Virus record (IMG/VR): IMGVR_UViG_3300043409_001877
Span: 1-64,000 of that record
Length of the DNA stretch: 64,000 bases
DNA from: a virus
Strand: one strand, 5' to 3'
The notes beneath the pieces are model-generated. The model was given only the letters and a program-made list of their open reading frames with translations, made no database searches and was not told where the DNA came from. Shown one piece after another: positions 1 through 64,000 of the stretch. The stretch's first letter is position 1, and each line of letters begins with the position of its first letter. The translations under genes and the position numbers were made by a program.

Positions 1-30
1 AAAAAAAAGGCTGAAATTATCAGCCTTCTA
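1..30 (-). terminator. Rho-independent terminator after the Ro60-like gene and its RNA
   Basis: On the minus strand a 7-bp stem (AGGCTGA/TCAGCCT, plus positions 8-14 and 20-26) with a 5-nt loop is followed by a run of eight T. This is a classic intrinsic terminator for leftward transcription. It closes the Ro60-like gene and the structured segment just downstream of it. Confidence 0.9.
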
Positions 31-36
31 ATTAGA

Positions 37-200
37 TAGAGTATTATCGGAATTGTTTGAATGTTAAAGTCATTCGTCCTGGCTGGGTAAAATCATCCTC
101 GCCACAGATGAAGTTTGCTTCGTTAACTTTTTCAAGTTACTAGGCTTTTCGGATAGTTGTATGTTTTTTTAACTTTGCTGCAATTATTCCCAATACTCTA
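37..200 (-). ncRNA. Candidate structured RNA (possible Y RNA) downstream of the Ro60-like gene
   Basis: The minus-strand segment between the Ro60-like stop codon and the terminator folds as a closed unit by eye. Its 5' end TAGAGTATT (200-192) pairs perfectly with AATACTCTA (45-37). After a 1x3 internal loop GGAAT pairs with ATTCC, then TTG with CAA. Inside are a hairpin AACTT-GAAA-AAGTT (GNRA-type loop, 138-125), a hairpin GAAG-CAAA-CTTC (121-110) and a GGC/GCC-based stem (about 103-81). End-to-end pairing interrupted by internal loops is the architecture of Y RNAs, which bind Ro60 proteins and are often encoded beside them in bacteria. No separate promoter was recognised, so it may be processed from the upstream mRNA. 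I did not find the conserved tRNA-like module of bacterial YrlA. Part of it also reads as a start-less, coding-like stretch, so a decayed gene cannot be excluded. Confidence 0.5.
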
Positions 201-205
201 ATATT

Positions 206-1600
206 TTAAGCAGTAATAAGCTCGTAACGTGTGCTATTAACTGTTTTATTCATGATACCAATTGGTGACATATCTTCACCTGTCAACAATGATTTTAAGA
301 TTGCTGGTGAGAAACCACTAACCAACGCTGTACCATTATCACCAACTTGAACTGGGAAGTTTCCAGCACTTCTGCTTTGGATATTCCAGAACACTAATTT
401 TGGCATTGCGTAACCAGCTGTTTCGTATTTTTCACTAATCATATCCAACGCACTTCCTCTGTGATTAGTAGCTTGATTAAACTCCATGTCTGACATAATC
501 AAAACTGTTGTTGGCATTTCCGATTCTGGTAAGTTGAATCCAATTGCCTGATTAAGAATCAAAGTAAACACAGCTTCAAGGTTAGTACTCATACCCCAAT
601 CAGAATGTTGTAATTGACGATAACGGTCTTTTAAATTACCGTTAAGGTATTGCAATACTGGTGATTCAGAGAATGTTATAAACGCATCCTTAAATTTACC
701 TTCGTTTCTTTCTGAAATATACAACCCTAAAGAAATACATACATCCAAACAAGTAACAGTTTTACCTGCTGGTGAACTCATAGAACCAGAAACGTCACAC
801 ACTGGTAACACTCTTTCATTGCTACCTTCCATGTAGTTAGGTAACGCATCCCATTGCTTTACAGCCATTGTTTGATCTCCCTTTTGTAAGGTTTTCAATA
901 CATCGTATGGGTATACAGCTGAAGCGTTAACTTTAGTATCGCCATTTTTGTATGCATCAAAACGAGTTGAGTCATGTTTACCAAACGCTTTACCATAACG
1001 AGCCATAGCAACAGATGGTACATGTTCATAAGTAATACCATTCCATTCTTTAGCACACATAGCTGTTTCAACAACATTAGTTTTTTCAACTAACATTTTA
1101 CGATACTCTTTTGGAGATAATTTCATGTAACGTTCTAAAGCAATAGCTTCTTTACCTTTACGAGGCATCCACTTAGCACATAAACCGTTATTCTCATTAA
1201 GAGCACTTACGATTAAGTTTTTAGCTTGCGTATCTAATTTAGTACCAAATAAAACTAATAAATCATCCCAACGACCATATTCGGAAACGTATGATAAATT
1301 TTTAGCTAACGACTCAGTATGATTTTCAACCAAATATAACATTAAATCTCTAAAGATCTGACGCTCACCAGCACCACCACGAACATCACGAGCCCAGAAC
1401 ATAGTTCTAAGAGCTACTAACGGATTTTCGTTAAATGCTTTTGAGAAGTTAACTACTAATCTTTTTTTGTCTTGCCCACGCATAGCTCCAATTGTGAAAA
1501 ATAAATCCACACAAGCATTAAGTGATGAACTATTGGTAACCATACCGTTTTCAGTTTGGTTATCTCTTGTTCTAAGTGCGTCTACTAATGAATTTGCCAT
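206..1600 (-). CDS. Ro60-like RNA-binding protein (DUF2828/TROVE-type ring plus vWA domain)
   Basis: This 464-residue protein has the DUF2828 architecture, which resembles TROVE/Ro60: an alpha-helical N-terminal region (about 30-250) and a C-terminal von Willebrand A domain. Family-type motifs include FWARDVRGGAGER (68-80), KWMPRKG (143-149) and a VPSVAMARYGKAF block (194-206). The vWA MIDAS is intact: DVSGSMSS (269-276), a later MSTN threonine and an MSDME aspartate, so metal binding is likely preserved. Ro60 proteins bind misfolded RNAs and Y RNAs and work with exonucleases in RNA quality control. That role is inferred here, not shown. A Bacteroidota-type promoter lies 22 bases upstream, and a structured RNA and terminator follow directly. 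Assignment to the vWA/DUF2828 family is firm; true Ro60 function is plausible. Confidence 0.85.
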   Translation of the reverse strand: MANSLVDALRTRDNQTENGMVTNSSSLNACVDLFFTIGAMRGQDKKRLVVNFSKAFNENPLVALRTMFWARDVRGGAGERQIFRDLMLYLVENHTESLAKNLSYVSEYGRWDDLLVLFGTKLDTQAKNLIVSALNENNGLCAKWMPRKGKEAIALERYMKLSPKEYRKMLVEKTNVVETAMCAKEWNGITYEHVPSVAMARYGKAFGKHDSTRFDAYKNGDTKVNASAVYPYDVLKTLQKGDQTMAVKQWDALPNYMEGSNERVLPVCDVSGSMSSPAGKTVTCLDVCISLGLYISERNEGKFKDAFITFSESPVLQYLNGNLKDRYRQLQHSDWGMSTNLEAVFTLILNQAIGFNLPESEMPTTVLIMSDMEFNQATNHRGSALDMISEKYETAGYAMPKLVFWNIQSRSAGNFPVQVGDNGTALVSGFSPAILKSLLTGEDMSPIGIMNKTVNSTRYELITA

Positions 1601-1622
1601 TGTTTTATTTTTAATTACTTTA

Positions 1623-1653
1623 CAAAGATAAGCATAAATTCTTAAAAAACAAA
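1623..1653 (-). promoter_or_regulatory. Bacteroidota-type promoter of the Ro60-like gene
   Basis: Minus strand: TTTG (1653-1650), a 19-base spacer, then TATCTTTG (1630-1623), an exact match to TTTG-N19-TAnnTTTG, the primary-sigma promoter of Bacteroidota. It ends 22 bases before the ATG at 1600. This suggests host RNA polymerase can transcribe the gene without phage factors. Confidence 0.7.
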
Positions 1654-1660
1654 TTTTTTA

Positions 1661-2017
1661 CTACTTTTTTTTATTTTTTTTATTTTTAAGCTTGAAAATG
1701 CTATCTGGTGGTTCAGATAGTGAGTATAAAAATTCGCCATCTTTGTTCAAACCACTCATTTGTAACATACCATCATTAATTAAATCATCAAACGTTTCAA
1801 CAACAGAAATTTTTCTGGTTGATTTAACAACCTCATCAAATTGTTCAAAATTAAGTGTCGGATCACCTAATTCAATTATGTTAGATGTAGCCACTTTTAA
1901 AATCTCATCATATAAGATATCTTTATCTAAAAAAGGATCTTCTTCACTAAAAAGATCCTCTTTATCCAACCCATCTATAAAATTTTTTGTGTAAATTATT
2001 GCATCAGTATTATCCAT
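1661..2017 (-). CDS. Hypothetical acidic protein with lysine-rich tail
   Basis: A 118-residue protein that I do not recognise. The first 100 residues are acidic and probably helical (many Asp/Glu in the first 40), and the end is a run of Lys and Asn. It has no signal peptide, membrane segment or obvious catalytic motif. It sits between the Ro60-like gene and another unknown gene, all leftward, and its stop lies just upstream of the Ro60-like promoter. The shape suggests a small binding or inhibitor protein, but nothing in the sequence shows which. Confidence 0.7.
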   Translation of the reverse strand: MDNTDAIIYTKNFIDGLDKEDLFSEEDPFLDKDILYDEILKVATSNIIELGDPTLNFEQFDEVVKSTRKISVVETFDDLINDGMLQMSGLNKDGEFLYSLSEPPDSIFKLKNKKNKKK

Positions 2018-2040
2018 AAGACAATAGTAATAAGAAAATA

Positions 2041-2400
2041 TTAAAAAACCAAATCTTTCTTATCATAAGAATCTATTATTTCAAATATCTTCTTATTTGC
2101 CCATGTTGGTAATTTATCGTAATGTCTTCTAAATAGCTTAAAATCTGATGAATCTATATTAAACTCCTCAGTTGGGGTATCTTCATAGGTTGTCTTTCGT
2201 ACAGTATCGAAATACAGACTACCTAGCTCACAAGCGTATTGTCGCTCATTATTTGGGATAAAATCTACAGATAAGTATATATGGGACTTATCTGGTGATA
2301 TGTAATATATTTTTAATTTTTTGTTTTCATAGTCATATACTGTGAATTTATAAATAAACAACGTGTTAAGGTATTTAACCTTTTTATCAAAATTTCTCAT
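2041..2400 (-). CDS. Hypothetical protein
   Basis: A 119-residue protein with alternating charged and aromatic residues, predicted mixed alpha/beta, with no recognised motif. It starts at the edge of a 76-bp divergent intergenic region shared with the plus-strand gene at 2477, and is followed by the 118-residue unknown gene after 23 bases. It could be an early gene by its company with the Ro60-like gene. Function unknown. Confidence 0.7.
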   Translation of the reverse strand: MRNFDKKVKYLNTLFIYKFTVYDYENKKLKIYYISPDKSHIYLSVDFIPNNERQYACELGSLYFDTVRKTTYEDTPTEEFNIDSSDFKLFRRHYDKLPTWANKKIFEIIDSYDKKDLVF

Positions 2401-2419
2401 CTTTTTATCTTTTTGTAAC

Positions 2420-2426
2420 TATTTAT
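2420..2426 (+). promoter_or_regulatory. TATTTAT motif upstream of the plus-strand gene pair
   Basis: The plus strand reads AACTATTTATAATAGAA in the divergent intergenic region, 50 bases before the ATG at 2477. The same core, in transcript orientation, precedes many structural and lysis operons in this window, and here it points rightward with the rightward genes. Confidence 0.45.
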
Positions 2427-2476
2427 AATAGAACATTGCGAGAGATAAAAAGCTTTTAAATAAATATCGTAAAAAT

Positions 2477-2869
2477 ATGGAAAAGAAAAAAATTAAAGTA
2501 ACACAAAGACAAATTGAGCTTTTAGCTGAAAATGAAATGAATAGGTTAAAAAAAGAAGACATTGAAGGTATGATGGGTGATCCAGAGGACAGACGTGTTG
2601 AATATCCAACCCCAGGTGAAATTGAAGCCATTAAAACTGGCGAAGAAATGCCTACTGGTGATGATGATACAATCGACCCAAAAGATATGAAATCACCCCC
2701 TCATGAATTACTAAGTTATTTAGATAAAATCGAAGAGGCTAAATCAATTTTAAGTAAAGTTGCGGCTAAAGAAGATAACGAAAACATCAAAAACAGAATA
2801 TACGCTCACTACGAAAAAGCTCAAAAATTAGCTTTTGAATTAATTAAAGAGTTTGGTATTGTTCATTAA
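2477..2869 (+). CDS. Hypothetical virion-type protein with short N-terminal helical tag
   Basis: A 130-residue, charged, largely helical protein. It begins with a KVTQRQIELLAENEMNRL segment, similar in style to N-termini elsewhere in the window (KVTESQLATYF at 9045; LNTLLENEIKRF at 56991). The middle is acidic and Pro/Gly rich, and the C-terminal 60 residues look helical. It is the first of only two clear plus-strand genes and is closed by a strong terminator. Function unknown. The N-terminal tag and the TATTTAT-type upstream motif suggest a late, possibly virion-associated protein; this is inference. Confidence 0.75.
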   Translation: MEKKKIKVTQRQIELLAENEMNRLKKEDIEGMMGDPEDRRVEYPTPGEIEAIKTGEEMPTGDDDTIDPKDMKSPPHELLSYLDKIEEAKSILSKVAAKEDNENIKNRIYAHYEKAQKLAFELIKEFGIVH

Positions 2870-2899
2870 TCAATTTATCTACATATAAAAATTATTACT

Positions 2900-2928
2900 A
2901 AGGGCGGTTATACCGCCTTTATTTTTTT
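2900..2928 (+). terminator. Rho-independent terminator after the 130-residue gene
   Basis: The plus strand has GGCGG (2903-2907) paired with CCGCC (2913-2917), extended by flanking A/T pairs, with a very short loop and a T-rich run downstream. It separates the two plus-strand genes, so the second probably has its own promoter. Confidence 0.85.
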
Positions 2929-2951
2929 ATATATTTTACTACTTTTAAGTT

Positions 2952-3581
2952 ATGTATAAAATCATATTATATAATAACGGTAAGAGAGTTAAGACCATTA
3001 GGTCATACCAACTCTATACAAACGCTATTAAAAAATATAGGGGTTTACTTAAGGATAATAAAACTTATTTCCCTAAAGAATATCTATGGAATGGTATTAA
3101 AACCGATTATGAGTTAGTTTTAACAGCACCACCAAAAAATAAAGCTATGGAGTTTTTTAGAAATGAAATTGGGGCTGTTGTTAAGATTAAAACTAAAGGT
3201 GATTTTGTTATAAAACAAATAACCAAATACACTATTGAGGATCGGTTTAAAAATAGAATCGATGGTAAAATGTATGATTTTAAATTATTAATAAAAAAAC
3301 TATTAAGTAATCAAAATTTAACATATACTATAATGGCTATTAATAATAAATTAGTCATTGAGTGTTTTGAGAATGATGATGTTGATGTGTTTGTGTTAAA
3401 GAATTGTGATATAGCTTACTCATTATCTGAAGCTATAAGGGTTTTTAATAACACAAATGGATTGACGAATTTCATATACTTCCAGGAACCAACATTAGAT
3501 ACTAAGATGAGGGTTTATGATGATCTAGAACTTAAATACGGTATTAGTAAAGATTACATGCAAAAGGTAACGACCCGTTAA
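2952..3581 (+). CDS. Hypothetical protein, plus-strand
   Basis: A 209-residue lysine-rich protein that I do not recognise. It has no membrane segment or cofactor motif and looks mixed alpha/beta. It follows a terminator by 24 bases, so it probably has its own promoter in the AT-rich stretch before 2952; none was clear. Its stop overlaps by four bases the stop of the convergent minus-strand gene at 3578. A TLDTKMRVYDDLELKYGIS stretch near the end is its most distinctive segment. Confidence 0.75.
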   Translation: MYKIILYNNGKRVKTIRSYQLYTNAIKKYRGLLKDNKTYFPKEYLWNGIKTDYELVLTAPPKNKAMEFFRNEIGAVVKIKTKGDFVIKQITKYTIEDRFKNRIDGKMYDFKLLIKKLLSNQNLTYTIMAINNKLVIECFENDDVDVFVLKNCDIAYSLSEAIRVFNNTNGLTNFIYFQEPTLDTKMRVYDDLELKYGISKDYMQKVTTR

Positions 3582-3796
3582 CTCATTTTAAGTACAAATT
3601 TAACGTTATAAATAATCACATCAAATTTATCTTTTGATTTATACCCCTGTAAAGTGTTGTTTTGTATTTTAAACACTTCTTGTTGTAAATTTTCGTGCTT
3701 TGATTCATTTAAATAAATGGTAATATCCGTTGTTATTTTATCACCAATTGTTTGAGTAATAATCTTAGCTAATTTATATAATTCACCAAGTTTCAT
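3578..3796 (-). CDS. Hypothetical small protein
   Basis: A 72-residue protein with no recognised domain. It is the last gene of a tightly packed leftward operon running from about 5.7 kb. Its ATG overlaps the stop of the 71-residue gene upstream (ATGA-type overlap), which suggests translational coupling. It converges on the plus-strand gene with a four-base overlap. Confidence 0.65.
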   Translation of the reverse strand: MKLGELYKLAKIITQTIGDKITTDITIYLNESKHENLQQEVFKIQNNTLQGYKSKDKFDVIIYNVKFVLKMS

Positions 3797-4008
3797 ATAT
3801 ATTTAAAGACCTTATTAATCTTTGTTTTTAATTTTTGTAAAAATGATGGTTCTGGTTTAATGTAGGTTCTATAGTCATTAATCTTTTCACCCAAACCAGA
3901 TTTAATAGTTTTTGCAAATTTTTCTTTTTCAGTGTCAATTTCTATTTGATCTTTCCAAAGTTCTTTTTCGTAAACTTTAATAGCTTTTTCTATGTTCTTA
4001 TCACCCAT
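3793..4008 (-). CDS. Hypothetical small charged protein
   Basis: A 71-residue, Lys/Glu-rich protein, helical by composition, with a basic hydrophobic C-terminal end. It overlaps the methyltransferase stop by one base and the next gene by four bases, so it is clearly part of the operon. No function can be read. Confidence 0.65.
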   Translation of the reverse strand: MGDKNIEKAIKVYEKELWKDQIEIDTEKEKFAKTIKSGLGEKINDYRTYIKPEPSFLQKLKTKINKVFKYI

Positions 4009-4616
4009 TACTTATAAATATAAATAGTAAAATCTTCATCATTATGGTAATTTGTTACTAATACGGTATTATCTGAACCGTACCTAATTTTAAACTCTTC
4101 ATAAAATTCATTTGGGTCGAACGTATTAAATACACTATCTTCACCATCATTAAATGCGTTGGTTAAGAAATTAAAAGCAACACCCTTATTAGCCAAATTA
4201 TAAGCATAATCAATAGCGCCTAATATCTCGTTTTTAGGCATTTTAACAGTAAACATACCCGAACCTATGATATAATCAAAAGAGTCGCTTAAATCGAATA
4301 TTTCACCCGTTTTAAATGAAATGTCTGGATGTTTTTGAATAGCATAAAAAATATAATGTGGGTTGATGTCAACTCCGCTGTATTTAGTTGTTGGGTGATT
4401 TATGTTATTTAAGTAATTAACAAAATGACCTAAACCACAACCAAGATCTAAAATACTATCATCTTCAGTAATACCAATATCATATAAAACTTTAAACCTA
4501 TCAGTTTGAGCCTCTGTTGAATCCCAAGCAACTGCTTCTGGTTTATTTATATCAGTATATAATAAAAACGGTGTGTAGAATTGAATAATCTCCTCTTTAT
4601 AATTCGTCCTTGACAT
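4008..4616 (-). CDS. Class I SAM-dependent methyltransferase
   Basis: A 202-residue protein with a Rossmann-type methyltransferase core. Motif I is ILDLGCGLGHF (about residues 55-65), followed by the acidic SAM-ribose residue in YSGVDINPHYI and a motif-IV-like FDYIIGSGMF segment. The substrate is not evident. There is no DNA-methylase DPPY/NPPY motif, so this resembles small-molecule, RNA-cap or protein methyltransferases more than DNA-modifying enzymes. It lies in a small-gene operon beginning at 5679, overlaps the membrane-protein gene upstream by 20 bases, and ends on the next gene's start. Confidence 0.85.
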   Translation of the reverse strand: MSRTNYKEEIIQFYTPFLLYTDINKPEAVAWDSTEAQTDRFKVLYDIGITEDDSILDLGCGLGHFVNYLNNINHPTTKYSGVDINPHYIFYAIQKHPDISFKTGEIFDLSDSFDYIIGSGMFTVKMPKNEILGAIDYAYNLANKGVAFNFLTNAFNDGEDSVFNTFDPNEFYEEFKIRYGSDNTVLVTNYHNDEDFTIYIYK

Positions 4617-4932
4617 GTCTCTCTAGGTTTAATTGAATTAGATATAATAACCAAATGACCCCAGATATAAAAGATGCGTCAAATATGGAATATGTGATTA
4701 GTTGTAATATATTTGAATGAGCAGCTGAAAACAGGTCATAAGATGGTGAAAATTTAAACCCCAAACTAAAAAATAAACCTACCCAAAAACCACTACACAT
4801 CATACAATTCAATAGTTTATGGACAAAATTAACTCGATCTTTAAAAAATTCTCTAACAGGTTCCATTATTTTACTTTGTACGAGCAATAAAGTTATACCG
4901 TAGCAACCCATAATAAAATATAGTAACATCAT
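4597..4932 (-). CDS. Small membrane protein with CMMCSGFWVG motif
   Basis: A 111-residue protein with about three hydrophobic segments: the N-terminal 18 residues, a central stretch after CMMCSGFWVG (near residue 44), and a C-terminal stretch near 80-100. The Cys-x-x-Cys-x-Gly-Phe-Trp-Val-Gly motif resembles the membrane family DUF1360, common in phages and bacteria and uncharacterised. It probably sits in the host inner membrane. It starts two bases from the gene upstream and overlaps the methyltransferase start. Confidence 0.75.
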   Translation of the reverse strand: MMLLYFIMGCYGITLLLVQSKIMEPVREFFKDRVNFVHKLLNCMMCSGFWVGLFFSLGFKFSPSYDLFSAAHSNILQLITYSIFDASFISGVIWLLYLIQLNLERHVKDEL

Positions 4933-4933
4933 A

Positions 4934-5473
4934 TTATTTTTTCTTTTTATCTAAATTTACTGGAATTATATTACCATCACCCATTGTTGCAGCATCTTCT
5001 TCATTATCCTCATCACTATCACGAATATCAGCTTCTGTTGTTAATTCTGGTATTAAATCTGGTGTTAATTCATTATCATCATTCGGGTCTATTTGTGTTG
5101 GCTCTGTTAGTACAAATGGGGTATCAAATTGGATTTGTTTTAACTCATCATAACTTAATGATGTAAATAACTTTTTAAGTTCACCCATTTTTTGTGAAAA
5201 TAATTTTTGTTTTTTCTCAATATCCAAATTATGATCAATAATGTCTGATAGATGTTTAAACAATTGTTCAAAATTCATTGACTCAGTAAAAATAATGTAA
5301 TAGGCTCTATTACCATTTTCATCATCTTTTTGCTTCTTAATGTTATATTGGTCTGTTGTTTTTAACAGTTCCCAATCATTATTAAGCCAAAAATCTATAA
5401 TTTTTGTTGTTTTATTAACCCTGAATCCAATGATATTTTCTGGGTATTTTTCAAATAATTTATCTATTTTCAT
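4934..5473 (-). CDS. Hypothetical protein with acidic C-terminal tail
   Basis: A 179-residue protein: an N-terminal mixed alpha/beta region of about 80 residues, a helical Lys-rich middle, then an acidic disordered tail (about 120-170) ending in basic residues. I do not recognise it. It overlaps the 69-residue membrane-protein gene by four bases and is followed after one base by the CMMCSGFWVG protein, so the genes are coupled. Confidence 0.7.
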   Translation of the reverse strand: MKIDKLFEKYPENIIGFRVNKTTKIIDFWLNNDWELLKTTDQYNIKKQKDDENGNRAYYIIFTESMNFEQLFKHLSDIIDHNLDIEKKQKLFSQKMGELKKLFTSLSYDELKQIQFDTPFVLTEPTQIDPNDDNELTPDLIPELTTEADIRDSDEDNEEDAATMGDGNIIPVNLDKKKK

Positions 5474-5679
5474 AGTCCAATTCCTTTAAATATTGTTGTT
5501 AATATAACTGCAACAGATACAGCTAAATAGGTAAGTGTTTTAGGGTTAATTTCAAAACTCTGAGGTTCTGGTTTGTTTAAATGTCTTATAAATAAGAATA
5601 ATTGTCTAATAATAATAAGACAAGACATAAAAAATACTACAAATAAAGCTTTATCGATTAACGTTGTTAATATTTCCAT
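5470..5679 (-). CDS. Small two-helix membrane protein
   Basis: A 69-residue protein with two hydrophobic segments (about residues 5-28 and 47-66) separated by a short polar, Pro-containing loop. It is the first gene of a leftward operon and follows a host-type promoter 10 bases upstream. Small early membrane proteins of this kind can alter the host envelope or exclude other phages, but there is no direct evidence here. A holin is a formal alternative; its place with early-type small genes argues against that. Confidence 0.7.
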   Translation of the reverse strand: MEILTTLIDKALFVVFFMSCLIIIRQLFLFIRHLNKPEPQSFEINPKTLTYLAVSVAVILTTIFKGIGL

Positions 5680-5689
5680 AATTTTCTTA

Positions 5690-5721
5690 CAAATATAGTA
5701 AAAGAAATGGAAATTATCAAG
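5690..5721 (-). promoter_or_regulatory. Bacteroidota-type promoter of the 5.7-3.6 kb operon
   Basis: Minus strand: CTTG (5721-5718), a 20-base spacer, TATATTTG (5697-5690). The -7 element matches TAnnTTTG exactly and the -33 element keeps TTG. It lies 10 bases before the ATG at 5679 and overlaps the end of the gene ending at 5717. Confidence 0.65.
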
Positions 5722-6190
5722 CTGGTTTTGTGAAATATTTGTTTAAAATTTTATAAATTTCAATAAAAATGTCGTATTCTGATTTTGTTTTAATTTTAGT
5801 TAACGACAATATATTAGCCCAAAAATCAATAATCTTATTAAATAATAATCTACTTTTGTCTTGATTATTATAAAATATTTCACTAAAATAATTTAAAAAA
5901 TAATAATAGTGTTCGCCATTTGATATGAATTTTATATTTTCTTTACTGAAGTGTTCAATATTTTTATTCCAACACCAGGTAAAGTGAGATTTTCTATCAT
6001 TATCATCTATGATAACATCATCACCAAGATAAGTGTCATGAATTAAATAACCCAACGAAATAATAAAATCACAATACAACTCAACCCTTTCTGGTATCAC
6101 ATTATTAATGTTATTCAAATATGTTAGTTGTTCAGTACTTAATGGTTTAGAAAAGTACTCTATGAATCTACCTATGGGTTCTCTATTCAT
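5717..6190 (-). CDS. Hypothetical protein
   Basis: A 157-residue protein rich in Tyr, Phe, Asn and Ile, probably all-helical, with no recognised motif, signal peptide or membrane segment. It is preceded by the TATTTAT-type motif, so it may belong to the late class, and it is separated from the next operon by a promoter that overlaps its 3' end. Function unknown. Confidence 0.7.
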   Translation of the reverse strand: MNREPIGRFIEYFSKPLSTEQLTYLNNINNVIPERVELYCDFIISLGYLIHDTYLGDDVIIDDNDRKSHFTWCWNKNIEHFSKENIKFISNGEHYYYFLNYFSEIFYNNQDKSRLLFNKIIDFWANILSLTKIKTKSEYDIFIEIYKILNKYFTKPA

Positions 6191-6206
6191 TTATAAATCG
6201 CTTATA

Positions 6207-6213
6207 ATAAATA
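6207..6213 (-). promoter_or_regulatory. TATTTAT motif before the 157-residue gene
   Basis: The minus strand reads CCTTATTTATTATAAG, 16 bases before the ATG at 6190. It shares the core found before the structural operon heads. Confidence 0.45.
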
Positions 6214-6265
6214 AGGACTCCATTAGAAGCCCTTATAAATTAAATATAATATTTTTTTTTAAAAA

Positions 6266-8695
6266 TTAAATGAACTTTTTGTTCGAAATTTGTTTATAAA
6301 GAATTTCAGTTTCATTAAGAGCTTTTGTTAATTTGTTCTCTTCAACTATTTTCTTTTCATATCCAAACATGGCTTTCATTCTTTCGATATCTTTATTAGT
6401 CTCTTCGTTAAATACTGTTGTTTTAACGTACCCTTGATTCTTTTCAACAGCTGTCCTGTCATGGCTTGATGAATAATCGTTAGCATTAATAGCTGGATCT
6501 TTAGATCTTTCTTTAGCAGCATTAATCAAATTTTTACCAGTATCTGTTTTAACAACATTGGCGTGATCATCTGGTGCATTGCCCTCAGCCTGATCTAATA
6601 CTCTATCTTTTTGGTCTTTAGACATTTCAGTTCTATAATCTAAATCTAAATTGTTTCTCCAACCATTTAATTTACCAGCAACATCTTTTTCAAATTCGTT
6701 TGGTGTATGCTTTTGGTTTTTTAAGTTATCAACTTTTTGTTCAACAGAATCTTGAGATTTTTCAGCATCAGTAGTTGCTTCTTTATTTTCTTTGTTTGAT
6801 TCTGTTTTATTTGTTGATGTTGTGTTCTTACCAACAACTGGTTTAAAGGTTGGTAAATTACCTTCTTCTAAACGATCTTCATCATCATCATATAAACCTA
6901 ATTCATCAGCTTTAACAATAGAATCAATTGAAATTTTTTCTGGAGAAAATTTAGTACCAATTTCGTCATCATCATTTGTTGTATCTAATTCCTTATTAGC
7001 ATTTCTATCTTCGATACCCATTTCGATTGAATCTATTTTACTTTTAGTTGTGTAAATACTATTTTTCATATCAAAAATATCAGATAAAACATCTTCCATA
7101 ACATCTAAAGTTTCAAAACCAATTGAATCACCAAATTTAGCAAAATAACCACGTTTTCTTGGTTCAACTAAACCACTAAATACATCGGGATAACCAGCGC
7201 CTAATTTTGTTAATCTGCTATAATATTCAACACTACTTTCATCTTCTTTTTTAGTTAAGAAATCCATGAAACCTTCGTTAGTATATTCAACACCTTGTAA
7301 TTCAGTGTTGTAATATTGATTCATTGTAGATGCATCTAATTTAGCAACCATTGGAGTAAAATTACTAACATATTTGCTATATTTTGTAATCTTATCGTCT
7401 AACACTTTTTTCATCTTTAAAAGATATGTTGGACTTTCTTGATCGTCATCATCGTCATCATCTTCGTTTTCCATCATAGGTTCATCACCAACGCCAATTA
7501 CAGTAACAGCTGGTTGTGTTTCAGCGCCTGGCATTTCAACTTCACCAGTACCTTCTTCAGACTCAACTGTTAAGAAATCAAATACTTGATCAATACTTTC
7601 TTTAGCTGTTGCTATGTGATCAGCAGCCCAATCGTGACCGTTTTCTAAGATAGATTCAATTTTAGATGGATCCATAGCCATCATTTCTTCAACATGATGT
7701 TTAATTAACTCCAAATTACTAAAGAACATATATCTACTACCACCTTCTTCAGCGTGTTCAACACCTTCATCTTTACGCATCATTTCAAAATCAGCTCCGC
7801 TAATTTTACCATCATGGTTTTTATCAAGTTCTTTTTGACCACCAATTAATTTTTCACCTAAATATGATTGCATTTTTGAACCACATTCGCTCTCATTACT
7901 AACACAAGATTTATACATCTCACACATGATCTGATCATCTTCCATCATAGTTGAGCATTGATTTTCATATGTACCACCTTCGTTTAATTCTTCAGATAAA
8001 AATCCTTCTTGAACTAACACTTCATAAAGACAATCGGATTTTTCCTTCATCATTTCGTACATAGCTGATCTCATTTCTGAAACCGATAAATTACTTAAAT
8101 TATTCATTTCGTTTATATTTTGTTTTTTATTTTTTAATTCTATTGATTCGTCTAATTTAATCATTTCACGCAAATATCTTTCTCTAATAATTTTAGCGAT
8201 AGCTTCAGGTGTTTTTTTAGTTTCATTAGCAACATGTGAACAATACTCATAACAGTTTGAACACATACCTTCTTTAGTTTCACCAATTAATTTGATTGGT
8301 TTATCTATAGCACCTTGTGAACAATATGGAAACGCTAAACATTTTGGTTCTATTGTCACCAATTTACCACCGTTCCAGCTTGGTTTTTGTTTAAGGTCAG
8401 CACCAAACCAATCGTTAAGGTCAGATTCAGTTACCATTTTACCCTCAATAGAATAAACATGTTCTTTAACATAACCTTGAGGCGCTGTAACTAACTTACC
8501 AGTACCAGCTGAGTTTTTTACGCTACCATCTTGCCAAGTATTGAATAACCTGCTATTTAATTTTTTTCTTGAAATACGACCCAAAGGGCCTATATACCCA
8601 CCATATGTTGGACTACCTGGATCACCTAAAACAGATCCTGTGGTTGTACCAACAGCGCCTTCACCATCTTCGTTAATATGTTTTTTATTTTCCAT
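6266..8695 (-). CDS. Large acidic protein with cysteine pairs and an EF-hand/dockerin-like loop
   Basis: An 809-residue protein that I do not recognise. The first 30 residues are Gly/Pro rich. A cysteine-rich stretch follows at about 110-150 (CLAFPYC and CSNCYEYC), which could bind metal. At about residues 290-300 there is a DKNHDGKISGAD loop, a good EF-hand/dockerin calcium loop with Asp, Asn, Asp-Gly, Ile and a final Asp. A run of about eight Asp lies near residue 410. The C-terminal third is charged, Lys/Asn/Asp rich and probably disordered or helical. Size, acidity and the late neighbourhood suggest a virion or internal head protein, but this is only inference. Its ATG overlaps the stop of the gene upstream. 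Confidence 0.75.
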   Translation of the reverse strand: MENKKHINEDGEGAVGTTTGSVLGDPGSPTYGGYIGPLGRISRKKLNSRLFNTWQDGSVKNSAGTGKLVTAPQGYVKEHVYSIEGKMVTESDLNDWFGADLKQKPSWNGGKLVTIEPKCLAFPYCSQGAIDKPIKLIGETKEGMCSNCYEYCSHVANETKKTPEAIAKIIRERYLREMIKLDESIELKNKKQNINEMNNLSNLSVSEMRSAMYEMMKEKSDCLYEVLVQEGFLSEELNEGGTYENQCSTMMEDDQIMCEMYKSCVSNESECGSKMQSYLGEKLIGGQKELDKNHDGKISGADFEMMRKDEGVEHAEEGGSRYMFFSNLELIKHHVEEMMAMDPSKIESILENGHDWAADHIATAKESIDQVFDFLTVESEEGTGEVEMPGAETQPAVTVIGVGDEPMMENEDDDDDDDQESPTYLLKMKKVLDDKITKYSKYVSNFTPMVAKLDASTMNQYYNTELQGVEYTNEGFMDFLTKKEDESSVEYYSRLTKLGAGYPDVFSGLVEPRKRGYFAKFGDSIGFETLDVMEDVLSDIFDMKNSIYTTKSKIDSIEMGIEDRNANKELDTTNDDDEIGTKFSPEKISIDSIVKADELGLYDDDEDRLEEGNLPTFKPVVGKNTTSTNKTESNKENKEATTDAEKSQDSVEQKVDNLKNQKHTPNEFEKDVAGKLNGWRNNLDLDYRTEMSKDQKDRVLDQAEGNAPDDHANVVKTDTGKNLINAAKERSKDPAINANDYSSSHDRTAVEKNQGYVKTTVFNEETNKDIERMKAMFGYEKKIVEENKLTKALNETEILYKQISNKKFI

Positions 8696-9045
8696 TAGCT
8701 AGCTGAATTTTTTAAGTCATTAGACCAGAAACTTCTTCTAGTCCATAGGTTTTTATATAATTGAACTAATACGTTTCTAGTTATATCTACAATATACTTT
8801 TCAATATCTTTATCCGTTTTAAACTTCTTTTTAATAATGTCAGTAACTTTTTTTTCTAAGTCTGAACTTCTATTAATATCTAAAAAATCTTTGATTTCTT
8901 TTTTAACCATAGTTTTAACATCACTCTTATCTGTTGGTGTTAAAGCCTCAGTAATAACAGATTCATCACATAGACACATGTCCATTTCCTTTATAACCTC
9001 ATTAAAATAGGTTGCTAATTGGGATTCTGTTACTTTTACTTTCAT
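8695..9045 (-). CDS. Hypothetical protein with KVTESQL N-terminal tag
   Basis: A 116-residue, Lys/Asp-rich helical protein beginning KVKVTESQLATYFNEVIKEM. Similar short amphipathic starts occur on other unrelated proteins in this window. A CLCDES segment follows. It is translationally coupled to the 809-residue protein (overlapping stop and start) and is preceded by a TATTTAT-type motif, so the pair is probably one late transcript. Function unknown. Confidence 0.7.
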   Translation of the reverse strand: MKVKVTESQLATYFNEVIKEMDMCLCDESVITEALTPTDKSDVKTMVKKEIKDFLDINRSSDLEKKVTDIIKKKFKTDKDIEKYIVDITRNVLVQLYKNLWTRRSFWSNDLKNSAS

Positions 9046-9057
9046 TATATTTTATAT

Positions 9058-9064
9058 ATAAATA
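9058..9064 (-). promoter_or_regulatory. TATTTAT motif before the 116- and 809-residue genes
   Basis: The minus strand reads CAACTATTTATATATAAA, 12 bases before the ATG at 9045, much like the sites at 47768 and 29119. Confidence 0.5.
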
Positions 9065-9082
9065 GTTGCCAAAACAACAATG

Positions 9083-9490
9083 TTACAATAAAAGGATTAT
9101 GGTTAGAATAAATAACCCACCGCTACTAATATAAGCTATATTCCTTTGTCTTCTATAAGTTTTTGAGTTATGTTTAAGATCTGAAATTTGATTATCTTTT
9201 TCAGTTATAACTTGGTCTTTTATGTTAATTACCGCATCTTTTTCAGTGATAATACCTTTATGTTCAGTTATAATAGTATCTTTTTCTAAACCCTGTTTTA
9301 CTAATATATGTACACTATCTCTAGTAACACCAATTTCAGCTTTTAATAATTCGTTATCTGATTTAAGTATTAAAGCTTTTTTTAATGCTGCGCATGGAAC
9401 ACAGCAAATTGTATCATTTAAAAGCGTTTGCGAATTCGCTTGAGATGTCCCTATTAGACAAAGAATTAATACGATTAATATCTGTTTCAT
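9083..9490 (-). CDS. Exported coiled-coil protein with C-terminal membrane anchor (spanin-like)
   Basis: A 135-residue protein: a hydrophobic N-terminal signal (residues 1-20, likely cleavage after SQA), a cysteine cluster TICCVPC, a periplasmic coiled coil (about 45-110) with repeated TITEHKGIITEKD-like units, and a C-terminal membrane helix (about 117-135). A signal plus C-terminal anchor with a coiled coil between resembles unimolecular spanins, though no clear lipobox is present. Its start lies inside the 3' end of the upstream coiled-coil gene (77-base overlap), as in Rz/Rz1 pairs. A lysis role is inferred from topology and the amidase nearby. Confidence 0.6.
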   Translation of the reverse strand: MKQILIVLILCLIGTSQANSQTLLNDTICCVPCAALKKALILKSDNELLKAEIGVTRDSVHILVKQGLEKDTIITEHKGIITEKDAVINIKDQVITEKDNQISDLKHNSKTYRRQRNIAYISSGGLFILTIILLL

Positions 9491-9767
9491 GAGCTTTTTT
9501 TTCTTTATTTAGTTTATTTTTTAAATCACTTAATTGATTATTATATTCAATAATCTTAGCGGTTCTTTCGTTGATAGACTTATTTAATGAATCTATTTTA
9601 ACATCATGTTGATGCACAACCGAATTTAAAGAATCAATCGTTTTTTCGTAATGTGATGTATCAATTATACCTATGTTACTTTTGCTAAAAACAAAATATA
9701 TCATCACACTTGTAATTAGTACGATAATCAATAATATTAAGTTTTTATTCATTAAGTTTTTATTCAT
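9414..9767 (-). CDS. Membrane-anchored coiled-coil protein, Rz-like (i-spanin candidate)
   Basis: A 117-residue protein with one N-terminal membrane helix (about 9-28) followed by a long heptad-patterned coiled coil, the topology of inner-membrane spanins. The first codons carry an exact 15-bp tandem duplication (9737-9766), giving MNKNLMNKNL and two possible start codons five residues apart. The next gene begins within its 3' end in another frame. With the amidase 0.5 kb upstream it fits a lysis cassette, but similar coiled-coil membrane proteins have other roles. Confidence 0.6.
   Translation of the reverse strand: MNKNLMNKNLILLIIVLITSVMIYFVFSKSNIGIIDTSHYEKTIDSLNSVVHQHDVKIDSLNKSINERTAKIIEYNNQLSDLKNKLNKEKKAHETDINRINSLSNRDISSEFANAFK
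9737..9766. repeat. 15-bp perfect tandem duplication at a gene start
   Basis: The unit ttaagtttttattca occurs twice in direct tandem (9737-9751 and 9752-9766). It duplicates the first five codons of the Rz-like gene, including the ATG. Confidence 0.95.
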
Positions 9768-9769
9768 TT

Positions 9770-10291
9770 TTATTGGATATTTCCTTGTGTTGCTGATATA
9801 AGTTTATTACGACCTATTTGGTTATCATTATATGATTTTGTTATTGTTTGTAATAAATTAATAATATCAACATCCAACCCAATTGTACCAGAAATAACAT
9901 CCATTTGTGGATTTTCTTCATCAGTATCAAATTTTATACTTTTAATAGCATCAATACCAGGGTTTTTAATTGTTTCTGTTGTCATTATGATTCTACTATC
10001 CTCAATAAAAATTGAAACTATGTCTAATAATAATCCAGTGGCTTTTAAAAACTCTCCAATAGATGTTATAATTGTTGTTTTAACAGCGTCATCAAGCTTT
10101 TCTTGTGTTTTTAAAAAACCAACAGTATTAATACCATCGAATGTTACTTTTTCACCTTCTTTAGCTTGTTCCTGATTTTCAGTTTCCTCAGGATTAACCA
10201 TAACACCATCGTTATTATTTGTAATAGCTTCTTCGGTTATCATTCTAACCTTTGATAACATGTTTCTTATTTGATCGTATTCGTTTATCAT
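9770..10291 (-). CDS. Hypothetical protein
   Basis: A 173-residue protein with a helical start (MLSKVRMITEEA), an acidic linker (about 25-45) and a folded-looking C-terminal part of amphipathic helices and short strands. I do not recognise it. The N-terminal stretch has the same flavour (ITEEA) as the tags on other unknown proteins here. It lies between the amidase and the Rz-like genes with only two-base gaps, so it belongs to that transcript. Confidence 0.7.
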   Translation of the reverse strand: MINEYDQIRNMLSKVRMITEEAITNNNDGVMVNPEETENQEQAKEGEKVTFDGINTVGFLKTQEKLDDAVKTTIITSIGEFLKATGLLLDIVSIFIEDSRIIMTTETIKNPGIDAIKSIKFDTDEENPQMDVISGTIGLDVDIINLLQTITKSYNDNQIGRNKLISATQGNIQ

Positions 10292-10292
10292 T

Positions 10293-10901
10293 TTATTTAT
10301 TTATTATTTCTGTTAATTTTTCGAAGTTAAATGCTGGTGTTAAATCATAGTGATTTTTACTGAAATTACTCCTGTTTAGAATACCCTTATAATTAATTGG
10401 TTTATGGGTTGTTACATTATCACCAATAAAATTTTTATTAATAGAATACTCTAAACATAAATAGTCTATTAATTCAGTTAGTGTCAAAAATTGTTCTTCA
10501 GTATATTGTGCCCAATGTTTTTTAGATCTCCATAATTTTTCAATGATTGGTTCATCATATATAGCACCTTTCCAGTCTATATAGGCGTTAGATTCTTCAT
10601 TATATTGTAACCACCCAATATTTTCTAGGGCTATTACAATAGATTGTTTATCAAAATCTTGATTATCAAGTACTTGAGATGTGTTTATAGGGTCATAATG
10701 TTGGTATATAGCGCCAGAACGGGCTATTGTAAATGCTGGTATTTTCTTGTATTGTTTATTATAACGTAAATTAATACGAGTTATATAATCATCAATAGAA
10801 CAGCCTGTGTTAATTAAAACTATTTGTTTTTTCTTAGTTCTATTTTTTTGTATATGCTTGTGGGTATCAAAAAAATGTTCTTTATTTAGTTTCTCCTTCA
10901 T
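10293..10901 (-). CDS. Amidase_2/PGRP-like N-acetylmuramoyl-L-alanine amidase (endolysin candidate)
   Basis: A 202-residue protein aligning in layout with Amidase_2 enzymes, which cut the bond between muramic acid and the stem peptide. Recognisable blocks are the core SGAIYQHYDP, IALENIG (normally E-N-x-G), a helix EEQFLTLTELIDYL, a THKPIN block carrying a zinc-ligand His, and YDLTPAF near the end, which replaces the usual DPGPAF-type ligand block. The first ligand block, usually HHT, reads LINTG here, so one zinc His seems lost or moved. No signal peptide is seen. It may be an endolysin with altered chemistry or a binding-only relative. Confidence 0.7.
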   Translation of the reverse strand: MKEKLNKEHFFDTHKHIQKNRTKKKQIVLINTGCSIDDYITRINLRYNKQYKKIPAFTIARSGAIYQHYDPINTSQVLDNQDFDKQSIVIALENIGWLQYNEESNAYIDWKGAIYDEPIIEKLWRSKKHWAQYTEEQFLTLTELIDYLCLEYSINKNFIGDNVTTHKPINYKGILNRSNFSKNHYDLTPAFNFEKLTEIINK

Positions 10902-10998
10902 TAAACACCTTTATTTTATTTAAAAAATTTATTGTAGGTGCTGACTTATCTTCTAAACGTCTTTCGCTACCAATATTATAATTGGTTGCTGTTATAAC
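10882..10998 (-). other. Possible -1 frame extension of the repeat-bearing membrane protein
   Basis: A ten-A run on the minus strand (11008-10999) ends the zero frame of the 201-residue membrane protein two codons before its stop. Slipping back one base opens 38 more coding-like codons (VITATNYNIGSERRLEDK, then SAPTINFLNKIKVFNEG) up to a TAA at 10884-10882, overlapping the amidase start by 20 bases. It could be programmed frameshifting, a natural indel, or a homopolymer sequencing error. Confidence 0.45.
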
Positions 10999-11597
10999 TT
11001 TTTTTTTTCGATCTCAGGTTCTACTACCTCAACCACTGGTTCTTCAATTACCTGAGTAACAGCATCAGTAATCTGATCATGTACGGTATCATGTACGGTA
11101 TCATGTACGGTATCATGTACGGTATCATGTACGGTATCTACACCCTCATTTACTACCTCATCTGGTTTAACGTAATCAACTAATGATTTAATAAAACCTA
11201 ACGCAACCAATGGTAAAATAGCTCCAGACACAATTGATAATATTCTTTTTTGTTCAATAATCTCACTATCAACCAATCCAAATAATTCAACCCAGGCTTG
11301 GTAATCAACTAAATGAACATACGCAAAATAAGCATTACCCATGGCTTGCATGGCTGTTAATGTAAAAAATAAAGTCCAAACAATACCTTTGTTCATCTTT
11401 CTTAACGCAATAATAGAAGCTAAGGATGCTGCGGCTCCAATTTCAAAAGCAATTGCTAATGTAATTGCTAACCATTCTGGGTTAGATAATTTAAAAAAAT
11501 CGATTACGTGAATTGTCGATATAATGGATACCATTATATATAACGTAACGAATGTACCGATTATAAAATTTTTTGTTAGATTGTTTTCTTTTTGCAT
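10992..11597 (-). CDS. Four-helix membrane protein with (DTVH)5 repeat
   Basis: A 201-residue protein with about four membrane helices (roughly 10-32, 38-62, 70-95 and 120-142) and a cytosolic-type C-terminal tail. The tail has five perfect DTVH units followed by a Val/Glu-rich segment and Lys. I do not recognise the family. Its place just before the amidase could suggest a holin or lysis regulator, but the length and tail are unusual for one. The coding end abuts a ten-A run with a possible alternative C-terminus. Confidence 0.7.
   Translation of the reverse strand: MQKENNLTKNFIIGTFVTLYIMVSIISTIHVIDFFKLSNPEWLAITLAIAFEIGAAASLASIIALRKMNKGIVWTLFFTLTAMQAMGNAYFAYVHLVDYQAWVELFGLVDSEIIEQKRILSIVSGAILPLVALGFIKSLVDYVKPDEVVNEGVDTVHDTVHDTVHDTVHDTVHDQITDAVTQVIEEPVVEVVEPEIEKKKL
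11077..11136. repeat. 12-bp tandem repeat, five perfect copies
   Basis: The unit tcatgtacggta is repeated five times without mismatch inside the membrane-protein gene, encoding DTVH repeats. Being a multiple of three, copy-number change would keep the frame. Confidence 0.98.
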
Positions 11598-11608
11598 ATT
11601 ATTTTTTT

Positions 11609-12409
11609 TTAAGAAATGTAACAGTTTAATTCATATTTTTCACGCATACCATAGATTTGTATTTGTAAAGCTTTTTTAATTTCAACACCATCCTTAAATA
11701 AGGTAATTGTAAATCTATTTGTAACACCTTCATCTGGTTTTCTAGGCCCTAAACCTATTTTAGTGGCAGCTTCATCATCGCTATATGTATAACCATTTAT
11801 TTCAGCATAATCTAAAGCAGCATTTACCGCACCAGTATAACTGTCATGGTAAACCTCATATTTGTTTTTATTACCTTTATATTCTTTAAGAATGTTAATT
11901 TTTTCTTCAGTTAATTGTGCTTCATTAATATGTTTAATTCTTTGACCAACTTTTACATATTCACCTATATTTTCTGATCCTTTTAAGGAGTCTCCAATAA
12001 ATTCTAATAATTTTAAAGCACTATCAGATAGTTTATTTGTAGTTTGATTATCACGTTTTGCTTCGCAATATTTCATTAATTCTTTTTTTACTGCTATGTA
12101 TTTTATAACATCACCATTTTTATCTTCAACTGATTTCCTCATATTATCTGAGTATTTATCCACATATCCTAAAACAGCACTATAAAAATCAGGATTATTT
12201 TTTTCAATTTTTGTAGAAAATTCAGTTGGTGGTTTATTAGGTACTGTATTCGCTTTAGTAGGTACACTAAACATAGTTGATAAGGTAAGAGCGGTAGCAG
12301 CGGCTAATGATTTCCCTAATCCTTCTTCAGTTACTTGTGCTTCATCAACTTGTTTAATTCTAGCGTCAATCTGAGCTAAAAGATTATTTAGTTTATTAAT
12401 ATTATCCAT
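11609..12409 (-). CDS. Hypothetical protein with duplicated EAQxTEE segment
   Basis: A 266-residue protein that I do not recognise. An N-terminal helical segment ends in RIKQVDEAQVTEE (17-29), followed by a hydrophobic, Ala-rich stretch (about 33-50). A near copy, RIKHINEAQLTEE, occurs at about 157-169. The two encoding stretches (12323-12361 and 11903-11941) agree at 35 of 39 bases. The C-terminal 80 residues look like an alpha/beta domain. One reading is two modules each led by the same tag; another is a removable propeptide. It is packed one base from the ArdC-like gene. Confidence 0.7.
   Translation of the reverse strand: MDNINKLNNLLAQIDARIKQVDEAQVTEEGLGKSLAAATALTLSTMFSVPTKANTVPNKPPTEFSTKIEKNNPDFYSAVLGYVDKYSDNMRKSVEDKNGDVIKYIAVKKELMKYCEAKRDNQTTNKLSDSALKLLEFIGDSLKGSENIGEYVKVGQRIKHINEAQLTEEKINILKEYKGNKNKYEVYHDSYTGAVNAALDYAEINGYTYSDDEAATKIGLGPRKPDEGVTNRFTITLFKDGVEIKKALQIQIYGMREKYELNCYIS
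11903..11941. repeat. 39-bp imperfect direct repeat, copy 2
   Basis: Matches 12323-12361 at 35 of 39 positions, in the same orientation and frame, 420 bp apart (140 codons). It encodes RIKHINEAQLTEE. Confidence 0.9.
12323..12361. repeat. 39-bp imperfect direct repeat, copy 1
   Basis: Encodes RIKQVDEAQVTEE near the start of the 266-residue protein; see the second copy at 11903-11941. Confidence 0.9.
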
Positions 12410-13900
12410 TTAAATGATTGTTTTTTTAAATTCAGTTATTATGTTGTTTATTTCAGCTAACGACTCATTTATTTCAGTAGCTGTGCTATCAATAGATGGT
12501 GCATATTTTTCAATTTGTTGAATAATAAACATAGATGTTTCTCTAATTACTTTTTGGAATTTTTTAACTTTATCTTTATTTTGTTTCCATAAAGCAAGGT
12601 AAGTAATTGAATGTTCAATAGGAAAATCATAAGTTTTCATTACAGTATAAGCAACTGATTCAGCGTGTAATTCTTTTTCTTCTGATGAATACTCTCTACC
12701 AATAAATAATTTACCATTTTTTAAACCTTTATTAGCTGGTTGATGTAAAATTTCGTGAGCAATTTCGTGTACAAACGTAGATAATAGTCCAGCGCCAACA
12801 CTACTACTCAATAATTCAATATGACCACCTTTACTAACACCCCTAGCACCATCCAAATCATCTGATTGTTTAATCTTAATACCATTATCCTCACAAAACG
12901 CTTTTAAAGCCTCTATCATGATCTTAGATTTTTCATCCTCAGTATCATCATCATTAAACCATTTTGGTGGCTCAGGTGCGTTAATTTGCTCAACACCAGC
13001 TATTGGTTGTACGTTTAAGTTATCATAAATGGCAACCTCGTTAAAGTTACTTGTTGATTTCATTTTAACATAACCCTTTTTAAGAGCCCAATTCCAAAAT
13101 GCGTTGTATTTTTCTTTTGGGATTGGGTTACTTCTATCAACAATTTTAAATCCACTTTCAGCTGAGTATTGATCTGGTGATTTAGGATAGTCTTTAATAA
13201 TTCTAGCAACATTACCCGATAATGAACCAGTGTTACCTGGTTTTAAAATTAAAATCTTTTTAGGGTTTTCTACTGGTTCAAAACCTCTACCTAACCAATA
13301 CGGTACAGAACCAAATTCTTTAGCTCCTTTAGAAGCTTGTAACCAAATCATGAATGTATTAAAAAAGCTATACGAATACTTACCAGTATCTAAAATATAA
13401 GATTTAGCCGCTCTATTAAAATCAGCAATATCATCTAATAATTTACTATCATCTAAACTATCAGCTAATTGATCTATATAACTATCAACTAAGTCTAATG
13501 TAATTTTACCTGATTTGGATTTAACAAAATCTAACGTACCTTTAACAACTTCAATAAACTCTTTAGCTTTAATTAACTCTTCGATATCAGTAAACGAACC
13601 AATTTCTTTGTGAGTTTCACTAGACCCTAATAATTCATTCGCAGCTTTAACTGCATCGTTAGCTTTTTTAGCTATTTCGTCAGCACTTTTAAAACGATCG
13701 TTCCAGAACCAATGCTTTTCTTGGCTATCCCAAGCAGCACCGAATTTCTTCATGATATCTTTAGTTTTGAAAGTTTCATTACCAGCTTCTTTAGGATCTG
13801 GATTATCTGAAACAACAACAATTCTTTTTTGACCGTATCTATCAGTTGTACTCTTTACATTAATAGCTTCGTCTGTCGTTGATTGGATTACTTTAAACAT
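12410..13900 (-). CDS. ArdC-like antirestriction protein with zincin metallopeptidase domain
   Basis: A 496-residue protein. After an N-terminal region of about 70 residues (with KKFGAAWDSQEKHWFW), the middle (about 165-220) matches the ArdC single-strand-DNA-binding domain: YSFFNTFMIWLQASKG, PYWLGRGF, then a KKILILKPG strand. The C-terminal half has the metallopeptidase motif HEIAHEILH (near 377) followed by ELHAESVAYTVM, as in ArdC-type zincins whose third ligand is that Glu. ArdC proteins protect incoming DNA from host restriction. Such a protein could be packaged and injected, but that is inference. It lies between spanin-like and unknown genes of the accessory block. Confidence 0.8.
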   Translation of the reverse strand: MFKVIQSTTDEAINVKSTTDRYGQKRIVVVSDNPDPKEAGNETFKTKDIMKKFGAAWDSQEKHWFWNDRFKSADEIAKKANDAVKAANELLGSSETHKEIGSFTDIEELIKAKEFIEVVKGTLDFVKSKSGKITLDLVDSYIDQLADSLDDSKLLDDIADFNRAAKSYILDTGKYSYSFFNTFMIWLQASKGAKEFGSVPYWLGRGFEPVENPKKILILKPGNTGSLSGNVARIIKDYPKSPDQYSAESGFKIVDRSNPIPKEKYNAFWNWALKKGYVKMKSTSNFNEVAIYDNLNVQPIAGVEQINAPEPPKWFNDDDTEDEKSKIMIEALKAFCEDNGIKIKQSDDLDGARGVSKGGHIELLSSSVGAGLLSTFVHEIAHEILHQPANKGLKNGKLFIGREYSSEEKELHAESVAYTVMKTYDFPIEHSITYLALWKQNKDKVKKFQKVIRETSMFIIQQIEKYAPSIDSTATEINESLAEINNIITEFKKTII

Positions 13901-13903
13901 TTT

Positions 13904-14248
13904 TTACTTAGTTTCTAGGGCTTTTATCTTATTTTCTAAATCCACTTTTTTAGGGATAATGTGTTGATTCTGAAATTCCATCATTTGAGCCTGTCTATTT
14001 AATTTAGACATCTCATTATTAATTTTATCATATACATCATATTCTGATTTATATTCAATCAACTGGATATTCTTATCGGTTAAGACTAATTCAGATAAAC
14101 TATCGGATTTAACCTCTAGTTTATTACGTTCTTTTGTTAATTTTTTAATACTACCGTTTTTATTACATGTTTGTAATAGCATAACTAATAATAGCACTAT
14201 AAATGCAATTAAACCGTGTTTACTAAAAAAAGTTTTAATTTTTTCCAT
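13904..14248 (-). CDS. Membrane-anchored coiled-coil protein (possible spanin)
   Basis: A 114-residue protein: basic start, hydrophobic helix (about 13-27), then LQTC, which could act as a relaxed lipobox with Cys28, followed by an 80-residue coiled coil. It is either an inner-membrane-anchored coiled coil or an outer-membrane lipoprotein. With the two similar proteins at 9.1-9.8 kb this gives three coiled-coil envelope proteins in the block, more than one spanin pair needs. It heads the transcript containing the ArdC-like gene. Confidence 0.6.
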   Translation of the reverse strand: MEKIKTFFSKHGLIAFIVLLLVMLLQTCNKNGSIKKLTKERNKLEVKSDSLSELVLTDKNIQLIEYKSEYDVYDKINNEMSKLNRQAQMMEFQNQHIIPKKVDLENKIKALETK

Positions 14249-14271
14249 ATTTTACAAAATTTAGGTTATTA

Positions 14272-14278
14272 ATAAATA
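14272..14278 (-). promoter_or_regulatory. TATTTAT motif upstream of the accessory/lysis operon
   Basis: The minus strand reads CAAATATTTATTAATAAC, 23 bases before the ATG at 14248, in the short gap after the sigma-factor gene. Confidence 0.45.
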
Positions 14279-14287
14279 TTTGGGTTT

Positions 14288-15076
14288 TTATAATAGTTCA
14301 AACAATTCAGTAGAATAAAACCTTAATTTTTTAATGGCTTTCTCTTTAATTTGCCTTACACGCTCCTTTGTAAGCTCAAGATCCTCTGAAATGTCTTGTA
14401 GAGTAAGACAATCACCATCTAACCCATAATATTTTTTAACAACATATTGTTCGTAATTGGTTAGATTACCTAGTATTTTATTTAATTGATTGTTTAAAAT
14501 TTCTTTATCATCAGCAAAAGTTAGGTCAGCTCTAACCGCTGAATTGTCAGCTATTATATCATGGTATGAATTACCATCATCATCAATTGGATCATCTAAT
14601 CGATTAATTTTTGGCAGCCCAACTATGTTTTTAGGCATATCATCCGAAATCTCTTTTTGAGGCTCTTTATTATGTTTATAGATATCATTTATAACATTAA
14701 CAGGTAAACGAATAGTTCTGGAGTGCTCATTTAATGATTGTATCATGCTTTGTTTTACCCACCAAATAGCGTATGATAGGAATTTAACCTCAGTTTGTTC
14801 ATAATTATACTTCTCAGCGGCTTTTAATAGACCGTAATTACCCTCAGATATTAAATCTGACAAAGAAACTCCTTGATTAAGGTATTGTTTTGCCACAGTA
14901 ATGACATATCTCAAATTAGAATAAATCAACAAATCTTTAGACTTTTGACACCCTTCTTTAATTTTATTAATAACCATGCGTTCTTCTTCCCTTGTTAGTA
15001 CGTTATACTTCTTAACATCTAATAAGTAAGAATGGATTTCATTTTGGTCAATCCAGTGTGAGGTGTTTTTAGCCAT
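14288..15076 (-). CDS. Sigma-70 family RNA polymerase sigma factor
   Basis: A 262-residue factor with region 1.2-like (about 10-40), region 2 (about 48-118: SNLRYVITVAKQYLNQG, SDLISEGNYGLLKAAEKY, FLSYAIWWVKQSMIQSL) and a region 4 helix-turn-helix (about 228-255: LTLQDISEDLELTKERVRQI). Region 3 is shortened. It should direct host RNA polymerase to phage promoters, like T4 gp55 but closer to bacterial RpoD. The TATTTAT motif repeated upstream of late-type operons is a reasonable candidate target. It is the last gene of the primase-recombination operon, so it would be made before the late genes. Confidence 0.92.
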   Translation of the reverse strand: MAKNTSHWIDQNEIHSYLLDVKKYNVLTREEERMVINKIKEGCQKSKDLLIYSNLRYVITVAKQYLNQGVSLSDLISEGNYGLLKAAEKYNYEQTEVKFLSYAIWWVKQSMIQSLNEHSRTIRLPVNVINDIYKHNKEPQKEISDDMPKNIVGLPKINRLDDPIDDDGNSYHDIIADNSAVRADLTFADDKEILNNQLNKILGNLTNYEQYVVKKYYGLDGDCLTLQDISEDLELTKERVRQIKEKAIKKLRFYSTELFELL

Positions 15077-15692
15077 TTTTTGTATATTTTTTTAATATTA
15101 ATTCTTCTTCTTTTGTTAAACTTTTAATCCCAAAATCTTTTATCTTTTCAAGTATGGGGTCAATATCATCCATTGTTAATATTTGGTTGGTATTTTTTAT
15201 TATAGACGGTTCGTCATCCATAATTTGACCACTCTCTAATTGTTGTGTTAACATATCAATAAACTCTTGACGCATCTTACTGATTATATCTATAAATCCT
15301 TGAACTTTATTTAATGATGAATCGATACTTTTTATAGTTGTTGATTTATCATATAAATGTTTATAATGCGCATCACCTAACGTTTTAACATAGTTATTAT
15401 TGTTAACCTCAAATAATAAAAAACTATCCATATACCCATCATAAACACGATTAAGTATTTGTTGAATTTCTTTTATTTTTTTAAGAGAATCAAATCTAAC
15501 AACAATACACGCTGATCCAATACTATATTTTAATAATGAATTAGAATCTAATATAGCTTTAAACCCATGCTTAAAATTATCTGGGTATCTACCCAAAAAT
15601 AAAATAATATACTCTCTCCTTTTCGGTGAAAATATTTTTTTTACGTTAATGTAAATATTATATCTGATATAAAAAAATAAATTACTAAACAT
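15069..15692 (-). CDS. Hypothetical protein with DUF6576-like C-terminal motif
   Basis: A 207-residue protein. The N-terminal 150 residues are not recognised: a basic, hydrophobic start and a mixed alpha/beta body. The last 30 (ILEKIKDFGIKSLTKEEEL) resemble the small helical DUF6576 motif at the C-terminus of Bacteroidota rhomboid-type proteins. The gene overlaps the sigma-factor start by eight bases and follows gp46 by four, so it is an integral operon member. A regulatory or adaptor role beside sigma or the nuclease complex is possible, not shown. Confidence 0.7.
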   Translation of the reverse strand: MFSNLFFYIRYNIYINVKKIFSPKRREYIILFLGRYPDNFKHGFKAILDSNSLLKYSIGSACIVVRFDSLKKIKEIQQILNRVYDGYMDSFLLFEVNNNNYVKTLGDAHYKHLYDKSTTIKSIDSSLNKVQGFIDIISKMRQEFIDMLTQQLESGQIMDDEPSIIKNTNQILTMDDIDPILEKIKDFGIKSLTKEEELILKKYTKNG

Positions 15693-15696
15693 ATTA

Positions 15697-18081
15697 TTAG
15701 TTTTCGATTACGGTTGATATATTTTCTTCTTTTCTAACCTTAACCGAATGATCAGCCCAATCTTGAATGAGAGGGTTATGACTAATGATCCAAATATGTT
15801 CAAAAAATTGTTTTAATTTATCAAAAAATAATCCAATCTTATCTAAATTCTCATTGGACACCTTTCCAGTAATTTCATCAAAAACAATAATGTTTGGTTT
15901 TGGTAATGAACAAATTTTACTAAGCACACAACGTAAAGCTAAGGAACTAACGGTTTTTTCATAACCAGAACCAGCACTTAAAGGTTTTTCAACTGATGTT
16001 TCATGGTCAACCATCCAAAACTCAACCTCACTTTTTTCGTTCATTCTAATTTCTAATACAAAATCAGAAGTGTCGGATAATAATATTTTAAGATGGCTAT
16101 TAATTAACGGTATCATAGTACCTAAAACCATTTTAGAAATACCGTTTTTACCATAAACTTCTAAATACACTTTAAAAATATTATCGATTAACTCTTCATT
16201 TTTTAATTCTTTAAGCAAACCATTAAATTCAGAAATCTTACTATTAGATAGTTCAATATCCTTTTCAATACTTCTAATTTGTAAAGCTATAGTATCTTTT
16301 TGTTCAGTTAAATTGTCAATCTTGTATTTTACTTTTTGGATATCTGTATCAGTTATTTTATTTTTTTCAACCATATCTTTAACCTTACGGTATTGGTTTA
16401 ATTTATCATTACCACGATTCAAACTATCGTTATAATTTTTTAAATCCATAGCGGCTCTATCAGCTAATAATATATTCTTGTTATAGGCATCCCAAGCATC
16501 TTTTATACCATCAAAATGATTTATTTTTTTAGTAACGGATATCACATCTAACTTTGAACTTTCCCAAGCTTTTAATTTAATATCCTTTAACTTTTCACTA
16601 TTTTCAATTTCTTTAGTATGGTCAACATCAGCCAAAGGTCTTTTACATGTTTGACATATTTCACTATTCTTTAAATTAAATATTTGTTGTTCAAGTGTTC
16701 CAACCTCAACTTTTAAAGAGATTTCAGATTCGGTATATTCCCTTAACTCACCTTTTAGAATACCATAAGCATCAATATCATACTGTTCTTTTGGTTCTGG
16801 TACTTGCTCAATAATTTTTTTAACTTCTTCAGCTTTTTGATCGATTAGTTTTTGAACTTTATCAATACCATTTTGAATAGTGTACTCATCTAATTTGTAT
16901 AACTCACTATCAATATCGTTATATCGTGTTTTAAACAAATCATCCTTTTGCGTGTTATGATTTTCAATGTCTTTTTTAACCAAATCAAGCGATGATTGTT
17001 GTGATGTAATCATACGATCATTTTCAACTATCTTATCATTTTCAACTTCAATTTTAGCTAAAATATCCTGACTATTATTATGGTATAATTTTGATTTTTC
17101 TTTCCACTCCGTGTGTTTCTTTTTAGCTATTTTTTCTTTCTCACGGAAAAACTCAAGACCAATAAATCTGGTTAATATTCTACCACGCTCTGTTGGTTTG
17201 GTTTTAATAAGATCATCTAAGTTATCACCAGTTGTTAAAATTGTGATTAAAAAATCATCGTAGGTTCCAACATATGTCTTAATCAATTCATCAGTAAACT
17301 TTCTTTGTTCGCCATTTAATTGTTTAATACCACCTCTTGGTAAAACTTGATAGAAATCAACTTCATTCTTACAAGCATAAGCACCATCTCTACCAGCTTT
17401 TCTATTGATACTGCGTTTAATTATATAATTATCCCCCTCAATCTCAACTTTACCTTTAACTTCAACAGTGTCTTTATCACTAAATCTGTTAAACACCTCT
17501 TCATTCTTTTCTGTTTTGGTTGTAGTACCAAAAAATAAAAATAATAATAAATCAACTGTTAATGTTGTTTTACCACCATAGTTTGGTGGATCTGATATTA
17601 CTGAAGTTATACCGTGTTTATCATCAAATATAATTTTATTATCATCACCAAATGATAGAAAATTTGAAAATTCAATCTCTTTAATCTTAAAGGTTTTATA
17701 ACGATTAGTTTGTTCCTTGTAATTTTCTAATTCAACATTAACTGTTGAATCTAATTTCATTAAATGTGGTAACGCTATGGTGATATCATTATCTTTAATA
17801 TACCTTTCAATAAGGGCTTTTTGATAATTTTCATCTAATACCAATTCTGAAGCATCGGCTGTACCTTCAACCACAACGTCAGAATTCTTACTTGTAATAG
17901 GTTTAAAAATAACTTTAACCTTTGATGTTTTGTATTTATTTTGGAAATATTTTTCAACTTGTTTTTCTTTAATTGTAGAATGATTATCTAAAGTATCTTC
18001 CCAGATTACTTTAATATAATTATTGCTATCATAAATTTCTTCATCTTTTAGTTTAGATGTTGTCGTATACTTTGTAGTCAT
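15697..18081 (-). CDS. gp46/SbcC-like recombination nuclease ATPase subunit
   Basis: A 794-residue Rad50/SbcC-type protein: N-terminal ATPase half with a P-loop (about 165-173, NYGGKTTL), a long coiled coil, a zinc hook CQTC (about 477-480), a returning coiled coil, and a C-terminal half with signature LSAGSGYEKT (about 700), Walker B IIVFDEITG (about 733) and ISHN. The P-loop is unusual because the usual first Gly of GxxxxGKT is Pro. With gp47 (27 bases of the small intervening gene overlap it) it should process DNA ends for recombination-dependent replication. Length and order are normal for the family. Confidence 0.93.
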   Translation of the reverse strand: MTTKYTTTSKLKDEEIYDSNNYIKVIWEDTLDNHSTIKEKQVEKYFQNKYKTSKVKVIFKPITSKNSDVVVEGTADASELVLDENYQKALIERYIKDNDITIALPHLMKLDSTVNVELENYKEQTNRYKTFKIKEIEFSNFLSFGDDNKIIFDDKHGITSVISDPPNYGGKTTLTVDLLLFLFFGTTTKTEKNEEVFNRFSDKDTVEVKGKVEIEGDNYIIKRSINRKAGRDGAYACKNEVDFYQVLPRGGIKQLNGEQRKFTDELIKTYVGTYDDFLITILTTGDNLDDLIKTKPTERGRILTRFIGLEFFREKEKIAKKKHTEWKEKSKLYHNNSQDILAKIEVENDKIVENDRMITSQQSSLDLVKKDIENHNTQKDDLFKTRYNDIDSELYKLDEYTIQNGIDKVQKLIDQKAEEVKKIIEQVPEPKEQYDIDAYGILKGELREYTESEISLKVEVGTLEQQIFNLKNSEICQTCKRPLADVDHTKEIENSEKLKDIKLKAWESSKLDVISVTKKINHFDGIKDAWDAYNKNILLADRAAMDLKNYNDSLNRGNDKLNQYRKVKDMVEKNKITDTDIQKVKYKIDNLTEQKDTIALQIRSIEKDIELSNSKISEFNGLLKELKNEELIDNIFKVYLEVYGKNGISKMVLGTMIPLINSHLKILLSDTSDFVLEIRMNEKSEVEFWMVDHETSVEKPLSAGSGYEKTVSSLALRCVLSKICSLPKPNIIVFDEITGKVSNENLDKIGLFFDKLKQFFEHIWIISHNPLIQDWADHSVKVRKEENISTVIEN

Positions 18082-18361
18082 CGTTTAAATTTACTTTTTT
18101 AGATTCTTTTTTTGGTTTTTGTTCTGATTGAATTTCTTCTATTTTAACTTCAGGTGAAGTTACAATATTTTCTGGATTATATACAAGTTTTTCTTCAACT
18201 TTTATTTCTTTTTTTATAACAATATCTGGTTTATCCCCATACTTCTCACTAACAAAAGCTTGTTCAAGTAATTTGTTGCAGAATAAATCAACGTCAGTTA
18301 TATTATTTGCCGCACAATACAGTTTAATATCACTATATAAAGAATTTTTAATATTAAGCAT
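18053..18361 (-). CDS. Small protein between gp47 and gp46
   Basis: A 102-residue protein with a folded-looking first 40 residues (MLNIKNSLYSDIKLYCAANN) and a Lys/Glu/Pro-rich, probably disordered second half. It overlaps gp47 upstream by eight bases and gp46 downstream by 29 bases, so all three are translated together. It could be an accessory factor of the nuclease. I see no known domain. The first 40 residues recall small proteins that bind DNA through a ribbon-helix-helix, but weakly. Confidence 0.65.
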   Translation of the reverse strand: MLNIKNSLYSDIKLYCAANNITDVDLFCNKLLEQAFVSEKYGDKPDIVIKKEIKVEEKLVYNPENIVTSPEVKIEEIQSEQKPKKESKKVNLNDDYKVYDNI

Positions 18362-19154
18362 TTATTAATTCTTCTTTGCCCTCTTCAATATCTTCGATAT
18401 CCGTTATTTTAAAGTTAAGGTACTTAACAGGGTTTTCAATATCAAAAAACTCAAATTTAATATCTTTATCATTTATTGTTACAATATTAAATCCGTGTTC
18501 TGAAACTGTTTCACCAAAATTTTGTTGTATCATACTGCCAGGATAAACCACAGAAACCCCACTTTTAGTGTTTAGCACTTGTCTTTTGTGAATATCCCCA
18601 CATAAAACAGCATCACACTTATTAAATTTTTCAACATCACTACCATGCATAAATTTAAACCCAAGTTCATTAACAGCGCCATTTATAACACCATGAAATA
18701 AACCTAATTTAACTTTATCATCAAATTTGTTAGATACTAACGAATCTGGTGCCATATTGCTATCATATATGGAATATACAACCCAAGCAATGTTTTCATC
18801 AATATTAACATCTGATTTGGTATAATAAATAATATTGTTAACATCAAGGGCGTTAATAATTGGTGTTAGAGCATCCATTCGTTCTTTGTTTTGTTCAACA
18901 ATATCATGGTTACCAGGAATAACAATAACTTTACCAGTAACTTTTGAGCATTCATTTAAAAACCAAGACACCTCGTTAACTAACTCTGGGCTAATTTGAT
19001 TTCTAGAATGTACAATATCACCAGCAATAACAATTCTGTCTGGTTTAATTCTTCTCATTTGGTCTAAAAAATTATCACAAATTGATCTAAATTCGTTGTG
19101 TCTTTGGAAATTCCTAAAATGAATATCCGCTATATGAGCTATTTTATTTATCAT
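18354..19154 (-). CDS. gp47/SbcD-like recombination nuclease subunit
   Basis: A 266-residue calcineurin-type phosphoesterase. Metal-binding motifs are all present: IADIHF near the start, GDIVHSRN (about 45-52), GNHD (about 80-83), GLFHG, and CGDIHKR (about 186-193). This is the Mre11/SbcD nuclease that pairs with the SbcC-like ATPase encoded next. It lacks the long C-terminal capping region of some bacterial SbcD proteins, as in T4 gp47. Its start overlaps the stop of the RecB-like nuclease gene by four bases. Confidence 0.93.
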   Translation of the reverse strand: MINKIAHIADIHFRNFQRHNEFRSICDNFLDQMRRIKPDRIVIAGDIVHSRNQISPELVNEVSWFLNECSKVTGKVIVIPGNHDIVEQNKERMDALTPIINALDVNNIIYYTKSDVNIDENIAWVVYSIYDSNMAPDSLVSNKFDDKVKLGLFHGVINGAVNELGFKFMHGSDVEKFNKCDAVLCGDIHKRQVLNTKSGVSVVYPGSMIQQNFGETVSEHGFNIVTINDKDIKFEFFDIENPVKYLNFKITDIEDIEEGKEELINA

Positions 19155-19891
19155 CCTACGTATTTTAATTTATAATGTTCAATGATCATTTCAGCCTCTC
19201 TTTTCATGTACCCTATCGGTATTAATTTAAACATCTGTGAAAATTTATCCCAATAAAACAAACCACCTCTGTTAAATTTACGCCCAGTCTCTCTTTCATA
19301 CATTACACCATAAATTGATAATTGTAACGTATAATCGTTATATTGACAATGCGGTAAATGACTCACTGGAAAATGTAAAAATTCCCCGTAAGTATTTTCA
19401 AAGTTAAACTTCTTATTAGTTTTAAAATCCCAAACATTAAACATATTTTTTGGGATATTTTCAATAATATCTGATGTACCAGCAATACCTTTATCATCAG
19501 TAAATTCAATTGACATGATATGCTCTGGTTTAACACCACCAAAATTCTTAAGCAATCCAAGATCCTCTTCTTCGCATACCGTTTTAAACGCATTTATAAC
19601 CACTTTCTCGAACTCATCTCTTGGGGAGTATAATCCGCTGGGGGCTAATAAGAATCGCTCTAATATCTCATGTAAATTGGTTCCATACTCATTGGCTAAA
19701 CGATTTGTTTCACGCCACTCTAAAATAACCTCAGCTTTAGTTACCCCTCTACGACCAGCTACCCTTTCAGCGTGGTAATCCTCATCAAATTTCTCCTTGT
19801 AATTACCTAAAACCGTTGTAACCGAAGTGTATTTACAATTCGGCATAACGTCATTTATATAGGTATGTGTTTCTGCTATTAGTTTTATCAT
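19151..19891 (-). CDS. RecB/Cas4-like PD-(D/E)XK exonuclease
   Basis: A 246-residue protein with a PD-(D/E)XK nuclease core: a helix with GTNLHEILERF (about 79-89), then GIAGTSDII (Asp), VWDFKTNKK (the D-x-K core at about 160-168) and the QLSIYGVMYE motif typical of RecB-family enzymes. The probable role is DNA end processing or host DNA breakdown. It lies between the primase and gp47 genes in one operon with minimal gaps. No iron-sulfur cysteine set is present, so it is closer to phage RecB-like exonucleases than to Cas4. Confidence 0.85.
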   Translation of the reverse strand: MIKLIAETHTYINDVMPNCKYTSVTTVLGNYKEKFDEDYHAERVAGRRGVTKAEVILEWRETNRLANEYGTNLHEILERFLLAPSGLYSPRDEFEKVVINAFKTVCEEEDLGLLKNFGGVKPEHIMSIEFTDDKGIAGTSDIIENIPKNMFNVWDFKTNKKFNFENTYGEFLHFPVSHLPHCQYNDYTLQLSIYGVMYERETGRKFNRGGLFYWDKFSQMFKLIPIGYMKREAEMIIEHYKLKYVG

Positions 19892-19895
19892 TTAT

Positions 19896-20870
19896 TTAAT
19901 CTGTTAATTTATAATTTTTATCTTTTAACCACTTTTTTAGGTTTTCACTACCAAATTCTTGGTTAAAGCTTGACACATCGTAATCATTAGGCATTGCGTT
20001 TAATAGTACTTTATTATGTAATTTACCAGCATCTAATTTATTAAAAATCTTTTTAGCATCTTCTAAAGCATCTGGGTCTAATACAATAATAATAAAATTA
20101 TTTGACTTAAAGTATATTTCGTTAAATAATTTATCATACATTTTTTTTCCAAGTAATGGAATGCTATTAGGTATGACAATATGGTCAAAAGCCCCCTCCA
20201 CTAAAAAGACTGGTTTTGCCCAATCAATTAATCTTTCATTAAAAATAATGCTTGTTTTATCAACAGATGGATTTAGGTATTTATATTTACCAGCTCTCGG
20301 TGATATTGAACGTGATACAAAATAGTTTAATTCACCATCTTTATCATACGATGGTATTATAACTCTATTTTGATATATACCATCTAAACAATAACCTATA
20401 TGATACTTGTCAATTACTTCATCACTTATACCTCTTGAATATAAATAATTAAAAGCTGATTGGAATAATTTGTTTTTTTGTTTACCGTTTAAATGAAAAA
20501 ATTCTTTCGGTAATTGTAGAATATCTTTTTCTACTTTTTCTACATGTTGATAATAATCACCGTTAAACTTAAATTTACCTAAAACAAATTGTTTAAGTGT
20601 TGGTTTATCCGAATATTCTTTAAATAAATTATATATCTTACCTTTTGTACCGTGAGTTTCAGAACAAGACCAGCAATTGTAAACACCCATATCATAATTA
20701 ATTTCAAGGTTTCCTTTACCATCAAAATCAATACCTTTCATACTGGAACAATTTGGGCAATCGAATGATATCTGACCTTTACTTTCGTAATGTTTCCTTG
20801 ATTCCCCCAGAAATTCTTCTAGTAATCCAATAAGTTCTAAATGTTTTCTCTCCGTGTCGATATCGTACAT
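19896..20870 (-). CDS. DnaG-type DNA primase
   Basis: A 324-residue primase with an N-terminal zinc ribbon (Cys38, Cys41, Cys66, Cys69; CPNC and CWSC) and a C-terminal TOPRIM region with FLVEGAFDHIVI (catalytic Glu) and IIVLDPDA (Asp-x-Asp). It would lay primers for lagging-strand synthesis with the DnaB-like helicase at 51-52 kb. It is compact and lacks a helicase-binding domain of normal DnaG size. A clear host-type promoter lies just upstream, so this gene probably opens the primase-to-sigma operon. Confidence 0.9.
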   Translation of the reverse strand: MYDIDTERKHLELIGLLEEFLGESRKHYESKGQISFDCPNCSSMKGIDFDGKGNLEINYDMGVYNCWSCSETHGTKGKIYNLFKEYSDKPTLKQFVLGKFKFNGDYYQHVEKVEKDILQLPKEFFHLNGKQKNKLFQSAFNYLYSRGISDEVIDKYHIGYCLDGIYQNRVIIPSYDKDGELNYFVSRSISPRAGKYKYLNPSVDKTSIIFNERLIDWAKPVFLVEGAFDHIVIPNSIPLLGKKMYDKLFNEIYFKSNNFIIIVLDPDALEDAKKIFNKLDAGKLHNKVLLNAMPNDYDVSSFNQEFGSENLKKWLKDKNYKLTD

Positions 20871-20885
20871 TACCTAGGTTTTAGG

Positions 20886-20917
20886 CAAAAGTAAACAAAT
20901 AAAAGCTAATAAACAAA
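20886..20917 (-). promoter_or_regulatory. Bacteroidota-type promoter of the primase operon
   Basis: Minus strand: TTTG (20917-20914), a 20-base spacer, TACTTTTG (20893-20886), matching TTTG-N20-TAnnTTTG fully. It stands 15 bases before the ATG at 20870 in the 48-bp gap after the RuvC-like gene. Confidence 0.7.
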
Positions 20918-20918
20918 T

Positions 20919-21518
20919 TTATTCGAAAATATTTTGCATACGAGCATATGATAAACATACCGTGTATGCGTCACTCATATCAAAATTTTCTTTTTTAAGT
21001 TCACCGTTTTTACCTAATAACCAGCTTATTTTGGGTTCCCGTTTTGATACTAGCTCCCAAATAATTCTCTTTTTATCGGTATCTTTAGGATAAGACCCAA
21101 ACAATACTATTTTTTTACTTGAACCTGGTTGCATTAACTCAGGAAATGCGTTTTTTCTAGCCTCGTATGTGCTAATGTATTCTGGTGTTACACCTAATTT
21201 ATCGTAACATATTTTAGTAACCATACCATTAAAACGCAGCAGGGTACCAACTGTATTAACATTATTTGATCTTAATAGTGGTTCCTCAATTAAAACGTGT
21301 TTAATATTCATTTTAGAATATTTCAATATAAAATCAGAAAATAAATCTGCTTTTTTTATTAATTCTTCTGTTTTACTACTAGGTGTAGGTTTTACCATTG
21401 GGGAAATGTGTGTTAACTCAAGTAACTCCCCTTTTTGATTAAAAAGGGAGATACCGATAGTCTTTGTGCTCACATCTAGTCCAAGTAAGTAGTAATCTTC
21501 TTGTATCTCTTTTTGCAT
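20919..21518 (-). CDS. RuvC-like Holliday junction resolvase
   Basis: A 199-residue RNase H-fold protein. The first strand carries LGLDVSTKTIGISLF with the catalytic Asp, the second acidic residue lies in HVLIEEPLL, and a late acidic DMSDAYTVCLSYA segment gives the C-terminal Asp pair. This matches RuvC-type resolvases that trim branched phage DNA before packaging. It follows a tail gene by nine bases and precedes the primase promoter, so it may be expressed late with the tail operon, which suits a packaging-time role (compare T4 gp49). Confidence 0.85.
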   Translation of the reverse strand: MQKEIQEDYYLLGLDVSTKTIGISLFNQKGELLELTHISPMVKPTPSSKTEELIKKADLFSDFILKYSKMNIKHVLIEEPLLRSNNVNTVGTLLRFNGMVTKICYDKLGVTPEYISTYEARKNAFPELMQPGSSKKIVLFGSYPKDTDKKRIIWELVSKREPKISWLLGKNGELKKENFDMSDAYTVCLSYARMQNIFE

Positions 21519-21527
21519 AAATTTTAA

Positions 21528-23423
21528 TTATAATCTTATTTTCACATTGAATGACACTACGTCATACCAATATTTTTTAACAGGTTGTGTTGGTTTACAT
21601 ACAGCTAACAAATTACCAGCAGAATCATGAATACCTAATTGTGTAATTATGATAGGATATAAGTTTTGATCTACAGAATAAAAATTACTAAAGTCAGCGC
21701 CAACAGCTGTTGTGGTCAATTCTTTTGCGGTATCATTGGTTGATTTAAAAAATTCATCCGATGATGCTAAACAAACAATATTTAATGATTTTTCGCTGTT
21801 ATAGCTAATAAAACCCATATTTGTTGTTATATTAGCCTGACCAGTTATAGCTGAATATAAACCAGATGTTCCAGATGAGTTATATTTAATAACAAATTGA
21901 GAGCTATCCCATATAATTTTATCGTTTTCATCTTTCGTTGTTAACATAACCGTTGGGTCGGTTGCAACGTAACCTCTAGTTGTACCAGTTGCTAACACAC
22001 CATTAACATCATAATTCTTATTTGAATTTGGAAGACTGGTTGTTAACGATTTTGTAATGGATCCGTTAAACACATTTCTGAAATATGAATCCACAACTTT
22101 AGGATGTGTTATCACAACAAAACCTTTATCTAACACGGCAAAACCAATACACTCATCTAAATTATAATTAAATAATGATTTTTCTTGTGATATTGGGTTA
22201 AATACTCTTGTACCATCTAGTAAATCAGCATAACCATCAGACCATGAACTTGATGTTGCTGGTTGTGGTTTTTTAATTAAATCACCAAATAATAAAACAA
22301 CATTACTTTCATATGTTAAAACACTGGTTAAATCAGGTCTAACACCAATATCTTTAACAGATAAATCTTTTTCACTGGTTACTTTATCTAAATTATATGT
22401 TGTTAAGTTTTTCTTATTATAGGTACCATACATTTCCAATAATAAAGGTGTTGTACCGTATGTATAATAACCTAACTTAGCGTCTACAACACTTGTGGGT
22501 GTTGCGCCTGTGTAATAAGGTAATGAGAAGCTAATAGATTTACCATCGATTAATTCACCATATGAACCGTTTGGTACTTCAAAAATTAAGAATAATTCAT
22601 TTGGAATAGGTAATACCGCTTTATTTGTTTTGGTGTATTCATACGAACCGATTGTTTGTAAAGCAGTATCATAATATTCGCCAGTATATCCAGTAACAGG
22701 GTGTACTACTAAAGGTGTTGTTGTTGTACCTGTTGTTGCCCAAGCAGTCCATTTATATTTAGTAGCATCAATAACAGTGTCATAGGTTGTACCAGTTGCA
22801 GCTGTTAGAGTGCCTAATGCAGTTCTTGTGTATTTTTTCATTTCCTCATCAGCAACTGGTAAGTTTAATGATTTTAATAGGTTTGCAAATATTGTGTTTG
22901 TATCTGTTCTTTTAACAAACATACCTTTAATAAAATTAGTTGGGTATGTTGTACCAGTTACTCTGTTAGTTAAGTTATTGATACCATCATTTAAATCAAA
23001 CGGTACACTCTCATTAACAACAACCTTACTTTCGATAGGTTTTAAAACGCTATACGCTGCTGGATTTATATCATATTCAATATAACCTCTACAGTCACCA
23101 CCAAATTGACTTGTTGACATACTAGTATCATCGTATCTAATGATAAAAAAATACTGAAATTCATCTGAATTAGTTATGGATTCTTGACTTGAATTTGTAT
23201 CTAATTTAGTAAAAGTAGCTGAAAATACATTTGTTGAGGTATTGTTAATTTTTGTTTTTAAAGGCATGGTACTAGACACGTCTGTATGTGTGATTAATAC
23301 CGTTGCATTTGTTGCAGGTAAATATTTTGGGCTACTTTTTAAGTATAATGTAGCAGCACCATCAGTACCGCCAAGGGTTTTTCTTCTATAAAAAGGGATT
23401 CTTACTTTTAATATTGCGCTCAT
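21528..23423 (-). CDS. Tail/fibre structural protein
   Basis: A 631-residue beta-rich, Thr/Asn/Gly-rich protein without catalytic motifs, typical of phage fibre proteins. Its end (LGIHDSAGNLLAVCKPTQP then KKYWYDVV) resembles the end of the 895-residue protein at 26.4-29.1 kb (LAIYDEDDDLVAIGKFSEP then RKYNSDML). It lacks that protein's N-terminal module, which is encoded separately by the small gene one base upstream. The pair therefore looks like a split version of the larger protein. Host-receptor or appendage role inferred from composition and place. Confidence 0.75.
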   Translation of the reverse strand: MSAILKVRIPFYRRKTLGGTDGAATLYLKSSPKYLPATNATVLITHTDVSSTMPLKTKINNTSTNVFSATFTKLDTNSSQESITNSDEFQYFFIIRYDDTSMSTSQFGGDCRGYIEYDINPAAYSVLKPIESKVVVNESVPFDLNDGINNLTNRVTGTTYPTNFIKGMFVKRTDTNTIFANLLKSLNLPVADEEMKKYTRTALGTLTAATGTTYDTVIDATKYKWTAWATTGTTTTPLVVHPVTGYTGEYYDTALQTIGSYEYTKTNKAVLPIPNELFLIFEVPNGSYGELIDGKSISFSLPYYTGATPTSVVDAKLGYYTYGTTPLLLEMYGTYNKKNLTTYNLDKVTSEKDLSVKDIGVRPDLTSVLTYESNVVLLFGDLIKKPQPATSSSWSDGYADLLDGTRVFNPISQEKSLFNYNLDECIGFAVLDKGFVVITHPKVVDSYFRNVFNGSITKSLTTSLPNSNKNYDVNGVLATGTTRGYVATDPTVMLTTKDENDKIIWDSSQFVIKYNSSGTSGLYSAITGQANITTNMGFISYNSEKSLNIVCLASSDEFFKSTNDTAKELTTTAVGADFSNFYSVDQNLYPIIITQLGIHDSAGNLLAVCKPTQPVKKYWYDVVSFNVKIRL

Positions 23424-23424
23424 T

Positions 23425-23670
23425 TTATTTGGTTCTTATGATTTGATTTTTTATTGTAACATTTTTTGATAATGAATATACATTATCATTATAATCGCCA
23501 GTTAAATCCGAAACCTGTTGCTCAATGTATAAATTAGCGTTATAGTTAACATCCTCATCTGAGATTGAGAATTGTGTTGGGTTAAACCCTTGCTCTAAAA
23601 GCCTTAATCTACCCAATTCGGTAAGGTAAACCTTCATTTCTACTGTAGTACCTGTATTTATTAAACCCAT
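23425..23670 (-). CDS. Small tail protein, LTELG module
   Basis: An 81-residue protein built almost entirely of a module seen at the N-termini of two larger tail proteins: MKVYLTELGRLRLLEQGF followed by FSISDEDVNYN. The other copies read VYLTDLGKQKFFDGGF (26418) and LKLTNTGRSNLSSGKL (29105). Here it stands alone, ahead of the 631-residue protein. The module probably attaches these proteins to a common tail component. It is preceded by a TATTTAT-type motif. Confidence 0.75.
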   Translation of the reverse strand: MGLINTGTTVEMKVYLTELGRLRLLEQGFNPTQFSISDEDVNYNANLYIEQQVSDLTGDYNDNVYSLSKNVTIKNQIIRTK

Positions 23671-23707
23671 TTTATCTTTTTTTAATTATAGTTATTAATT
23701 TTTATTT

Positions 23708-23714
23708 ATAAATA
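23708..23714 (-). promoter_or_regulatory. TATTTAT motif before the 81/631-residue tail genes
   Basis: The minus strand reads GAACTATTTATAAATAAA, 37 bases before the ATG at 23670, in a 49-bp gap. Confidence 0.45.
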
Positions 23715-23719
23715 GTTCT

Positions 23720-24268
23720 TTATGTAATTTTTATTGGAGTATTGAAAAAAGGTGTTGTTCTTCTTTTTTCAATAAATTTAGTTCTAATTTTATTAAAATC
23801 TATAATCCCCTCAAATAATTCTGTATCTGGTAATGGTTTGAATTTTATCGTTGGTTTTGAATCATTAGCTAATGCTTTGTATTCACAAAACCTTATCATT
23901 TTACTACTACCTGATGATAATATAGAACTAACTTTATTACTAGTATTTACCATATCTTCTGTAATATCGGTAGAATACATCATATTATAAATTATATTAT
24001 ATTTCTTACATAATAAGTGAAACTCTTTAAAAAATTCAGTTAGGGTGTCAATTTCAATCAATTTTTTGGCTAAAATTATAAAATCTATATCACCATATGG
24101 TTCCTGTTTTATTAAATAATCAATATATGATCCAACTAAATATATTTCATAACCATATGGTGTGTTTAACTTTTTTAATTCAATTAAAAAAGCATCAAAC
24201 TTTCTTTTTAACAAGATTTCACCATCAATGATATCAACACTATTTTTAAGGTAATATTTATATCTCAT
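23720..24268 (-). CDS. Pol-beta-type nucleotidyltransferase
   Basis: A 182-residue protein with a minimal nucleotidyltransferase signature: YLVGSYIDYLIKQ then YGDIDFIILAKK (G-S plus D-x-D, about 42-65), as in MNT-type enzymes, and a later acidic residue in YNMMYSTDI. Such enzymes transfer nucleotides to proteins, RNA or small molecules. The target here is unknown. It is the only apparent enzyme inside the tail block and follows a tail gene by two bases. It may be a moron-type cargo gene, or may modify a tail or host protein. Confidence 0.75.
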   Translation of the reverse strand: MRYKYYLKNSVDIIDGEILLKRKFDAFLIELKKLNTPYGYEIYLVGSYIDYLIKQEPYGDIDFIILAKKLIEIDTLTEFFKEFHLLCKKYNIIYNMMYSTDITEDMVNTSNKVSSILSSGSSKMIRFCEYKALANDSKPTIKFKPLPDTELFEGIIDFNKIRTKFIEKRRTTPFFNTPIKIT

Positions 24269-24270
24269 AA

Positions 24271-24942
24271 TTAATATATTCCAAAAAAATACGTATTAAC
24301 ACCCTCATATCCAGTGTTAATCAAATTTATTGTAACGGTTATTGTATCCCTAATTGGTGTTAATTTTTGTTTTTCCCTCCAACATATAACAGATAAGTTT
24401 ATATCAATAGTACCAATATTTTTATTTTGATTGATACTAGTCTTACCATAATACTGCGTATCTAGTAACCCAACATTACTTACAGCATAAGTAGCACCAA
24501 ATTTAAGTGACTGGAATGGGTTAACTAAATATAATGAACCATTTCCATAAACTGTTTTACCAGAAATTGTTAAATTACCAACTTTTTTGTTTCTAAATTT
24601 TACAATATAATTATCATATTTAATACTACCATCCGCTGAATAGGTTGTTCCAGTTGTATCTAAACTTACATTTAAATCCGTTGCTAGTATACTGGTGTCA
24701 TTTCTAAATCTTGAACTAAGCAAATAAATACCTTCAAAGTATATTGGCTGGTTGTTTTTGTTTAATATATAAAAATAACCATCGGATAAACTGGTATATG
24801 ATTTAGCTATATTGGCAACGCTAACACCATGTGTGTTTAAATAAAAATCATTCCCAATACCACCAAATTTTGGTATGTGAAAATCAAAAACTGGTTGTTT
24901 TGCCTTATTTTTGTAGTATGATAAACTTGGTATTGATGCCAT
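24271..24942 (-). CDS. Tail structural protein
   Basis: A 223-residue, beta-rich protein with many Tyr, Asn, Gly and Thr residues, lacking membrane and catalytic motifs. Its place among fibre genes with short gaps marks it as a tail or fibre component. I cannot assign it to a named family. Confidence 0.65.
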   Translation of the reverse strand: MASIPSLSYYKNKAKQPVFDFHIPKFGGIGNDFYLNTHGVSVANIAKSYTSLSDGYFYILNKNNQPIYFEGIYLLSSRFRNDTSILATDLNVSLDTTGTTYSADGSIKYDNYIVKFRNKKVGNLTISGKTVYGNGSLYLVNPFQSLKFGATYAVSNVGLLDTQYYGKTSINQNKNIGTIDINLSVICWREKQKLTPIRDTITVTINLINTGYEGVNTYFFGIY

Positions 24943-24956
24943 AATTATTTAAATTT

Positions 24957-25844
24957 TTATGCGTCTCCTGGTGGTGAATATGAACCGCCAGAATACTCTG
25001 GTACAGATATAGGTACGTAATAAATAAATACATCCGACATATGTTCAATGGTTTCTGATGCTGTGTATGGTAAACCTAAACTTGGTGCATCCGCAACAGC
25101 TATGTTATAATATTTCACAATTATTTTATAATCTTTTGTTTTTTCAGCGGTTTGTTCAAAATCAGGTAATTTTACATCTACTCTAAAATTATAACCACCA
25201 GGTGTAGTTTTATAAGCTTCAAATAACTGTGTGTATGTTGTACCAGAATACCCCATATCAATACAATCCTCACTATTTTCACCTGTAGTTAATCGTATAC
25301 CAGCTTTATTAGTGATACTATAAAAACTACTATCAACATCATTAAAAGCGCCAGAATCATAATAATAATATTCCAAATTTTCTAAACTTAAAGGAACTAT
25401 TTTTGAACCAAGTTGCGCATATAATTTAACCCTTAGTCTATTGTAAAAATTTTTAGTCTGGGTTGCAGTCCAACCACTTCTTGTAAAAGTTCCCAAATCT
25501 GACCCATAAAATCTAAAATAAAATCTAAAACTATTGTAATATACTTGATTTGGTATTAAATGATTTTTTTTATGTATTTCGCTATACTTTATAGTTGAGT
25601 TTGATTTTGTAATTGCATTTGAACCAGCAAAGGCGCTAAATTTACTATTATTAAAATCTTTTAAGTTTGCATCATCAAAAATCACATTTTTTAATGTAAA
25701 ATTATTAGATTCGGTTTTTGTTTTTGGGTAAAAATCATAATCTTCTATTAACTGATCTTTATAATTTAAAGAAGTTAAAGTTTCATTTGGTTTATTAATT
25801 AAATATAACCCATTAACACCACTTATGTTAAATTGCTTACTCAT
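24957..25844 (-). CDS. Tail structural protein
   Basis: A 295-residue protein with a short N-terminal segment (ISGVNGLYLINKPNETL) and a beta-sandwich-like body rich in Tyr, ending in a Gly/Ser/Pro-rich tail. It overlaps the upstream LTDLG protein by eight bases. Role inferred from context; no family recognised. Confidence 0.65.
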   Translation of the reverse strand: MSKQFNISGVNGLYLINKPNETLTSLNYKDQLIEDYDFYPKTKTESNNFTLKNVIFDDANLKDFNNSKFSAFAGSNAITKSNSTIKYSEIHKKNHLIPNQVYYNSFRFYFRFYGSDLGTFTRSGWTATQTKNFYNRLRVKLYAQLGSKIVPLSLENLEYYYYDSGAFNDVDSSFYSITNKAGIRLTTGENSEDCIDMGYSGTTYTQLFEAYKTTPGGYNFRVDVKLPDFEQTAEKTKDYKIIVKYYNIAVADAPSLGLPYTASETIEHMSDVFIYYVPISVPEYSGGSYSPPGDA

Positions 25845-26418
25845 AATTTATATATGTTAAAATATTTAAAGTAGCGTTAGTATTAATAGCGGGTTCAAAC
25901 ATAACGTAATCTTTTTGCGTCTTTTGTTTTGTACCTAAAAGAGCCCTTCTATATTCAATATCATCAGCAATCTTCCCCCTTAATGATACTTGCACAAACA
26001 CATCATTAATGTAATCATCACTATCAGCTACCCCATTACCTAAAGATGTTTTTTTGGTACCAACATGATTTATTGTTGGTATTGGTTGTGGTGCTAAATT
26101 TGTCGGGTTAAATAATATAATTTTTTCCCAAGTATTTGGTACCAATGATGGTATAACACCAGAATTTGGTGTGGCGCTTTTATACCTATAAAATGTACCA
26201 CCCCCATCAACAACAATATCATCATATGAGTAAACAGTAGAGTAATTATAAGCTAAAACTTCTTGGCTGTTTGGTACGAGAATGTTGTAATTTGAATCAC
26301 CATCACATAAAGAGAAATAGGTAATAGCATCTTTAAAACCTCCGTCAAAAAATTTTTGCTTACCTAAATCTGTTAAATAAACCTCAAATGTGTTTGTATT
26401 ATCTTTTATAAATCCCAT
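25837..26418 (-). CDS. Tail protein with N-terminal LTDLG module
   Basis: A 193-residue protein starting with the shared module (EVYLTDLGKQKFFDGGF, YFSLCDGDSNYN). The rest is a beta-rich region with a TWEKIILFNPTN segment and a C-terminal strand region. Its ATG overlaps the stop of the 895-residue protein, which also starts with the module, so these are probably paralogous attachment subunits. Confidence 0.7.
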   Translation of the reverse strand: MGFIKDNTNTFEVYLTDLGKQKFFDGGFKDAITYFSLCDGDSNYNILVPNSQEVLAYNYSTVYSYDDIVVDGGGTFYRYKSATPNSGVIPSLVPNTWEKIILFNPTNLAPQPIPTINHVGTKKTSLGNGVADSDDYINDVFVQVSLRGKIADDIEYRRALLGTKQKTQKDYVMFEPAINTNATLNILTYINYE

Positions 26419-29105
26419 TAAAAATCTATTGTTGCTTGTATTATTAACATATCAGAATTATATTTTCTAGTCAACGGTTCGCTAAATTTACCAATAGCCA
26501 CCAAATCATCATCCTCATCATAAATAGCTAATTCAGTAAACGCTACTTTATCTTGGTTTGGGTTAAATGTTGGATTTGCTGTGTTTATAAATTTATTAGG
26601 TAATACGTTACAAGTCATTAATGTTTTATATATTGTTGCTTTAATATCAGTTTCAATATTCCCATAAAAGAACACTTCATCACCAAAACTAAACTCATCA
26701 ATAGTAGTTGAATTTGGTAAAGAAATAAAGTCACTTACATCATATTTTGAGTTGGCACTTATATCAATTAACGATTTATCTAAATTTACCCTTAAATTTT
26801 CAATAAGGCTTACTGTATAATTTACATTAGCTGGATTACTACCTAAACCACTATTATCTAGATAAAACACGGATAACACAGACCCATTAGCTGGTGTAAA
26901 ATTTAATTCAACACGTCTGTATTGAGTTGATCCTGTTGTGTATACACCATAATTATTTGAACTAATAAGTTGACCATTATAAAAGAAATAAACCACATTA
27001 TTATTTGGTTGGTAATCCAATGTTATAGCCACTTTAGTTCCGTTTATATAAATACCATCATTGTAATCATTACCACCAGGAATGCCAGTTAATGGTACGG
27101 TTATGTCTTGTCTTAATGTTTTTGATGTTGTCGTATCACCAATTAAATAATGGAATTGAATAGTATCACCATTTGTTAAAAGGGTACTGTCAAATTCAAT
27201 GTAGGCTGTGTTTGATGGTGTCGCCATAACACTTAATGGGTATTTCCAATATTCACCATCCACACCAATATTATCAGATGATGACGCTTGTTTTAATATT
27301 GATCCATTTAAAGATATGATTACATCCCCAATTTCCGTATTCGTTAAACCGTATTTATAACTAGAAAAATTTGCTGGATAAATTGATGATTCTGTATATA
27401 ACTCAAAACTATCACATAAATTAGATGTTCCAGTTTGACATCCGTTTTTACCAATAAAAGTGTTTATATTTAAATAATTCCAATCGGCTGGATCTGGTTT
27501 GTTATTTATTTGAGTTATTTGCCACAATAAAAGAATATTGTCGGTTCTAAAACCAATACCAGGCGTATCATCATAATCACGTAAAAAACTAAACTCACTA
27601 TAAGTTGGATCTAAAGGATCTTTAGGAAATTCAAATATAATATCTTTAACGGTAGATGATGTGTTACTAATTGTGTTATAATCTTCACAATGCAAACCAC
27701 TTATACCCTCAGAATCATTGAATACATAACTAACATGTATAGCTTCATTGTTTTGTAAGACACCAGTAACGCTAGATCCTTGGCAAACTCCTGGTTCTGT
27801 TAGTGTTAATTTTGGTTTAGGTAACGTCCAATTTCTATTGGATTTGTAAGACAACGCTGCTAACAATTCCTGATGTTCTATTAAAATAATTTTTTGATCT
27901 ACTAAAACTTTACCAACAATCGTTGGGTTTGTTTCTTGGTCAACTAAATCGTAATATTTAACACTAGCATTGGTTCCCATATATTTAACAGTTGACCCGC
28001 AGACAAAAGTATACCCAATTTCAGTACCTAAACCAGCACCACCATATTGTTTTTTATGCCACATTATATACGGTAATTTAAGTTTAAATGTGTTTTTATA
28101 AAAACCTTCAGCATAAAGATTACTAACCGAATTATTTGTATAATGTATAATACCAACTTTATCTAAAAGATTATCTAAGAAATAATCATAGCAAACAGCA
28201 GTACCCCAATAATTCCTGGATTTAGATGAGTACTTTCCTTTATTAATAGTACTATCAAGACCAATAATATCTTCAATAGTTACAATATTCATATTCCAAA
28301 CAGGTATATCATCATTAGCCAGCGTACAATTGGATGTAAAATCAAATAAACCACCATCCCAATAAGCGTTTGGGTTAGTGACATCGTAATAATCTTTAAT
28401 TGTATCTTTACCTGGGTAAACAAAAGCATCAAAAGTGTAGTCACTAAATAACGGTAATTCACGATCCACTTCAACACTAATAGTAACACCAGTGGTATAA
28501 CCTGTTAAATCAAAAGATTCTCCACTATTTATGGAAATTATTGAGTACATTAAATAAGGTGTTGGCTCTAAATTTAATTCATTGTAATTTAATGTGGTGC
28601 CACTATAAGTTTCAGTATAACCACTTGTTTTAAATTTTATAAACAAATAATCTCCTTTTTTTACAGTATTACTATAATTATCGTTTATAAACGTGTTATC
28701 ATTAAAAACTAAATCAAGCGTTGTTGTACCCGTAGCTGTGGTACCAGTAGCACCACCAAGTAAACATAATGTATTTTCAATAGTAACGTTACTAGTTGTT
28801 AAATCATATGTAAAAAAACCTCTTTCTTTTGCTGCGCTATACACTTCATTTGGTAATGATGTGAATATTGATATCGGTAATTTATAACTGCTACCCTCAC
28901 TTGGTACTGGGTATTGTATATCGTGCTGACTATCAACTGGTCTTAAAATATTAACCAATGAGAATGTATCTGAACTATAGTCCATTTCACTGTCACCAAG
29001 GCTAAAGTTAGTTAGAGTTAATTTACCAGATGATAAATTACTTCTACCTGTATTTGTTAACTTAAGGTTAACTAGTGGTTCATTTTTTTTTATTATGTAA
29101 CTCAT
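26418..29105 (-). CDS. Large tail-fibre protein with LTNTG N-terminal module
   Basis: An 895-residue protein. Residues 1-50 carry the shared module (LKLTNTGRSNLSSGKL, FSLGDSEMDYSS). A long Thr/Asn/Gly-rich beta body follows, with a TTATGTTTLDLVF stretch. The C-terminus has a tail-fibre-like block (LAIYDEDDDLVAIGKF) similar to fibre proteins that carry an I-G-x-Y-D motif. It begins a transcript with a TATTTAT motif 13 bases upstream. Fibre or appendage role by composition and context. Confidence 0.75.
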   Translation of the reverse strand: MSYIIKKNEPLVNLKLTNTGRSNLSSGKLTLTNFSLGDSEMDYSSDTFSLVNILRPVDSQHDIQYPVPSEGSSYKLPISIFTSLPNEVYSAAKERGFFTYDLTTSNVTIENTLCLLGGATGTTATGTTTLDLVFNDNTFINDNYSNTVKKGDYLFIKFKTSGYTETYSGTTLNYNELNLEPTPYLMYSIISINSGESFDLTGYTTGVTISVEVDRELPLFSDYTFDAFVYPGKDTIKDYYDVTNPNAYWDGGLFDFTSNCTLANDDIPVWNMNIVTIEDIIGLDSTINKGKYSSKSRNYWGTAVCYDYFLDNLLDKVGIIHYTNNSVSNLYAEGFYKNTFKLKLPYIMWHKKQYGGAGLGTEIGYTFVCGSTVKYMGTNASVKYYDLVDQETNPTIVGKVLVDQKIILIEHQELLAALSYKSNRNWTLPKPKLTLTEPGVCQGSSVTGVLQNNEAIHVSYVFNDSEGISGLHCEDYNTISNTSSTVKDIIFEFPKDPLDPTYSEFSFLRDYDDTPGIGFRTDNILLLWQITQINNKPDPADWNYLNINTFIGKNGCQTGTSNLCDSFELYTESSIYPANFSSYKYGLTNTEIGDVIISLNGSILKQASSSDNIGVDGEYWKYPLSVMATPSNTAYIEFDSTLLTNGDTIQFHYLIGDTTTSKTLRQDITVPLTGIPGGNDYNDGIYINGTKVAITLDYQPNNNVVYFFYNGQLISSNNYGVYTTGSTQYRRVELNFTPANGSVLSVFYLDNSGLGSNPANVNYTVSLIENLRVNLDKSLIDISANSKYDVSDFISLPNSTTIDEFSFGDEVFFYGNIETDIKATIYKTLMTCNVLPNKFINTANPTFNPNQDKVAFTELAIYDEDDDLVAIGKFSEPLTRKYNSDMLIIQATIDF

Positions 29106-29118
29106 TTATACTTTTACA

Positions 29119-29125
29119 ATAAATA
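29119..29125 (-). promoter_or_regulatory. TATTTAT motif before the 895-residue tail gene
   Basis: The minus strand reads AATCTATTTATTGTAAAA, 13 bases before the ATG at 29105, in the 36-bp gap after the 2510-residue gene. Confidence 0.5.
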
Positions 29126-29141
29126 GATTTATTTTAGTTTT

Positions 29142-32100
29142 TTAGAAAATTGAATTTTTTATATTTATATTTTTAACGTCAAAAATAGTTTTTGGGTTTA
29201 ATGAACCCAACGTGTTTGATTCAATTCCTTTTAAATTAACAAATATTGTTGCGTTTTCAACTACATTTTTTAATATTATAGTTCTTGTTTCGTAGTCAGT
29301 TAATCTGGTAATTTTAGTTTCTATAGTACCAGTCTTAATTAAAGCGTCATTAATAAAAATAGGTGTACTATCAATGAAAGCAGATTTAAATTTAGTTTGA
29401 TTACCCGTAGTTTGATAAGTAACTGAGACTTCTACAAAGTTATTTGGTATTATATTATAGTTCTTATCAAGAGGTGTTGTATTATTAACAACAGTAGAAT
29501 CGCTAATTGTTACGCCATCTAAATTTTTGGTAGTTACAACCACATTTGCCAACGCTTGACCGTTTTGTGTTATTATTGTTCTTACATTATATGGTAATAT
29601 ATCTATAGCTTCTGTTGCTGTTATAGGTGTTGATGATACGCCAGCACTTCTATTTAATTTATTAACGTCAGTATCAAATAAAATACCAAAAAACGTTGTG
29701 GCAACATTGCCACACGGGTTATATACGTTTAATTTACCCATGAATTCACCAGTTAAAGGATAACCAACGGGGTCTTTTTCTATGTAATAATCTAATATAA
29801 TATCATTACCCTTGGCTCTAAAATCGACAATACCATGTGATGTAGGTGTAACTCTATTGTCATCTGTTAAATCGTAAAATTTATCTAAAGCTGTCAGAGC
29901 CTTGTTATTAATTGTTGAACCACTAAATGATCTGCTTGTAAACCCAGATTTTAAAGTAAAATTAGGTTTAAAAAAGAATAGTGAATTTTTTACGTCTGTT
30001 GTTAAACTTTCAATTGTAGACTCAAAAACGCTTACACGTGTCCTATCTTTATAGAACGTAAAATTATTAACAAGGCAAAAATCATTTTCAACCCAATTTG
30101 TATTATCTGAATACGGTTGAGTTGAACCAGTTACCGTTGTAAATGTTGCACCAACATACTTGTATAAAACACCACGATTTGCCGCATATCTCTGACCCAA
30201 ATATAAACCATCTGGGTTATATGTGGTACCAGAACCACCAACAATCCAAGTATTTGGGTTATTTTTTTGATCTTCTCTAGATAATCTTTCAAATAAAGGT
30301 AATGAACCGTTACTCTCACCTATAAACGGATATATATAATACCCAGCATAAGCACCATTAGCAGGGTATCCTGGTTTTAAATATATATTTGTATGTCCAC
30401 TCCTTAAAGCCGCACTGTAATCGTTATAATAATCAGTTTCGTAAAAACCATTTTCAGGTGCTGACAAACCATATGTGGTTCCTTGATATTTGGTTGTTAA
30501 TGGTGATCCACCAATATTCCTTAATACTTTATTAGCACTTGTCACTTCATACAAATCATTAAACGCATACGAATTATCAATGTACATTGAATCGGGTCTT
30601 AATAAAGAATTGTATTTTCCGCCAAATGTAATACCACTTACGGTATTACCTGTTGAAATTAATGGTATGCCAGGTGTTGTAACTGGTAATGTTCTTGGTA
30701 ATCTAGCTGCCGTTGAACTATAATTTAAGAAAGAGGATAAACCAAGCCACGAACCTAAATTAAAAGTTACACCAGAAGTTGCCATACCCGCTGAAGTATT
30801 ATGTAAAGATCTATGGTTAAATAAATCAGCAGACACTTTAGCCCAATATGTGTTGTAGCCAGGCCCTGTTGTTGCAGCTGTTGGGTTGTTATTTAATGTT
30901 GTTTGTCTGGCTATATAATGTCTATAATAATACGTACCAGATTCATTAACATAAGCGTACACAAAATCACCAGCATTGTAAGTTGTGGTTGAGCTGTATA
31001 TTACTGGTTTTTGATAGATGTATCTAAAAAAGTGATTAGCTCCACCAAAATTACCAACCACAATATCACCAAATTTATAATCTTGTGGTTGTGTTGGATC
31101 GTATGCTATAATATTTCTATAAACATAATCAATCACATTTGGGTTTGGTAGATTATTAACCATACTTTCATCATAACCCCAAGGTGTAAAATTTGCTGGG
31201 TTATATTTTTCTATATCAACAAAACACGATCTTGCGCCTCTTGGATGATATATTGGGTGAATTTCACCTAATATGAATGAGCCGCTATCGGCTATTTTAA
31301 AACAATTATCACTTGTTATGTTATTAACACAAACATATAATTTATAAATTGTTTTAGTTTGAATTGTGGCACCAGTTGAGTTTTTAACCACAACATTATA
31401 ATTATTAATAGGTACTTTAACAACATCATTTAACTCATAATTAATAACTTGACTATTAAATAATGGAACTTTATCTAATATAGCTTTATATATTTCACTC
31501 GTATATATTTCACTTTCTAAAGCATAATAATTAAACGTTGCAACACCAAGCGTGCCATTATAGTATCTTTTTTTAGTTCTAATTTCACTCATAAAATCAC
31601 CAGAATAATTTATGCTAGTGTAATCAATTAAACCATCATCGTAAGATATAAAACTATTTGTGACTTGAGTTGTACCAGTACCCAAAACCGTATTGTTATA
31701 AAAACTTTTATTTGGGTAGTAACTAAACTGCCTAGTATGGTTTAATTCTCTTTTACGAATTTTTTTACCAATACTAATAGCGTTATTAATGTTATTAAAC
31801 TCAGTTGTTTTTGATGTTTTACCTAAAAAATAATCACTATATGAAAAATCAAACTCTAGTGTGGCAGTTTCAACACCTTTTTGTTGTGTTGTGCTGGATG
31901 AGCCAGAAGTACCAGCAAATCCAACAAGTCCACTGGTTGGTATATTAGCGTTTTTACTTCTAATTTTAAAACTAAAATCAATCTTATCATTGTTTAACTC
32001 TTTATCATAAACTGTTGTGTTGTAAATAAAAGTATTTTGATTATATTTTTTATAATACACGTTATATAATGTATTAAAAATATATGATGGGTCTGTTGAA

Positions 32101-35100
32101 TAGTTAATATCTAATGATGGTATTGATGAATATTTAGTACCAGTTTTTAATTGTAACTCCGTTGGCGCTAAATCTGGTAAGTTATAAATTGGTTTAATTG
32201 ATAATCCATCATCAAAATAACCTTTACCAATAAATCCAGAATTAAATAACAATCTAAACCTAGGATCACTCAAATTTCCACCATTAGCAATATAATCAAC
32301 CTCATCAACTTCTTGGTGTTCGTAATTAATTGTTTCGTATCTACTAAGCGTACATGGTAAATCAATTGGATTTATAATTAATGATATCCTTTCACCTGAA
32401 TTAAAAAACCCATTGTACTGATATAAATATTCTCTATTATCCGAAATATCATCACCATTAAATGTAAATGCTTGTGTATCATATACAAAACCTAAATTAT
32501 TAACCAATTTAATATCAACTGTTTGTGATACATTTGTAGAGGATTCAAAATATAAATTAAAATTAAAATTTAAAAAACTATTTCTTGTTATTAAATAATA
32601 ACCAGGGTTTGTTTTAACTAATGTAAGATCATCACCAGTTGATAAAAAATTATCGTTTAATGATTGTATTGATACATAATTGTTAGTATCTGGTTGAAGG
32701 GGTAACGATCTATCTAATGTTTGTATTAAGGTACTATTATCATTCAGCGTATAAAAAGGCCCTAACTTGGTTGAGTCTAAATTATAAAAACCATCAAATT
32801 CAACACTAATAGAATCCGAAATAAATAATTCACCATTAACTATGTTATCACCAACTCTAAAAGTATTGGCTGCCGTAGAACCGCTAAATATATGTAATAA
32901 ATTTAATGATTTTGTTAAATTTATTGAATGTACTGTTTTGTTGGGGTCTAAAGAAATTCTACTAATATACGCTGGATCAATATGCATTAGTGGGTCGCTT
33001 TTAGTCCTATCTTGATACCTATCATACATACCGCCAGGTGTGTCACCAGCAATTGTTGACGTATTAATTGTGGTACCACTAGTACCAGGTGTCATAGATG
33101 TACCTAATAACTTTAAACCACCACCAGAACTTGAGGGGTAAATAGTTGTGCCAGTAACAGTATCACCAGTAACCAAAAATACTTTACTATTCGCTTGTAA
33201 ATTTTCTTTATTGGTGGCATGTATTTGAGCAATTATTTCATCTTTATAGTAGACTTTTTCATTAACCCAATTAAATCTTTTCTTATACGGAACAACCCAT
33301 TTAAAACTTGAGCCGTAGGTAACGCCACTTGGTTTTAAACCAGTATAATCTTTACTATACCCGTAATATTTTGGTTGTTTTACACTTAATATAGCACCCG
33401 TTTCATCAACATATGTTTTATAAGTTGTACCAAGATATGAACTTAAATTTATTGTTCTACCAGTTATATCATAATAACATACGTGAGGTTTTGGTGGTGG
33501 GCAGTCAAAATCAACATTAATATTAATATGGGCTATTGCCCTACCAATACTGTTCATATAAAATGAACGTTCAGATTCTGTTATATCAGAAGTTGCTGAA
33601 TCACCAAATACGATTGTTCTTGAATCAACATCCATTGGGATATGATCCCATATTAAATTGTTTTCATATCCACTTTCATAAGGGCCTACAACAACAGCTT
33701 TATTTGGTGTTAGTCTTCCATTTATTTGCGAATATATACCAGCTGTATGTATACCATCAGTGGGTGGGTAAGTAAGATTAAATTGTGATATTGTATTTAA
33801 ACGATATAATTTTTCATCGTAAATAACAAACACACCATATCTTTCGCTTAACACATCATTTACATTCCCATTATAAATTGAATCGTCACCGTAATCAACC
33901 CCAGACTCCCAAGTATAAAAAGATCCTTCACTAGTATCACAATATTCAAACATTGTATAATGAACACCTAAATATTCATTAATTGTGGGATCTGTACCAT
34001 ATATTTTAGAACCAACTTTACCTTCAATTTGGAATGTTGGTATTTCACCAACTGTTGTTGGGTTAACTTTACCAGCATTGGATGTTACACTTGTGGTACC
34101 TAATAAAACTGGTTTTAAAGCACCTTGTTGAAATTCCGATCCATCGGTACCAAGCCAAGATACGTTGGTGTTTAAACCGTGCTTATATAAGAATTTATTA
34201 TCTAATAAACTTGAGTTTTGTATTTTTTTACCTGCATTAATAATTGTTGTTGCTGGTACAAACTGTTCAATTAATCTAATCCAAGAAGTGTCAAATTTAT
34301 TTAAAAATTCTAATGTTCTAGTTGAATCAATTGGTGTTGATGTTGTATTAAGGTAATCAAAATATATTTTTGATAATGACGGGTATGTTTTAATAGTTTT
34401 TCTATTCTTTGGATTAATAAAATTATCTAAAGATTTTTTAATAAACTGGTTGAAAGATACGGTAGATGCGTCAAACATTAAAGTGGAATCAATATTTAAA
34501 TCGGTATTAACTCTACCAATATTTCTAAGATATTGTCGATAAACAGTTACATCAAATATTCTGTTTGAAGCTAAATAAACCTCCAATTCTTTTGAATTTA
34601 TTGATAATCTACTATCATCACTTGTATACTCGGTATAACCGTTAGTATCTTCAAATAAATAATCTTTTGTTTCTTCAGTGTAAACCCAACTCTTAACATT
34701 ATCTACAGTTCTTTGTAAGTCAAAAAGATATATATTATTAAATTTTTTATACTCGTTAATATATTTTTTACCAAAATCGAACCCACCAATATTAACTTTA
34801 TCCTCACGTAAATAACCACCATTTTCCTGGTATTTAACATTTGTTGGTATTGTTGGGTAACCATCTGAATTAAAAGGTACTGTTTGGAATAAAATAACGG
34901 GATCATCGCCTGCTATATTACTATAGATTTTATTTAAAGCATTAATAGCATCCAACTTTTTTTCAGCTAAGTAAATGTACTCATTAAATTCAAAAATTTC
35001 TTCTGGTAAACCAACTAATTTTAATATAAATTCAACGGACTTTCGGGTACCTTTAGATTTAAACAAATAAAATGAGTTAATTAATATTCTTCTCCAAATC

Positions 35101-36674
35101 TCAATGTCAATTTCAGCTGGTGTTGTTCCTTTAGCTAAATTATCTGGATTTAATTGGAAGAGTGAATCAATTAATGAATTTTCATCTTCAACTTCAAATG
35201 TTTTAAAACCTAACATCCTAGCATAATTTTTAATTAATAAATCTGGGACATTTTCAATCTTATTATAACTGACATTTCTCATGAAAGTTATACTGTCAAT
35301 ATATTTTTTTACATCATCAAATGTTTTACCGTATAATTGTAAGATTAAATTAAACTTTCTATCAGTTGTATCAAATTCTTTTAACACATCTGTTGTTAAG
35401 AATCTTGCAATTAAATTAGTTTTTACGCTATCGTAGCTATCAGCTAAATCGTTTAATTTAGTTGTATATTTATCAAAATCATTACTAAACATGTCAACAT
35501 TAATGTCATCATATTTTGGGAAATACACCGTTTCTTTAACATTGCTAACAACACCATTATCAGATATTTTAGGAAACATAAACTCACTATAATATTTACC
35601 ACTTTCTTCATCTATATTTAATAAAAACGATGCTAAATCAGTTAGTTCACTATAAAAAGTTGTGTATATTGAATTTTTTGGTTTAATATAGTAGTTAACA
35701 TTAGCCTCACTATCAACATTTAAAATACTAGAAAACGGATCTCCACCGATAATTAATCTAATACCAGTGCCATCATCATTATAATTTTTTGGGAATGTAG
35801 CGCTAATAATAGGATATTCTACGTTGTTATAATATACCACATAATCTTTATAGGTTTTTGTGAAATTTCTATATTTTGTAATATTTTCAGCATCAGTAAG
35901 CGTGCTACCAGATAATGTGTATTCTATATTAAATGGGTTGGATAAACCATATAAATTTACTTTAAATTCTGAACGACTTTCAGTTGGATATGATGTATAT
36001 TCAACAACAGTTGGTGTTAGAATTGATATAGCATTAAGTTTTATAGCCGCAGGAAATGCGTTATAAATTTCTAATAAAGTATTTTTAAATCTTTCTTTTA
36101 ATGAAGAAAATAAAACGTAATTATCTAATTTTCTTCTATCAAATAAAACATTAACTTTAATGTTTTGATCTATTTTATTTTTTAATGTTTCAACATAAGG
36201 TTTACCTTCAAAATATGGTAAGTTCCTATTAACAATATCTTCAACAGTGTAGCTTTTGACAGCATCATTTTGTATTGATTGTGTGCTAAGATTTAATTGT
36301 GCGGTTGCTGTTAATTGTGCTTGTCTATCTCTTGTTTGATTGTACGGTACGCTTTTATTTATAGAAAAATTACCTAGAGTAAAAAACGGATCTCCAGTTA
36401 TTTCATTTTTAGCGTTAGCAAATTGTAATCCAACTAATTTATCCCCAAAAGAATCACTACCAAATGCACCAATTTTACCCTGTACAGTTCTATATCTTAA
36501 AGCGTTTTCATACAATAGATATGATGAACACGGAACATACTTTGTCTCACCGTTGATTGAATATGTACGATAACCATCACAACCTAGGGCTTTGGCGGCA
36601 TCGTAAGCTTCTTGAGCTGTATTATATAAATCACGTATGATTTGGTTATTTGTTGTGAAACTTAAATTAGCCAT
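29142..36674 (-). CDS. Giant tail/baseplate protein with tail protein I-like segment
   Basis: A 2510-residue protein, by far the largest here. The N-terminal 450 residues are mixed alpha/beta. Residues of about 465-560 resemble the baseplate tail protein I region (VPDLLIKNYARMLGF, IWRRILINSFYLFKSKGTR, SVEFILKLVGLPEEIF). The remaining roughly 1900 residues are beta-rich with repeated Gly/Thr/Ser turns, as in adhesins and long fibres, plus a GFAGTSGSSSTT linker near 1590. It could connect the wedge to peripheral fibres or itself form a long fibre. It overlaps the 301-residue gene upstream by eight bases. Confidence 0.75.
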   Translation of the reverse strand: MANLSFTTNNQIIRDLYNTAQEAYDAAKALGCDGYRTYSINGETKYVPCSSYLLYENALRYRTVQGKIGAFGSDSFGDKLVGLQFANAKNEITGDPFFTLGNFSINKSVPYNQTRDRQAQLTATAQLNLSTQSIQNDAVKSYTVEDIVNRNLPYFEGKPYVETLKNKIDQNIKVNVLFDRRKLDNYVLFSSLKERFKNTLLEIYNAFPAAIKLNAISILTPTVVEYTSYPTESRSEFKVNLYGLSNPFNIEYTLSGSTLTDAENITKYRNFTKTYKDYVVYYNNVEYPIISATFPKNYNDDGTGIRLIIGGDPFSSILNVDSEANVNYYIKPKNSIYTTFYSELTDLASFLLNIDEESGKYYSEFMFPKISDNGVVSNVKETVYFPKYDDINVDMFSNDFDKYTTKLNDLADSYDSVKTNLIARFLTTDVLKEFDTTDRKFNLILQLYGKTFDDVKKYIDSITFMRNVSYNKIENVPDLLIKNYARMLGFKTFEVEDENSLIDSLFQLNPDNLAKGTTPAEIDIEIWRRILINSFYLFKSKGTRKSVEFILKLVGLPEEIFEFNEYIYLAEKKLDAINALNKIYSNIAGDDPVILFQTVPFNSDGYPTIPTNVKYQENGGYLREDKVNIGGFDFGKKYINEYKKFNNIYLFDLQRTVDNVKSWVYTEETKDYLFEDTNGYTEYTSDDSRLSINSKELEVYLASNRIFDVTVYRQYLRNIGRVNTDLNIDSTLMFDASTVSFNQFIKKSLDNFINPKNRKTIKTYPSLSKIYFDYLNTTSTPIDSTRTLEFLNKFDTSWIRLIEQFVPATTIINAGKKIQNSSLLDNKFLYKHGLNTNVSWLGTDGSEFQQGALKPVLLGTTSVTSNAGKVNPTTVGEIPTFQIEGKVGSKIYGTDPTINEYLGVHYTMFEYCDTSEGSFYTWESGVDYGDDSIYNGNVNDVLSERYGVFVIYDEKLYRLNTISQFNLTYPPTDGIHTAGIYSQINGRLTPNKAVVVGPYESGYENNLIWDHIPMDVDSRTIVFGDSATSDITESERSFYMNSIGRAIAHININVDFDCPPPKPHVCYYDITGRTINLSSYLGTTYKTYVDETGAILSVKQPKYYGYSKDYTGLKPSGVTYGSSFKWVVPYKKRFNWVNEKVYYKDEIIAQIHATNKENLQANSKVFLVTGDTVTGTTIYPSSSGGGLKLLGTSMTPGTSGTTINTSTIAGDTPGGMYDRYQDRTKSDPLMHIDPAYISRISLDPNKTVHSINLTKSLNLLHIFSGSTAANTFRVGDNIVNGELFISDSISVEFDGFYNLDSTKLGPFYTLNDNSTLIQTLDRSLPLQPDTNNYVSIQSLNDNFLSTGDDLTLVKTNPGYYLITRNSFLNFNFNLYFESSTNVSQTVDIKLVNNLGFVYDTQAFTFNGDDISDNREYLYQYNGFFNSGERISLIINPIDLPCTLSRYETINYEHQEVDEVDYIANGGNLSDPRFRLLFNSGFIGKGYFDDGLSIKPIYNLPDLAPTELQLKTGTKYSSIPSLDINYSTDPSYIFNTLYNVYYKKYNQNTFIYNTTVYDKELNNDKIDFSFKIRSKNANIPTSGLVGFAGTSGSSSTTQQKGVETATLEFDFSYSDYFLGKTSKTTEFNNINNAISIGKKIRKRELNHTRQFSYYPNKSFYNNTVLGTGTTQVTNSFISYDDGLIDYTSINYSGDFMSEIRTKKRYYNGTLGVATFNYYALESEIYTSEIYKAILDKVPLFNSQVINYELNDVVKVPINNYNVVVKNSTGATIQTKTIYKLYVCVNNITSDNCFKIADSGSFILGEIHPIYHPRGARSCFVDIEKYNPANFTPWGYDESMVNNLPNPNVIDYVYRNIIAYDPTQPQDYKFGDIVVGNFGGANHFFRYIYQKPVIYSSTTTYNAGDFVYAYVNESGTYYYRHYIARQTTLNNNPTAATTGPGYNTYWAKVSADLFNHRSLHNTSAGMATSGVTFNLGSWLGLSSFLNYSSTAARLPRTLPVTTPGIPLISTGNTVSGITFGGKYNSLLRPDSMYIDNSYAFNDLYEVTSANKVLRNIGGSPLTTKYQGTTYGLSAPENGFYETDYYNDYSAALRSGHTNIYLKPGYPANGAYAGYYIYPFIGESNGSLPLFERLSREDQKNNPNTWIVGGSGTTYNPDGLYLGQRYAANRGVLYKYVGATFTTVTGSTQPYSDNTNWVENDFCLVNNFTFYKDRTRVSVFESTIESLTTDVKNSLFFFKPNFTLKSGFTSRSFSGSTINNKALTALDKFYDLTDDNRVTPTSHGIVDFRAKGNDIILDYYIEKDPVGYPLTGEFMGKLNVYNPCGNVATTFFGILFDTDVNKLNRSAGVSSTPITATEAIDILPYNVRTIITQNGQALANVVVTTKNLDGVTISDSTVVNNTTPLDKNYNIIPNNFVEVSVTYQTTGNQTKFKSAFIDSTPIFINDALIKTGTIETKITRLTDYETRTIILKNVVENATIFVNLKGIESNTLGSLNPKTIFDVKNINIKNSIF

Positions 36675-37572
36675 TTCTTACGATATTTTTTAATGTTTTT
36701 GTTGTATCTATAGCGTTTCTTCTTTTTCTAACTTCAAAAAGTTTCTTGTCAACAGCATCTCTTATTTCATAAAGGTCATATTGTGAGTAGATATTACCAT
36801 CAAAATCATACATGGTGTATATTCCATCATCCATTGATTTTGTTTGATCCCCAAATAAACCGATAGCTAAACTTTCTAAATCATAATTAACCATTTCAAC
36901 CTCAATAATTTGGGGTGAAAAACTTGTATTTGTAATTATAACATTTTGGTCTTTTCTACCAATAAATGGTGCTGCTGTTGGTTTAAAACTAGGTGCCACA
37001 TTTGGTGTTACGGTACAAAATAGCATATTACCAACATTATTGTAAATATACTTTATTGTTTTTTGAGATGAGTTTGCTGTGTTAATTTGTACTGGTTCAG
37101 ATATAAATGAGGATGTGATTACTCTATATAAATTAGGGATTTTAGTACCATCATTATTTAAGTACTCAACACGATAACCATCTAAACCATTATTTGAAAA
37201 TTTGCTAATATAATTAGCTGGGGCGGAATCAACATTAAAAATTAAACCCTTAACATCTGGATATGTTGCTAATTCAGCGCAATCCTCAATTTTAACTCTA
37301 ATTTGTGCTGGTCTGATATATATCGTATAAAACCCCTTTAGATTAAACACTTCTTTAGGTAGTGTCATATTGTATAACCCACCCAATATCTCAACGTCTT
37401 TACCACCAAATTCAGTTGTGGACATAACAGGTTTAATTACCTGACTACCAAGTAGTTTTGTTATTTTTTGTATCTCAGTAGAATTTCTATTCTTACTATA
37501 GATAACAACAACTTCAATATCGTTTGGGTCGACATCAGCTGGTCTTTTTACACCGTATACTCCAATTGCCAT
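36667..37572 (-). CDS. Tail/baseplate structural protein
   Basis: A 301-residue beta-rich protein beginning AIGVYGVKRPADVDPNDIEVV, with a helical Arg/Lys-rich C-terminal segment (about 265-301). No enzyme motif. It lies between a 271-residue unknown and the giant tail protein and overlaps the latter's start, so co-assembly is likely. Role inferred from place. Confidence 0.7.
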   Translation of the reverse strand: MAIGVYGVKRPADVDPNDIEVVVIYSKNRNSTEIQKITKLLGSQVIKPVMSTTEFGGKDVEILGGLYNMTLPKEVFNLKGFYTIYIRPAQIRVKIEDCAELATYPDVKGLIFNVDSAPANYISKFSNNGLDGYRVEYLNNDGTKIPNLYRVITSSFISEPVQINTANSSQKTIKYIYNNVGNMLFCTVTPNVAPSFKPTAAPFIGRKDQNVIITNTSFSPQIIEVEMVNYDLESLAIGLFGDQTKSMDDGIYTMYDFDGNIYSQYDLYEIRDAVDKKLFEVRKRRNAIDTTKTLKNIVRNG

Positions 37573-37575
37573 TTT

Positions 37576-38391
37576 TTATATATTTTTAAAATTATATCCT
37601 TTATTATTTATTTTATAATAACCTAAACCAAGTTTACTTAACTGATTAATATCTTTAACGTTTTTCAATTTCTTGGCTCTTTCAAAGGCACTATTTAAAC
37701 CTCTATCTATAAATACTTCGGAGACAATTTTTGGTTCCTCAATTAACCCATCAAACAAAACTAAATTTGGGGTTGAGGCGGTCACCACATTTGATCTCAT
37801 GTAGCTAAATATAGATAAATTATTACCGAAATCAACATACTTTACAGGATTTTCAGTATCTAAGTATAAAACGTATTCTGGGTATTTGGGGTCATCAACT
37901 AATATCATAGCAGATATACCTAAACCAGGGATTATAAATTTAATATTAATTCTAACATTTGTGTTTAAATCGCTAAGTTGGTTTAGTACTTGTATATTAC
38001 CATTATCATCGCCAACTGTCTGCGTAAAACTTATTTGATTACTAATTGGGTTTGTATTTATAACATCTTTTTTATTAAAATATTTATTAATTAAAGTAAA
38101 TTTACTGTCAGTCTTCCCAGTTACAAAATATTTAGCGCTTGATGGTTTAAAAAAATTTTTAACATCCTCAGCTGTTGATATTATTTTTGTGTTTGTTTTG
38201 TAATTAACAATATCGTTTTCTTGATTATTGGATATTCTCATTGCATTATCAACCAAGTTGTTAATTTGTTCTAACTTGTAATTGATTGGTGTATTATAAC
38301 TAGCATCTATATAAGACCCTGGTAAAACAGTGTTTGATTCGATATTAAATATAATCGAATTATCCTTATTATTTAATTTTATTCCAATCAT
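37576..38391 (-). CDS. Tail/baseplate structural protein
   Basis: A 271-residue protein with alternating beta and helical stretches and a Lys-rich C-terminal 50 residues. No recognised family. It is first of a three-gene transcript (271, 301 and 2510 residues) and is preceded by a 65-bp leader and a TATTTAT motif. Confidence 0.65.
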   Translation of the reverse strand: MIGIKLNNKDNSIIFNIESNTVLPGSYIDASYNTPINYKLEQINNLVDNAMRISNNQENDIVNYKTNTKIISTAEDVKNFFKPSSAKYFVTGKTDSKFTLINKYFNKKDVINTNPISNQISFTQTVGDDNGNIQVLNQLSDLNTNVRINIKFIIPGLGISAMILVDDPKYPEYVLYLDTENPVKYVDFGNNLSIFSYMRSNVVTASTPNLVLFDGLIEEPKIVSEVFIDRGLNSAFERAKKLKNVKDINQLSKLGLGYYKINNKGYNFKNI

Positions 38392-38404
38392 AGTTTTTTA
38401 TTAA

Positions 38405-38509
38405 TTAACACCATTCGTTTGGTTGATATTGGTTATTATTTCTATACTCATCTATTATAAATAGGTTGTTTTTATTAAAGTAATTTTTGATACGCTTAAC
38501 ATGGTGCAT
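38405..38509 (-). CDS. Possible 34-residue ORF in the gap before the 271-residue gene
   Basis: ATG at 38509 opens 34 codons (starts MHHVKRIKNYFNK, ends QPNEWC), overlapping the end of the 993-residue gene by 14 bases. It fills the only larger gap in the tail block. Against it, the TATTTAT promoter-like motif at 38457-38463 lies inside it. It may be a leader peptide or chance. Confidence 0.25.
   Translation of the reverse strand: MHHVKRIKNYFNKNNLFIIDEYRNNNQYQPNEWC
38457..38463 (-). promoter_or_regulatory. TATTTAT motif before the 271/301/2510-residue tail transcript
   Basis: The minus strand reads AACCTATTTATAATAGA, 65 bases before the ATG at 38391. It is nearly identical to the plus-strand site at 2420, giving this transcript a longer leader than the others. 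Confidence 0.45.
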
Positions 38510-41477
38510 CAACATCAGCTTCAAACACCGCTTTACCATTTTCAAAACGGTATATTTTTTGGTTCTTACTAGAGAATGGTAGATGATTCTTTAATGATGT
38601 TTTATTGCTATCAAACAGCTCAGTGAACGTGGAATCATAGTATATTGTTGTGTTTGGGTCTGTCCAGTTAGGGCTTGTCGCATAAACAATAATTGATATT
38701 AGCTCATAACTATTGGTTGGCACTCTTACCATGTGATCGTTATATTCTTCATAGCAATACGCTAAAAAGGTGTTAAGTGTAATTTGATTTGTGTTAGTTC
38801 CTGATGATCCTGATGTTCCTGATGTTCCACTTGAACCTGATGTTCCTGATAAAATTGGTGAAATAGATTGAGTTCTATTATTTATAGGGGTTATTCCTTT
38901 TTTAGATGCCCTTATCGCAGCATTTAATGGTATGTATATATTTTTTATATCGCCACTATCATTCATCAATGACATTTTAACGATACCTTTAATTCTTATT
39001 TCTTCAGTATAATAAAAACTTTCAAAAACTTTATTGCCAATACTAAAATGTAAATCTATATTTACAATCTCATTTGGTTGTATATAATTATCACCGTTGT
39101 ATATTAATAAAACATCAAATAAATAATCTCTAACATTATTTGATTGGTTAGGTGCATCAATATACTTATTTAGATAATCTAAATCCAACACGTTAAACAT
39201 ATTAACATCAACTTGCGCTATACTTGGAGAATTGTCTTTATACAAATATCGATTACTTAATAATTTTGGATAGTCCGAAGGTGATAAATTACCACCAATT
39301 TTAGTTATGACTATATTTGGTAACCTATCAATGGCATTAATATTAGTTACTACAGGATTATTACCATCCTGGTCATACGAAACATTGTACTCATATACCA
39401 AGCTTTCTAGATGTAATAATAAACCACATTTATTTTTAATATCATTATAAACATCATAATCCGTTGTTTTAAGACTATGGAATGCTTGTTTTATTTTTCC
39501 TAAGTATGGATATATACAGCTATGTGTTATGAAGTTTACAGGTGATGTGTTAACATTAGCAGAATTTAAAGACCCTAACTCTTCTAAACTTAAATTATTA
39601 CCATTTACATCCGTTAAAATAGTTGTTGTGTAATCGTCAAATTTTAAAACTTTAATATCAAGTTCATTATTATAATTTTTTAAAGAATCAAATAATTCGT
39701 CTAAAAAAATTTTTACATAATTTGGAGCTCCGCCAGTTGGTACTCCGCCAACAAGAACTGAACCTTCTAAGGTAGACCTAAAGTTTTTTGTGGTTATATT
39801 TTTTACTAAGTATTTATCTAACTCGTCAATTAATATATCAAAAAAATCGATAGTGTTAAACATTTCTTCACTAAACGAATATGTTGATACATTGCTTGCG
39901 CTATATATTGATAGATCTGGTATAATTAAAGCCTCGGCTACCCTAAACTTATCCCCCTCATCCCAATTGGTTTCAATTTCATTATAATAAGCTGTGTTAT
40001 ATATATTATTATCCGTAATTACGGATATGTTATTAAGTTCTAATTTTCTAATCCTCCAAGTAATATCATCAATATTATTTGCTGTAATTCTTTTTAAAAA
40101 ATCACTATAACCATTTATCACAGTATTATAAATTGGTACTGTGTATTGATTTTTTTCAAAATTAACAAATAAATTAGTTGGTTTAGTAACAACGTAATTT
40201 TTAAAACTATTAATAAGCTCACCGCAACCAAGAACATACGTACCAGTGGCAAATTTATCTAAAGGGTTGGTGTTATTATATGATCTTACCGAATGTTTAT
40301 TACCTTGATAGTTATCTAATATTAAATTTTTAATTCTAAATGATAATGGGTTTAAAGGATCTGGTGTTGGTGTTAAATCAACATCAACTGGTTTAACATT
40401 TTCTATAACATTATTATTAAAATACTCATCATAAGCTAATTCGTATAAATCAAAATCCGTTCTTTCTAAAGAATAAGTGTTAGTATTAATATCATACTCA
40501 AAAATATTATATTTTTTGCTTTCAAAATCTAAAACATATTTTAAATACCTAATTTCATTTTTAAAACCATCTGCTTTTTGAAACCATTTTTTTGATTTCT
40601 CTTGTTTTGATGATGGTACTAATAAAATTTTATTACCGTTTAATGCATCCCAAAACGAGAATTTAACATAAAACTCATTATTAATATAATTATTTAAAAA
40701 GAAAAATGAATACCCTTCATCACCTTCTTTTAATTTAAAACAAGGTCTTTCATGTATTACATTATTTAAAACAATTTTTTCTTTTATATTATATTTTGTG
40801 TTTATAAAAATTGGTATTGATTGTACTCTAGTTTGGCTAATATTTATTGGTGAATTAAAAAACTCCATTAATAAAAATGAGTTGTAAAAAAATGGTTTAT
40901 TTTTATACAAAACGCTATTAGTTACCCAACTATCTTTTTTACTCCAATATGGTAGGGTAAAGCTATTATAAAAAATAGGTAATCCGCTTTTTTTGGGGGT
41001 TACTATATTTGCTAAACCAATAGGGTCACCAACAGGTTGTGGTAGACCTAATATTGCTTTTGATTTTGTTATTTGTAATTCATCTTTAACAGTAACTTCT
41101 CTTAAACCATTCTCTTGCTTATTTTCAAATGCGTTATTAAAAGATATACCAAAATCAACACCCGTTTCGGGTGGTACTAAACCAAACTCTCTTTTAGTTC
41201 TTAATACATGTTCCGAAAAAGCAAATTCAATATAAGGTGTTATTTGTGTAATATCGGCTTCTTGTAAATATTTTAAAAAGAAAATATTAAAGTTTAACTC
41301 TAATGATGTTTCTGGTTTGTATTCATATATCTCAGAATCAACAATCCCATTTACAGTACCAGCAATACCAAGATTTAATAATTTATCATTATAAAAATCT
41401 CTATCACATGTATAATCTTCGGATACAATAAAATTGTTTACTGATATATCGTTATTAATAACTCTAGTTTTTAACAT
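38496..41477 (-). CDS. Large tail/baseplate protein with GTSG linker
   Basis: A 993-residue protein: a long mixed N-terminal region of about 870 residues, a flexible GTSGSSGTSGTSGSSGT linker near 880-900, then a compact C-terminal domain of about 90 residues ending in Cys. Such linkers in phage proteins join a scaffold to an exposed domain, so the last domain may be displayed on the tail. Its start overlaps the upstream 582-residue gene by seven bases. Part of the gp25-gp6 transcript. Confidence 0.7.
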   Translation of the reverse strand: MLKTRVINNDISVNNFIVSEDYTCDRDFYNDKLLNLGIAGTVNGIVDSEIYEYKPETSLELNFNIFFLKYLQEADITQITPYIEFAFSEHVLRTKREFGLVPPETGVDFGISFNNAFENKQENGLREVTVKDELQITKSKAILGLPQPVGDPIGLANIVTPKKSGLPIFYNSFTLPYWSKKDSWVTNSVLYKNKPFFYNSFLLMEFFNSPINISQTRVQSIPIFINTKYNIKEKIVLNNVIHERPCFKLKEGDEGYSFFFLNNYINNEFYVKFSFWDALNGNKILLVPSSKQEKSKKWFQKADGFKNEIRYLKYVLDFESKKYNIFEYDINTNTYSLERTDFDLYELAYDEYFNNNVIENVKPVDVDLTPTPDPLNPLSFRIKNLILDNYQGNKHSVRSYNNTNPLDKFATGTYVLGCGELINSFKNYVVTKPTNLFVNFEKNQYTVPIYNTVINGYSDFLKRITANNIDDITWRIRKLELNNISVITDNNIYNTAYYNEIETNWDEGDKFRVAEALIIPDLSIYSASNVSTYSFSEEMFNTIDFFDILIDELDKYLVKNITTKNFRSTLEGSVLVGGVPTGGAPNYVKIFLDELFDSLKNYNNELDIKVLKFDDYTTTILTDVNGNNLSLEELGSLNSANVNTSPVNFITHSCIYPYLGKIKQAFHSLKTTDYDVYNDIKNKCGLLLHLESLVYEYNVSYDQDGNNPVVTNINAIDRLPNIVITKIGGNLSPSDYPKLLSNRYLYKDNSPSIAQVDVNMFNVLDLDYLNKYIDAPNQSNNVRDYLFDVLLIYNGDNYIQPNEIVNIDLHFSIGNKVFESFYYTEEIRIKGIVKMSLMNDSGDIKNIYIPLNAAIRASKKGITPINNRTQSISPILSGTSGSSGTSGTSGSSGTNTNQITLNTFLAYCYEEYNDHMVRVPTNSYELISIIVYATSPNWTDPNTTIYYDSTFTELFDSNKTSLKNHLPFSSKNQKIYRFENGKAVFEADVDAPC
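38807..38860. repeat. Short degenerate repeat encoding the GTSG linker
   Basis: Imperfect nine-base units of the type cctgatgtt recur across this stretch of the 993-residue gene, encoding the Gly-Thr-Ser linker. The boundaries are approximate. Confidence 0.7.
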
Positions 41478-43219
41478 TTTACATCTTTATATTTACTGTA
41501 AGGTTTAACCCCTTTTATATTATTATTGTTATTTTCATCTTCATTATTGTTATCATTTTCATTCAAATCCAAACCATCTAATATATCACCAAATTCGTTT
41601 GTAAATTGACTACCTAATGATGTAATATCGTTAGTACCTAACTTGTATTTTCTAGCGTATCTTTTTTCTGGAACAAGAAAGAAATTAATTTGATTAAATG
41701 CATAAAAAGATCCGTTTGTAAATGGAAAATCTATAAAAGCACCATCTTCATTAGCAGCACCAATATCATATATGTCTCTCCAAATGTATTTCTGTTTGCT
41801 TCTACTAAAAACAGCATAGCTTGGTACATTTATGGTGTTATCACCACTATCTTCAATATACTCTGATTTTAATTTTAAATTTATTTTATAAAACGGTTTG
41901 TAATTAAATAATACGTTGTTATGTATAAACCTATGACTAATTTCAGAGATCTCTGTTTCATATAAATTTTCAGTAGTATGTTCACATAAAGCATAATAAA
42001 AACTATCACCAACACTAACCTTCTTATTAAAACTCTTGCTATTATCTGTTATTTGTTCAAGACCATCACCATCGCTAACAAAATCAATAAAAAAATTAAA
42101 ATGTGATTCTATATTACTAAATAATTTAGCATTTGGTGAACCGTTTTTTATTATACCAATATATAAATTAGTAAGAGGCTCACCTTTATTATTGGTGTAG
42201 TTTTCTGTGTTTAAACTATGGTTTAAGAAAAAGTTTTTAATTTGCTGTTGTAAGTTATTTATTGAAAAAGAACAATCGTCTAACTCATCAATAATGTCAA
42301 TAACTTCTAAATTTTTGACGTAATACTCTAAGGCTTCTTTTTCCACAACTTTTGTTACATAAAAATCTGGATCAACAAATGGTTGTATTTGTGGTCTTGG
42401 TCTGTTAAAATTAGTATTATTAATACTACTAAATGTTAAACCTCTAACGTTTTGTTCCTCATTAATTTTTTCAATTATTGCGTTATTAGCTAAATTAGTT
42501 TGAACTGAATCAAATGATATGGCTACAGCTGAGTTTGTATCAACAGTACCCATATCGGCATTATATAAAGCTATTTTTGGTTTTAAATCAATAAAAATTC
42601 TATCACCTTCAGTAAATACAACTTCATACATACCACTATTAATAGTATTAAGTTTTTTACTATCAATTTTTATTTTATCACCTTTATTAAAATTGTGACC
42701 TAAAGGAAAAAATAGACCGTAGTTTTCTTGAAATTTTGAACTAGTAAAACTTCTTGCTGGAATACCATTTCTAAAATCAATATTAACCGAAAAATCTTTA
42801 GCTGATTCAATTAATAAATTATTTTTTCTAAATTTTTCAATTATCTTAGTACCTTTACTATACAGTTGGGTGTTATTAGCGTCTTTTATTGTAGGTATTG
42901 GTTTTGATTTTAATATAACAATAGACCAGTTAGTTAAATTTAAATCAAATATTCTTTTATCTATATTTATTTTTCTATCACCATCATACGTTGATTCGTA
43001 AACATCTAATGATAATATCGGATTAATTGAACCATACATTCTAAAATTAGAATTTGATTCCTTTTCTATTGTAAATTGTTTTTGTTGTGATATTTCAAAG
43101 AATAGATTATTTTCGTATCTAATTTTATTCGATTCATCCAAAATAACTCTACTGGACAACGATGTGTTCGTTCCCCCAGCAATTTTTTTCTCACCTAATA
43201 TTTCAATTATTTCGCTCAT
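41471..43219 (-). CDS. Tail/baseplate structural protein
   Basis: A 582-residue protein with a beta-rich N-terminal half (strand-turn pattern FRNGIPARSFTSSKF, GHNFNKGDKIKID) and a C-terminal Asn/Asp/Glu-rich tail (about 545-570). No catalytic motif. It is translationally coupled on both sides (four- and seven-base overlaps) within the baseplate transcript, so it is likely a wedge-associated protein. Not assignable to a named T4 protein from sequence alone. Confidence 0.7.
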   Translation of the reverse strand: MSEIIEILGEKKIAGGTNTSLSSRVILDESNKIRYENNLFFEISQQKQFTIEKESNSNFRMYGSINPILSLDVYESTYDGDRKINIDKRIFDLNLTNWSIVILKSKPIPTIKDANNTQLYSKGTKIIEKFRKNNLLIESAKDFSVNIDFRNGIPARSFTSSKFQENYGLFFPLGHNFNKGDKIKIDSKKLNTINSGMYEVVFTEGDRIFIDLKPKIALYNADMGTVDTNSAVAISFDSVQTNLANNAIIEKINEEQNVRGLTFSSINNTNFNRPRPQIQPFVDPDFYVTKVVEKEALEYYVKNLEVIDIIDELDDCSFSINNLQQQIKNFFLNHSLNTENYTNNKGEPLTNLYIGIIKNGSPNAKLFSNIESHFNFFIDFVSDGDGLEQITDNSKSFNKKVSVGDSFYYALCEHTTENLYETEISEISHRFIHNNVLFNYKPFYKINLKLKSEYIEDSGDNTINVPSYAVFSRSKQKYIWRDIYDIGAANEDGAFIDFPFTNGSFYAFNQINFFLVPEKRYARKYKLGTNDITSLGSQFTNEFGDILDGLDLNENDNNNEDENNNNNIKGVKPYSKYKDVKC

Positions 43220-45513
43220 TTTATATAATAATTTTTTTCTATATCATATAATGAATTTGTTTCATTCCAATTACCAAAGTAATAGTATTTGTTATTATAA
43301 GAATTAGCATCATTGTTTGTAACAATAACACCATTAATAACATTAGTATTATTATTCTCATCATCAACATAAATGTCAACAAGATTAGTGTCAAAAAAAT
43401 TTATATCATCTACAACTTTATTTAAATTACCTTTTTCATAGGAAGAATAAACACCATCTTTAATTAAATCAGGTAATTCATCAGTAATATCATGTATGAA
43501 TATTTCCATAACAGACTCTTTACCAGCACTTTGTCTGCAATTAATAAAAACACCGTAAGTGTACCCGTCACTAACAACTTGGTTAAAAGCTGGATGTACA
43601 TTAAATCCGTTTGTTTTAGCGCCAGTTTTTTTACCTAATTCAATAGCATACAAACTAGCCGTGAAAACTTCTGTTGAGTTGTCACCAAAATTCCACGTAC
43701 CAATATCACCAAATACATTATTACCGTTAATAATGAAGTTGTCAGCCGAAAATAAATTAGCGTACACTGTACCTGAATTTGTACCACCATTTCTTTTAAC
43801 ACCAATACCAAAATATAATTCACAATCAGTTACTTGTTCATTGTATGAATCAGAAATATCTATTGAAATTTCATTAACTATTTTTATCGGTCTATCTAAA
43901 GAACCAGCACCACCGTCTTGTGAAAGTACCCTAGGTATTAAAACTGATCCAATTATGGTTGGTTCATCTATATTATATGCACTATCAATTGTTATCGGAA
44001 AATTCCAAGGGGCGAGCGCTTTATCTGGGTTAAATTTAGGAAAATAACCAACGGTGTTATCAAGATCTTTTGTTAATATATTATTTCTACTATGTTTAGC
44101 GTGTATTGTTTTTACCGTATAAAATTTTCTTTTTCTATTTAATAAATCATATTCAAATAATCCAGACCATGTACCTTCCCAACCGCCAAGCCAAACATCA
44201 CCACTTAATGTTGATGGTATTCTTATACCTGGAATAATTGAATTAAAAAATCCACCTCGAACATTTCTCCTATTTGTAAAAGCATCATCAGTATCATAAA
44301 TTTCAAAAGCGTAATAACCTTTTGTTGGTATACCTATTGCGCTGTCTGTTGTTTCTACTAAATCACCAAATTCATTTGTTGTGTAATAATCCATATACAT
44401 TGGTAGGCTTATTCTAAAAATACCATTGTAATATGACCCACTGAATACCCCTAATCTTTTTCTACTACCCTTATTTAACTTATCATCTAAACGATAAACC
44501 ACAATTTCCATTTTTTGAAGTGGGTACAAATCACCAGTATAATAACCAACTGAATCATCTAAGAAATATATTTCTGGATTATTATCTGTTCTCCAGGCAT
44601 CTATATTATAATCATAATCTGGTCTAACACAAAACCCCTCAGTACTAGCGTGTACGTATCCAAAAAATATCGCAGTCGGTGTATATTTAAAATTTATTTT
44701 AAAATCACATCTTGTTATACCAACATCACAAAAATCATCATCACCCCAAAAAGGTGAAACTGTTACCTTTTTTACATTATGGAAAATATTAGGCATCTCA
44801 TCTAATTCAGTTTTAACTTCAACATCATAATTGTTGTTTCCGTTATATATAAAATTAGGTACTTTATTTTGGTTGATTGTTGTTTCTACTGCGTTACTAT
44901 TGATAAGCGTTTTAAGTTCTTCTATACTTTGATTTAAGGATGTTTGCTCAACTAAATCATTAGCCGATAAATCAAACGAGTTCGTATCAAATACATCAAA
45001 ATCCATAATAATATCGTGTTGCCCCAGTGGTACACCAAATATCATATAATCACCAGACTCATTAGTTGTTGTTGTATATTTATAATACTTATCCATTATT
45101 TCCACGTATTGTGGATAATGTGAAAAATCAGAAGAATCTGGGAAATTGCCAACAGCTCTGTGGCTTGGGTTTTTAGTGTTTCTAACTCTTGGTAATAAAT
45201 TATATCTAACACCATTAGGGAATGTATCGTTAATAGTTTCAAACGGATATAATTCAGTTATTTCCGTTCTAAGTTTATCTTCTTCGGTTATTGGTATAAA
45301 AATACTAACTTTAGCATTCTGGACACCAAACCCGCTATTAAGCATTACTCTACCAACTATAGCACCAAAATCAGAACACTGCCTATCGTAAGCATCTGCG
45401 CTAGTAATCTTAAGACTTAAAATCTCAAGATTATCAAATTCTTGTTCAATATTTAATGTTACCTTCTGATCTTCTTTAACAAAATCAATTGGTATTCTTA
45501 TGTTTCTTTCCAT
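43216..45513 (-). CDS. Baseplate/tail protein with carboxypeptidase-regulatory-like fold
   Basis: A 765-residue protein. After an N-terminal strand region, residues of about 40-160 read like an Ig-like, carboxypeptidase-regulatory domain (IVGRVMLNSGFGVQNAKVSI, then TTTNESGDYMIFGVPLGQHD), a beta-sandwich found in many adhesion and baseplate proteins. The remainder is beta-rich with Trp/Gly motifs (DVWLGGWEGTWSGLFEY). It follows the gp6-like gene by one base in the wedge operon and probably decorates the baseplate periphery. Confidence 0.75.
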   Translation of the reverse strand: MERNIRIPIDFVKEDQKVTLNIEQEFDNLEILSLKITSADAYDRQCSDFGAIVGRVMLNSGFGVQNAKVSIFIPITEEDKLRTEITELYPFETINDTFPNGVRYNLLPRVRNTKNPSHRAVGNFPDSSDFSHYPQYVEIMDKYYKYTTTTNESGDYMIFGVPLGQHDIIMDFDVFDTNSFDLSANDLVEQTSLNQSIEELKTLINSNAVETTINQNKVPNFIYNGNNNYDVEVKTELDEMPNIFHNVKKVTVSPFWGDDDFCDVGITRCDFKINFKYTPTAIFFGYVHASTEGFCVRPDYDYNIDAWRTDNNPEIYFLDDSVGYYTGDLYPLQKMEIVVYRLDDKLNKGSRKRLGVFSGSYYNGIFRISLPMYMDYYTTNEFGDLVETTDSAIGIPTKGYYAFEIYDTDDAFTNRRNVRGGFFNSIIPGIRIPSTLSGDVWLGGWEGTWSGLFEYDLLNRKRKFYTVKTIHAKHSRNNILTKDLDNTVGYFPKFNPDKALAPWNFPITIDSAYNIDEPTIIGSVLIPRVLSQDGGAGSLDRPIKIVNEISIDISDSYNEQVTDCELYFGIGVKRNGGTNSGTVYANLFSADNFIINGNNVFGDIGTWNFGDNSTEVFTASLYAIELGKKTGAKTNGFNVHPAFNQVVSDGYTYGVFINCRQSAGKESVMEIFIHDITDELPDLIKDGVYSSYEKGNLNKVVDDINFFDTNLVDIYVDDENNNTNVINGVIVTNNDANSYNNKYYYFGNWNETNSLYDIEKNYYIK

Positions 45514-45514
45514 T

Positions 45515-47332
45515 TTAGAACCCTAGTACGTTTTGAGTTGTTGGTATAACAACAATGTCTTTTTCCGTATATTTTACTTGTAGAATTTGGTCACCATTAA
45601 CTCTAATAGCACCACCAGTTAAATCAATTTCATTTGTTGTGATGTCCACAATATCATTGCTAGAAATTATTGATGTGGAATAATCTCCACCGACTTTATT
45701 ATAAGCTTTAATATAATTAATATTTAAAATACCGTCAATTTGTGATAATTTTTTAATCAAACCACCAATTAAATAACTCTGACCTAAAGAAGTATTTTCC
45801 TTGGTAAAATCGTTGGCAATAGTAGATGCTATACTTCCAATTACATTTACTTGAGCACCGTCTTCACAAAGAACTGAAATTTCAAATCCAATGTTAATAA
45901 CCTCAGCTGGTTTAACAACAACATAATCATTAATCATTCTGTAACGAGATAAATAATTCGCAACATTTTCTAAAAGAACTGATGAAACACTATCGCTTAA
46001 ATTACCATCACTATCTGTTGATAATATACCTATATTAATTTTATTTTGTACTTGAGTTACACTTGCTTTAGCTGGTGAACCAAACTTAGCTGGCATGCCT
46101 AATAATATAGCTTTATAATCTTGTAATGTTACAGCTCTATTTTGTGCTGCAAAGTTATATGAAATATAATTTCTAAGCTCTTCTATAGACGGTGCGTCAC
46201 CACCACCAATAGCTGGAGTTATGTTTGTTACAGTTAAAGAGCCTTGAACAATAGCATTAGTTCTTTCGTCAGATCCTGTTATTTTAACCGCTATTTGACC
46301 TATTGTATTAATTACACCAAGACCAACATTTGTATCAGCTCCACCACCAATTCTATATTTTACGTATAATGTTGTGTTGTTAATTGGAGCCCAACCTAAA
46401 CTGGTGTTATTTAAAAAACTTTTTAAATCAAAACTACCCGCATCAACAAAATCATCTAAAATATCCAATCCTTGATTTATTTGAGATCCGAATGTTAAAA
46501 CACAAAACCCATTTGGCGTAAATTCTTTAATAAATCTTTTATCAATTTTATTATAAGCACCATTATAAATACCATTAACTGGTGCTGTTGTTGGGTCTTC
46601 TATAAAGACACTGTCCTCAGCTAATGAAGGTACTTCATACCATTTATTGGTTCCTGATTTAAATTCTGTAATAGTTGGTAATACTTCAAATGTGGTACCA
46701 TTTTTATGAATAACTGATTCGATTGATATTACATTATTTTCAGGTAATGTTATTTGATAGAATGGTTTTGTGTTATTAATTGTTTGAGTGTAAACTCTAG
46801 TGGCACCAGCAATAACGATACCTGTTTTAGTTATTTTATAAGCGCTTAAAACACCGTTAACAAAAATAGGTACTTTAGTTCTATCAACTTTGTTTGATAT
46901 ATTAAAATTTGAAGCAAAATCAATATCATATAATAATTCAAAACTGTTAGTATCGGCTAAAAATTGTGAACCAGCATATAATAATGGTAAATAACTTTTA
47001 TCTTCAGCATCTCCTCTGGCTGGAACTTGTACCGTAAACTGACAAACAGCAATACTAGCGGAAGTGCCTGGTAATTTTAAACCATATGTTTTGGCAATAT
47101 TATATAATGATTGTTTTTCTTGTGCGTAATCTAAAACAGTTTCTTGTAAAGATCTATCAATATGAAATTGTAAGTTATCTGATATAGCCGCATTAAGGTC
47201 TAATAATACAGATAAGATAGAAGCGTCATTGTAATTTTGAACAATTCCAGGGTAGTATTGTTTTATATAATTTATTTGCTCGGTTTTTAACGAAGCGAAA
47301 TCTCTTTTACTATAATTAATTGTTTTTGCCAT
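45515..47332 (-). CDS. Baseplate wedge protein, gp6/baseplate J-like
   Basis: A 605-residue protein with the baseplate J/gp6 pattern: KRDFASLKTEQINYIKQYYP, then LLDLNAAISDNLQFHIDRSL (about 47-66), then QEKQSLYNIAKTYGLKLPG. A later GGGDAPSIEELRNYISYNFA block with NRAVTLQDYKAIL is the J-family core. gp6 dimers form the wedge ring that triggers sheath contraction in T4. The next gene upstream is the gp25-like protein, the normal partner and gene order. Confidence 0.93.
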   Translation of the reverse strand: MAKTINYSKRDFASLKTEQINYIKQYYPGIVQNYNDASILSVLLDLNAAISDNLQFHIDRSLQETVLDYAQEKQSLYNIAKTYGLKLPGTSASIAVCQFTVQVPARGDAEDKSYLPLLYAGSQFLADTNSFELLYDIDFASNFNISNKVDRTKVPIFVNGVLSAYKITKTGIVIAGATRVYTQTINNTKPFYQITLPENNVISIESVIHKNGTTFEVLPTITEFKSGTNKWYEVPSLAEDSVFIEDPTTAPVNGIYNGAYNKIDKRFIKEFTPNGFCVLTFGSQINQGLDILDDFVDAGSFDLKSFLNNTSLGWAPINNTTLYVKYRIGGGADTNVGLGVINTIGQIAVKITGSDERTNAIVQGSLTVTNITPAIGGGDAPSIEELRNYISYNFAAQNRAVTLQDYKAILLGMPAKFGSPAKASVTQVQNKINIGILSTDSDGNLSDSVSSVLLENVANYLSRYRMINDYVVVKPAEVINIGFEISVLCEDGAQVNVIGSIASTIANDFTKENTSLGQSYLIGGLIKKLSQIDGILNINYIKAYNKVGGDYSTSIISSNDIVDITTNEIDLTGGAIRVNGDQILQVKYTEKDIVVIPTTQNVLGF

Positions 47333-47333
47333 T

Positions 47334-47753
47334 TTATAATACTAAGGTTACTGTATCTGAGGATTGAAAAGTCCTTGATGTTATTGTATAATCAATATTT
47401 ATTCTAACGCTGTGTTGTTTTTTATCATCATTAATATATTCAATATTATCATAAAATTGCTCAATATTAATCTTGTTAATTTTTAAATTAGGTATATATT
47501 TTTCAACAGAATCTGTTATTTCATTTTCAATTTTAGTTATTATAATCTCATCAAGCGGTTCAAAAATATATTGGTATAAATTTGTACCAAAATCTGGTAA
47601 GTAATATCTACTACCTCTTCTGGTTAATAATAAATGAATTAAACTTGATTTAATTTCAGACTCAGGTATTTTTGTTAATTTTAAAAAATCACCATTGTCA
47701 CTATCACCAAAAGGGAAATTTATACCGTATGTCGTCTTCCTAATATTATTCAT
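47334..47753 (-). CDS. Baseplate wedge protein, gp25-like (GPW/gp25 family)
   Basis: A 139-residue protein of the gp25/GPW family: YGINFPFGDSDNGDFLKL near the start and LLTRRGSRYYLPDFGTNLY (about 44-62), then a FEPLDEIIITKIENEI helix. This small subunit links the wedge to the sheath. It heads the tail operon, is followed one base later by the gp6-like gene, and has a TATTTAT motif 14 bases upstream. Despite the old lysozyme-like label in this family, no catalytic residues are evident. Confidence 0.93.
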   Translation of the reverse strand: MNNIRKTTYGINFPFGDSDNGDFLKLTKIPESEIKSSLIHLLLTRRGSRYYLPDFGTNLYQYIFEPLDEIIITKIENEITDSVEKYIPNLKINKINIEQFYDNIEYINDDKKQHSVRINIDYTITSRTFQSSDTVTLVL

Positions 47754-47767
47754 GATTATATTTTATC

Positions 47768-47774
47768 ATAAATA
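47768..47774 (-). promoter_or_regulatory. TATTTAT motif before the gp25-like gene
   Basis: The minus strand reads TTACTATTTATGATAAAATA, 14 bases before the ATG at 47753 and just past the nrdA terminator, so it most likely starts the baseplate transcript. Confidence 0.55.
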
Positions 47775-47799
47775 GTAAGAAAATTTATTTTATTGTAAA

Positions 47800-47826
47800 G
47801 AAAAAAGCCACCTTTTTGGTGGCTTT
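47800..47826 (-). terminator. Rho-independent terminator after nrdA
   Basis: AAAGCCACC and GGTGGCTTT pair (9 bp, 47804-47812 and 47818-47826) around a five-base loop. The minus strand then has a T-run, ending the nrdB-nrdA transcript five bases after its stop codon and isolating it from the baseplate genes. Confidence 0.9.
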
Positions 47827-47830
47827 ATTA

Positions 47831-49984
47831 TTAACTTGAACATCCGAAACACTCATACTGTGAATTATCGGGCTTTTTAGGTAATGGTTCAGATGAACCA
47901 CCACTTGATAGTTTTGAATTATTCTCTATTTTTGATTTTGTTCTGGTATAATATACACCAGATTTAAGACCAGATTTCCACGCAAACATTAAAGCGCTTG
48001 ATATCTTAGAATATTTAGCATCCGAGTGGTATACATTTAATGATTGTGATTGATCAACATAGTTATTCCTAATAGCTGATAATTCCAATAACGTTTTTTG
48101 TGAAATCTCCCAAACGTCTTTATAGCGATACTTAATATCTTCTGGAATTTCGTTAATTAACTGAATGCTACCACCATTAGAGACAATTTTATTCTTAATA
48201 TCATTATCCCATAGGCTAATTTCATCTAATTCTCTAACTAAATGCTTATTAATAACTAAAAACTCACCCTGACCAACTCTTCTGGTAAACAAATTAGAAG
48301 TTACTGGTTCAAACGACTCAAAAACACCTAATAAAATAGCGGAAGATGCTGTTGGCATTAACCCTAAAAATAATGAATTTAATACAGGAATTGGTTCCCC
48401 AGATGGTAATGGACTCCAACCCTCAATATATGTCTCACCTTGTGAATATGGACTACCGTCCCAAGCTGGGTACGTTCTGTTTTGTTCCTTAGCCATTTTC
48501 ATAGACTCAGTAACCGCAGCTTTGTACATTGTTTCGAAAATATCTTTATTCCATTTTTTAGCTTCTTCACTTTCGAATGAAATTTTCTTTTTAGCGAAGA
48601 AATCAGCTAAACCAGCTACACCAATAGCTAACGACCTTTGGTCTAACCCAGCTAAAGCACTCCACTCATCACTCCATTTATTCTTATCAATAACGGAATT
48701 TAACGCTCTAACCATTACTTTGGTGCTTTTGGCAATAGTTGCTAACTCATTATGCTCAGCCAAATTAATTGAACCTAAAGTGCATTGTGATGTGTAACCT
48801 GGTTTAGATACATTGGTAATTTCAATACAGAGATTACTCTGCTTAATAACCCCAATATTCCTTTGCATGTTTTTTCTATTAGCATTGTCTTTAAAGAACA
48901 CATATGGTCTACCACTTTCAACTTGTGATTTAATAATAGCATCCCAAATGGTTTTAGCGTTTGCTTTATACCCGATACCAAGTTCAACAGCTTTATTGTA
49001 CATTTCAACAAACTCATCACCCCAGGTTTCGTGTAATGGTTTTAAACCAGCTTTTTCGATATCATTTGGACAAAATAAATACCAATCTTCATTGTTAATT
49101 AATTTTTCCATGAATAAGTCATTGATAACCACAGAAGTAAATAAATCTCTGGCTCTCATTTGTTCGTCTCCGATTGGTAGTGTTAACTCAAGAAAATCAA
49201 TAATGTCTCTGTGCCAAACTGACAAATATAAAGCGCAGCTACCAGAACGACTACCTTGCTTATAGAATCTCATTTTACTTTGAACCATATCAGCAAGTCT
49301 AACAACACCACCAGCATTTGAATTAAATGAACTTACCATTGAATGTTTACTTCTAATTGGATCTATTAATAAACCTATCCCAGAACCCTCTTTTGAGGCG
49401 TATGACATCTTTGTAAGCGTCTCTTCAATACCTTGGATGGTATCGCTATGAAGTGTCGTTAAATTGCACGAAATCATCCCATTTCGCTTATCAATACCTG
49501 CATTAGTATATATAGGGGTTGCAAAGTTCATTCTTTTATGAGTTAACTCATCTAAGAACATTTTTTTTTCGCTTGGGGTTGTGGCTAAATGTGAAGCAAC
49601 TCTTTCATACATACATGATGGTAACTCAACTGGTGTATTACCTTCTTTAACTGAGTATTTTTTTAAAAATGTTGTCGCAGCAAAGAAATCGTAAGTCATA
49701 TCAACTTCTTGTAGTTCTTTACCAATTAATTTAGATTGTCTACTTAATAATAATCTACCACCTAATGTCGCATAATCTGGGTGATTAATTACTTTATCAG
49801 CTGATTTAAAAGCTATTAACTCATCTAATTCAGTTGTTGTCATATCATCATAAATTAATGGTATAACTTCTTTAAATAAACTATCCGAATCAACATTTAA
49901 ATCTTTTGAATGTTGTTTAATTCTACTTAATATTTTATTAGGCATAAAAGCCTGATACTCACCGTTTCTTTTCTTAATTCTCAT
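47831..49984 (-). CDS. nrdA: Ribonucleoside-diphosphate reductase, alpha subunit
   Basis: A 717-residue class I large subunit that reduces ribonucleotides for phage DNA synthesis. The N-terminal 85 residues form an ATP-cone (IKKRNGEYQAFMPNKILSRI), so allosteric activity control is probably kept. Catalytic-core motifs include GMISCNLTTLHSD, GSGIGLLIDPIRS, SNLCIEI, LGLMPTASSA (P-T-A-S) and the C-terminal redox pair CFGC three residues from the end. It lies 13 bases after nrdB and is closed by a terminator. Length is normal and the gene appears intact. Confidence 0.96.
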   Translation of the reverse strand: MRIKKRNGEYQAFMPNKILSRIKQHSKDLNVDSDSLFKEVIPLIYDDMTTTELDELIAFKSADKVINHPDYATLGGRLLLSRQSKLIGKELQEVDMTYDFFAATTFLKKYSVKEGNTPVELPSCMYERVASHLATTPSEKKMFLDELTHKRMNFATPIYTNAGIDKRNGMISCNLTTLHSDTIQGIEETLTKMSYASKEGSGIGLLIDPIRSKHSMVSSFNSNAGGVVRLADMVQSKMRFYKQGSRSGSCALYLSVWHRDIIDFLELTLPIGDEQMRARDLFTSVVINDLFMEKLINNEDWYLFCPNDIEKAGLKPLHETWGDEFVEMYNKAVELGIGYKANAKTIWDAIIKSQVESGRPYVFFKDNANRKNMQRNIGVIKQSNLCIEITNVSKPGYTSQCTLGSINLAEHNELATIAKSTKVMVRALNSVIDKNKWSDEWSALAGLDQRSLAIGVAGLADFFAKKKISFESEEAKKWNKDIFETMYKAAVTESMKMAKEQNRTYPAWDGSPYSQGETYIEGWSPLPSGEPIPVLNSLFLGLMPTASSAILLGVFESFEPVTSNLFTRRVGQGEFLVINKHLVRELDEISLWDNDIKNKIVSNGGSIQLINEIPEDIKYRYKDVWEISQKTLLELSAIRNNYVDQSQSLNVYHSDAKYSKISSALMFAWKSGLKSGVYYTRTKSKIENNSKLSSGGSSEPLPKKPDNSQYECFGCSS

Positions 49985-49997
49985 TATCTATAATATT

Positions 49998-50945
49998 TTA
50001 AAATTCATCATCAAACATACCATCAGTTGTTGTTGGGATGTCCACTCTAGTGTATTGTCCAATTCTTTGTTCAAAGAAATTGTTTTTGGCTGAAAGACCT
50101 ATTCTAGCCATGTAATCTAATGGATTGTTTACGTTAAACTCTGGTTCAATACCAAAATCTTTTAAAACAACATCTGTTACGTATCTAACATATTGAACCA
50201 TCATGTCGGTTGTTAGACCCATTAATCCATTTGGCATACTGTCTTTAACAAAAATTTCTTCAACTTGACAACAAGATAATATAATTTCTCTAACATCAAC
50301 AGATGATAATTGATTAATGGCGTATTTGTTATATAAATTTACAGCGAATTCATAATGTAATGTTTCATCTTTGATGATTAACTCATTCATTGAAGCTAAA
50401 CCTTCCATTTTGTTTCTTGACCTATACCAGAACACACCAGCAAATACGGAACTAAATGAAATACCTTCAACGCAAGCAAAAGCTATTAATCTGTGTACAA
50501 ATGATGGATGGTTAATCCATTTTTCAGCCCAAGAAGCTTTTGCTGAAATGGATAAACTAGTTTCCATGGAATTAAATAAATCCGTTTTTTCTTTATCGTC
50601 TTTAATGTAAGCTTCAATTAATAATGAATATCCATTTGCGTGAACTTGTTCAATAAAGGTTTGGTGACCATAAAAGTATTGAGCTTCAAGTAAATCAACT
50701 TCGCTCATAAAATTAGTTGCCAAATTATCAATCACTAAACCATCTGATATAGCAAAAAACCCTAAAATATTCTTTAAATATAATTTTTCAGAGTCTGTTA
50801 ATTCAGGGTATTTGTCTTTTGATAGATCTATTTCCTCAGCCACCCAAGTTTGTTTTTCTGCTTTTTTATAGAAATCCCATAAATCTGGGTGGGTAATCGG
50901 AAAAATTGAATACCTCTTTGTTAAATCGTTGCTCTTTAAGTTCAT
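49998..50945 (-). CDS. nrdB: Ribonucleoside-diphosphate reductase, beta subunit
   Basis: A 315-residue class I small subunit. Helices carrying the di-iron ligands are recognisable: NILGFFAISDGLVIDNL, EAQYFYGHQTFIEQVHANGYSLLIE, VEGISFSSVFAGVFWY and KDETLHYEFAVNLY, with the E-x-x-H pairs in place. It makes the radical used by NrdA, encoded next. The order beta before alpha is the reverse of E. coli. A TACCTTTG -7-like element and a TATTTAT motif both lie upstream. Confidence 0.95.
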   Translation of the reverse strand: MNLKSNDLTKRYSIFPITHPDLWDFYKKAEKQTWVAEEIDLSKDKYPELTDSEKLYLKNILGFFAISDGLVIDNLATNFMSEVDLLEAQYFYGHQTFIEQVHANGYSLLIEAYIKDDKEKTDLFNSMETSLSISAKASWAEKWINHPSFVHRLIAFACVEGISFSSVFAGVFWYRSRNKMEGLASMNELIIKDETLHYEFAVNLYNKYAINQLSSVDVREIILSCCQVEEIFVKDSMPNGLMGLTTDMMVQYVRYVTDVVLKDFGIEPEFNVNNPLDYMARIGLSAKNNFFEQRIGQYTRVDIPTTTDGMFDDEF

Positions 50946-50958
50946 AATATGTTTTTAT

Positions 50959-50978
50959 ATAAATACCCTTCAAAGGTA
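50959..50978 (-). promoter_or_regulatory. Composite upstream elements of nrdB
   Basis: Minus strand: TACCTTTG (50978-50971), matching the Bacteroidota -7 consensus but with a weak -33 (TTTT at N19). It is followed by GGGTATTTATATAAA (TATTTAT at 50965-50959), 13 bases before the ATG. Both promoter types may act here. Confidence 0.4.
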
Positions 50979-51015
50979 CTTTTAATTTGTTAAATAAAAA
51001 AATTTTGTTGTTTTT

Positions 51016-52422
51016 TTAAGGGGTTTCGTTAGCTCTAGCTTTTACTATTTCTCGGTATTGTTGTCTATTTTTTTCGATTCTTTTCTTTTCGCTATCGATT
51101 TCAAATCCATTTTCTGTAACTCTATCGTTAGTATCAATTTCAAGTAAACCATTATCGAATTTACAATTTTGGAAAATCATACCATCTGAACCTAATCTAT
51201 TTTTAAGAATAGATATTGTGGCAACTTTTTGTTCTTTTTGTTCCAACGTTTTACCAATACTCATAATAAAGTGAGCAATTTGAGCTTTTTTAAGTGAACC
51301 ACCCATGTTTTCAGTTCTAACAACCTCAACACTAGTAGAGGCTCTATTACCTTGAGTTGCTGTCCAACAAGCAACATCCATCTCTTCAGCCATTGTCTCA
51401 AGTAAACGCATTATTTTACCCTCATTAGACCATTCTTCAGCGCCCTGTGTTTCTTTCTCCAATGACAAACAATCAACATAATCAAGAACTAATAAATCAA
51501 TCTTATTCCCCTTGGAGTTTAATTTCTTAATAATGTTTTTGATTTTTGTAATAGTAACACCATCAGCTGGTAATTTCTGAAGAAAAATATGATTATCAGT
51601 CTTTTCTCTTGTTTCTTTAAACTTTTGTAATTTACCTTTAACAATTACACTAAACTCTGGATTTGCAATATCGGATAATTGCGTTTGAGTCATAATGGCA
51701 TAGTGTTTTCTTTGGATAGCTTTTTCTTTATCTTCAAAAAATACTTGTAAAACATTTCTACCATCCATATAAGCTTGGTTGGCTACTTTTGTTAAAAAAG
51801 TTGTTTTACCAACACCAAGTGGTGCAATAACTAAAGCTAACTCTTGTTTAGCTAAACCACCAGACATAATTTCATCAATACCATCAATACCTGTTTTTAT
51901 TGGGTCACGAAATTCATCGGATAAAACGTTGTCAAGATCATGATACAACGTAATTGAGTCTTCAACCTCTTTAAATATTAAAGCATCTTTTAATACTTTT
52001 TCAATAATATCATAATCATCAACCACACCACGTTGCAACTTCTTGTCAATCTCAGACATTGCTTGTTTTAAGTTCTGTAGTTTACAAAATTTAACAACAA
52101 ACGGTTGTACGTTTTTATTGGTTACTTTTATGTTCTCAATTTCCTGAACTGTGTCTAACACTTGTGCTTTAGCAGCATCTTGGTCAGCCATGTCCATATT
52201 GATTTGAGATCTTAAATTAGGAAAATTTAAGATTGCTTGATGTTTTTTATAATAATGTTTTAAACAATGTGTTATTTTCTGAAGAGCGTCAACATTAAAA
52301 TGTTTAACCTCTAAAGAATCTATAACCGTTTCCCCAAATTTTGGGTCGGTTATAATCTCATTAAATAATTCTAATTGATAATCTCTACCTAATTCGGCAA
52401 TGGATGTATGGTTTGTGCTCAT
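51016..52422 (-). CDS. DnaB-like replicative helicase (gp41 type)
   Basis: A 468-residue protein with an N-terminal helical domain and a RecA-like ATPase domain. The P-loop is APLGVGKTTF (about 198-207), Walker B is DLLVLDYVD, and there are WTATQGNRAS (about 358) and an arginine-bearing LKNRLGSDG near the end. It would unwind DNA at the fork, loaded onto SSB-covered strands, and pair with the primase at 20 kb. It ends the uvsX-FEN-helicase transcript and precedes nrdB. No intein is seen. Confidence 0.92.
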   Translation of the reverse strand: MSTNHTSIAELGRDYQLELFNEIITDPKFGETVIDSLEVKHFNVDALQKITHCLKHYYKKHQAILNFPNLRSQINMDMADQDAAKAQVLDTVQEIENIKVTNKNVQPFVVKFCKLQNLKQAMSEIDKKLQRGVVDDYDIIEKVLKDALIFKEVEDSITLYHDLDNVLSDEFRDPIKTGIDGIDEIMSGGLAKQELALVIAPLGVGKTTFLTKVANQAYMDGRNVLQVFFEDKEKAIQRKHYAIMTQTQLSDIANPEFSVIVKGKLQKFKETREKTDNHIFLQKLPADGVTITKIKNIIKKLNSKGNKIDLLVLDYVDCLSLEKETQGAEEWSNEGKIMRLLETMAEEMDVACWTATQGNRASTSVEVVRTENMGGSLKKAQIAHFIMSIGKTLEQKEQKVATISILKNRLGSDGMIFQNCKFDNGLLEIDTNDRVTENGFEIDSEKKRIEKNRQQYREIVKARANETP

Positions 52423-52427
52423 GTTTA

Positions 52428-52901
52428 TTATACTGTAAGTTCATAATTTAAATACGTTGTTTCTAATCTATCTGTTCTTTCTGATAGACACTTTTGAATT
52501 CTAGTAATCATACTGTAGATATGTTCTCTAATATCTACCGTGTATCTAATCTTAACAGGATAAATAGTAGCATCCCATTCACGATAAGCTATAATCTTAC
52601 CATCCATTTTAACAACAATCTTCATGATATCTTTTGAAGCATTTTGTTCGAAGTTTTTATTTTCATAAAAAACACGAGCATTATCATTCATAAAATCCAA
52701 TGTTTTGTTTTTCATGTGGTGTTGGACGATTTCTTGATTCTCATCAATAACATATTTAAAATTCATTGAGTTAATTGATTTGTTGTTAAAACCAATTACG
52801 CTAAAAAATCTTTGTACGATTATATTATCGTTTAGATAAACTGTAAATTCAAACTTTTTTTGGTCTTTGTTGAATTCTTTTTTTTCTGGAGTTGTGTTCA
52901 T
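52428..52901 (-). CDS. Hypothetical protein between FEN nuclease and helicase
   Basis: A 157-residue protein, alpha/beta by pattern, with YLNDNIIVQRFFSVIGF, VKMDGKIIAYREWDATIYP and a C-terminal segment EHIYSMITRIQKCL. It has no recognised catalytic motif. Its position, three bases from FEN and five from the helicase, suggests a replication accessory role, such as a helicase loader by T4 analogy. No gp59-like sequence features were found, so this remains a guess. Confidence 0.75.
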   Translation of the reverse strand: MNTTPEKKEFNKDQKKFEFTVYLNDNIIVQRFFSVIGFNNKSINSMNFKYVIDENQEIVQHHMKNKTLDFMNDNARVFYENKNFEQNASKDIMKIVVKMDGKIIAYREWDATIYPVKIRYTVDIREHIYSMITRIQKCLSERTDRLETTYLNYELTV

Positions 52902-52904
52902 TTT

Positions 52905-53966
52905 TTATTTGTTTTTTGTTTGTTCGTATAATTTTTTTTCTTTCTGTATAATAGTAATAAAACTTGACCAGAAAACAAAGAAAGAGTCATCATATTTTGG
53001 AAGAAAATTTAATAATTCATCTTCTACCATCATTTTCATGATTACTTTTATCTCACCTCGACCATCAGGTGATAGTGCTTCGTTTACCATTTCATTAATG
53101 GCTAACTTTAAATCTTCGGTTACGTTAGGTTGTGATAAATTTATAATCTTCTCCATCACACCAAAATAATCAGTACCATATGTACCCCATTTGGTTCTAC
53201 CTTCTTTAATTGTTAATAGTGGTTTACTAGTTGGGTTATTAGCTAATAATTCATTAACTCTTTCAACAATCCATTCTTTTGTTTTACCACCTTTTTTTAA
53301 TTCGGGGAATAATTTTAAAACGGTGCCTTCACCTATACCTTCTAGTCCAGATATATTATCTGAAGTATCACCAGCAATCATTTTAATTAAACCAACATTT
53401 TCATAATGGTAATCAAAATAATTCATAAAATTTAATTTATTTATAACAACTTTTTTACCATAAAGATAAACCTTGGTACCATCATCTATTAATTGTAATA
53501 AATCACGATCGTTTGTATAAATAATTTTATTTTCTTTTGGTGAATTTTTTGTATAGTGCGCTATACCATCATCAGCCTCACAACCATCAATCTCAACTTG
53601 TCTAATAAACAACTCTTCAAGATATTGTTTAATTCGTATTCTTTGACGATCTAAATCATGTTTTTCATCTATAGAAACTTTTTGATTTCTATTTGATTTG
53701 TAGTAGGGATAATAAGCTTGTCGATAAGCTTTTGAATTCTCACCCTCCCAAAAAACAACAACCTTTGTGATACCAAAATCTTGGTAAAATCTTTTGATTG
53801 TGTTTACAAAGTGGTAGATGGTGCCAATACTACCGTTTTTAGTCTGTATTTGCTTGGCACCATGAAACCCTTGTTTTAATAAACCCTCACCATCTATTAG
53901 TAGGGTGTTAATCGTTTTCCTCTTGAGGTTTAGCATTGCTAGTAAAAGTTTTTCCTTGTTCTTCAA
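52905..53966 (-). CDS. 5'-3' exonuclease / RNase H (FEN family)
   Basis: A 353-residue FEN-type nuclease. N-terminal acidic cluster is LLIDGEGLL (about 21-29), then VVVFWEGENSKAYRQ, EADDGIAHY (about 130), TNDRDLLQL and a helix-hairpin-helix AGDTSDNISGLEGIGEGT (about 197-214). The conserved Asp/Glu set is present. It would remove RNA primers and flaps, as T4 RNase H does. The start lies 59 bases inside the 3' end of the uvsX-like gene, an unusually long overlap; an internal Met at residue 11 is an alternative start but still overlaps. Confidence 0.9.
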   Translation of the reverse strand: MKNKEKLLLAMLNLKRKTINTLLIDGEGLLKQGFHGAKQIQTKNGSIGTIYHFVNTIKRFYQDFGITKVVVFWEGENSKAYRQAYYPYYKSNRNQKVSIDEKHDLDRQRIRIKQYLEELFIRQVEIDGCEADDGIAHYTKNSPKENKIIYTNDRDLLQLIDDGTKVYLYGKKVVINKLNFMNYFDYHYENVGLIKMIAGDTSDNISGLEGIGEGTVLKLFPELKKGGKTKEWIVERVNELLANNPTSKPLLTIKEGRTKWGTYGTDYFGVMEKIINLSQPNVTEDLKLAINEMVNEALSPDGRGEIKVIMKMMVEDELLNFLPKYDDSFFVFWSSFITIIQKEKKLYEQTKNK

Positions 53967-54924
53967 TTAATTCAAAATCGTTTGTACCAAGCATTTCAAC
54001 CCAATAACTAGCATGTTCTTTTTTATAAGCATCGATAGATTCTTTATTATCTAAAACAAATCCATGTGGAGTTGCGATAATTCGACCATCAGCATAACCC
54101 AAACCATTTACGTGGTTTTTCATTACGGTTACTTTTGTTCTTGTTGCAAATACAACTTTTCTACCATTCTTAGTAGCATCAATTTTTGATGTACCTGCAT
54201 TTTTTTGGTTACCAAATAAGAAAACCAAAGTTGAGTTTAACCAAAACGCATCACCACCTTTAGCTTTAATTCTTGGTTGTCCAAAAGGATTATCTGGTAA
54301 TTCAACCCATGGCTGATTAACAACCACCATTGTGTTAGTATATTTACTATCTTCTTTTCTAGTGCTATTAATACGTTGATTTAACCCCATACCAATCTTT
54401 TCAGCTAATACACCAGCGGTGTGTTGTTTACCACCTTTACCTTCATATGTCATTCTACATGGTACGGATCCAACGGAATCCCAGAAGAAACAAAGATCAT
54501 GAGGAATACTACCTTTAATTTGTTCATCTAAAAGCATGTTGATATAATCTGTGATTTGTTCAATATAAAAGAAATCATCACGATATAAGAAGTCACCATC
54601 CCACTCACCAGTCTCATTATTAAATTCACATTCCAATCCCATTAAAAATGCGTGAGAGAAATCCCATTTCTTTTCGGTAATGATAAAAACTGGAATCATA
54701 CCTTGTTGTTGTGCCGAGATAGCAGATTTAATCATGGCTGTGGTTTTACCAGTATCAGAGTGACCTAATAACATATTGATATGACCAACTGCTGGCCCTG
54801 GAATTCCAGCTGTTTCTAAAAATGCTTCTCCGCAATTTAAAAATTTATCAGCTTTATATTTTGTTGTTGTACTATATTTGTTTTTGATATCCTTAAAAGA
54901 ATAATCTTTTTTCTTTACTGCCAT
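53908..54924 (-). CDS. UvsX/RecA-like recombinase
   Basis: A 338-residue RecA-fold strand-exchange protein. Walker A is GHSDTGKTT (54-62), followed by MIPVFIITEKKWDFSHAFLMG and a Walker B-like DLCFFWDSVG. NTMVVVNQPW is the pre-L2 strand with Gln. The fold and neighbours (SSB upstream, FEN and helicase downstream) fit T4 UvsX. The C-terminus ends in Lys/Glu/Asp residues. It is transcribed from beyond the ssb terminator, so it may depend on read-through. Confidence 0.92.
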   Translation of the reverse strand: MAVKKKDYSFKDIKNKYSTTTKYKADKFLNCGEAFLETAGIPGPAVGHINMLLGHSDTGKTTAMIKSAISAQQQGMIPVFIITEKKWDFSHAFLMGLECEFNNETGEWDGDFLYRDDFFYIEQITDYINMLLDEQIKGSIPHDLCFFWDSVGSVPCRMTYEGKGGKQHTAGVLAEKIGMGLNQRINSTRKEDSKYTNTMVVVNQPWVELPDNPFGQPRIKAKGGDAFWLNSTLVFLFGNQKNAGTSKIDATKNGRKVVFATRTKVTVMKNHVNGLGYADGRIIATPHGFVLDNKESIDAYKKEHASYWVEMLGTNDFELIEEQGKTFTSNAKPQEEND

Positions 54925-54943
54925 ATTATTAATTTTTATTTAT

Positions 54944-54990
54944 TAAAAAAAAGACACTATGGGTATATTACTACATCCATAGTGTCCTGT
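54944..54990 (-). terminator. Terminator after ssb
   Basis: GACACTATGG (54953-54962) pairs with CCATAGTGTC (54977-54986), a 10-bp stem with a 14-base loop, followed on the minus strand by a run of eight T. It stops most transcripts after ssb, setting SSB above the downstream uvsX operon. Confidence 0.9.
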
Positions 54991-54999
54991 ATTATTTTA

Positions 55000-55908
55000 T
55001 TAGAATGGTAAATCTTCAGTATCTAAACTGATTGGAGAGCCCATATCTTGTGGAACAGCCATCGGATTTGGTTCAGCGTATGTGGTGTCCTTTGTAGGTG
55101 CAACATAAGTGGTTGTACCACCCATGTCATCAGATTTAGCTACAAATTTTTTGCTTTCAGAATCCCAAGCTGGTTCAAATCCCTCAGCAACGATACGTAA
55201 AAACTCAATTGGTTTTTTCTTGTAAATGCTTTTCCAAGTCATTTCATCCGATAACCACGCTGTTGCATCATCTGGGTTTGTGCTTAATGGGCTAGTATCA
55301 TCCAACATAATTTGTGAAACTTTTGGAAAACCTTTAACAACATCACGAACTAAAGAGATTGTGATATCACGACCTTCAGCATCTGGTCTAAAAATAGCTC
55401 CAGCACCTGGTTTCTTGTTATCTAAATGTTTCATCAATGGAACTAATTTGTCCATGATACCTGAACCATCGTTCACTTTATTGAATCTCCAGAATTTAAC
55501 ACCCTCGTGTTCTTTTCCACGCTCAATACATCTGATGATATAAAAATCACGAGATCTGTAACTGTTAGCTAAGGTTTTGTCTTCTTTGTCACCATTGATA
55601 AGAATTTTGTACATGTCGTTAAGTGGTGACTCTTCGCCATCTTGGGCTGGATCGTAAAGTTTAGTCCAATTTTTACCTATCTTAAGGCTGTGGAACTTTC
55701 CGATCTCATACCATTTACCATTCGTGTCGATTGGTAAAATTCTGATAATTCTTTCTCCAGAGTTAACTTTGTCTGGTAGAATCAAAGTAAAGTACTTACT
55801 AAGATCCACTTCTTTTCTTTCCGAATTCGGTTTTGTGGTTTTTGCTTTTTCGTAATCAGCTAACGTGTTTTGAACAGCCTGATTCCAGTCGATGTTTTTG
55901 TAATCCAT
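55000..55908 (-). CDS. Single-stranded DNA-binding protein (gp32 type)
   Basis: A 302-residue protein. The basic N-terminal segment is followed by a fold with FTLILPDKVNSGERIIRILPI, FHSLKIGKNW and FYIIRCIERGKEHEGVKFWRF, the oligonucleotide-binding layout of phage SSBs. A flexible Thr/Pro/Met-rich linker leads to an acidic tip DTEDLPF, the interaction peptide typical of SSB C-termini. It has its own host-type promoter and a terminator, so it can be highly expressed. No clear zinc-finger cysteine set of the T4 gp32 type is seen. Confidence 0.9.
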   Translation of the reverse strand: MDYKNIDWNQAVQNTLADYEKAKTTKPNSERKEVDLSKYFTLILPDKVNSGERIIRILPIDTNGKWYEIGKFHSLKIGKNWTKLYDPAQDGEESPLNDMYKILINGDKEDKTLANSYRSRDFYIIRCIERGKEHEGVKFWRFNKVNDGSGIMDKLVPLMKHLDNKKPGAGAIFRPDAEGRDITISLVRDVVKGFPKVSQIMLDDTSPLSTNPDDATAWLSDEMTWKSIYKKKPIEFLRIVAEGFEPAWDSESKKFVAKSDDMGGTTTYVAPTKDTTYAEPNPMAVPQDMGSPISLDTEDLPF

Positions 55909-55934
55909 AATATATATTTTTTTAAATTATGATA

Positions 55935-55966
55935 CAATATTACGAAAGAAAAATCAAAAAGTCAAG
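55935..55966 (-). promoter_or_regulatory. Bacteroidota-type promoter of ssb
   Basis: Minus strand: CTTG (55966-55963), a 20-base spacer, TAATATTG (55942-55935), one mismatch from TAnnTTTG and lacking one T in the -33 element. It is 26 bases from the ATG at 55908. Confidence 0.5.
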
Positions 55967-55980
55967 TGCCGAGTGAAAAA

Positions 55981-56262
55981 TTAATTAAATAATTGTCTTT
56001 TTGTTTTGGAACCCACTAATAAAACACCATATGTGCTTGCTGTAATATCAAGAGTGGCTATTGACGTTAGGTTATAAATAAAAGCACCAGGCATTCTTAC
56101 ATTGATACCATTAAGTAACATGTCGGTTGTATTTTCATATGCACCCAAAACAATCATTGAGTGGATATTATATGTGTGACCAGTATCACCAGAGTTTAAT
56201 GTTGAAGTATTAATACTTTCTCCTTGGTCTAATTTTACTACGTATTTTTCTGATTGTATCAT
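55981..56262 (-). CDS. Small beta-rich protein
   Basis: A 93-residue protein with a strand pattern suggesting a compact beta-sandwich: KYVVKLDQGESI, NSGDTGHTYNIHSMIVLGAY, MLLNGINV, TSIATLDITASTYGVLLVG. It is not recognised. The fold type and the adjacency to coiled-coil and hub genes suggest a virion decoration or stabilising protein, an inference only. It precedes the ssb promoter and follows the 241-residue gene by three bases. Confidence 0.65.
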   Translation of the reverse strand: MIQSEKYVVKLDQGESINTSTLNSGDTGHTYNIHSMIVLGAYENTTDMLLNGINVRMPGAFIYNLTSIATLDITASTYGVLLVGSKTKRQLFN

Positions 56263-56265
56263 ATC

Positions 56266-56991
56266 TTAAGATTGTTTAAATGGATTTTGAGCTGGCGGTG
56301 CAAAGCTATCTTTAACAACACCATCATTATAATCGTTCATAATAGTATCAAGCATATTCATCTTTGGACTATTTTCTAAATCGGTTTGTGTTTTAACACC
56401 TTGATTATTATTGTATTGGTCAATGGTTACACTATACGGATAAGAATCTTTAGTTAAAGCTTTTCTTCTTTCTTCTTCTGTTGGTGGTCTCATTAATTCG
56501 ACTTGTTTAGCCATAGCTTCCATTTTACCAATTAACGCATCCATCTTACCTAAGTTATTTTCAATAGTATCAAGTTTACCCATTAACGAATCCATCTTAG
56601 TTAAGTTACTCTCAATAGAGCTAATCTTACCTTTAATTTCATTAGTATCATTAACTAAATCAGTAACATCAACTTCAGTTACTTCTTCGTCACCCATAGG
56701 TGCTTCTGTACCATCTGTAGCTGGATTTTCAGTTCCCATATCTGGATCAGTTAAACCATCTGTACCTTCAGTACCATCAGTTGCAACGTCAGTAACAGGA
56801 GTCTCAGTTCCATCAACAGCAGCATCAACTGGTGGTGCATCGTCAATTGTAGTGTCATCAGTACCTGGTTCATCAGCTTCGTTATAGAATCTATAAGATC
56901 CTTCATCAAGAGTTAATTTATCTTGGTATGCTGTAATTGTTTTAAAACGTTTAATTTCGTTTTCCAATAGGGTGTTTAACTTTTTGCTCAT
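56266..56991 (-). CDS. Coiled-coil protein with acidic Thr/Asp-rich linker
   Basis: A 241-residue protein in four parts: a helical N-terminal tag (LNTLLENEIKRFKTI), an acidic disordered linker with TDGTE-like repeats (about 38-108), a coiled coil with heptads (about 110-165; LTKMDSLMGKLDTIENNLGKM), and a C-terminal segment ending in NPFKQS. The layout resembles virion scaffold or internal proteins in large phages. The LLENE stretch could be a protease-processing site of the T4 prohead type, but that is speculative. Confidence 0.7.
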   Translation of the reverse strand: MSKKLNTLLENEIKRFKTITAYQDKLTLDEGSYRFYNEADEPGTDDTTIDDAPPVDAAVDGTETPVTDVATDGTEGTDGLTDPDMGTENPATDGTEAPMGDEEVTEVDVTDLVNDTNEIKGKISSIESNLTKMDSLMGKLDTIENNLGKMDALIGKMEAMAKQVELMRPPTEEERRKALTKDSYPYSVTIDQYNNNQGVKTQTDLENSPKMNMLDTIMNDYNDGVVKDSFAPPAQNPFKQS

Positions 56992-57206
56992 CTTAAAAAG
57001 GCTTTTTTTGTATGACTTATAGGGGTTTCTTCTCTTAAAAGCTCTCTACCATCTTCAAGTACTAATTTTTTTTCGATTATTTTTCTTTCAATTAAACCAT
57101 CCGCTGTTTTAATATAACAAACGCCAGATTTCAAATCGCACACCTCTTCACCAACATTGGCATCATTACCAAGAAAATTAGCTATATTATTGTTTATATT
57201 GTCCAT
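56988..57206 (-). CDS. Hypothetical small protein
   Basis: A 72-residue protein with a CDLKSGVCYIK segment and charged C-terminal half. It overlaps the next gene's ATG by four bases (coupling) and is preceded closely by a TATTTAT motif. Function unknown. Confidence 0.65.
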   Translation of the reverse strand: MDNINNNIANFLGNDANVGEEVCDLKSGVCYIKTADGLIERKIIEKKLVLEDGRELLREETPISHTKKAFLR

Positions 57207-57215
57207 AATTAGTTT

Positions 57216-57226
57216 TACTATAAATA
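57216..57226 (-). promoter_or_regulatory. TATTTAT motif before the 72/241/93-residue genes
   Basis: The minus strand reads CAGATATTTATAGTAAAAC, nine bases before the ATG at 57206, so the transcript would be almost leaderless if this is a -10-like element. Confidence 0.5.
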
Positions 57227-57244
57227 TCTGGGTTTTTATTAAAG

Positions 57245-60200
57245 TTAAGCTAATTTAGATAATGTTGAATTTAACGAAGTAAATAGCGCATCACCTTTAC
57301 CAGGATGTGCGGTACATAATGAAACATTACCCACAACCGTAAATCCTTTATTTTTAAAAACATTAATATAATTATTAATCTTATTAATCCAATACGGTTC
57401 AGTATTTGTTGCTGTTACTTTTAAATTAGGTTCCCAACCATAATTTCCGTTAATTATATATTTAGTCGCTTTAGGGAATTTTTGTTCAATTAAACCTATT
57501 AATTCAAGTTCTTTCGCATTACCACCACTTAAAGTCCAAAGACCATTAGACCCAATTGTTAATATCAGATTTTTCACATCAGGGAAAGTTGTATTCGTTC
57601 CTTTTAAAGCTGTTATTAACTCACCTATATGCCAACCGACAGTATCTAATTCTTTAGGAGATGATATTCTAGATATTGCTGGGTATATCGGGTCAATACC
57701 TTTAGCTAAAGAGTCACCAATTACAACAGTTTTACTATTAGCTGTGGCTGCTATTGGTGCCACAGAACCATTTCTGTAATATTTAAGAGCTGCTTGAACA
57801 TCAGCTGTATTAGTTGCTGCTCTATCAACACCATTGCCTCCGTAATAACTTTGATCAAACGCTACATTGTGGGTTCTACCTTTATCATCAGTCCATGTTG
57901 TTGGGTGCGGTACGCCAACACTACTCCATGTTTGTGCTATATCCATTGCCGCTTTATTTAAATTATCTTGAGTATCATCAACTTGTTTATTTAGATATTT
58001 AATAGTATTTGGTCGTAATAAAGCCATACCCAATTTATCTTGGTTTTCTGGGCTATATAAATCAGTGTTTGTTAAACCAGCATCTTTTAAATTACCTTTT
58101 AATGTTTTGCCTATTATTTGATATCTACCAGTAGCGTGTAGTCTACCAACACTGTCTTCAGCGTGTGATTGGAATTGAATTACTTCCCCTATTGTATATT
58201 GTGATAAGGGTTTTGCTAAACCAGTATACCTAGTATTTTTACCATCAGCAAAATAACTATGTAAAACATCACCAGATGTATAGTAATTATGATCATCATA
58301 TGTGTGAGACTCATGCGATAAAACTTTTTCGAATAATGCTGGATATTTTTGAATAGCTGTAAAAGCGCCAGTTGCATTTGGATCAAAATTATTAGCTCCA
58401 ATACTACTATTACCATTAACACCTTTTGGTTGATATTTTATAACACAAATATATTTTAAATCGGAAACTCTTGAACCATCCCCTTTGTTGTTACTAGGAT
58501 CTATTAGTCCACTCCCTTCTATTAATTTAAGTTCTCTGTTAAGAACAGTCTGACCAAGATTACCACCATACACAGATGCTTTTAAAGTAGTAGCCTCTTT
58601 TACGCAGTCGCAATGTGTTAAATCACCTCCCGTTATTTCACTAAGAGTTTTATTAATACTTTTGGAGCGAGTGTTACAAACCAAATCCCCAACTCTAACG
58701 GTTGCATTTGGATCTGACACATCGTAAGCTTGCCAAGCGTAATTTTTATCATCCCTACCTTTTAATATATATGTGTTATGGTTTATTGAAAAAGGAAATT
58801 CAACTCCAGATTTTTGCATAATAAAAGATATAAAAGCTGCTGACCAAGGTGAATCAGGGCTACCACAAGGGAAGTTTGCAATTGACGATCTTGCCGCTAT
58901 CCAATATTTTGTTAATGCAGCAATTACGATTGGGTTCTTACAATCCTCTTTTAATGCACTAGATTCCCATAATTTGTATTCCTCATCAATAACACCAACT
59001 ATTTTAGATATGTAACTATTTTGTTTATTTATATCTATACCAGATTTTGATGGTACGGAATCGGGTTCTGTTGTTGACGTTAGAGTATAATAATTATTAA
59101 GTGCTAAAGGTGACCACTTAATGCCACCGTAAACGTCTGTTTGAGCCCCGTGTTTTGTTGTAAAGAATGATATGTTCGGTTTGTATGTACCTAGGAATTT
59201 AATGCTAAGTTTTTCAGTTGTGGCTGCTTTTGTTTTATCTTTAATTAATGATCCTTGCGCAATTTTTATTGAGTCACACATAAATCTATAATCAACCCAA
59301 AACGTTAATTGATTATCTGGGTCGCTTAAATCATCATACTCTTTATCACCATAGCCACCAGGAAATTTTATTTCAAAATCTATACTAAATGAAAATGTTG
59401 GGTTGTCAGCTTTTAATTCGGGGTATGTAACTGGTATACCAATATTATTAAATATCGCTTTTTCAGCAAAATTAACATTAGCTTTTTGTTTTTTAGGTAA
59501 TTTATCCCAAGCAGCTTTTAAATTAACCGCATAATCATTTTTTTGTGAATAGCTAGAAGCGATAGACCCAGAGCTTTCTAATTTTGATGTTATAAAAGTA
59601 TTAAACGCATTTTCATCATAATCACCATTTGACTCTGTTAAAGCAAACTCCCAAAAAACATCATAAACGGTTTTTTCACTACCAGACGCTTCTTCTGTTG
59701 AATTAATATAATTACACCAACTTTGAAAACTTGTATACTCTGATAAACCATTACCACCACCTACTGCTGTTTTTGTTTCTGGTGTCACACCAATTAAGTT
59801 AACTTCCTTAAAAGAATTAATTGTTTTTTTGTTTGTTGGGTCAAACGTATTAAACACATCATAAATATCATACGTACCAGTAGCATCAAATTGTCTGGAA
59901 GCTGGCATGCCATCATCATATGATGTTAATATATGTTCAACAAAGAATGTGGTTTCTTTTATTGGTATTAGTTCTTTTGGTGGTGTAATTTCACTAGCTG
60001 ATGATGATAGTGTTATTTTTTCATTACCATCAACAAGACCAGTATCAACCCCTTTCATTGTACCAATTAAATCAGTGGGTTTCTCATTTGGTATAACCAT
60101 TTTAGTCGCATAACCTGAATCACTTACAATACCACTTAAAAACAGACCTAATGTACATTCAGGGTTAATTGTATATCCATTCCCAGATTCTTTAAATAAT

Positions 60201-62002
60201 TTAGATAATGATAATTTTTTACTACCATCATCATATCTAGGGTCAGCATATTCAGCTGTAAAATTCATTAAACCAACAGCAATAACTGGCATCGTTTTAA
60301 TTATTTCAGAGTGAATAGTTGTATTATTTTTAAAAGCTTTTGCTGTGTTATATAAAGTTGCTATAATACCTAAATTAGCAGCTGAAGCTTCAAGACTACC
60401 TGTGATTGAATATAAATAAGCTCCAATAATTTTTCTACCATCAAAATAATGAATTCTATTAGTACCATCTGTTAAGTATTGAGCGATATCACCGTAAGGG
60501 TTAATACTATTTTGAACTGTTTGTAATCTACCAGATGTATCAGGTTCACCCTGAATAGCAATTTGCTCAAAAGCCTTAACACTTTCCAGTATATTAGCTT
60601 TTTGTTGGCGCATTAAAGCTAACAATTGTTTTCTAACATCGTTTTTACTTATAATTGGTTGTCTAACCCCTTTAAAAGTTGTAACCATATTATTTGGTAC
60701 AATTTTATGAGTTACGTTTGTAATCCAATATGTACCATGAAATAAGGGAACGTTTCTTAAATAGAAGTATGTTAACGGTTGTATTGTTGCGTTACCTAAA
60801 CTGGTAACAGTGCACGTGTATGATCTTTTTTCTAATACGGGAAAAATATTTTTTGTTTGTGGTGTTACGCCTTTAGTGTTTACCAAATCAACCCAAGTTT
60901 TTATACTCTCTTCGGTATCAAAAAATTCGCTTGTATCTAACTGAACCCCATTAAACATTTGTTGGTTTTGTCTACCAAAGTCAACGGTAAAGCATGTGAT
61001 ATTTGAATCATTCATTTCATCTGGCGCATTCTCATTTAAAACTCTAACCTCATTGTTATTATCATGACCGACATCTAAACAGAAAGAATTTAAATAATCA
61101 TTTTTAACTTTATTTCTATCACTTAAACCAACCGTATCAGCTCTTGAAGTAATAGACCCTAATTGGTATATGTAGCCAGGTAACCCAGTTAACCCACCAA
61201 ATTTTACATTTCTTTTTTGTAAAATATCTTCACCAAATAAAGTTGTGTTAGTGTGGGTTCCAAATAAACTATCAACCACATTATATAAATCAGCATCGTT
61301 ATTAGTTAAATTAGATAGAGTACTATTTAAGTTTAAATAATTTGGTATTTGTTGTGGTATAAAACCGCTTTCCGTAGCTAAACCAGATAACAACCCAGAT
61401 AATGAACCTGTTGTTAAATTAACTACAGCTTGTTCTTTAGAATTTTTATTAACTTTTTCATCACCAATTACAACGGCAGTAAAATCTGTATAATAATTTT
61501 TATTGATGTAAGCTAAATTAGCCAACACTTTAGTTCCAATGTCATTATTACCTCTATCAACGACTGAAAATATTTGGTATAGATCGTATGATTTTGCACT
61601 TGTACCAGCAAAACATTCATCTGAGGTTAAAACACTATTATAAAATAATTCAATTTTATTTAAATTATCAAATTCTAATGTATTTAAATCTCTTATTTTT
61701 GATACAGCGTGAACTGGAACAGAACCATTAGTTTTTCTACTACCACCACCAACTCTATCATATAAACTTTTTATATTATAATATGTTGTTTTTTTAATAT
61801 CAGCCTCAAAATTTTCATACTTTGGTTTATTAACGTAACTTTCTTCGGAATTGGGGTCTGTTTTTAATTTATAGTATTCAGCAACACCATCAAGAAATGA
61901 ATTAATACCCGTTAAATTTGAATTTATCGTAGTTGTAACGAAATCCTGAAAGAATTTCTTATTCGTTAATTTTTCACCGTATGCCTCTAAAGCTGTTTTC
62001 AT
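57245..62002 (-). CDS. Baseplate hub/tail lysin with DUF2272, muramidase-like and SGNH domains
   Basis: A 1585-residue modular protein. The N-terminal 480 residues end in a hub-type block (TVTSLGNATIQPLTYFYLRN, then LFHGTYWITNVTHKI), typical of T4-like tail hub proteins. A long middle region follows. Around 1050-1210 lies a DUF2272-like domain (SPWSAAFISFIMQKSGVEF, later RVGDLVC). Around 1215-1420 is a lysozyme-like domain with VLSHESHTYDD (likely catalytic Glu) and HATGRYQIIGKTLKG. Residues 1423-1585 are an SGNH/GDSL hydrolase: IGDSLAKG (Ser near 1431), GSN, and AHPGKGD (His near 1566). Three potential cell-envelope hydrolases at the tail tip would open the wall and deacylate a glycan. Confidence 0.85.
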   Translation of the reverse strand: MKTALEAYGEKLTNKKFFQDFVTTTINSNLTGINSFLDGVAEYYKLKTDPNSEESYVNKPKYENFEADIKKTTYYNIKSLYDRVGGGSRKTNGSVPVHAVSKIRDLNTLEFDNLNKIELFYNSVLTSDECFAGTSAKSYDLYQIFSVVDRGNNDIGTKVLANLAYINKNYYTDFTAVVIGDEKVNKNSKEQAVVNLTTGSLSGLLSGLATESGFIPQQIPNYLNLNSTLSNLTNNDADLYNVVDSLFGTHTNTTLFGEDILQKRNVKFGGLTGLPGYIYQLGSITSRADTVGLSDRNKVKNDYLNSFCLDVGHDNNNEVRVLNENAPDEMNDSNITCFTVDFGRQNQQMFNGVQLDTSEFFDTEESIKTWVDLVNTKGVTPQTKNIFPVLEKRSYTCTVTSLGNATIQPLTYFYLRNVPLFHGTYWITNVTHKIVPNNMVTTFKGVRQPIISKNDVRKQLLALMRQQKANILESVKAFEQIAIQGEPDTSGRLQTVQNSINPYGDIAQYLTDGTNRIHYFDGRKIIGAYLYSITGSLEASAANLGIIATLYNTAKAFKNNTTIHSEIIKTMPVIAVGLMNFTAEYADPRYDDGSKKLSLSKLFKESGNGYTINPECTLGLFLSGIVSDSGYATKMVIPNEKPTDLIGTMKGVDTGLVDGNEKITLSSSASEITPPKELIPIKETTFFVEHILTSYDDGMPASRQFDATGTYDIYDVFNTFDPTNKKTINSFKEVNLIGVTPETKTAVGGGNGLSEYTSFQSWCNYINSTEEASGSEKTVYDVFWEFALTESNGDYDENAFNTFITSKLESSGSIASSYSQKNDYAVNLKAAWDKLPKKQKANVNFAEKAIFNNIGIPVTYPELKADNPTFSFSIDFEIKFPGGYGDKEYDDLSDPDNQLTFWVDYRFMCDSIKIAQGSLIKDKTKAATTEKLSIKFLGTYKPNISFFTTKHGAQTDVYGGIKWSPLALNNYYTLTSTTEPDSVPSKSGIDINKQNSYISKIVGVIDEEYKLWESSALKEDCKNPIVIAALTKYWIAARSSIANFPCGSPDSPWSAAFISFIMQKSGVEFPFSINHNTYILKGRDDKNYAWQAYDVSDPNATVRVGDLVCNTRSKSINKTLSEITGGDLTHCDCVKEATTLKASVYGGNLGQTVLNRELKLIEGSGLIDPSNNKGDGSRVSDLKYICVIKYQPKGVNGNSSIGANNFDPNATGAFTAIQKYPALFEKVLSHESHTYDDHNYYTSGDVLHSYFADGKNTRYTGLAKPLSQYTIGEVIQFQSHAEDSVGRLHATGRYQIIGKTLKGNLKDAGLTNTDLYSPENQDKLGMALLRPNTIKYLNKQVDDTQDNLNKAAMDIAQTWSSVGVPHPTTWTDDKGRTHNVAFDQSYYGGNGVDRAATNTADVQAALKYYRNGSVAPIAATANSKTVVIGDSLAKGIDPIYPAISRISSPKELDTVGWHIGELITALKGTNTTFPDVKNLILTIGSNGLWTLSGGNAKELELIGLIEQKFPKATKYIINGNYGWEPNLKVTATNTEPYWINKINNYINVFKNKGFTVVGNVSLCTAHPGKGDALFTSLNSTLSKLA

Positions 62003-62020
62003 ATTTTATTTTTTTACAAT

Positions 62021-64000
62021 TTAAAGTTGTCTGCCTAAACCAGTAGGTTTCACCACACCACCACTATAAACATCCCCAAAACTAAAAGCAGATTCTTTAA
62101 TAATATCATTTACTTTTTTAGACTCTTCTTCTTTTAATCTTTTTTCTAATAATATTCTAACCCTTTCTTGCTCTTGTTCAACTGGTCTTACATATCTTTC
62201 AAATAAAACTGCGTGCTCAACCAAGGGATTGCCTGGTAAATATTCATCATTTAATACATCTAAATCAGCTAACACACGATAAACATAAGTTCTTATAAAT
62301 TTATTTAAAAAATAATACATGCTAGGAGTGTATTTAATATTTAAAAATTCAAAAAATTTTATAACAATTGTCGCATATAAATCAGTTAAATTAACATCAA
62401 TCACACCACGTTTAGTATTTGGGTCATACTTAGTAAATAATTTATTTACCATATATAAACCGTTTAAATAAATAATACCATCTTTTTCTGCTTTTGTAAC
62501 TGACGTATACGGTGCAATATATGTATCACCAAATAAAGCTTTTCTTGAAAAATATCTTATAGTATCAGTATCGTCAACAGTTTTTCCTAGGTCGGTGGCT
62601 ATTTCACTATAAGTCATTTTATTTGAAAATAATATTTCTGGTTGGGTTATTAAAGTATGTAATGATAAATCAGGTGTTGATTCATTATAATATATTGAAT
62701 TACTTGGTGAGTAATTCGTATGAACAATCGTGTCAGAGCAAAATTCATCAATAACAGAATATGTTTTATCTTTTTGTGATAAAGTTAAAGCGACATTTAA
62801 AAATTTAGATAAACCAATTTCAGCCATAAATTCGTAATTATACATTGAGTTACCAATTAAAGCCAAATTAATTTCTTCACCACTTAATTTTATACTTGTT
62901 TTGGGGTCTGTAAATTCTTTAATTTCATCATACGTAACAACAGATGATGCTAACATTAAACTTTTTAAGTTAAAACCTTTTTTAATATATGTTTCACTAC
63001 CAAATTTACAAAAATCTAAAAATAAACTTTTAAAATGAGTTAGTTGTGTAAAATTTAAAGAATCTAATAAATTAGCTATTTTAAATTGTTCAAAATAACC
63101 AGTTTTATCATACTCTATATTATCACTCACTGAGCTGACGTATAAATGATTTGTTTTAAAATAATTCCAACCATAAATATTTGAAGTTAATTCATCGATA
63201 CCAGATTTATTTTCGTAAATACCACCACCAAGAACACTATCCATAGCTAAATTTGAACCAACTTTAGTATTATCAAACCATAAAAATCTAGTTGTGTTTT
63301 TTAAAATGGTGTGATTATCAAAAGATGATGGATCATTAAGGAGTACCCCTCTATTAAATTCCTTATTCATTAAATATAAAGATTTATTTGGGTTATTTAA
63401 ATTTAAATTACCGTTTTTTGAATTGTATATACCAGTTAAAACATCTACTTTACTAACATCAAAATATAGATTTGTAACAACTTCAGATGTGAGAAAAGCG
63501 TTTGGGTGTAAAAAATCCATAGCCCAAGATAGGGCAGCAAGAGCTGTAGATGCGCCTTTGGGATCGCATAGTGTTAAATTTTTATATTCATCATCTTTAA
63601 ATTTATTGGCTTGGGCTAGACCAACTGTAGCATTTTCTAGGTCTGGATTGTAGGTTACTTTGTCATTTGAATCTTTATATAATAGTTCGGATAACTTTGT
63701 GATATTAGTATCGTTAATACCTCTTTGTATAAAATTTATATTACCTAATTTTAATCCAGAACCAGGGACATCAGATAACCATGGGCTATGTAATAAATAA
63801 TTTGGTGATATACTACCACCACAAGATGGGTATAATAAATATGATGCTTTATTATCAACTTTATTAAATTTATCACGAAAATTAATTTTTTCTAGTGTCC
63901 AAAGGTAACTCAGGAAATCAGTTAAACTATCTATTTGTTGTGTTAATGTGTTAAAACTAGAGTTTAATGTCTTATCTAAGGCTTCTGGTAAAACTGTTTG
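62021..64000 (-). CDS. Tail-associated protein, 5' end beyond the window
   Basis: The frame is open from its stop at 62021 to the window edge at 64000 (about 659 codons), so the gene starts further right. An ATG at 63520 lies inside the protein; the 160 codons upstream of it read as normal protein (for example SYLLYPSCGGSISPNYLLH near the edge). The C-terminal part is helical, with a Glu/Arg/Lys-rich segment (VEQEQERVRILLEKRLKEEE) and a Gly-rich end. No family is recognised. It precedes the hub/lysin by 18 bases and probably belongs to the same late transcript. Confidence 0.8.
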   Translation of the reverse strand, partial: QTVLPEALDKTLNSSFNTLTQQIDSLTDFLSYLWTLEKINFRDKFNKVDNKASYLLYPSCGGSISPNYLLHSPWLSDVPGSGLKLGNINFIQRGINDTNITKLSELLYKDSNDKVTYNPDLENATVGLAQANKFKDDEYKNLTLCDPKGASTALAALSWAMDFLHPNAFLTSEVVTNLYFDVSKVDVLTGIYNSKNGNLNLNNPNKSLYLMNKEFNRGVLLNDPSSFDNHTILKNTTRFLWFDNTKVGSNLAMDSVLGGGIYENKSGIDELTSNIYGWNYFKTNHLYVSSVSDNIEYDKTGYFEQFKIANLLDSLNFTQLTHFKSLFLDFCKFGSETYIKKGFNLKSLMLASSVVTYDEIKEFTDPKTSIKLSGEEINLALIGNSMYNYEFMAEIGLSKFLNVALTLSQKDKTYSVIDEFCSDTIVHTNYSPSNSIYYNESTPDLSLHTLITQPEILFSNKMTYSEIATDLGKTVDDTDTIRYFSRKALFGDTYIAPYTSVTKAEKDGIIYLNGLYMVNKLFTKYDPNTKRGVIDVNLTDLYATIVIKFFEFLNIKYTPSMYYFLNKFIRTYVYRVLADLDVLNDEYLPGNPLVEHAVLFERYVRPVEQEQERVRILLEKRLKEEESKKVNDIIKESAFSFGDVYSGGVVKPTGLGRQL

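What the first reader, a model, noticed from the sequence alone, without database searches (positions are those of the whole stretch)
1..1653. Candidate phage Ro60-Y RNA ribonucleoprotein locus
A DUF2828/TROVE-type protein with an intact vWA MIDAS is encoded directly upstream (15 bases or fewer) of a compact segment whose ends pair in a long interrupted stem and which ends in a strong terminator. Bacterial Ro60 genes often sit beside a Y RNA gene, and Y RNAs have exactly this end-paired layout. A host-type promoter suggests early expression. A phage system of this kind could protect, sort or degrade RNA during infection. What I see directly is the protein family motifs, the pairing and the terminator. 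The link between them is inference.
Basis: partly seen in the sequence, partly recalled or inferred. Interest (0 to 1): 0.85.

Follow-up and report, generated by a model that had tools for sequence, protein, structure and literature searches.

The report
Phage Ro60-like protein with Y-like RNA
This phage carries a ring-shaped Ro60-like RNA-binding protein next to a structured RNA, and the same protein-RNA pairing recurs across many phages, bacteria and one archaeal genome bin with an RNA core that looks like the dictyostelid amoebae's unexplained 'Class I RNAs', which suggests a partner and a job for both.

Summary
The protein at 206-1600(-) is DUF2828/DUF7788. Its predicted structure has only TROVE/Ro60 structures as its ten best PDB matches. 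The 205-nt segment after it folds far better than shuffles (z -4.25), and its end-pairing stem covaries in relatives: 8 of 15 pairs change on both sides, 0 of 500 shuffles match.
The pairing is general. In 297 loci, 162 of 224 viral and 50 of 73 chromosomal loci carry, within 800 bases and on the gene's strand, a unit: AAGN4-5-UUACAGCAA, a variable loop, then the matching strand and UG. The opposite strand gives one locus each. Where units are not beside the gene they lie inside tRNA arrays. Of 84 long units, 50 enclose a tRNA T-arm mimic (0.2 expected), and some match Rfam YrlA. T4 and T5, which lack the protein, lack the units.
The window RNA is a long, divergent member: it keeps the core residues and stems, but the short-unit model does not detect it.
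The unit matches dictyostelid Class I RNA (Rfam RF01414) in motif, stem and ends. Those RNAs were reported only from dictyostelids.
Best reading: a second kind of Ro60-Y RNA particle, widespread in phages. Binding and expression are untested.

The parts
206..1600 (-). DUF2828/DUF7788 protein: N-terminal helical-repeat domain plus vWA domain with intact MIDAS; Ro60 fold
   Evidence: AF2 model pLDDT 83, pTM 0.84; ten best PDB matches all TROVE/Ro60
37..200 (-). end-paired structured RNA (Y-like RNA), long-loop form, starting 5 nt after the stop codon
   Evidence: z -4.25; covariation with L002-L005
191..200 (-). 5' strand of lower stem P1 (pairs with 46-37)
   Evidence: 8 of the 15 stem pairs have double changes, all of them in P1
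186..190 (-). 5' strand of core stem P2, GGAAU (pairs with 53-49)
   Evidence: invariant in the five close relatives; same place as the covarying core stem of the short units
175..185 (-). 11-nt core motif AAUUGCAGCAA; all five residues that are near-invariant in dictyostelid Class I RNAs (U3, C6, C9, A10, A11) are present
   Evidence: residues as given in PMC7919456
49..53 (-). 3' strand of core stem P2, AUUCC
47..48 (-). GA immediately 3' of the core stem; in 268 of 276 units of relatives the base after the stem is G
   Evidence: alignment
37..46 (-). 3' strand of lower stem P1
92..112 (-). internal hairpin of the variable insert, covarying in three sequences
59..75 (-). internal hairpin, 5 bp with a 7-nt loop
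1..29 (-). intrinsic terminator (hairpin and U8), cut at the contig end
   Evidence: fold; not listed by the scanner
1623..1653 (-). Bacteroidota-type promoter-like match TTTG-N19-TATCTTTG, 22 nt before the start codon
   Evidence: number of such matches in the window not above chance

Best explanation
The locus encodes a Ro60-type ribonucleoprotein. The DUF2828 protein is a Ro60-fold ring with a vWA domain. The RNA downstream is its dedicated Y-like RNA. It binds through the conserved core (short stem, 5'-UUACAGCAA-like strand, UG or GA after the 3' strand), and its variable insert is the effector module. In many relatives that insert is a tRNA T-arm/D-arm mimic, as in bacterial YrlA. In the window the RNA is transcribed with the protein mRNA and would be cut out or trimmed from its 3' end; in other phages it sits in tRNA arrays and would be processed with the tRNAs. 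The most likely role is handling of structured or damaged RNA during infection, tRNAs above all: sorting, protecting or routing them to repair or decay, with the tRNA mimic acting as gate, tether or decoy. Shown: fold, covariation, gene linkage, strand specificity, tRNA mimicry, tRNA-array location. Inferred: binding, processing, function.
For: Fold: top ten PDB matches all TROVE/Ro60, best E 1.2e-9. Window RNA: z -4.25, covariation. Blind test using only CAGCAA: within 800 nt of the gene on its strand 484 sites, 212 close a Watson-Crick stem of 7 bp or more (4.8 expected); opposite strand 83 sites, 0 stems (1.8 expected). Units in 162 of 224 viral and 50 of 73 chromosomal loci, against 1 and 1 on the opposite strand. 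A model built from viral units only finds 41 units in 80 chromosomal loci, all on the gene's strand. The base after the stem, not used in selection, is G in 268 of 276 units. 50 of 84 long units enclose a tRNA T-arm (0.20 expected). Rfam YrlA matches in such RNAs in GAP32 (E 7e-7), L341 (6.5e-4) and JoeDirt (1.6e-5). Units in tRNA arrays in KVP40, GAP32, DLP_6, Aeh1. T4 and T5 have neither protein nor units; their relatives KVP40 and Aeh1 have both. RtcB lies next to the gene in the 735-kb phage LR756501 and about 1.3 kb away in Listeria P100plus.
Against: The short-unit model does not detect the window RNA (E 1.5, wrong 3' strand), so its membership rests on four close relatives and the core residues. 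No TROVE Pfam match at 1e-3. No Y RNA or YrlA match in the window. No T-arm in the window insert. The window genome shows no tRNA, RtcB or Rnl2-type ligase, although it may be incomplete. A genome-wide co-occurrence test in one bacterial family was inconclusive: 1 of 10 genomes with DUF2828 had a hit and some weak hits lay in genomes without it. About 30% of loci show no nearby unit. No expression or binding data.
Confidence: 0.82

Rival explanations
1. The RNA is a cis element of the mRNA (3'-UTR stability or terminator structure) and not a separate partner RNA.
For: In the window and its closest relatives the stem starts a few nt after the stop codon and, in the window, ends at a terminator.
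Against: The same core lies upstream of the gene in other phages and in bacteria, in tandem copies, and far away inside tRNA arrays.
Confidence: 0.07
2. The RNAs are tRNA decoys or tRNA-processing elements that travel with tRNA arrays; the link to the DUF2828 gene is indirect because the gene often lies near tRNA genes.
For: Units sit between tRNA genes and many long units mimic the T-arm.
Against: T4 and T5 tRNA arrays carry none; units sit next to the gene in chromosomal loci and directly beside it in a Staphylococcus phage whose nearest annotated tRNA is over 2 kb away.
Confidence: 0.08
3. The units are a regulatory RNA that controls the protein's level or closes its ring, with no wider RNA-handling task.
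For: Tight genomic linkage and several copies per locus; Y RNAs are thought to gate Ro60 (established knowledge).
Against: tRNA mimicry, and RtcB near the gene in some phages, point to a wider RNA role.
Confidence: 0.15

Closest known systems
Bacterial Ro60 (Rsr) with Y RNAs / YrlA (rsr-yrlBA-rtcBA operons)
   Same: Ro60 ring plus vWA fold; small end-paired RNA encoded near the gene; short and tRNA-mimicking RNA forms; RtcB next to or near the gene in some phages
   Different: Protein profile is DUF2828/DUF7788, not TROVE; the RNA stem core is UUACAGCAA...UG instead of the Rfam YrlA stem; RNAs often in tRNA arrays; one canonical TROVE locus (L336) has YrlA and no such unit, another (L337) has neither
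Dictyostelid Class I RNAs (Rfam RF01414)
   Same: About 60 nt, 6-7 bp stem that covaries, 11-nt motif CCUUACAGCAA right after the 5' strand, AAG start and CUG(U) end, variable loop; the Dictyostelium-built model finds phage units blind
   Different: Found in amoebae and reported absent elsewhere (PMC7919456); reported protein partner is the RRM protein Rnp1A; no tRNA-mimic form described there
'Ro-like RNA binding protein' genes of mycobacteriophages (e.g. JoeDirt gp52)
   Same: Same protein family, annotated as Ro-like; JoeDirt carries units and a YrlA-like module downstream
   Different: The annotation names the protein only; the JoeDirt stretch fetched here annotates no RNA partner

Membership tests
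Ro60/Rsr (TROVE, PF05731) | TROVE profile match | tested here: not met
   only DUF7788 and DUF2828 at E <= 0.001
Ro60/Rsr (TROVE, PF05731) | helical-repeat ring plus vWA domain, Ro60 fold | tested here: met
   top ten Foldseek PDB matches all TROVE/Ro60, over about 500-560 alignment columns, TM-score (query-normalised) 0.54-0.63 for nine of ten
Ro60/Rsr (TROVE, PF05731) | MIDAS of the vWA domain | tested here: met
   DxSxS, T339, D371 invariant
Ro60/Rsr (TROVE, PF05731) | binds Y RNA | not testable with these tools
   needs a binding assay
Y RNA / YrlA (RF02553) | covariance-model match at gathering score | tested here: not met
   window none; relatives below the cut-off, E 1.6e-5, 7e-7, 6.5e-4
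Y RNA / YrlA (RF02553) | tRNA-like module | tested here: not met
   no T-arm seen in the window insert; present in 50 of 84 long units of relatives
Y RNA / YrlA (RF02553) | 5' and 3' ends pair; encoded beside the Ro60 gene | tested here: met
Dictyostelid Class I RNA (RF01414) | gathering score 41.5 bits | tested here: not met
   best phage unit 37.1 bits; window RNA not found
Dictyostelid Class I RNA (RF01414) | 11-nt motif with U3, C6, C9, A10, A11 next to the 5' stem strand | tested here: met
   window and relatives; consensus CUUACAGCAA in 276 units, CAGCAA being the selection criterion
Dictyostelid Class I RNA (RF01414) | about 6-bp covarying stem joining the ends, CUG(U) 3' end | tested here: met
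   short units of relatives; the window form has GA and a longer lower stem
Dictyostelid Class I RNA (RF01414) | total length 42-65 nt | tested here: not met
   window RNA about 164 nt; many short units of relatives do fall near 57-66 nt
Dictyostelid Class I RNA (RF01414) | DUSE promoter element about 60 nt upstream | not tested
   a eukaryotic promoter element, not looked for here

The most novel reading that the evidence does not exclude
The phage and bacterial units and the dictyostelid Class I RNAs are one RNA family: Y RNAs of DUF2828-type Ro60 proteins, spread between bacteria, phages and amoebae. Class I RNAs, thought to be confined to dictyostelids, would then be Y RNAs with a Ro60-like partner.
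Probability: 0.5. Interest if true: 0.95.

Novelty: new variant of a known kind. Interest (0 to 1): 0.87.

Why it matters
A DUF2828 gene is present in 682 of 50,697 GenBank phage records, including well-studied phages such as KVP40, Felix O1-like phages and P100, yet its role is unknown. An attached RNA family gives it a mechanism and a direct test. It would show that phages widely carry Ro60-Y RNA particles with tRNA mimics, plausibly against tRNA-cleaving host defences. It would also offer the first relatives and a candidate protein partner for dictyostelid Class I RNAs, described in 2004 and still without a settled molecular function.

Tried and rejected
Rfam on the window: no match. Literature: no held paper joins DUF2828 with an RNA; Chen et al. 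2014 on bacterial Y RNAs, which from memory also covers phages, is not held, so overlap with its list could not be checked. Short-unit model on the window and its genome: no significant hit. Pattern search for window-like cores: only the three known relatives and one match that looks like chance in a coding region, L317. Co-occurrence over 74 genomes of one family: inconclusive because only 71 of several hundred or more candidates per genome were scored. T4 species 1 and 2 RNAs and the T5 stable RNAs looked at as possible members: no motif-and-stem unit. Host promoter: chance level. First motif scans used the motif, the stem and the 3' tail together, so the blind test replaces them as evidence. 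The compensatory changes in A7 are partly selected for, because units were chosen for having a stem; searches are free of that or nearly so. Canonical TROVE loci as control: only two obtained.

Full report
WHAT IS IN THE WINDOW. The ORF at 206-1600 on the minus strand encodes 464 aa matching Pfam DUF2828 and DUF7788 and PHROG 850. It does not match the TROVE profile at 1e-3. A structure predicted from 38 aligned relatives (pLDDT 83, pTM 0.84) has as its ten best PDB matches only TROVE and Ro60 structures, best E 1.2e-9, over about 500 columns and more; the next matches have E above 1e-3 and include several vWA-domain proteins. So the protein has the Ro60 architecture although its sequence family is separate. 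The MIDAS residues are invariant. The window record is 141,494 bases and window base 1 is its end. Neighbouring genes such as a baseplate wedge subunit, ribonucleotide reductase, DnaB helicase and an SbcC-like subunit indicate a large tailed phage, probably a myovirus.

THE RNA. The segment from the stop codon to the contig end folds with z -4.25. Its ends pair: 200-191 with 46-37, a GA at 48-47, then 190-186 with 53-49. Aligned with L002, L003, L004 and L005, 97% of cells pair, 8 of 15 pairs have changes on both sides, the covariation score is 0.573 against 0.247 in shuffles (0 of 500 reach it), and sliding the partner by 1 to 3 columns drops the score to 0.12 or below. The terminator hairpin and U run are visible in the fold, but the U run ends at the contig end. 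The promoter match at 1653-1623 is at chance frequency in the window.

THE GENERAL FAMILY. Reading the flanks of relatives showed one recurring unit: AAG, 4-5 variable bases, UUACAGCAA, a variable loop, the complementary strand, UG. A blind test used only the hexamer CAGCAA. Within 800 bases of the gene on the gene's strand there are 484 sites; 212 close a Watson-Crick stem of at least 7 bp, where shuffling predicts 4.8. On the opposite strand there are 83 sites and none does so (1.8 expected). Far from the gene 13 of 231 do (2.4 expected). At locus level, 162 of 224 viral and 50 of 73 chromosomal loci hold a unit, against one of each on the opposite strand. These loci are not all independent, since related contigs are included; single units were made non-redundant (exact duplicates removed) before counting. 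A covariance model trained on viral units alone finds 41 units in 80 chromosomal loci at E <= 0.05, all on the gene's strand. These include a Woesearchaeota bin (L253), Chloroflexi and Clostridia; some of these contigs may be prophage or misbinned phage. The base after the 3' strand, not used for selection, is G in 268 of 276 units.

TWO FORMS. Among 318 non-redundant units 234 have short inserts and 84 have inserts of 70 nt or more. Of the long ones 50 contain a 5-bp stem closing a T-loop (UUCRANN), where 0.20 are expected from shuffled inserts. In three phages the Rfam YrlA model matches this region, below its gathering score, at E 7e-7 (GAP32), 1.6e-5 (JoeDirt) and 6.5e-4 (L341); in GAP32 and L341 the match coincides with a unit and its insert. 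This resembles bacterial Y RNAs, which also come with and without a tRNA-like module.

LOCATION. Units lie downstream (window group, Staphylococcus phage CF9, mycobacteriophage JoeDirt), upstream (Campylobacter CP81, Listeria P100plus, Vibrio MS02, Clostridia) or between tRNA genes (KVP40, GAP32, DLP_6, Aeh1). A Clostridiales chromosome has five units in a tRNA and tmRNA array 40 kb from its DUF2828 gene. T4 and T5 have tRNA arrays but no DUF2828 and no unit, while the T4 relatives KVP40 and Aeh1 have both. In the phages searched, RtcB is next to the gene in LR756501 and about 1.3 kb away in P100plus, and an RNA ligase is just upstream in GAP32. RNA ligases are common in these phages, but T4 has one too, so they say little.

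THE DICTYOSTELIUM LINK. The Rfam model for dictyostelid Class I RNA, built from amoebae, was run over 16 named phage genomes. Of its 12 matches at E <= 0.005, 7 lie within 600 bases of the DUF2828 gene on the same strand; a binomial estimate of the chance of that is about 1e-15. The estimate treats matches as independent, which tandem units are not, so it should be read as 'very unlikely' and not as an exact figure. The shared features are the 11-nt motif (identical CCUUACAGCAA in several loci), the covarying stem, the AAG start and the CUG end (PMC7919456). No unit passes the model's gathering score. The authors of PMC7919456 searched a range of other organisms and found none. Convergence on a short motif is possible; whether dictyostelids encode a DUF2828 protein could not be tested here.

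HOW IT MOST LIKELY WORKS. Shown: a Ro60-fold protein, a gene-linked covarying RNA core, tRNA mimicry in many members, tRNA-array location. Inferred: the core is the protein's binding site, the insert is an effector or gate, and the particle handles structured or damaged RNA, tRNAs above all. For the bacterial operon, PMC7790460 proposes that the YrlA tRNA-like domain could inhibit an anticodon nuclease or that Rsr and Y RNA act in tRNA decay. Both ideas fit a phage facing tRNA-cleaving defence.

LIMITS. The window RNA itself is a long divergent form. The short-unit model scores it at E 1.5, it lacks a T-arm, and its assignment rests on its position, its close relatives L002-L005 and its core residues. 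The genome-scale co-occurrence test was inconclusive. The controls with canonical TROVE loci number two. No expression or binding data exist in this work.

Noticed in passing
L323 3275-3523 and 339-560 (Stenotrophomonas phage DLP_6): The tRNA array also holds a sequence matching bacterial RNase P RNA (E 3.6e-14, 54.7 bits, below the gathering score) and one matching permuted tmRNA above its gathering score (E 7e-27).
   Followed up: no
L339 (Clostridiales bacterium CCNA10, record 1054500-1060500): An array of 20 tRNA genes and a tmRNA with five units, 40 kb from the DUF2828 gene; may be a prophage-borne array.
   Followed up: partly
L340 3295-3654 (-): tmRNA-like match just below the gathering score (44.4 bits against 47) on a viral contig.
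   Followed up: no
L344 1409-1672 (T4 rnaC, rnaD) and L343 stable RNAs (T5): Long-known phage stable RNAs without known function in tRNA arrays; checked and they do not carry the unit described here.
   Followed up: yes
Campylobacter phages CP81, PC5, CP39, CJLB-7: Records hold two places matching the DUF2828 protein.
   Followed up: no
G100:C3:68517-68588 (L338): A unit-like match (E 4e-4) in a genome without a DUF2828 match in its family search.
   Followed up: partly
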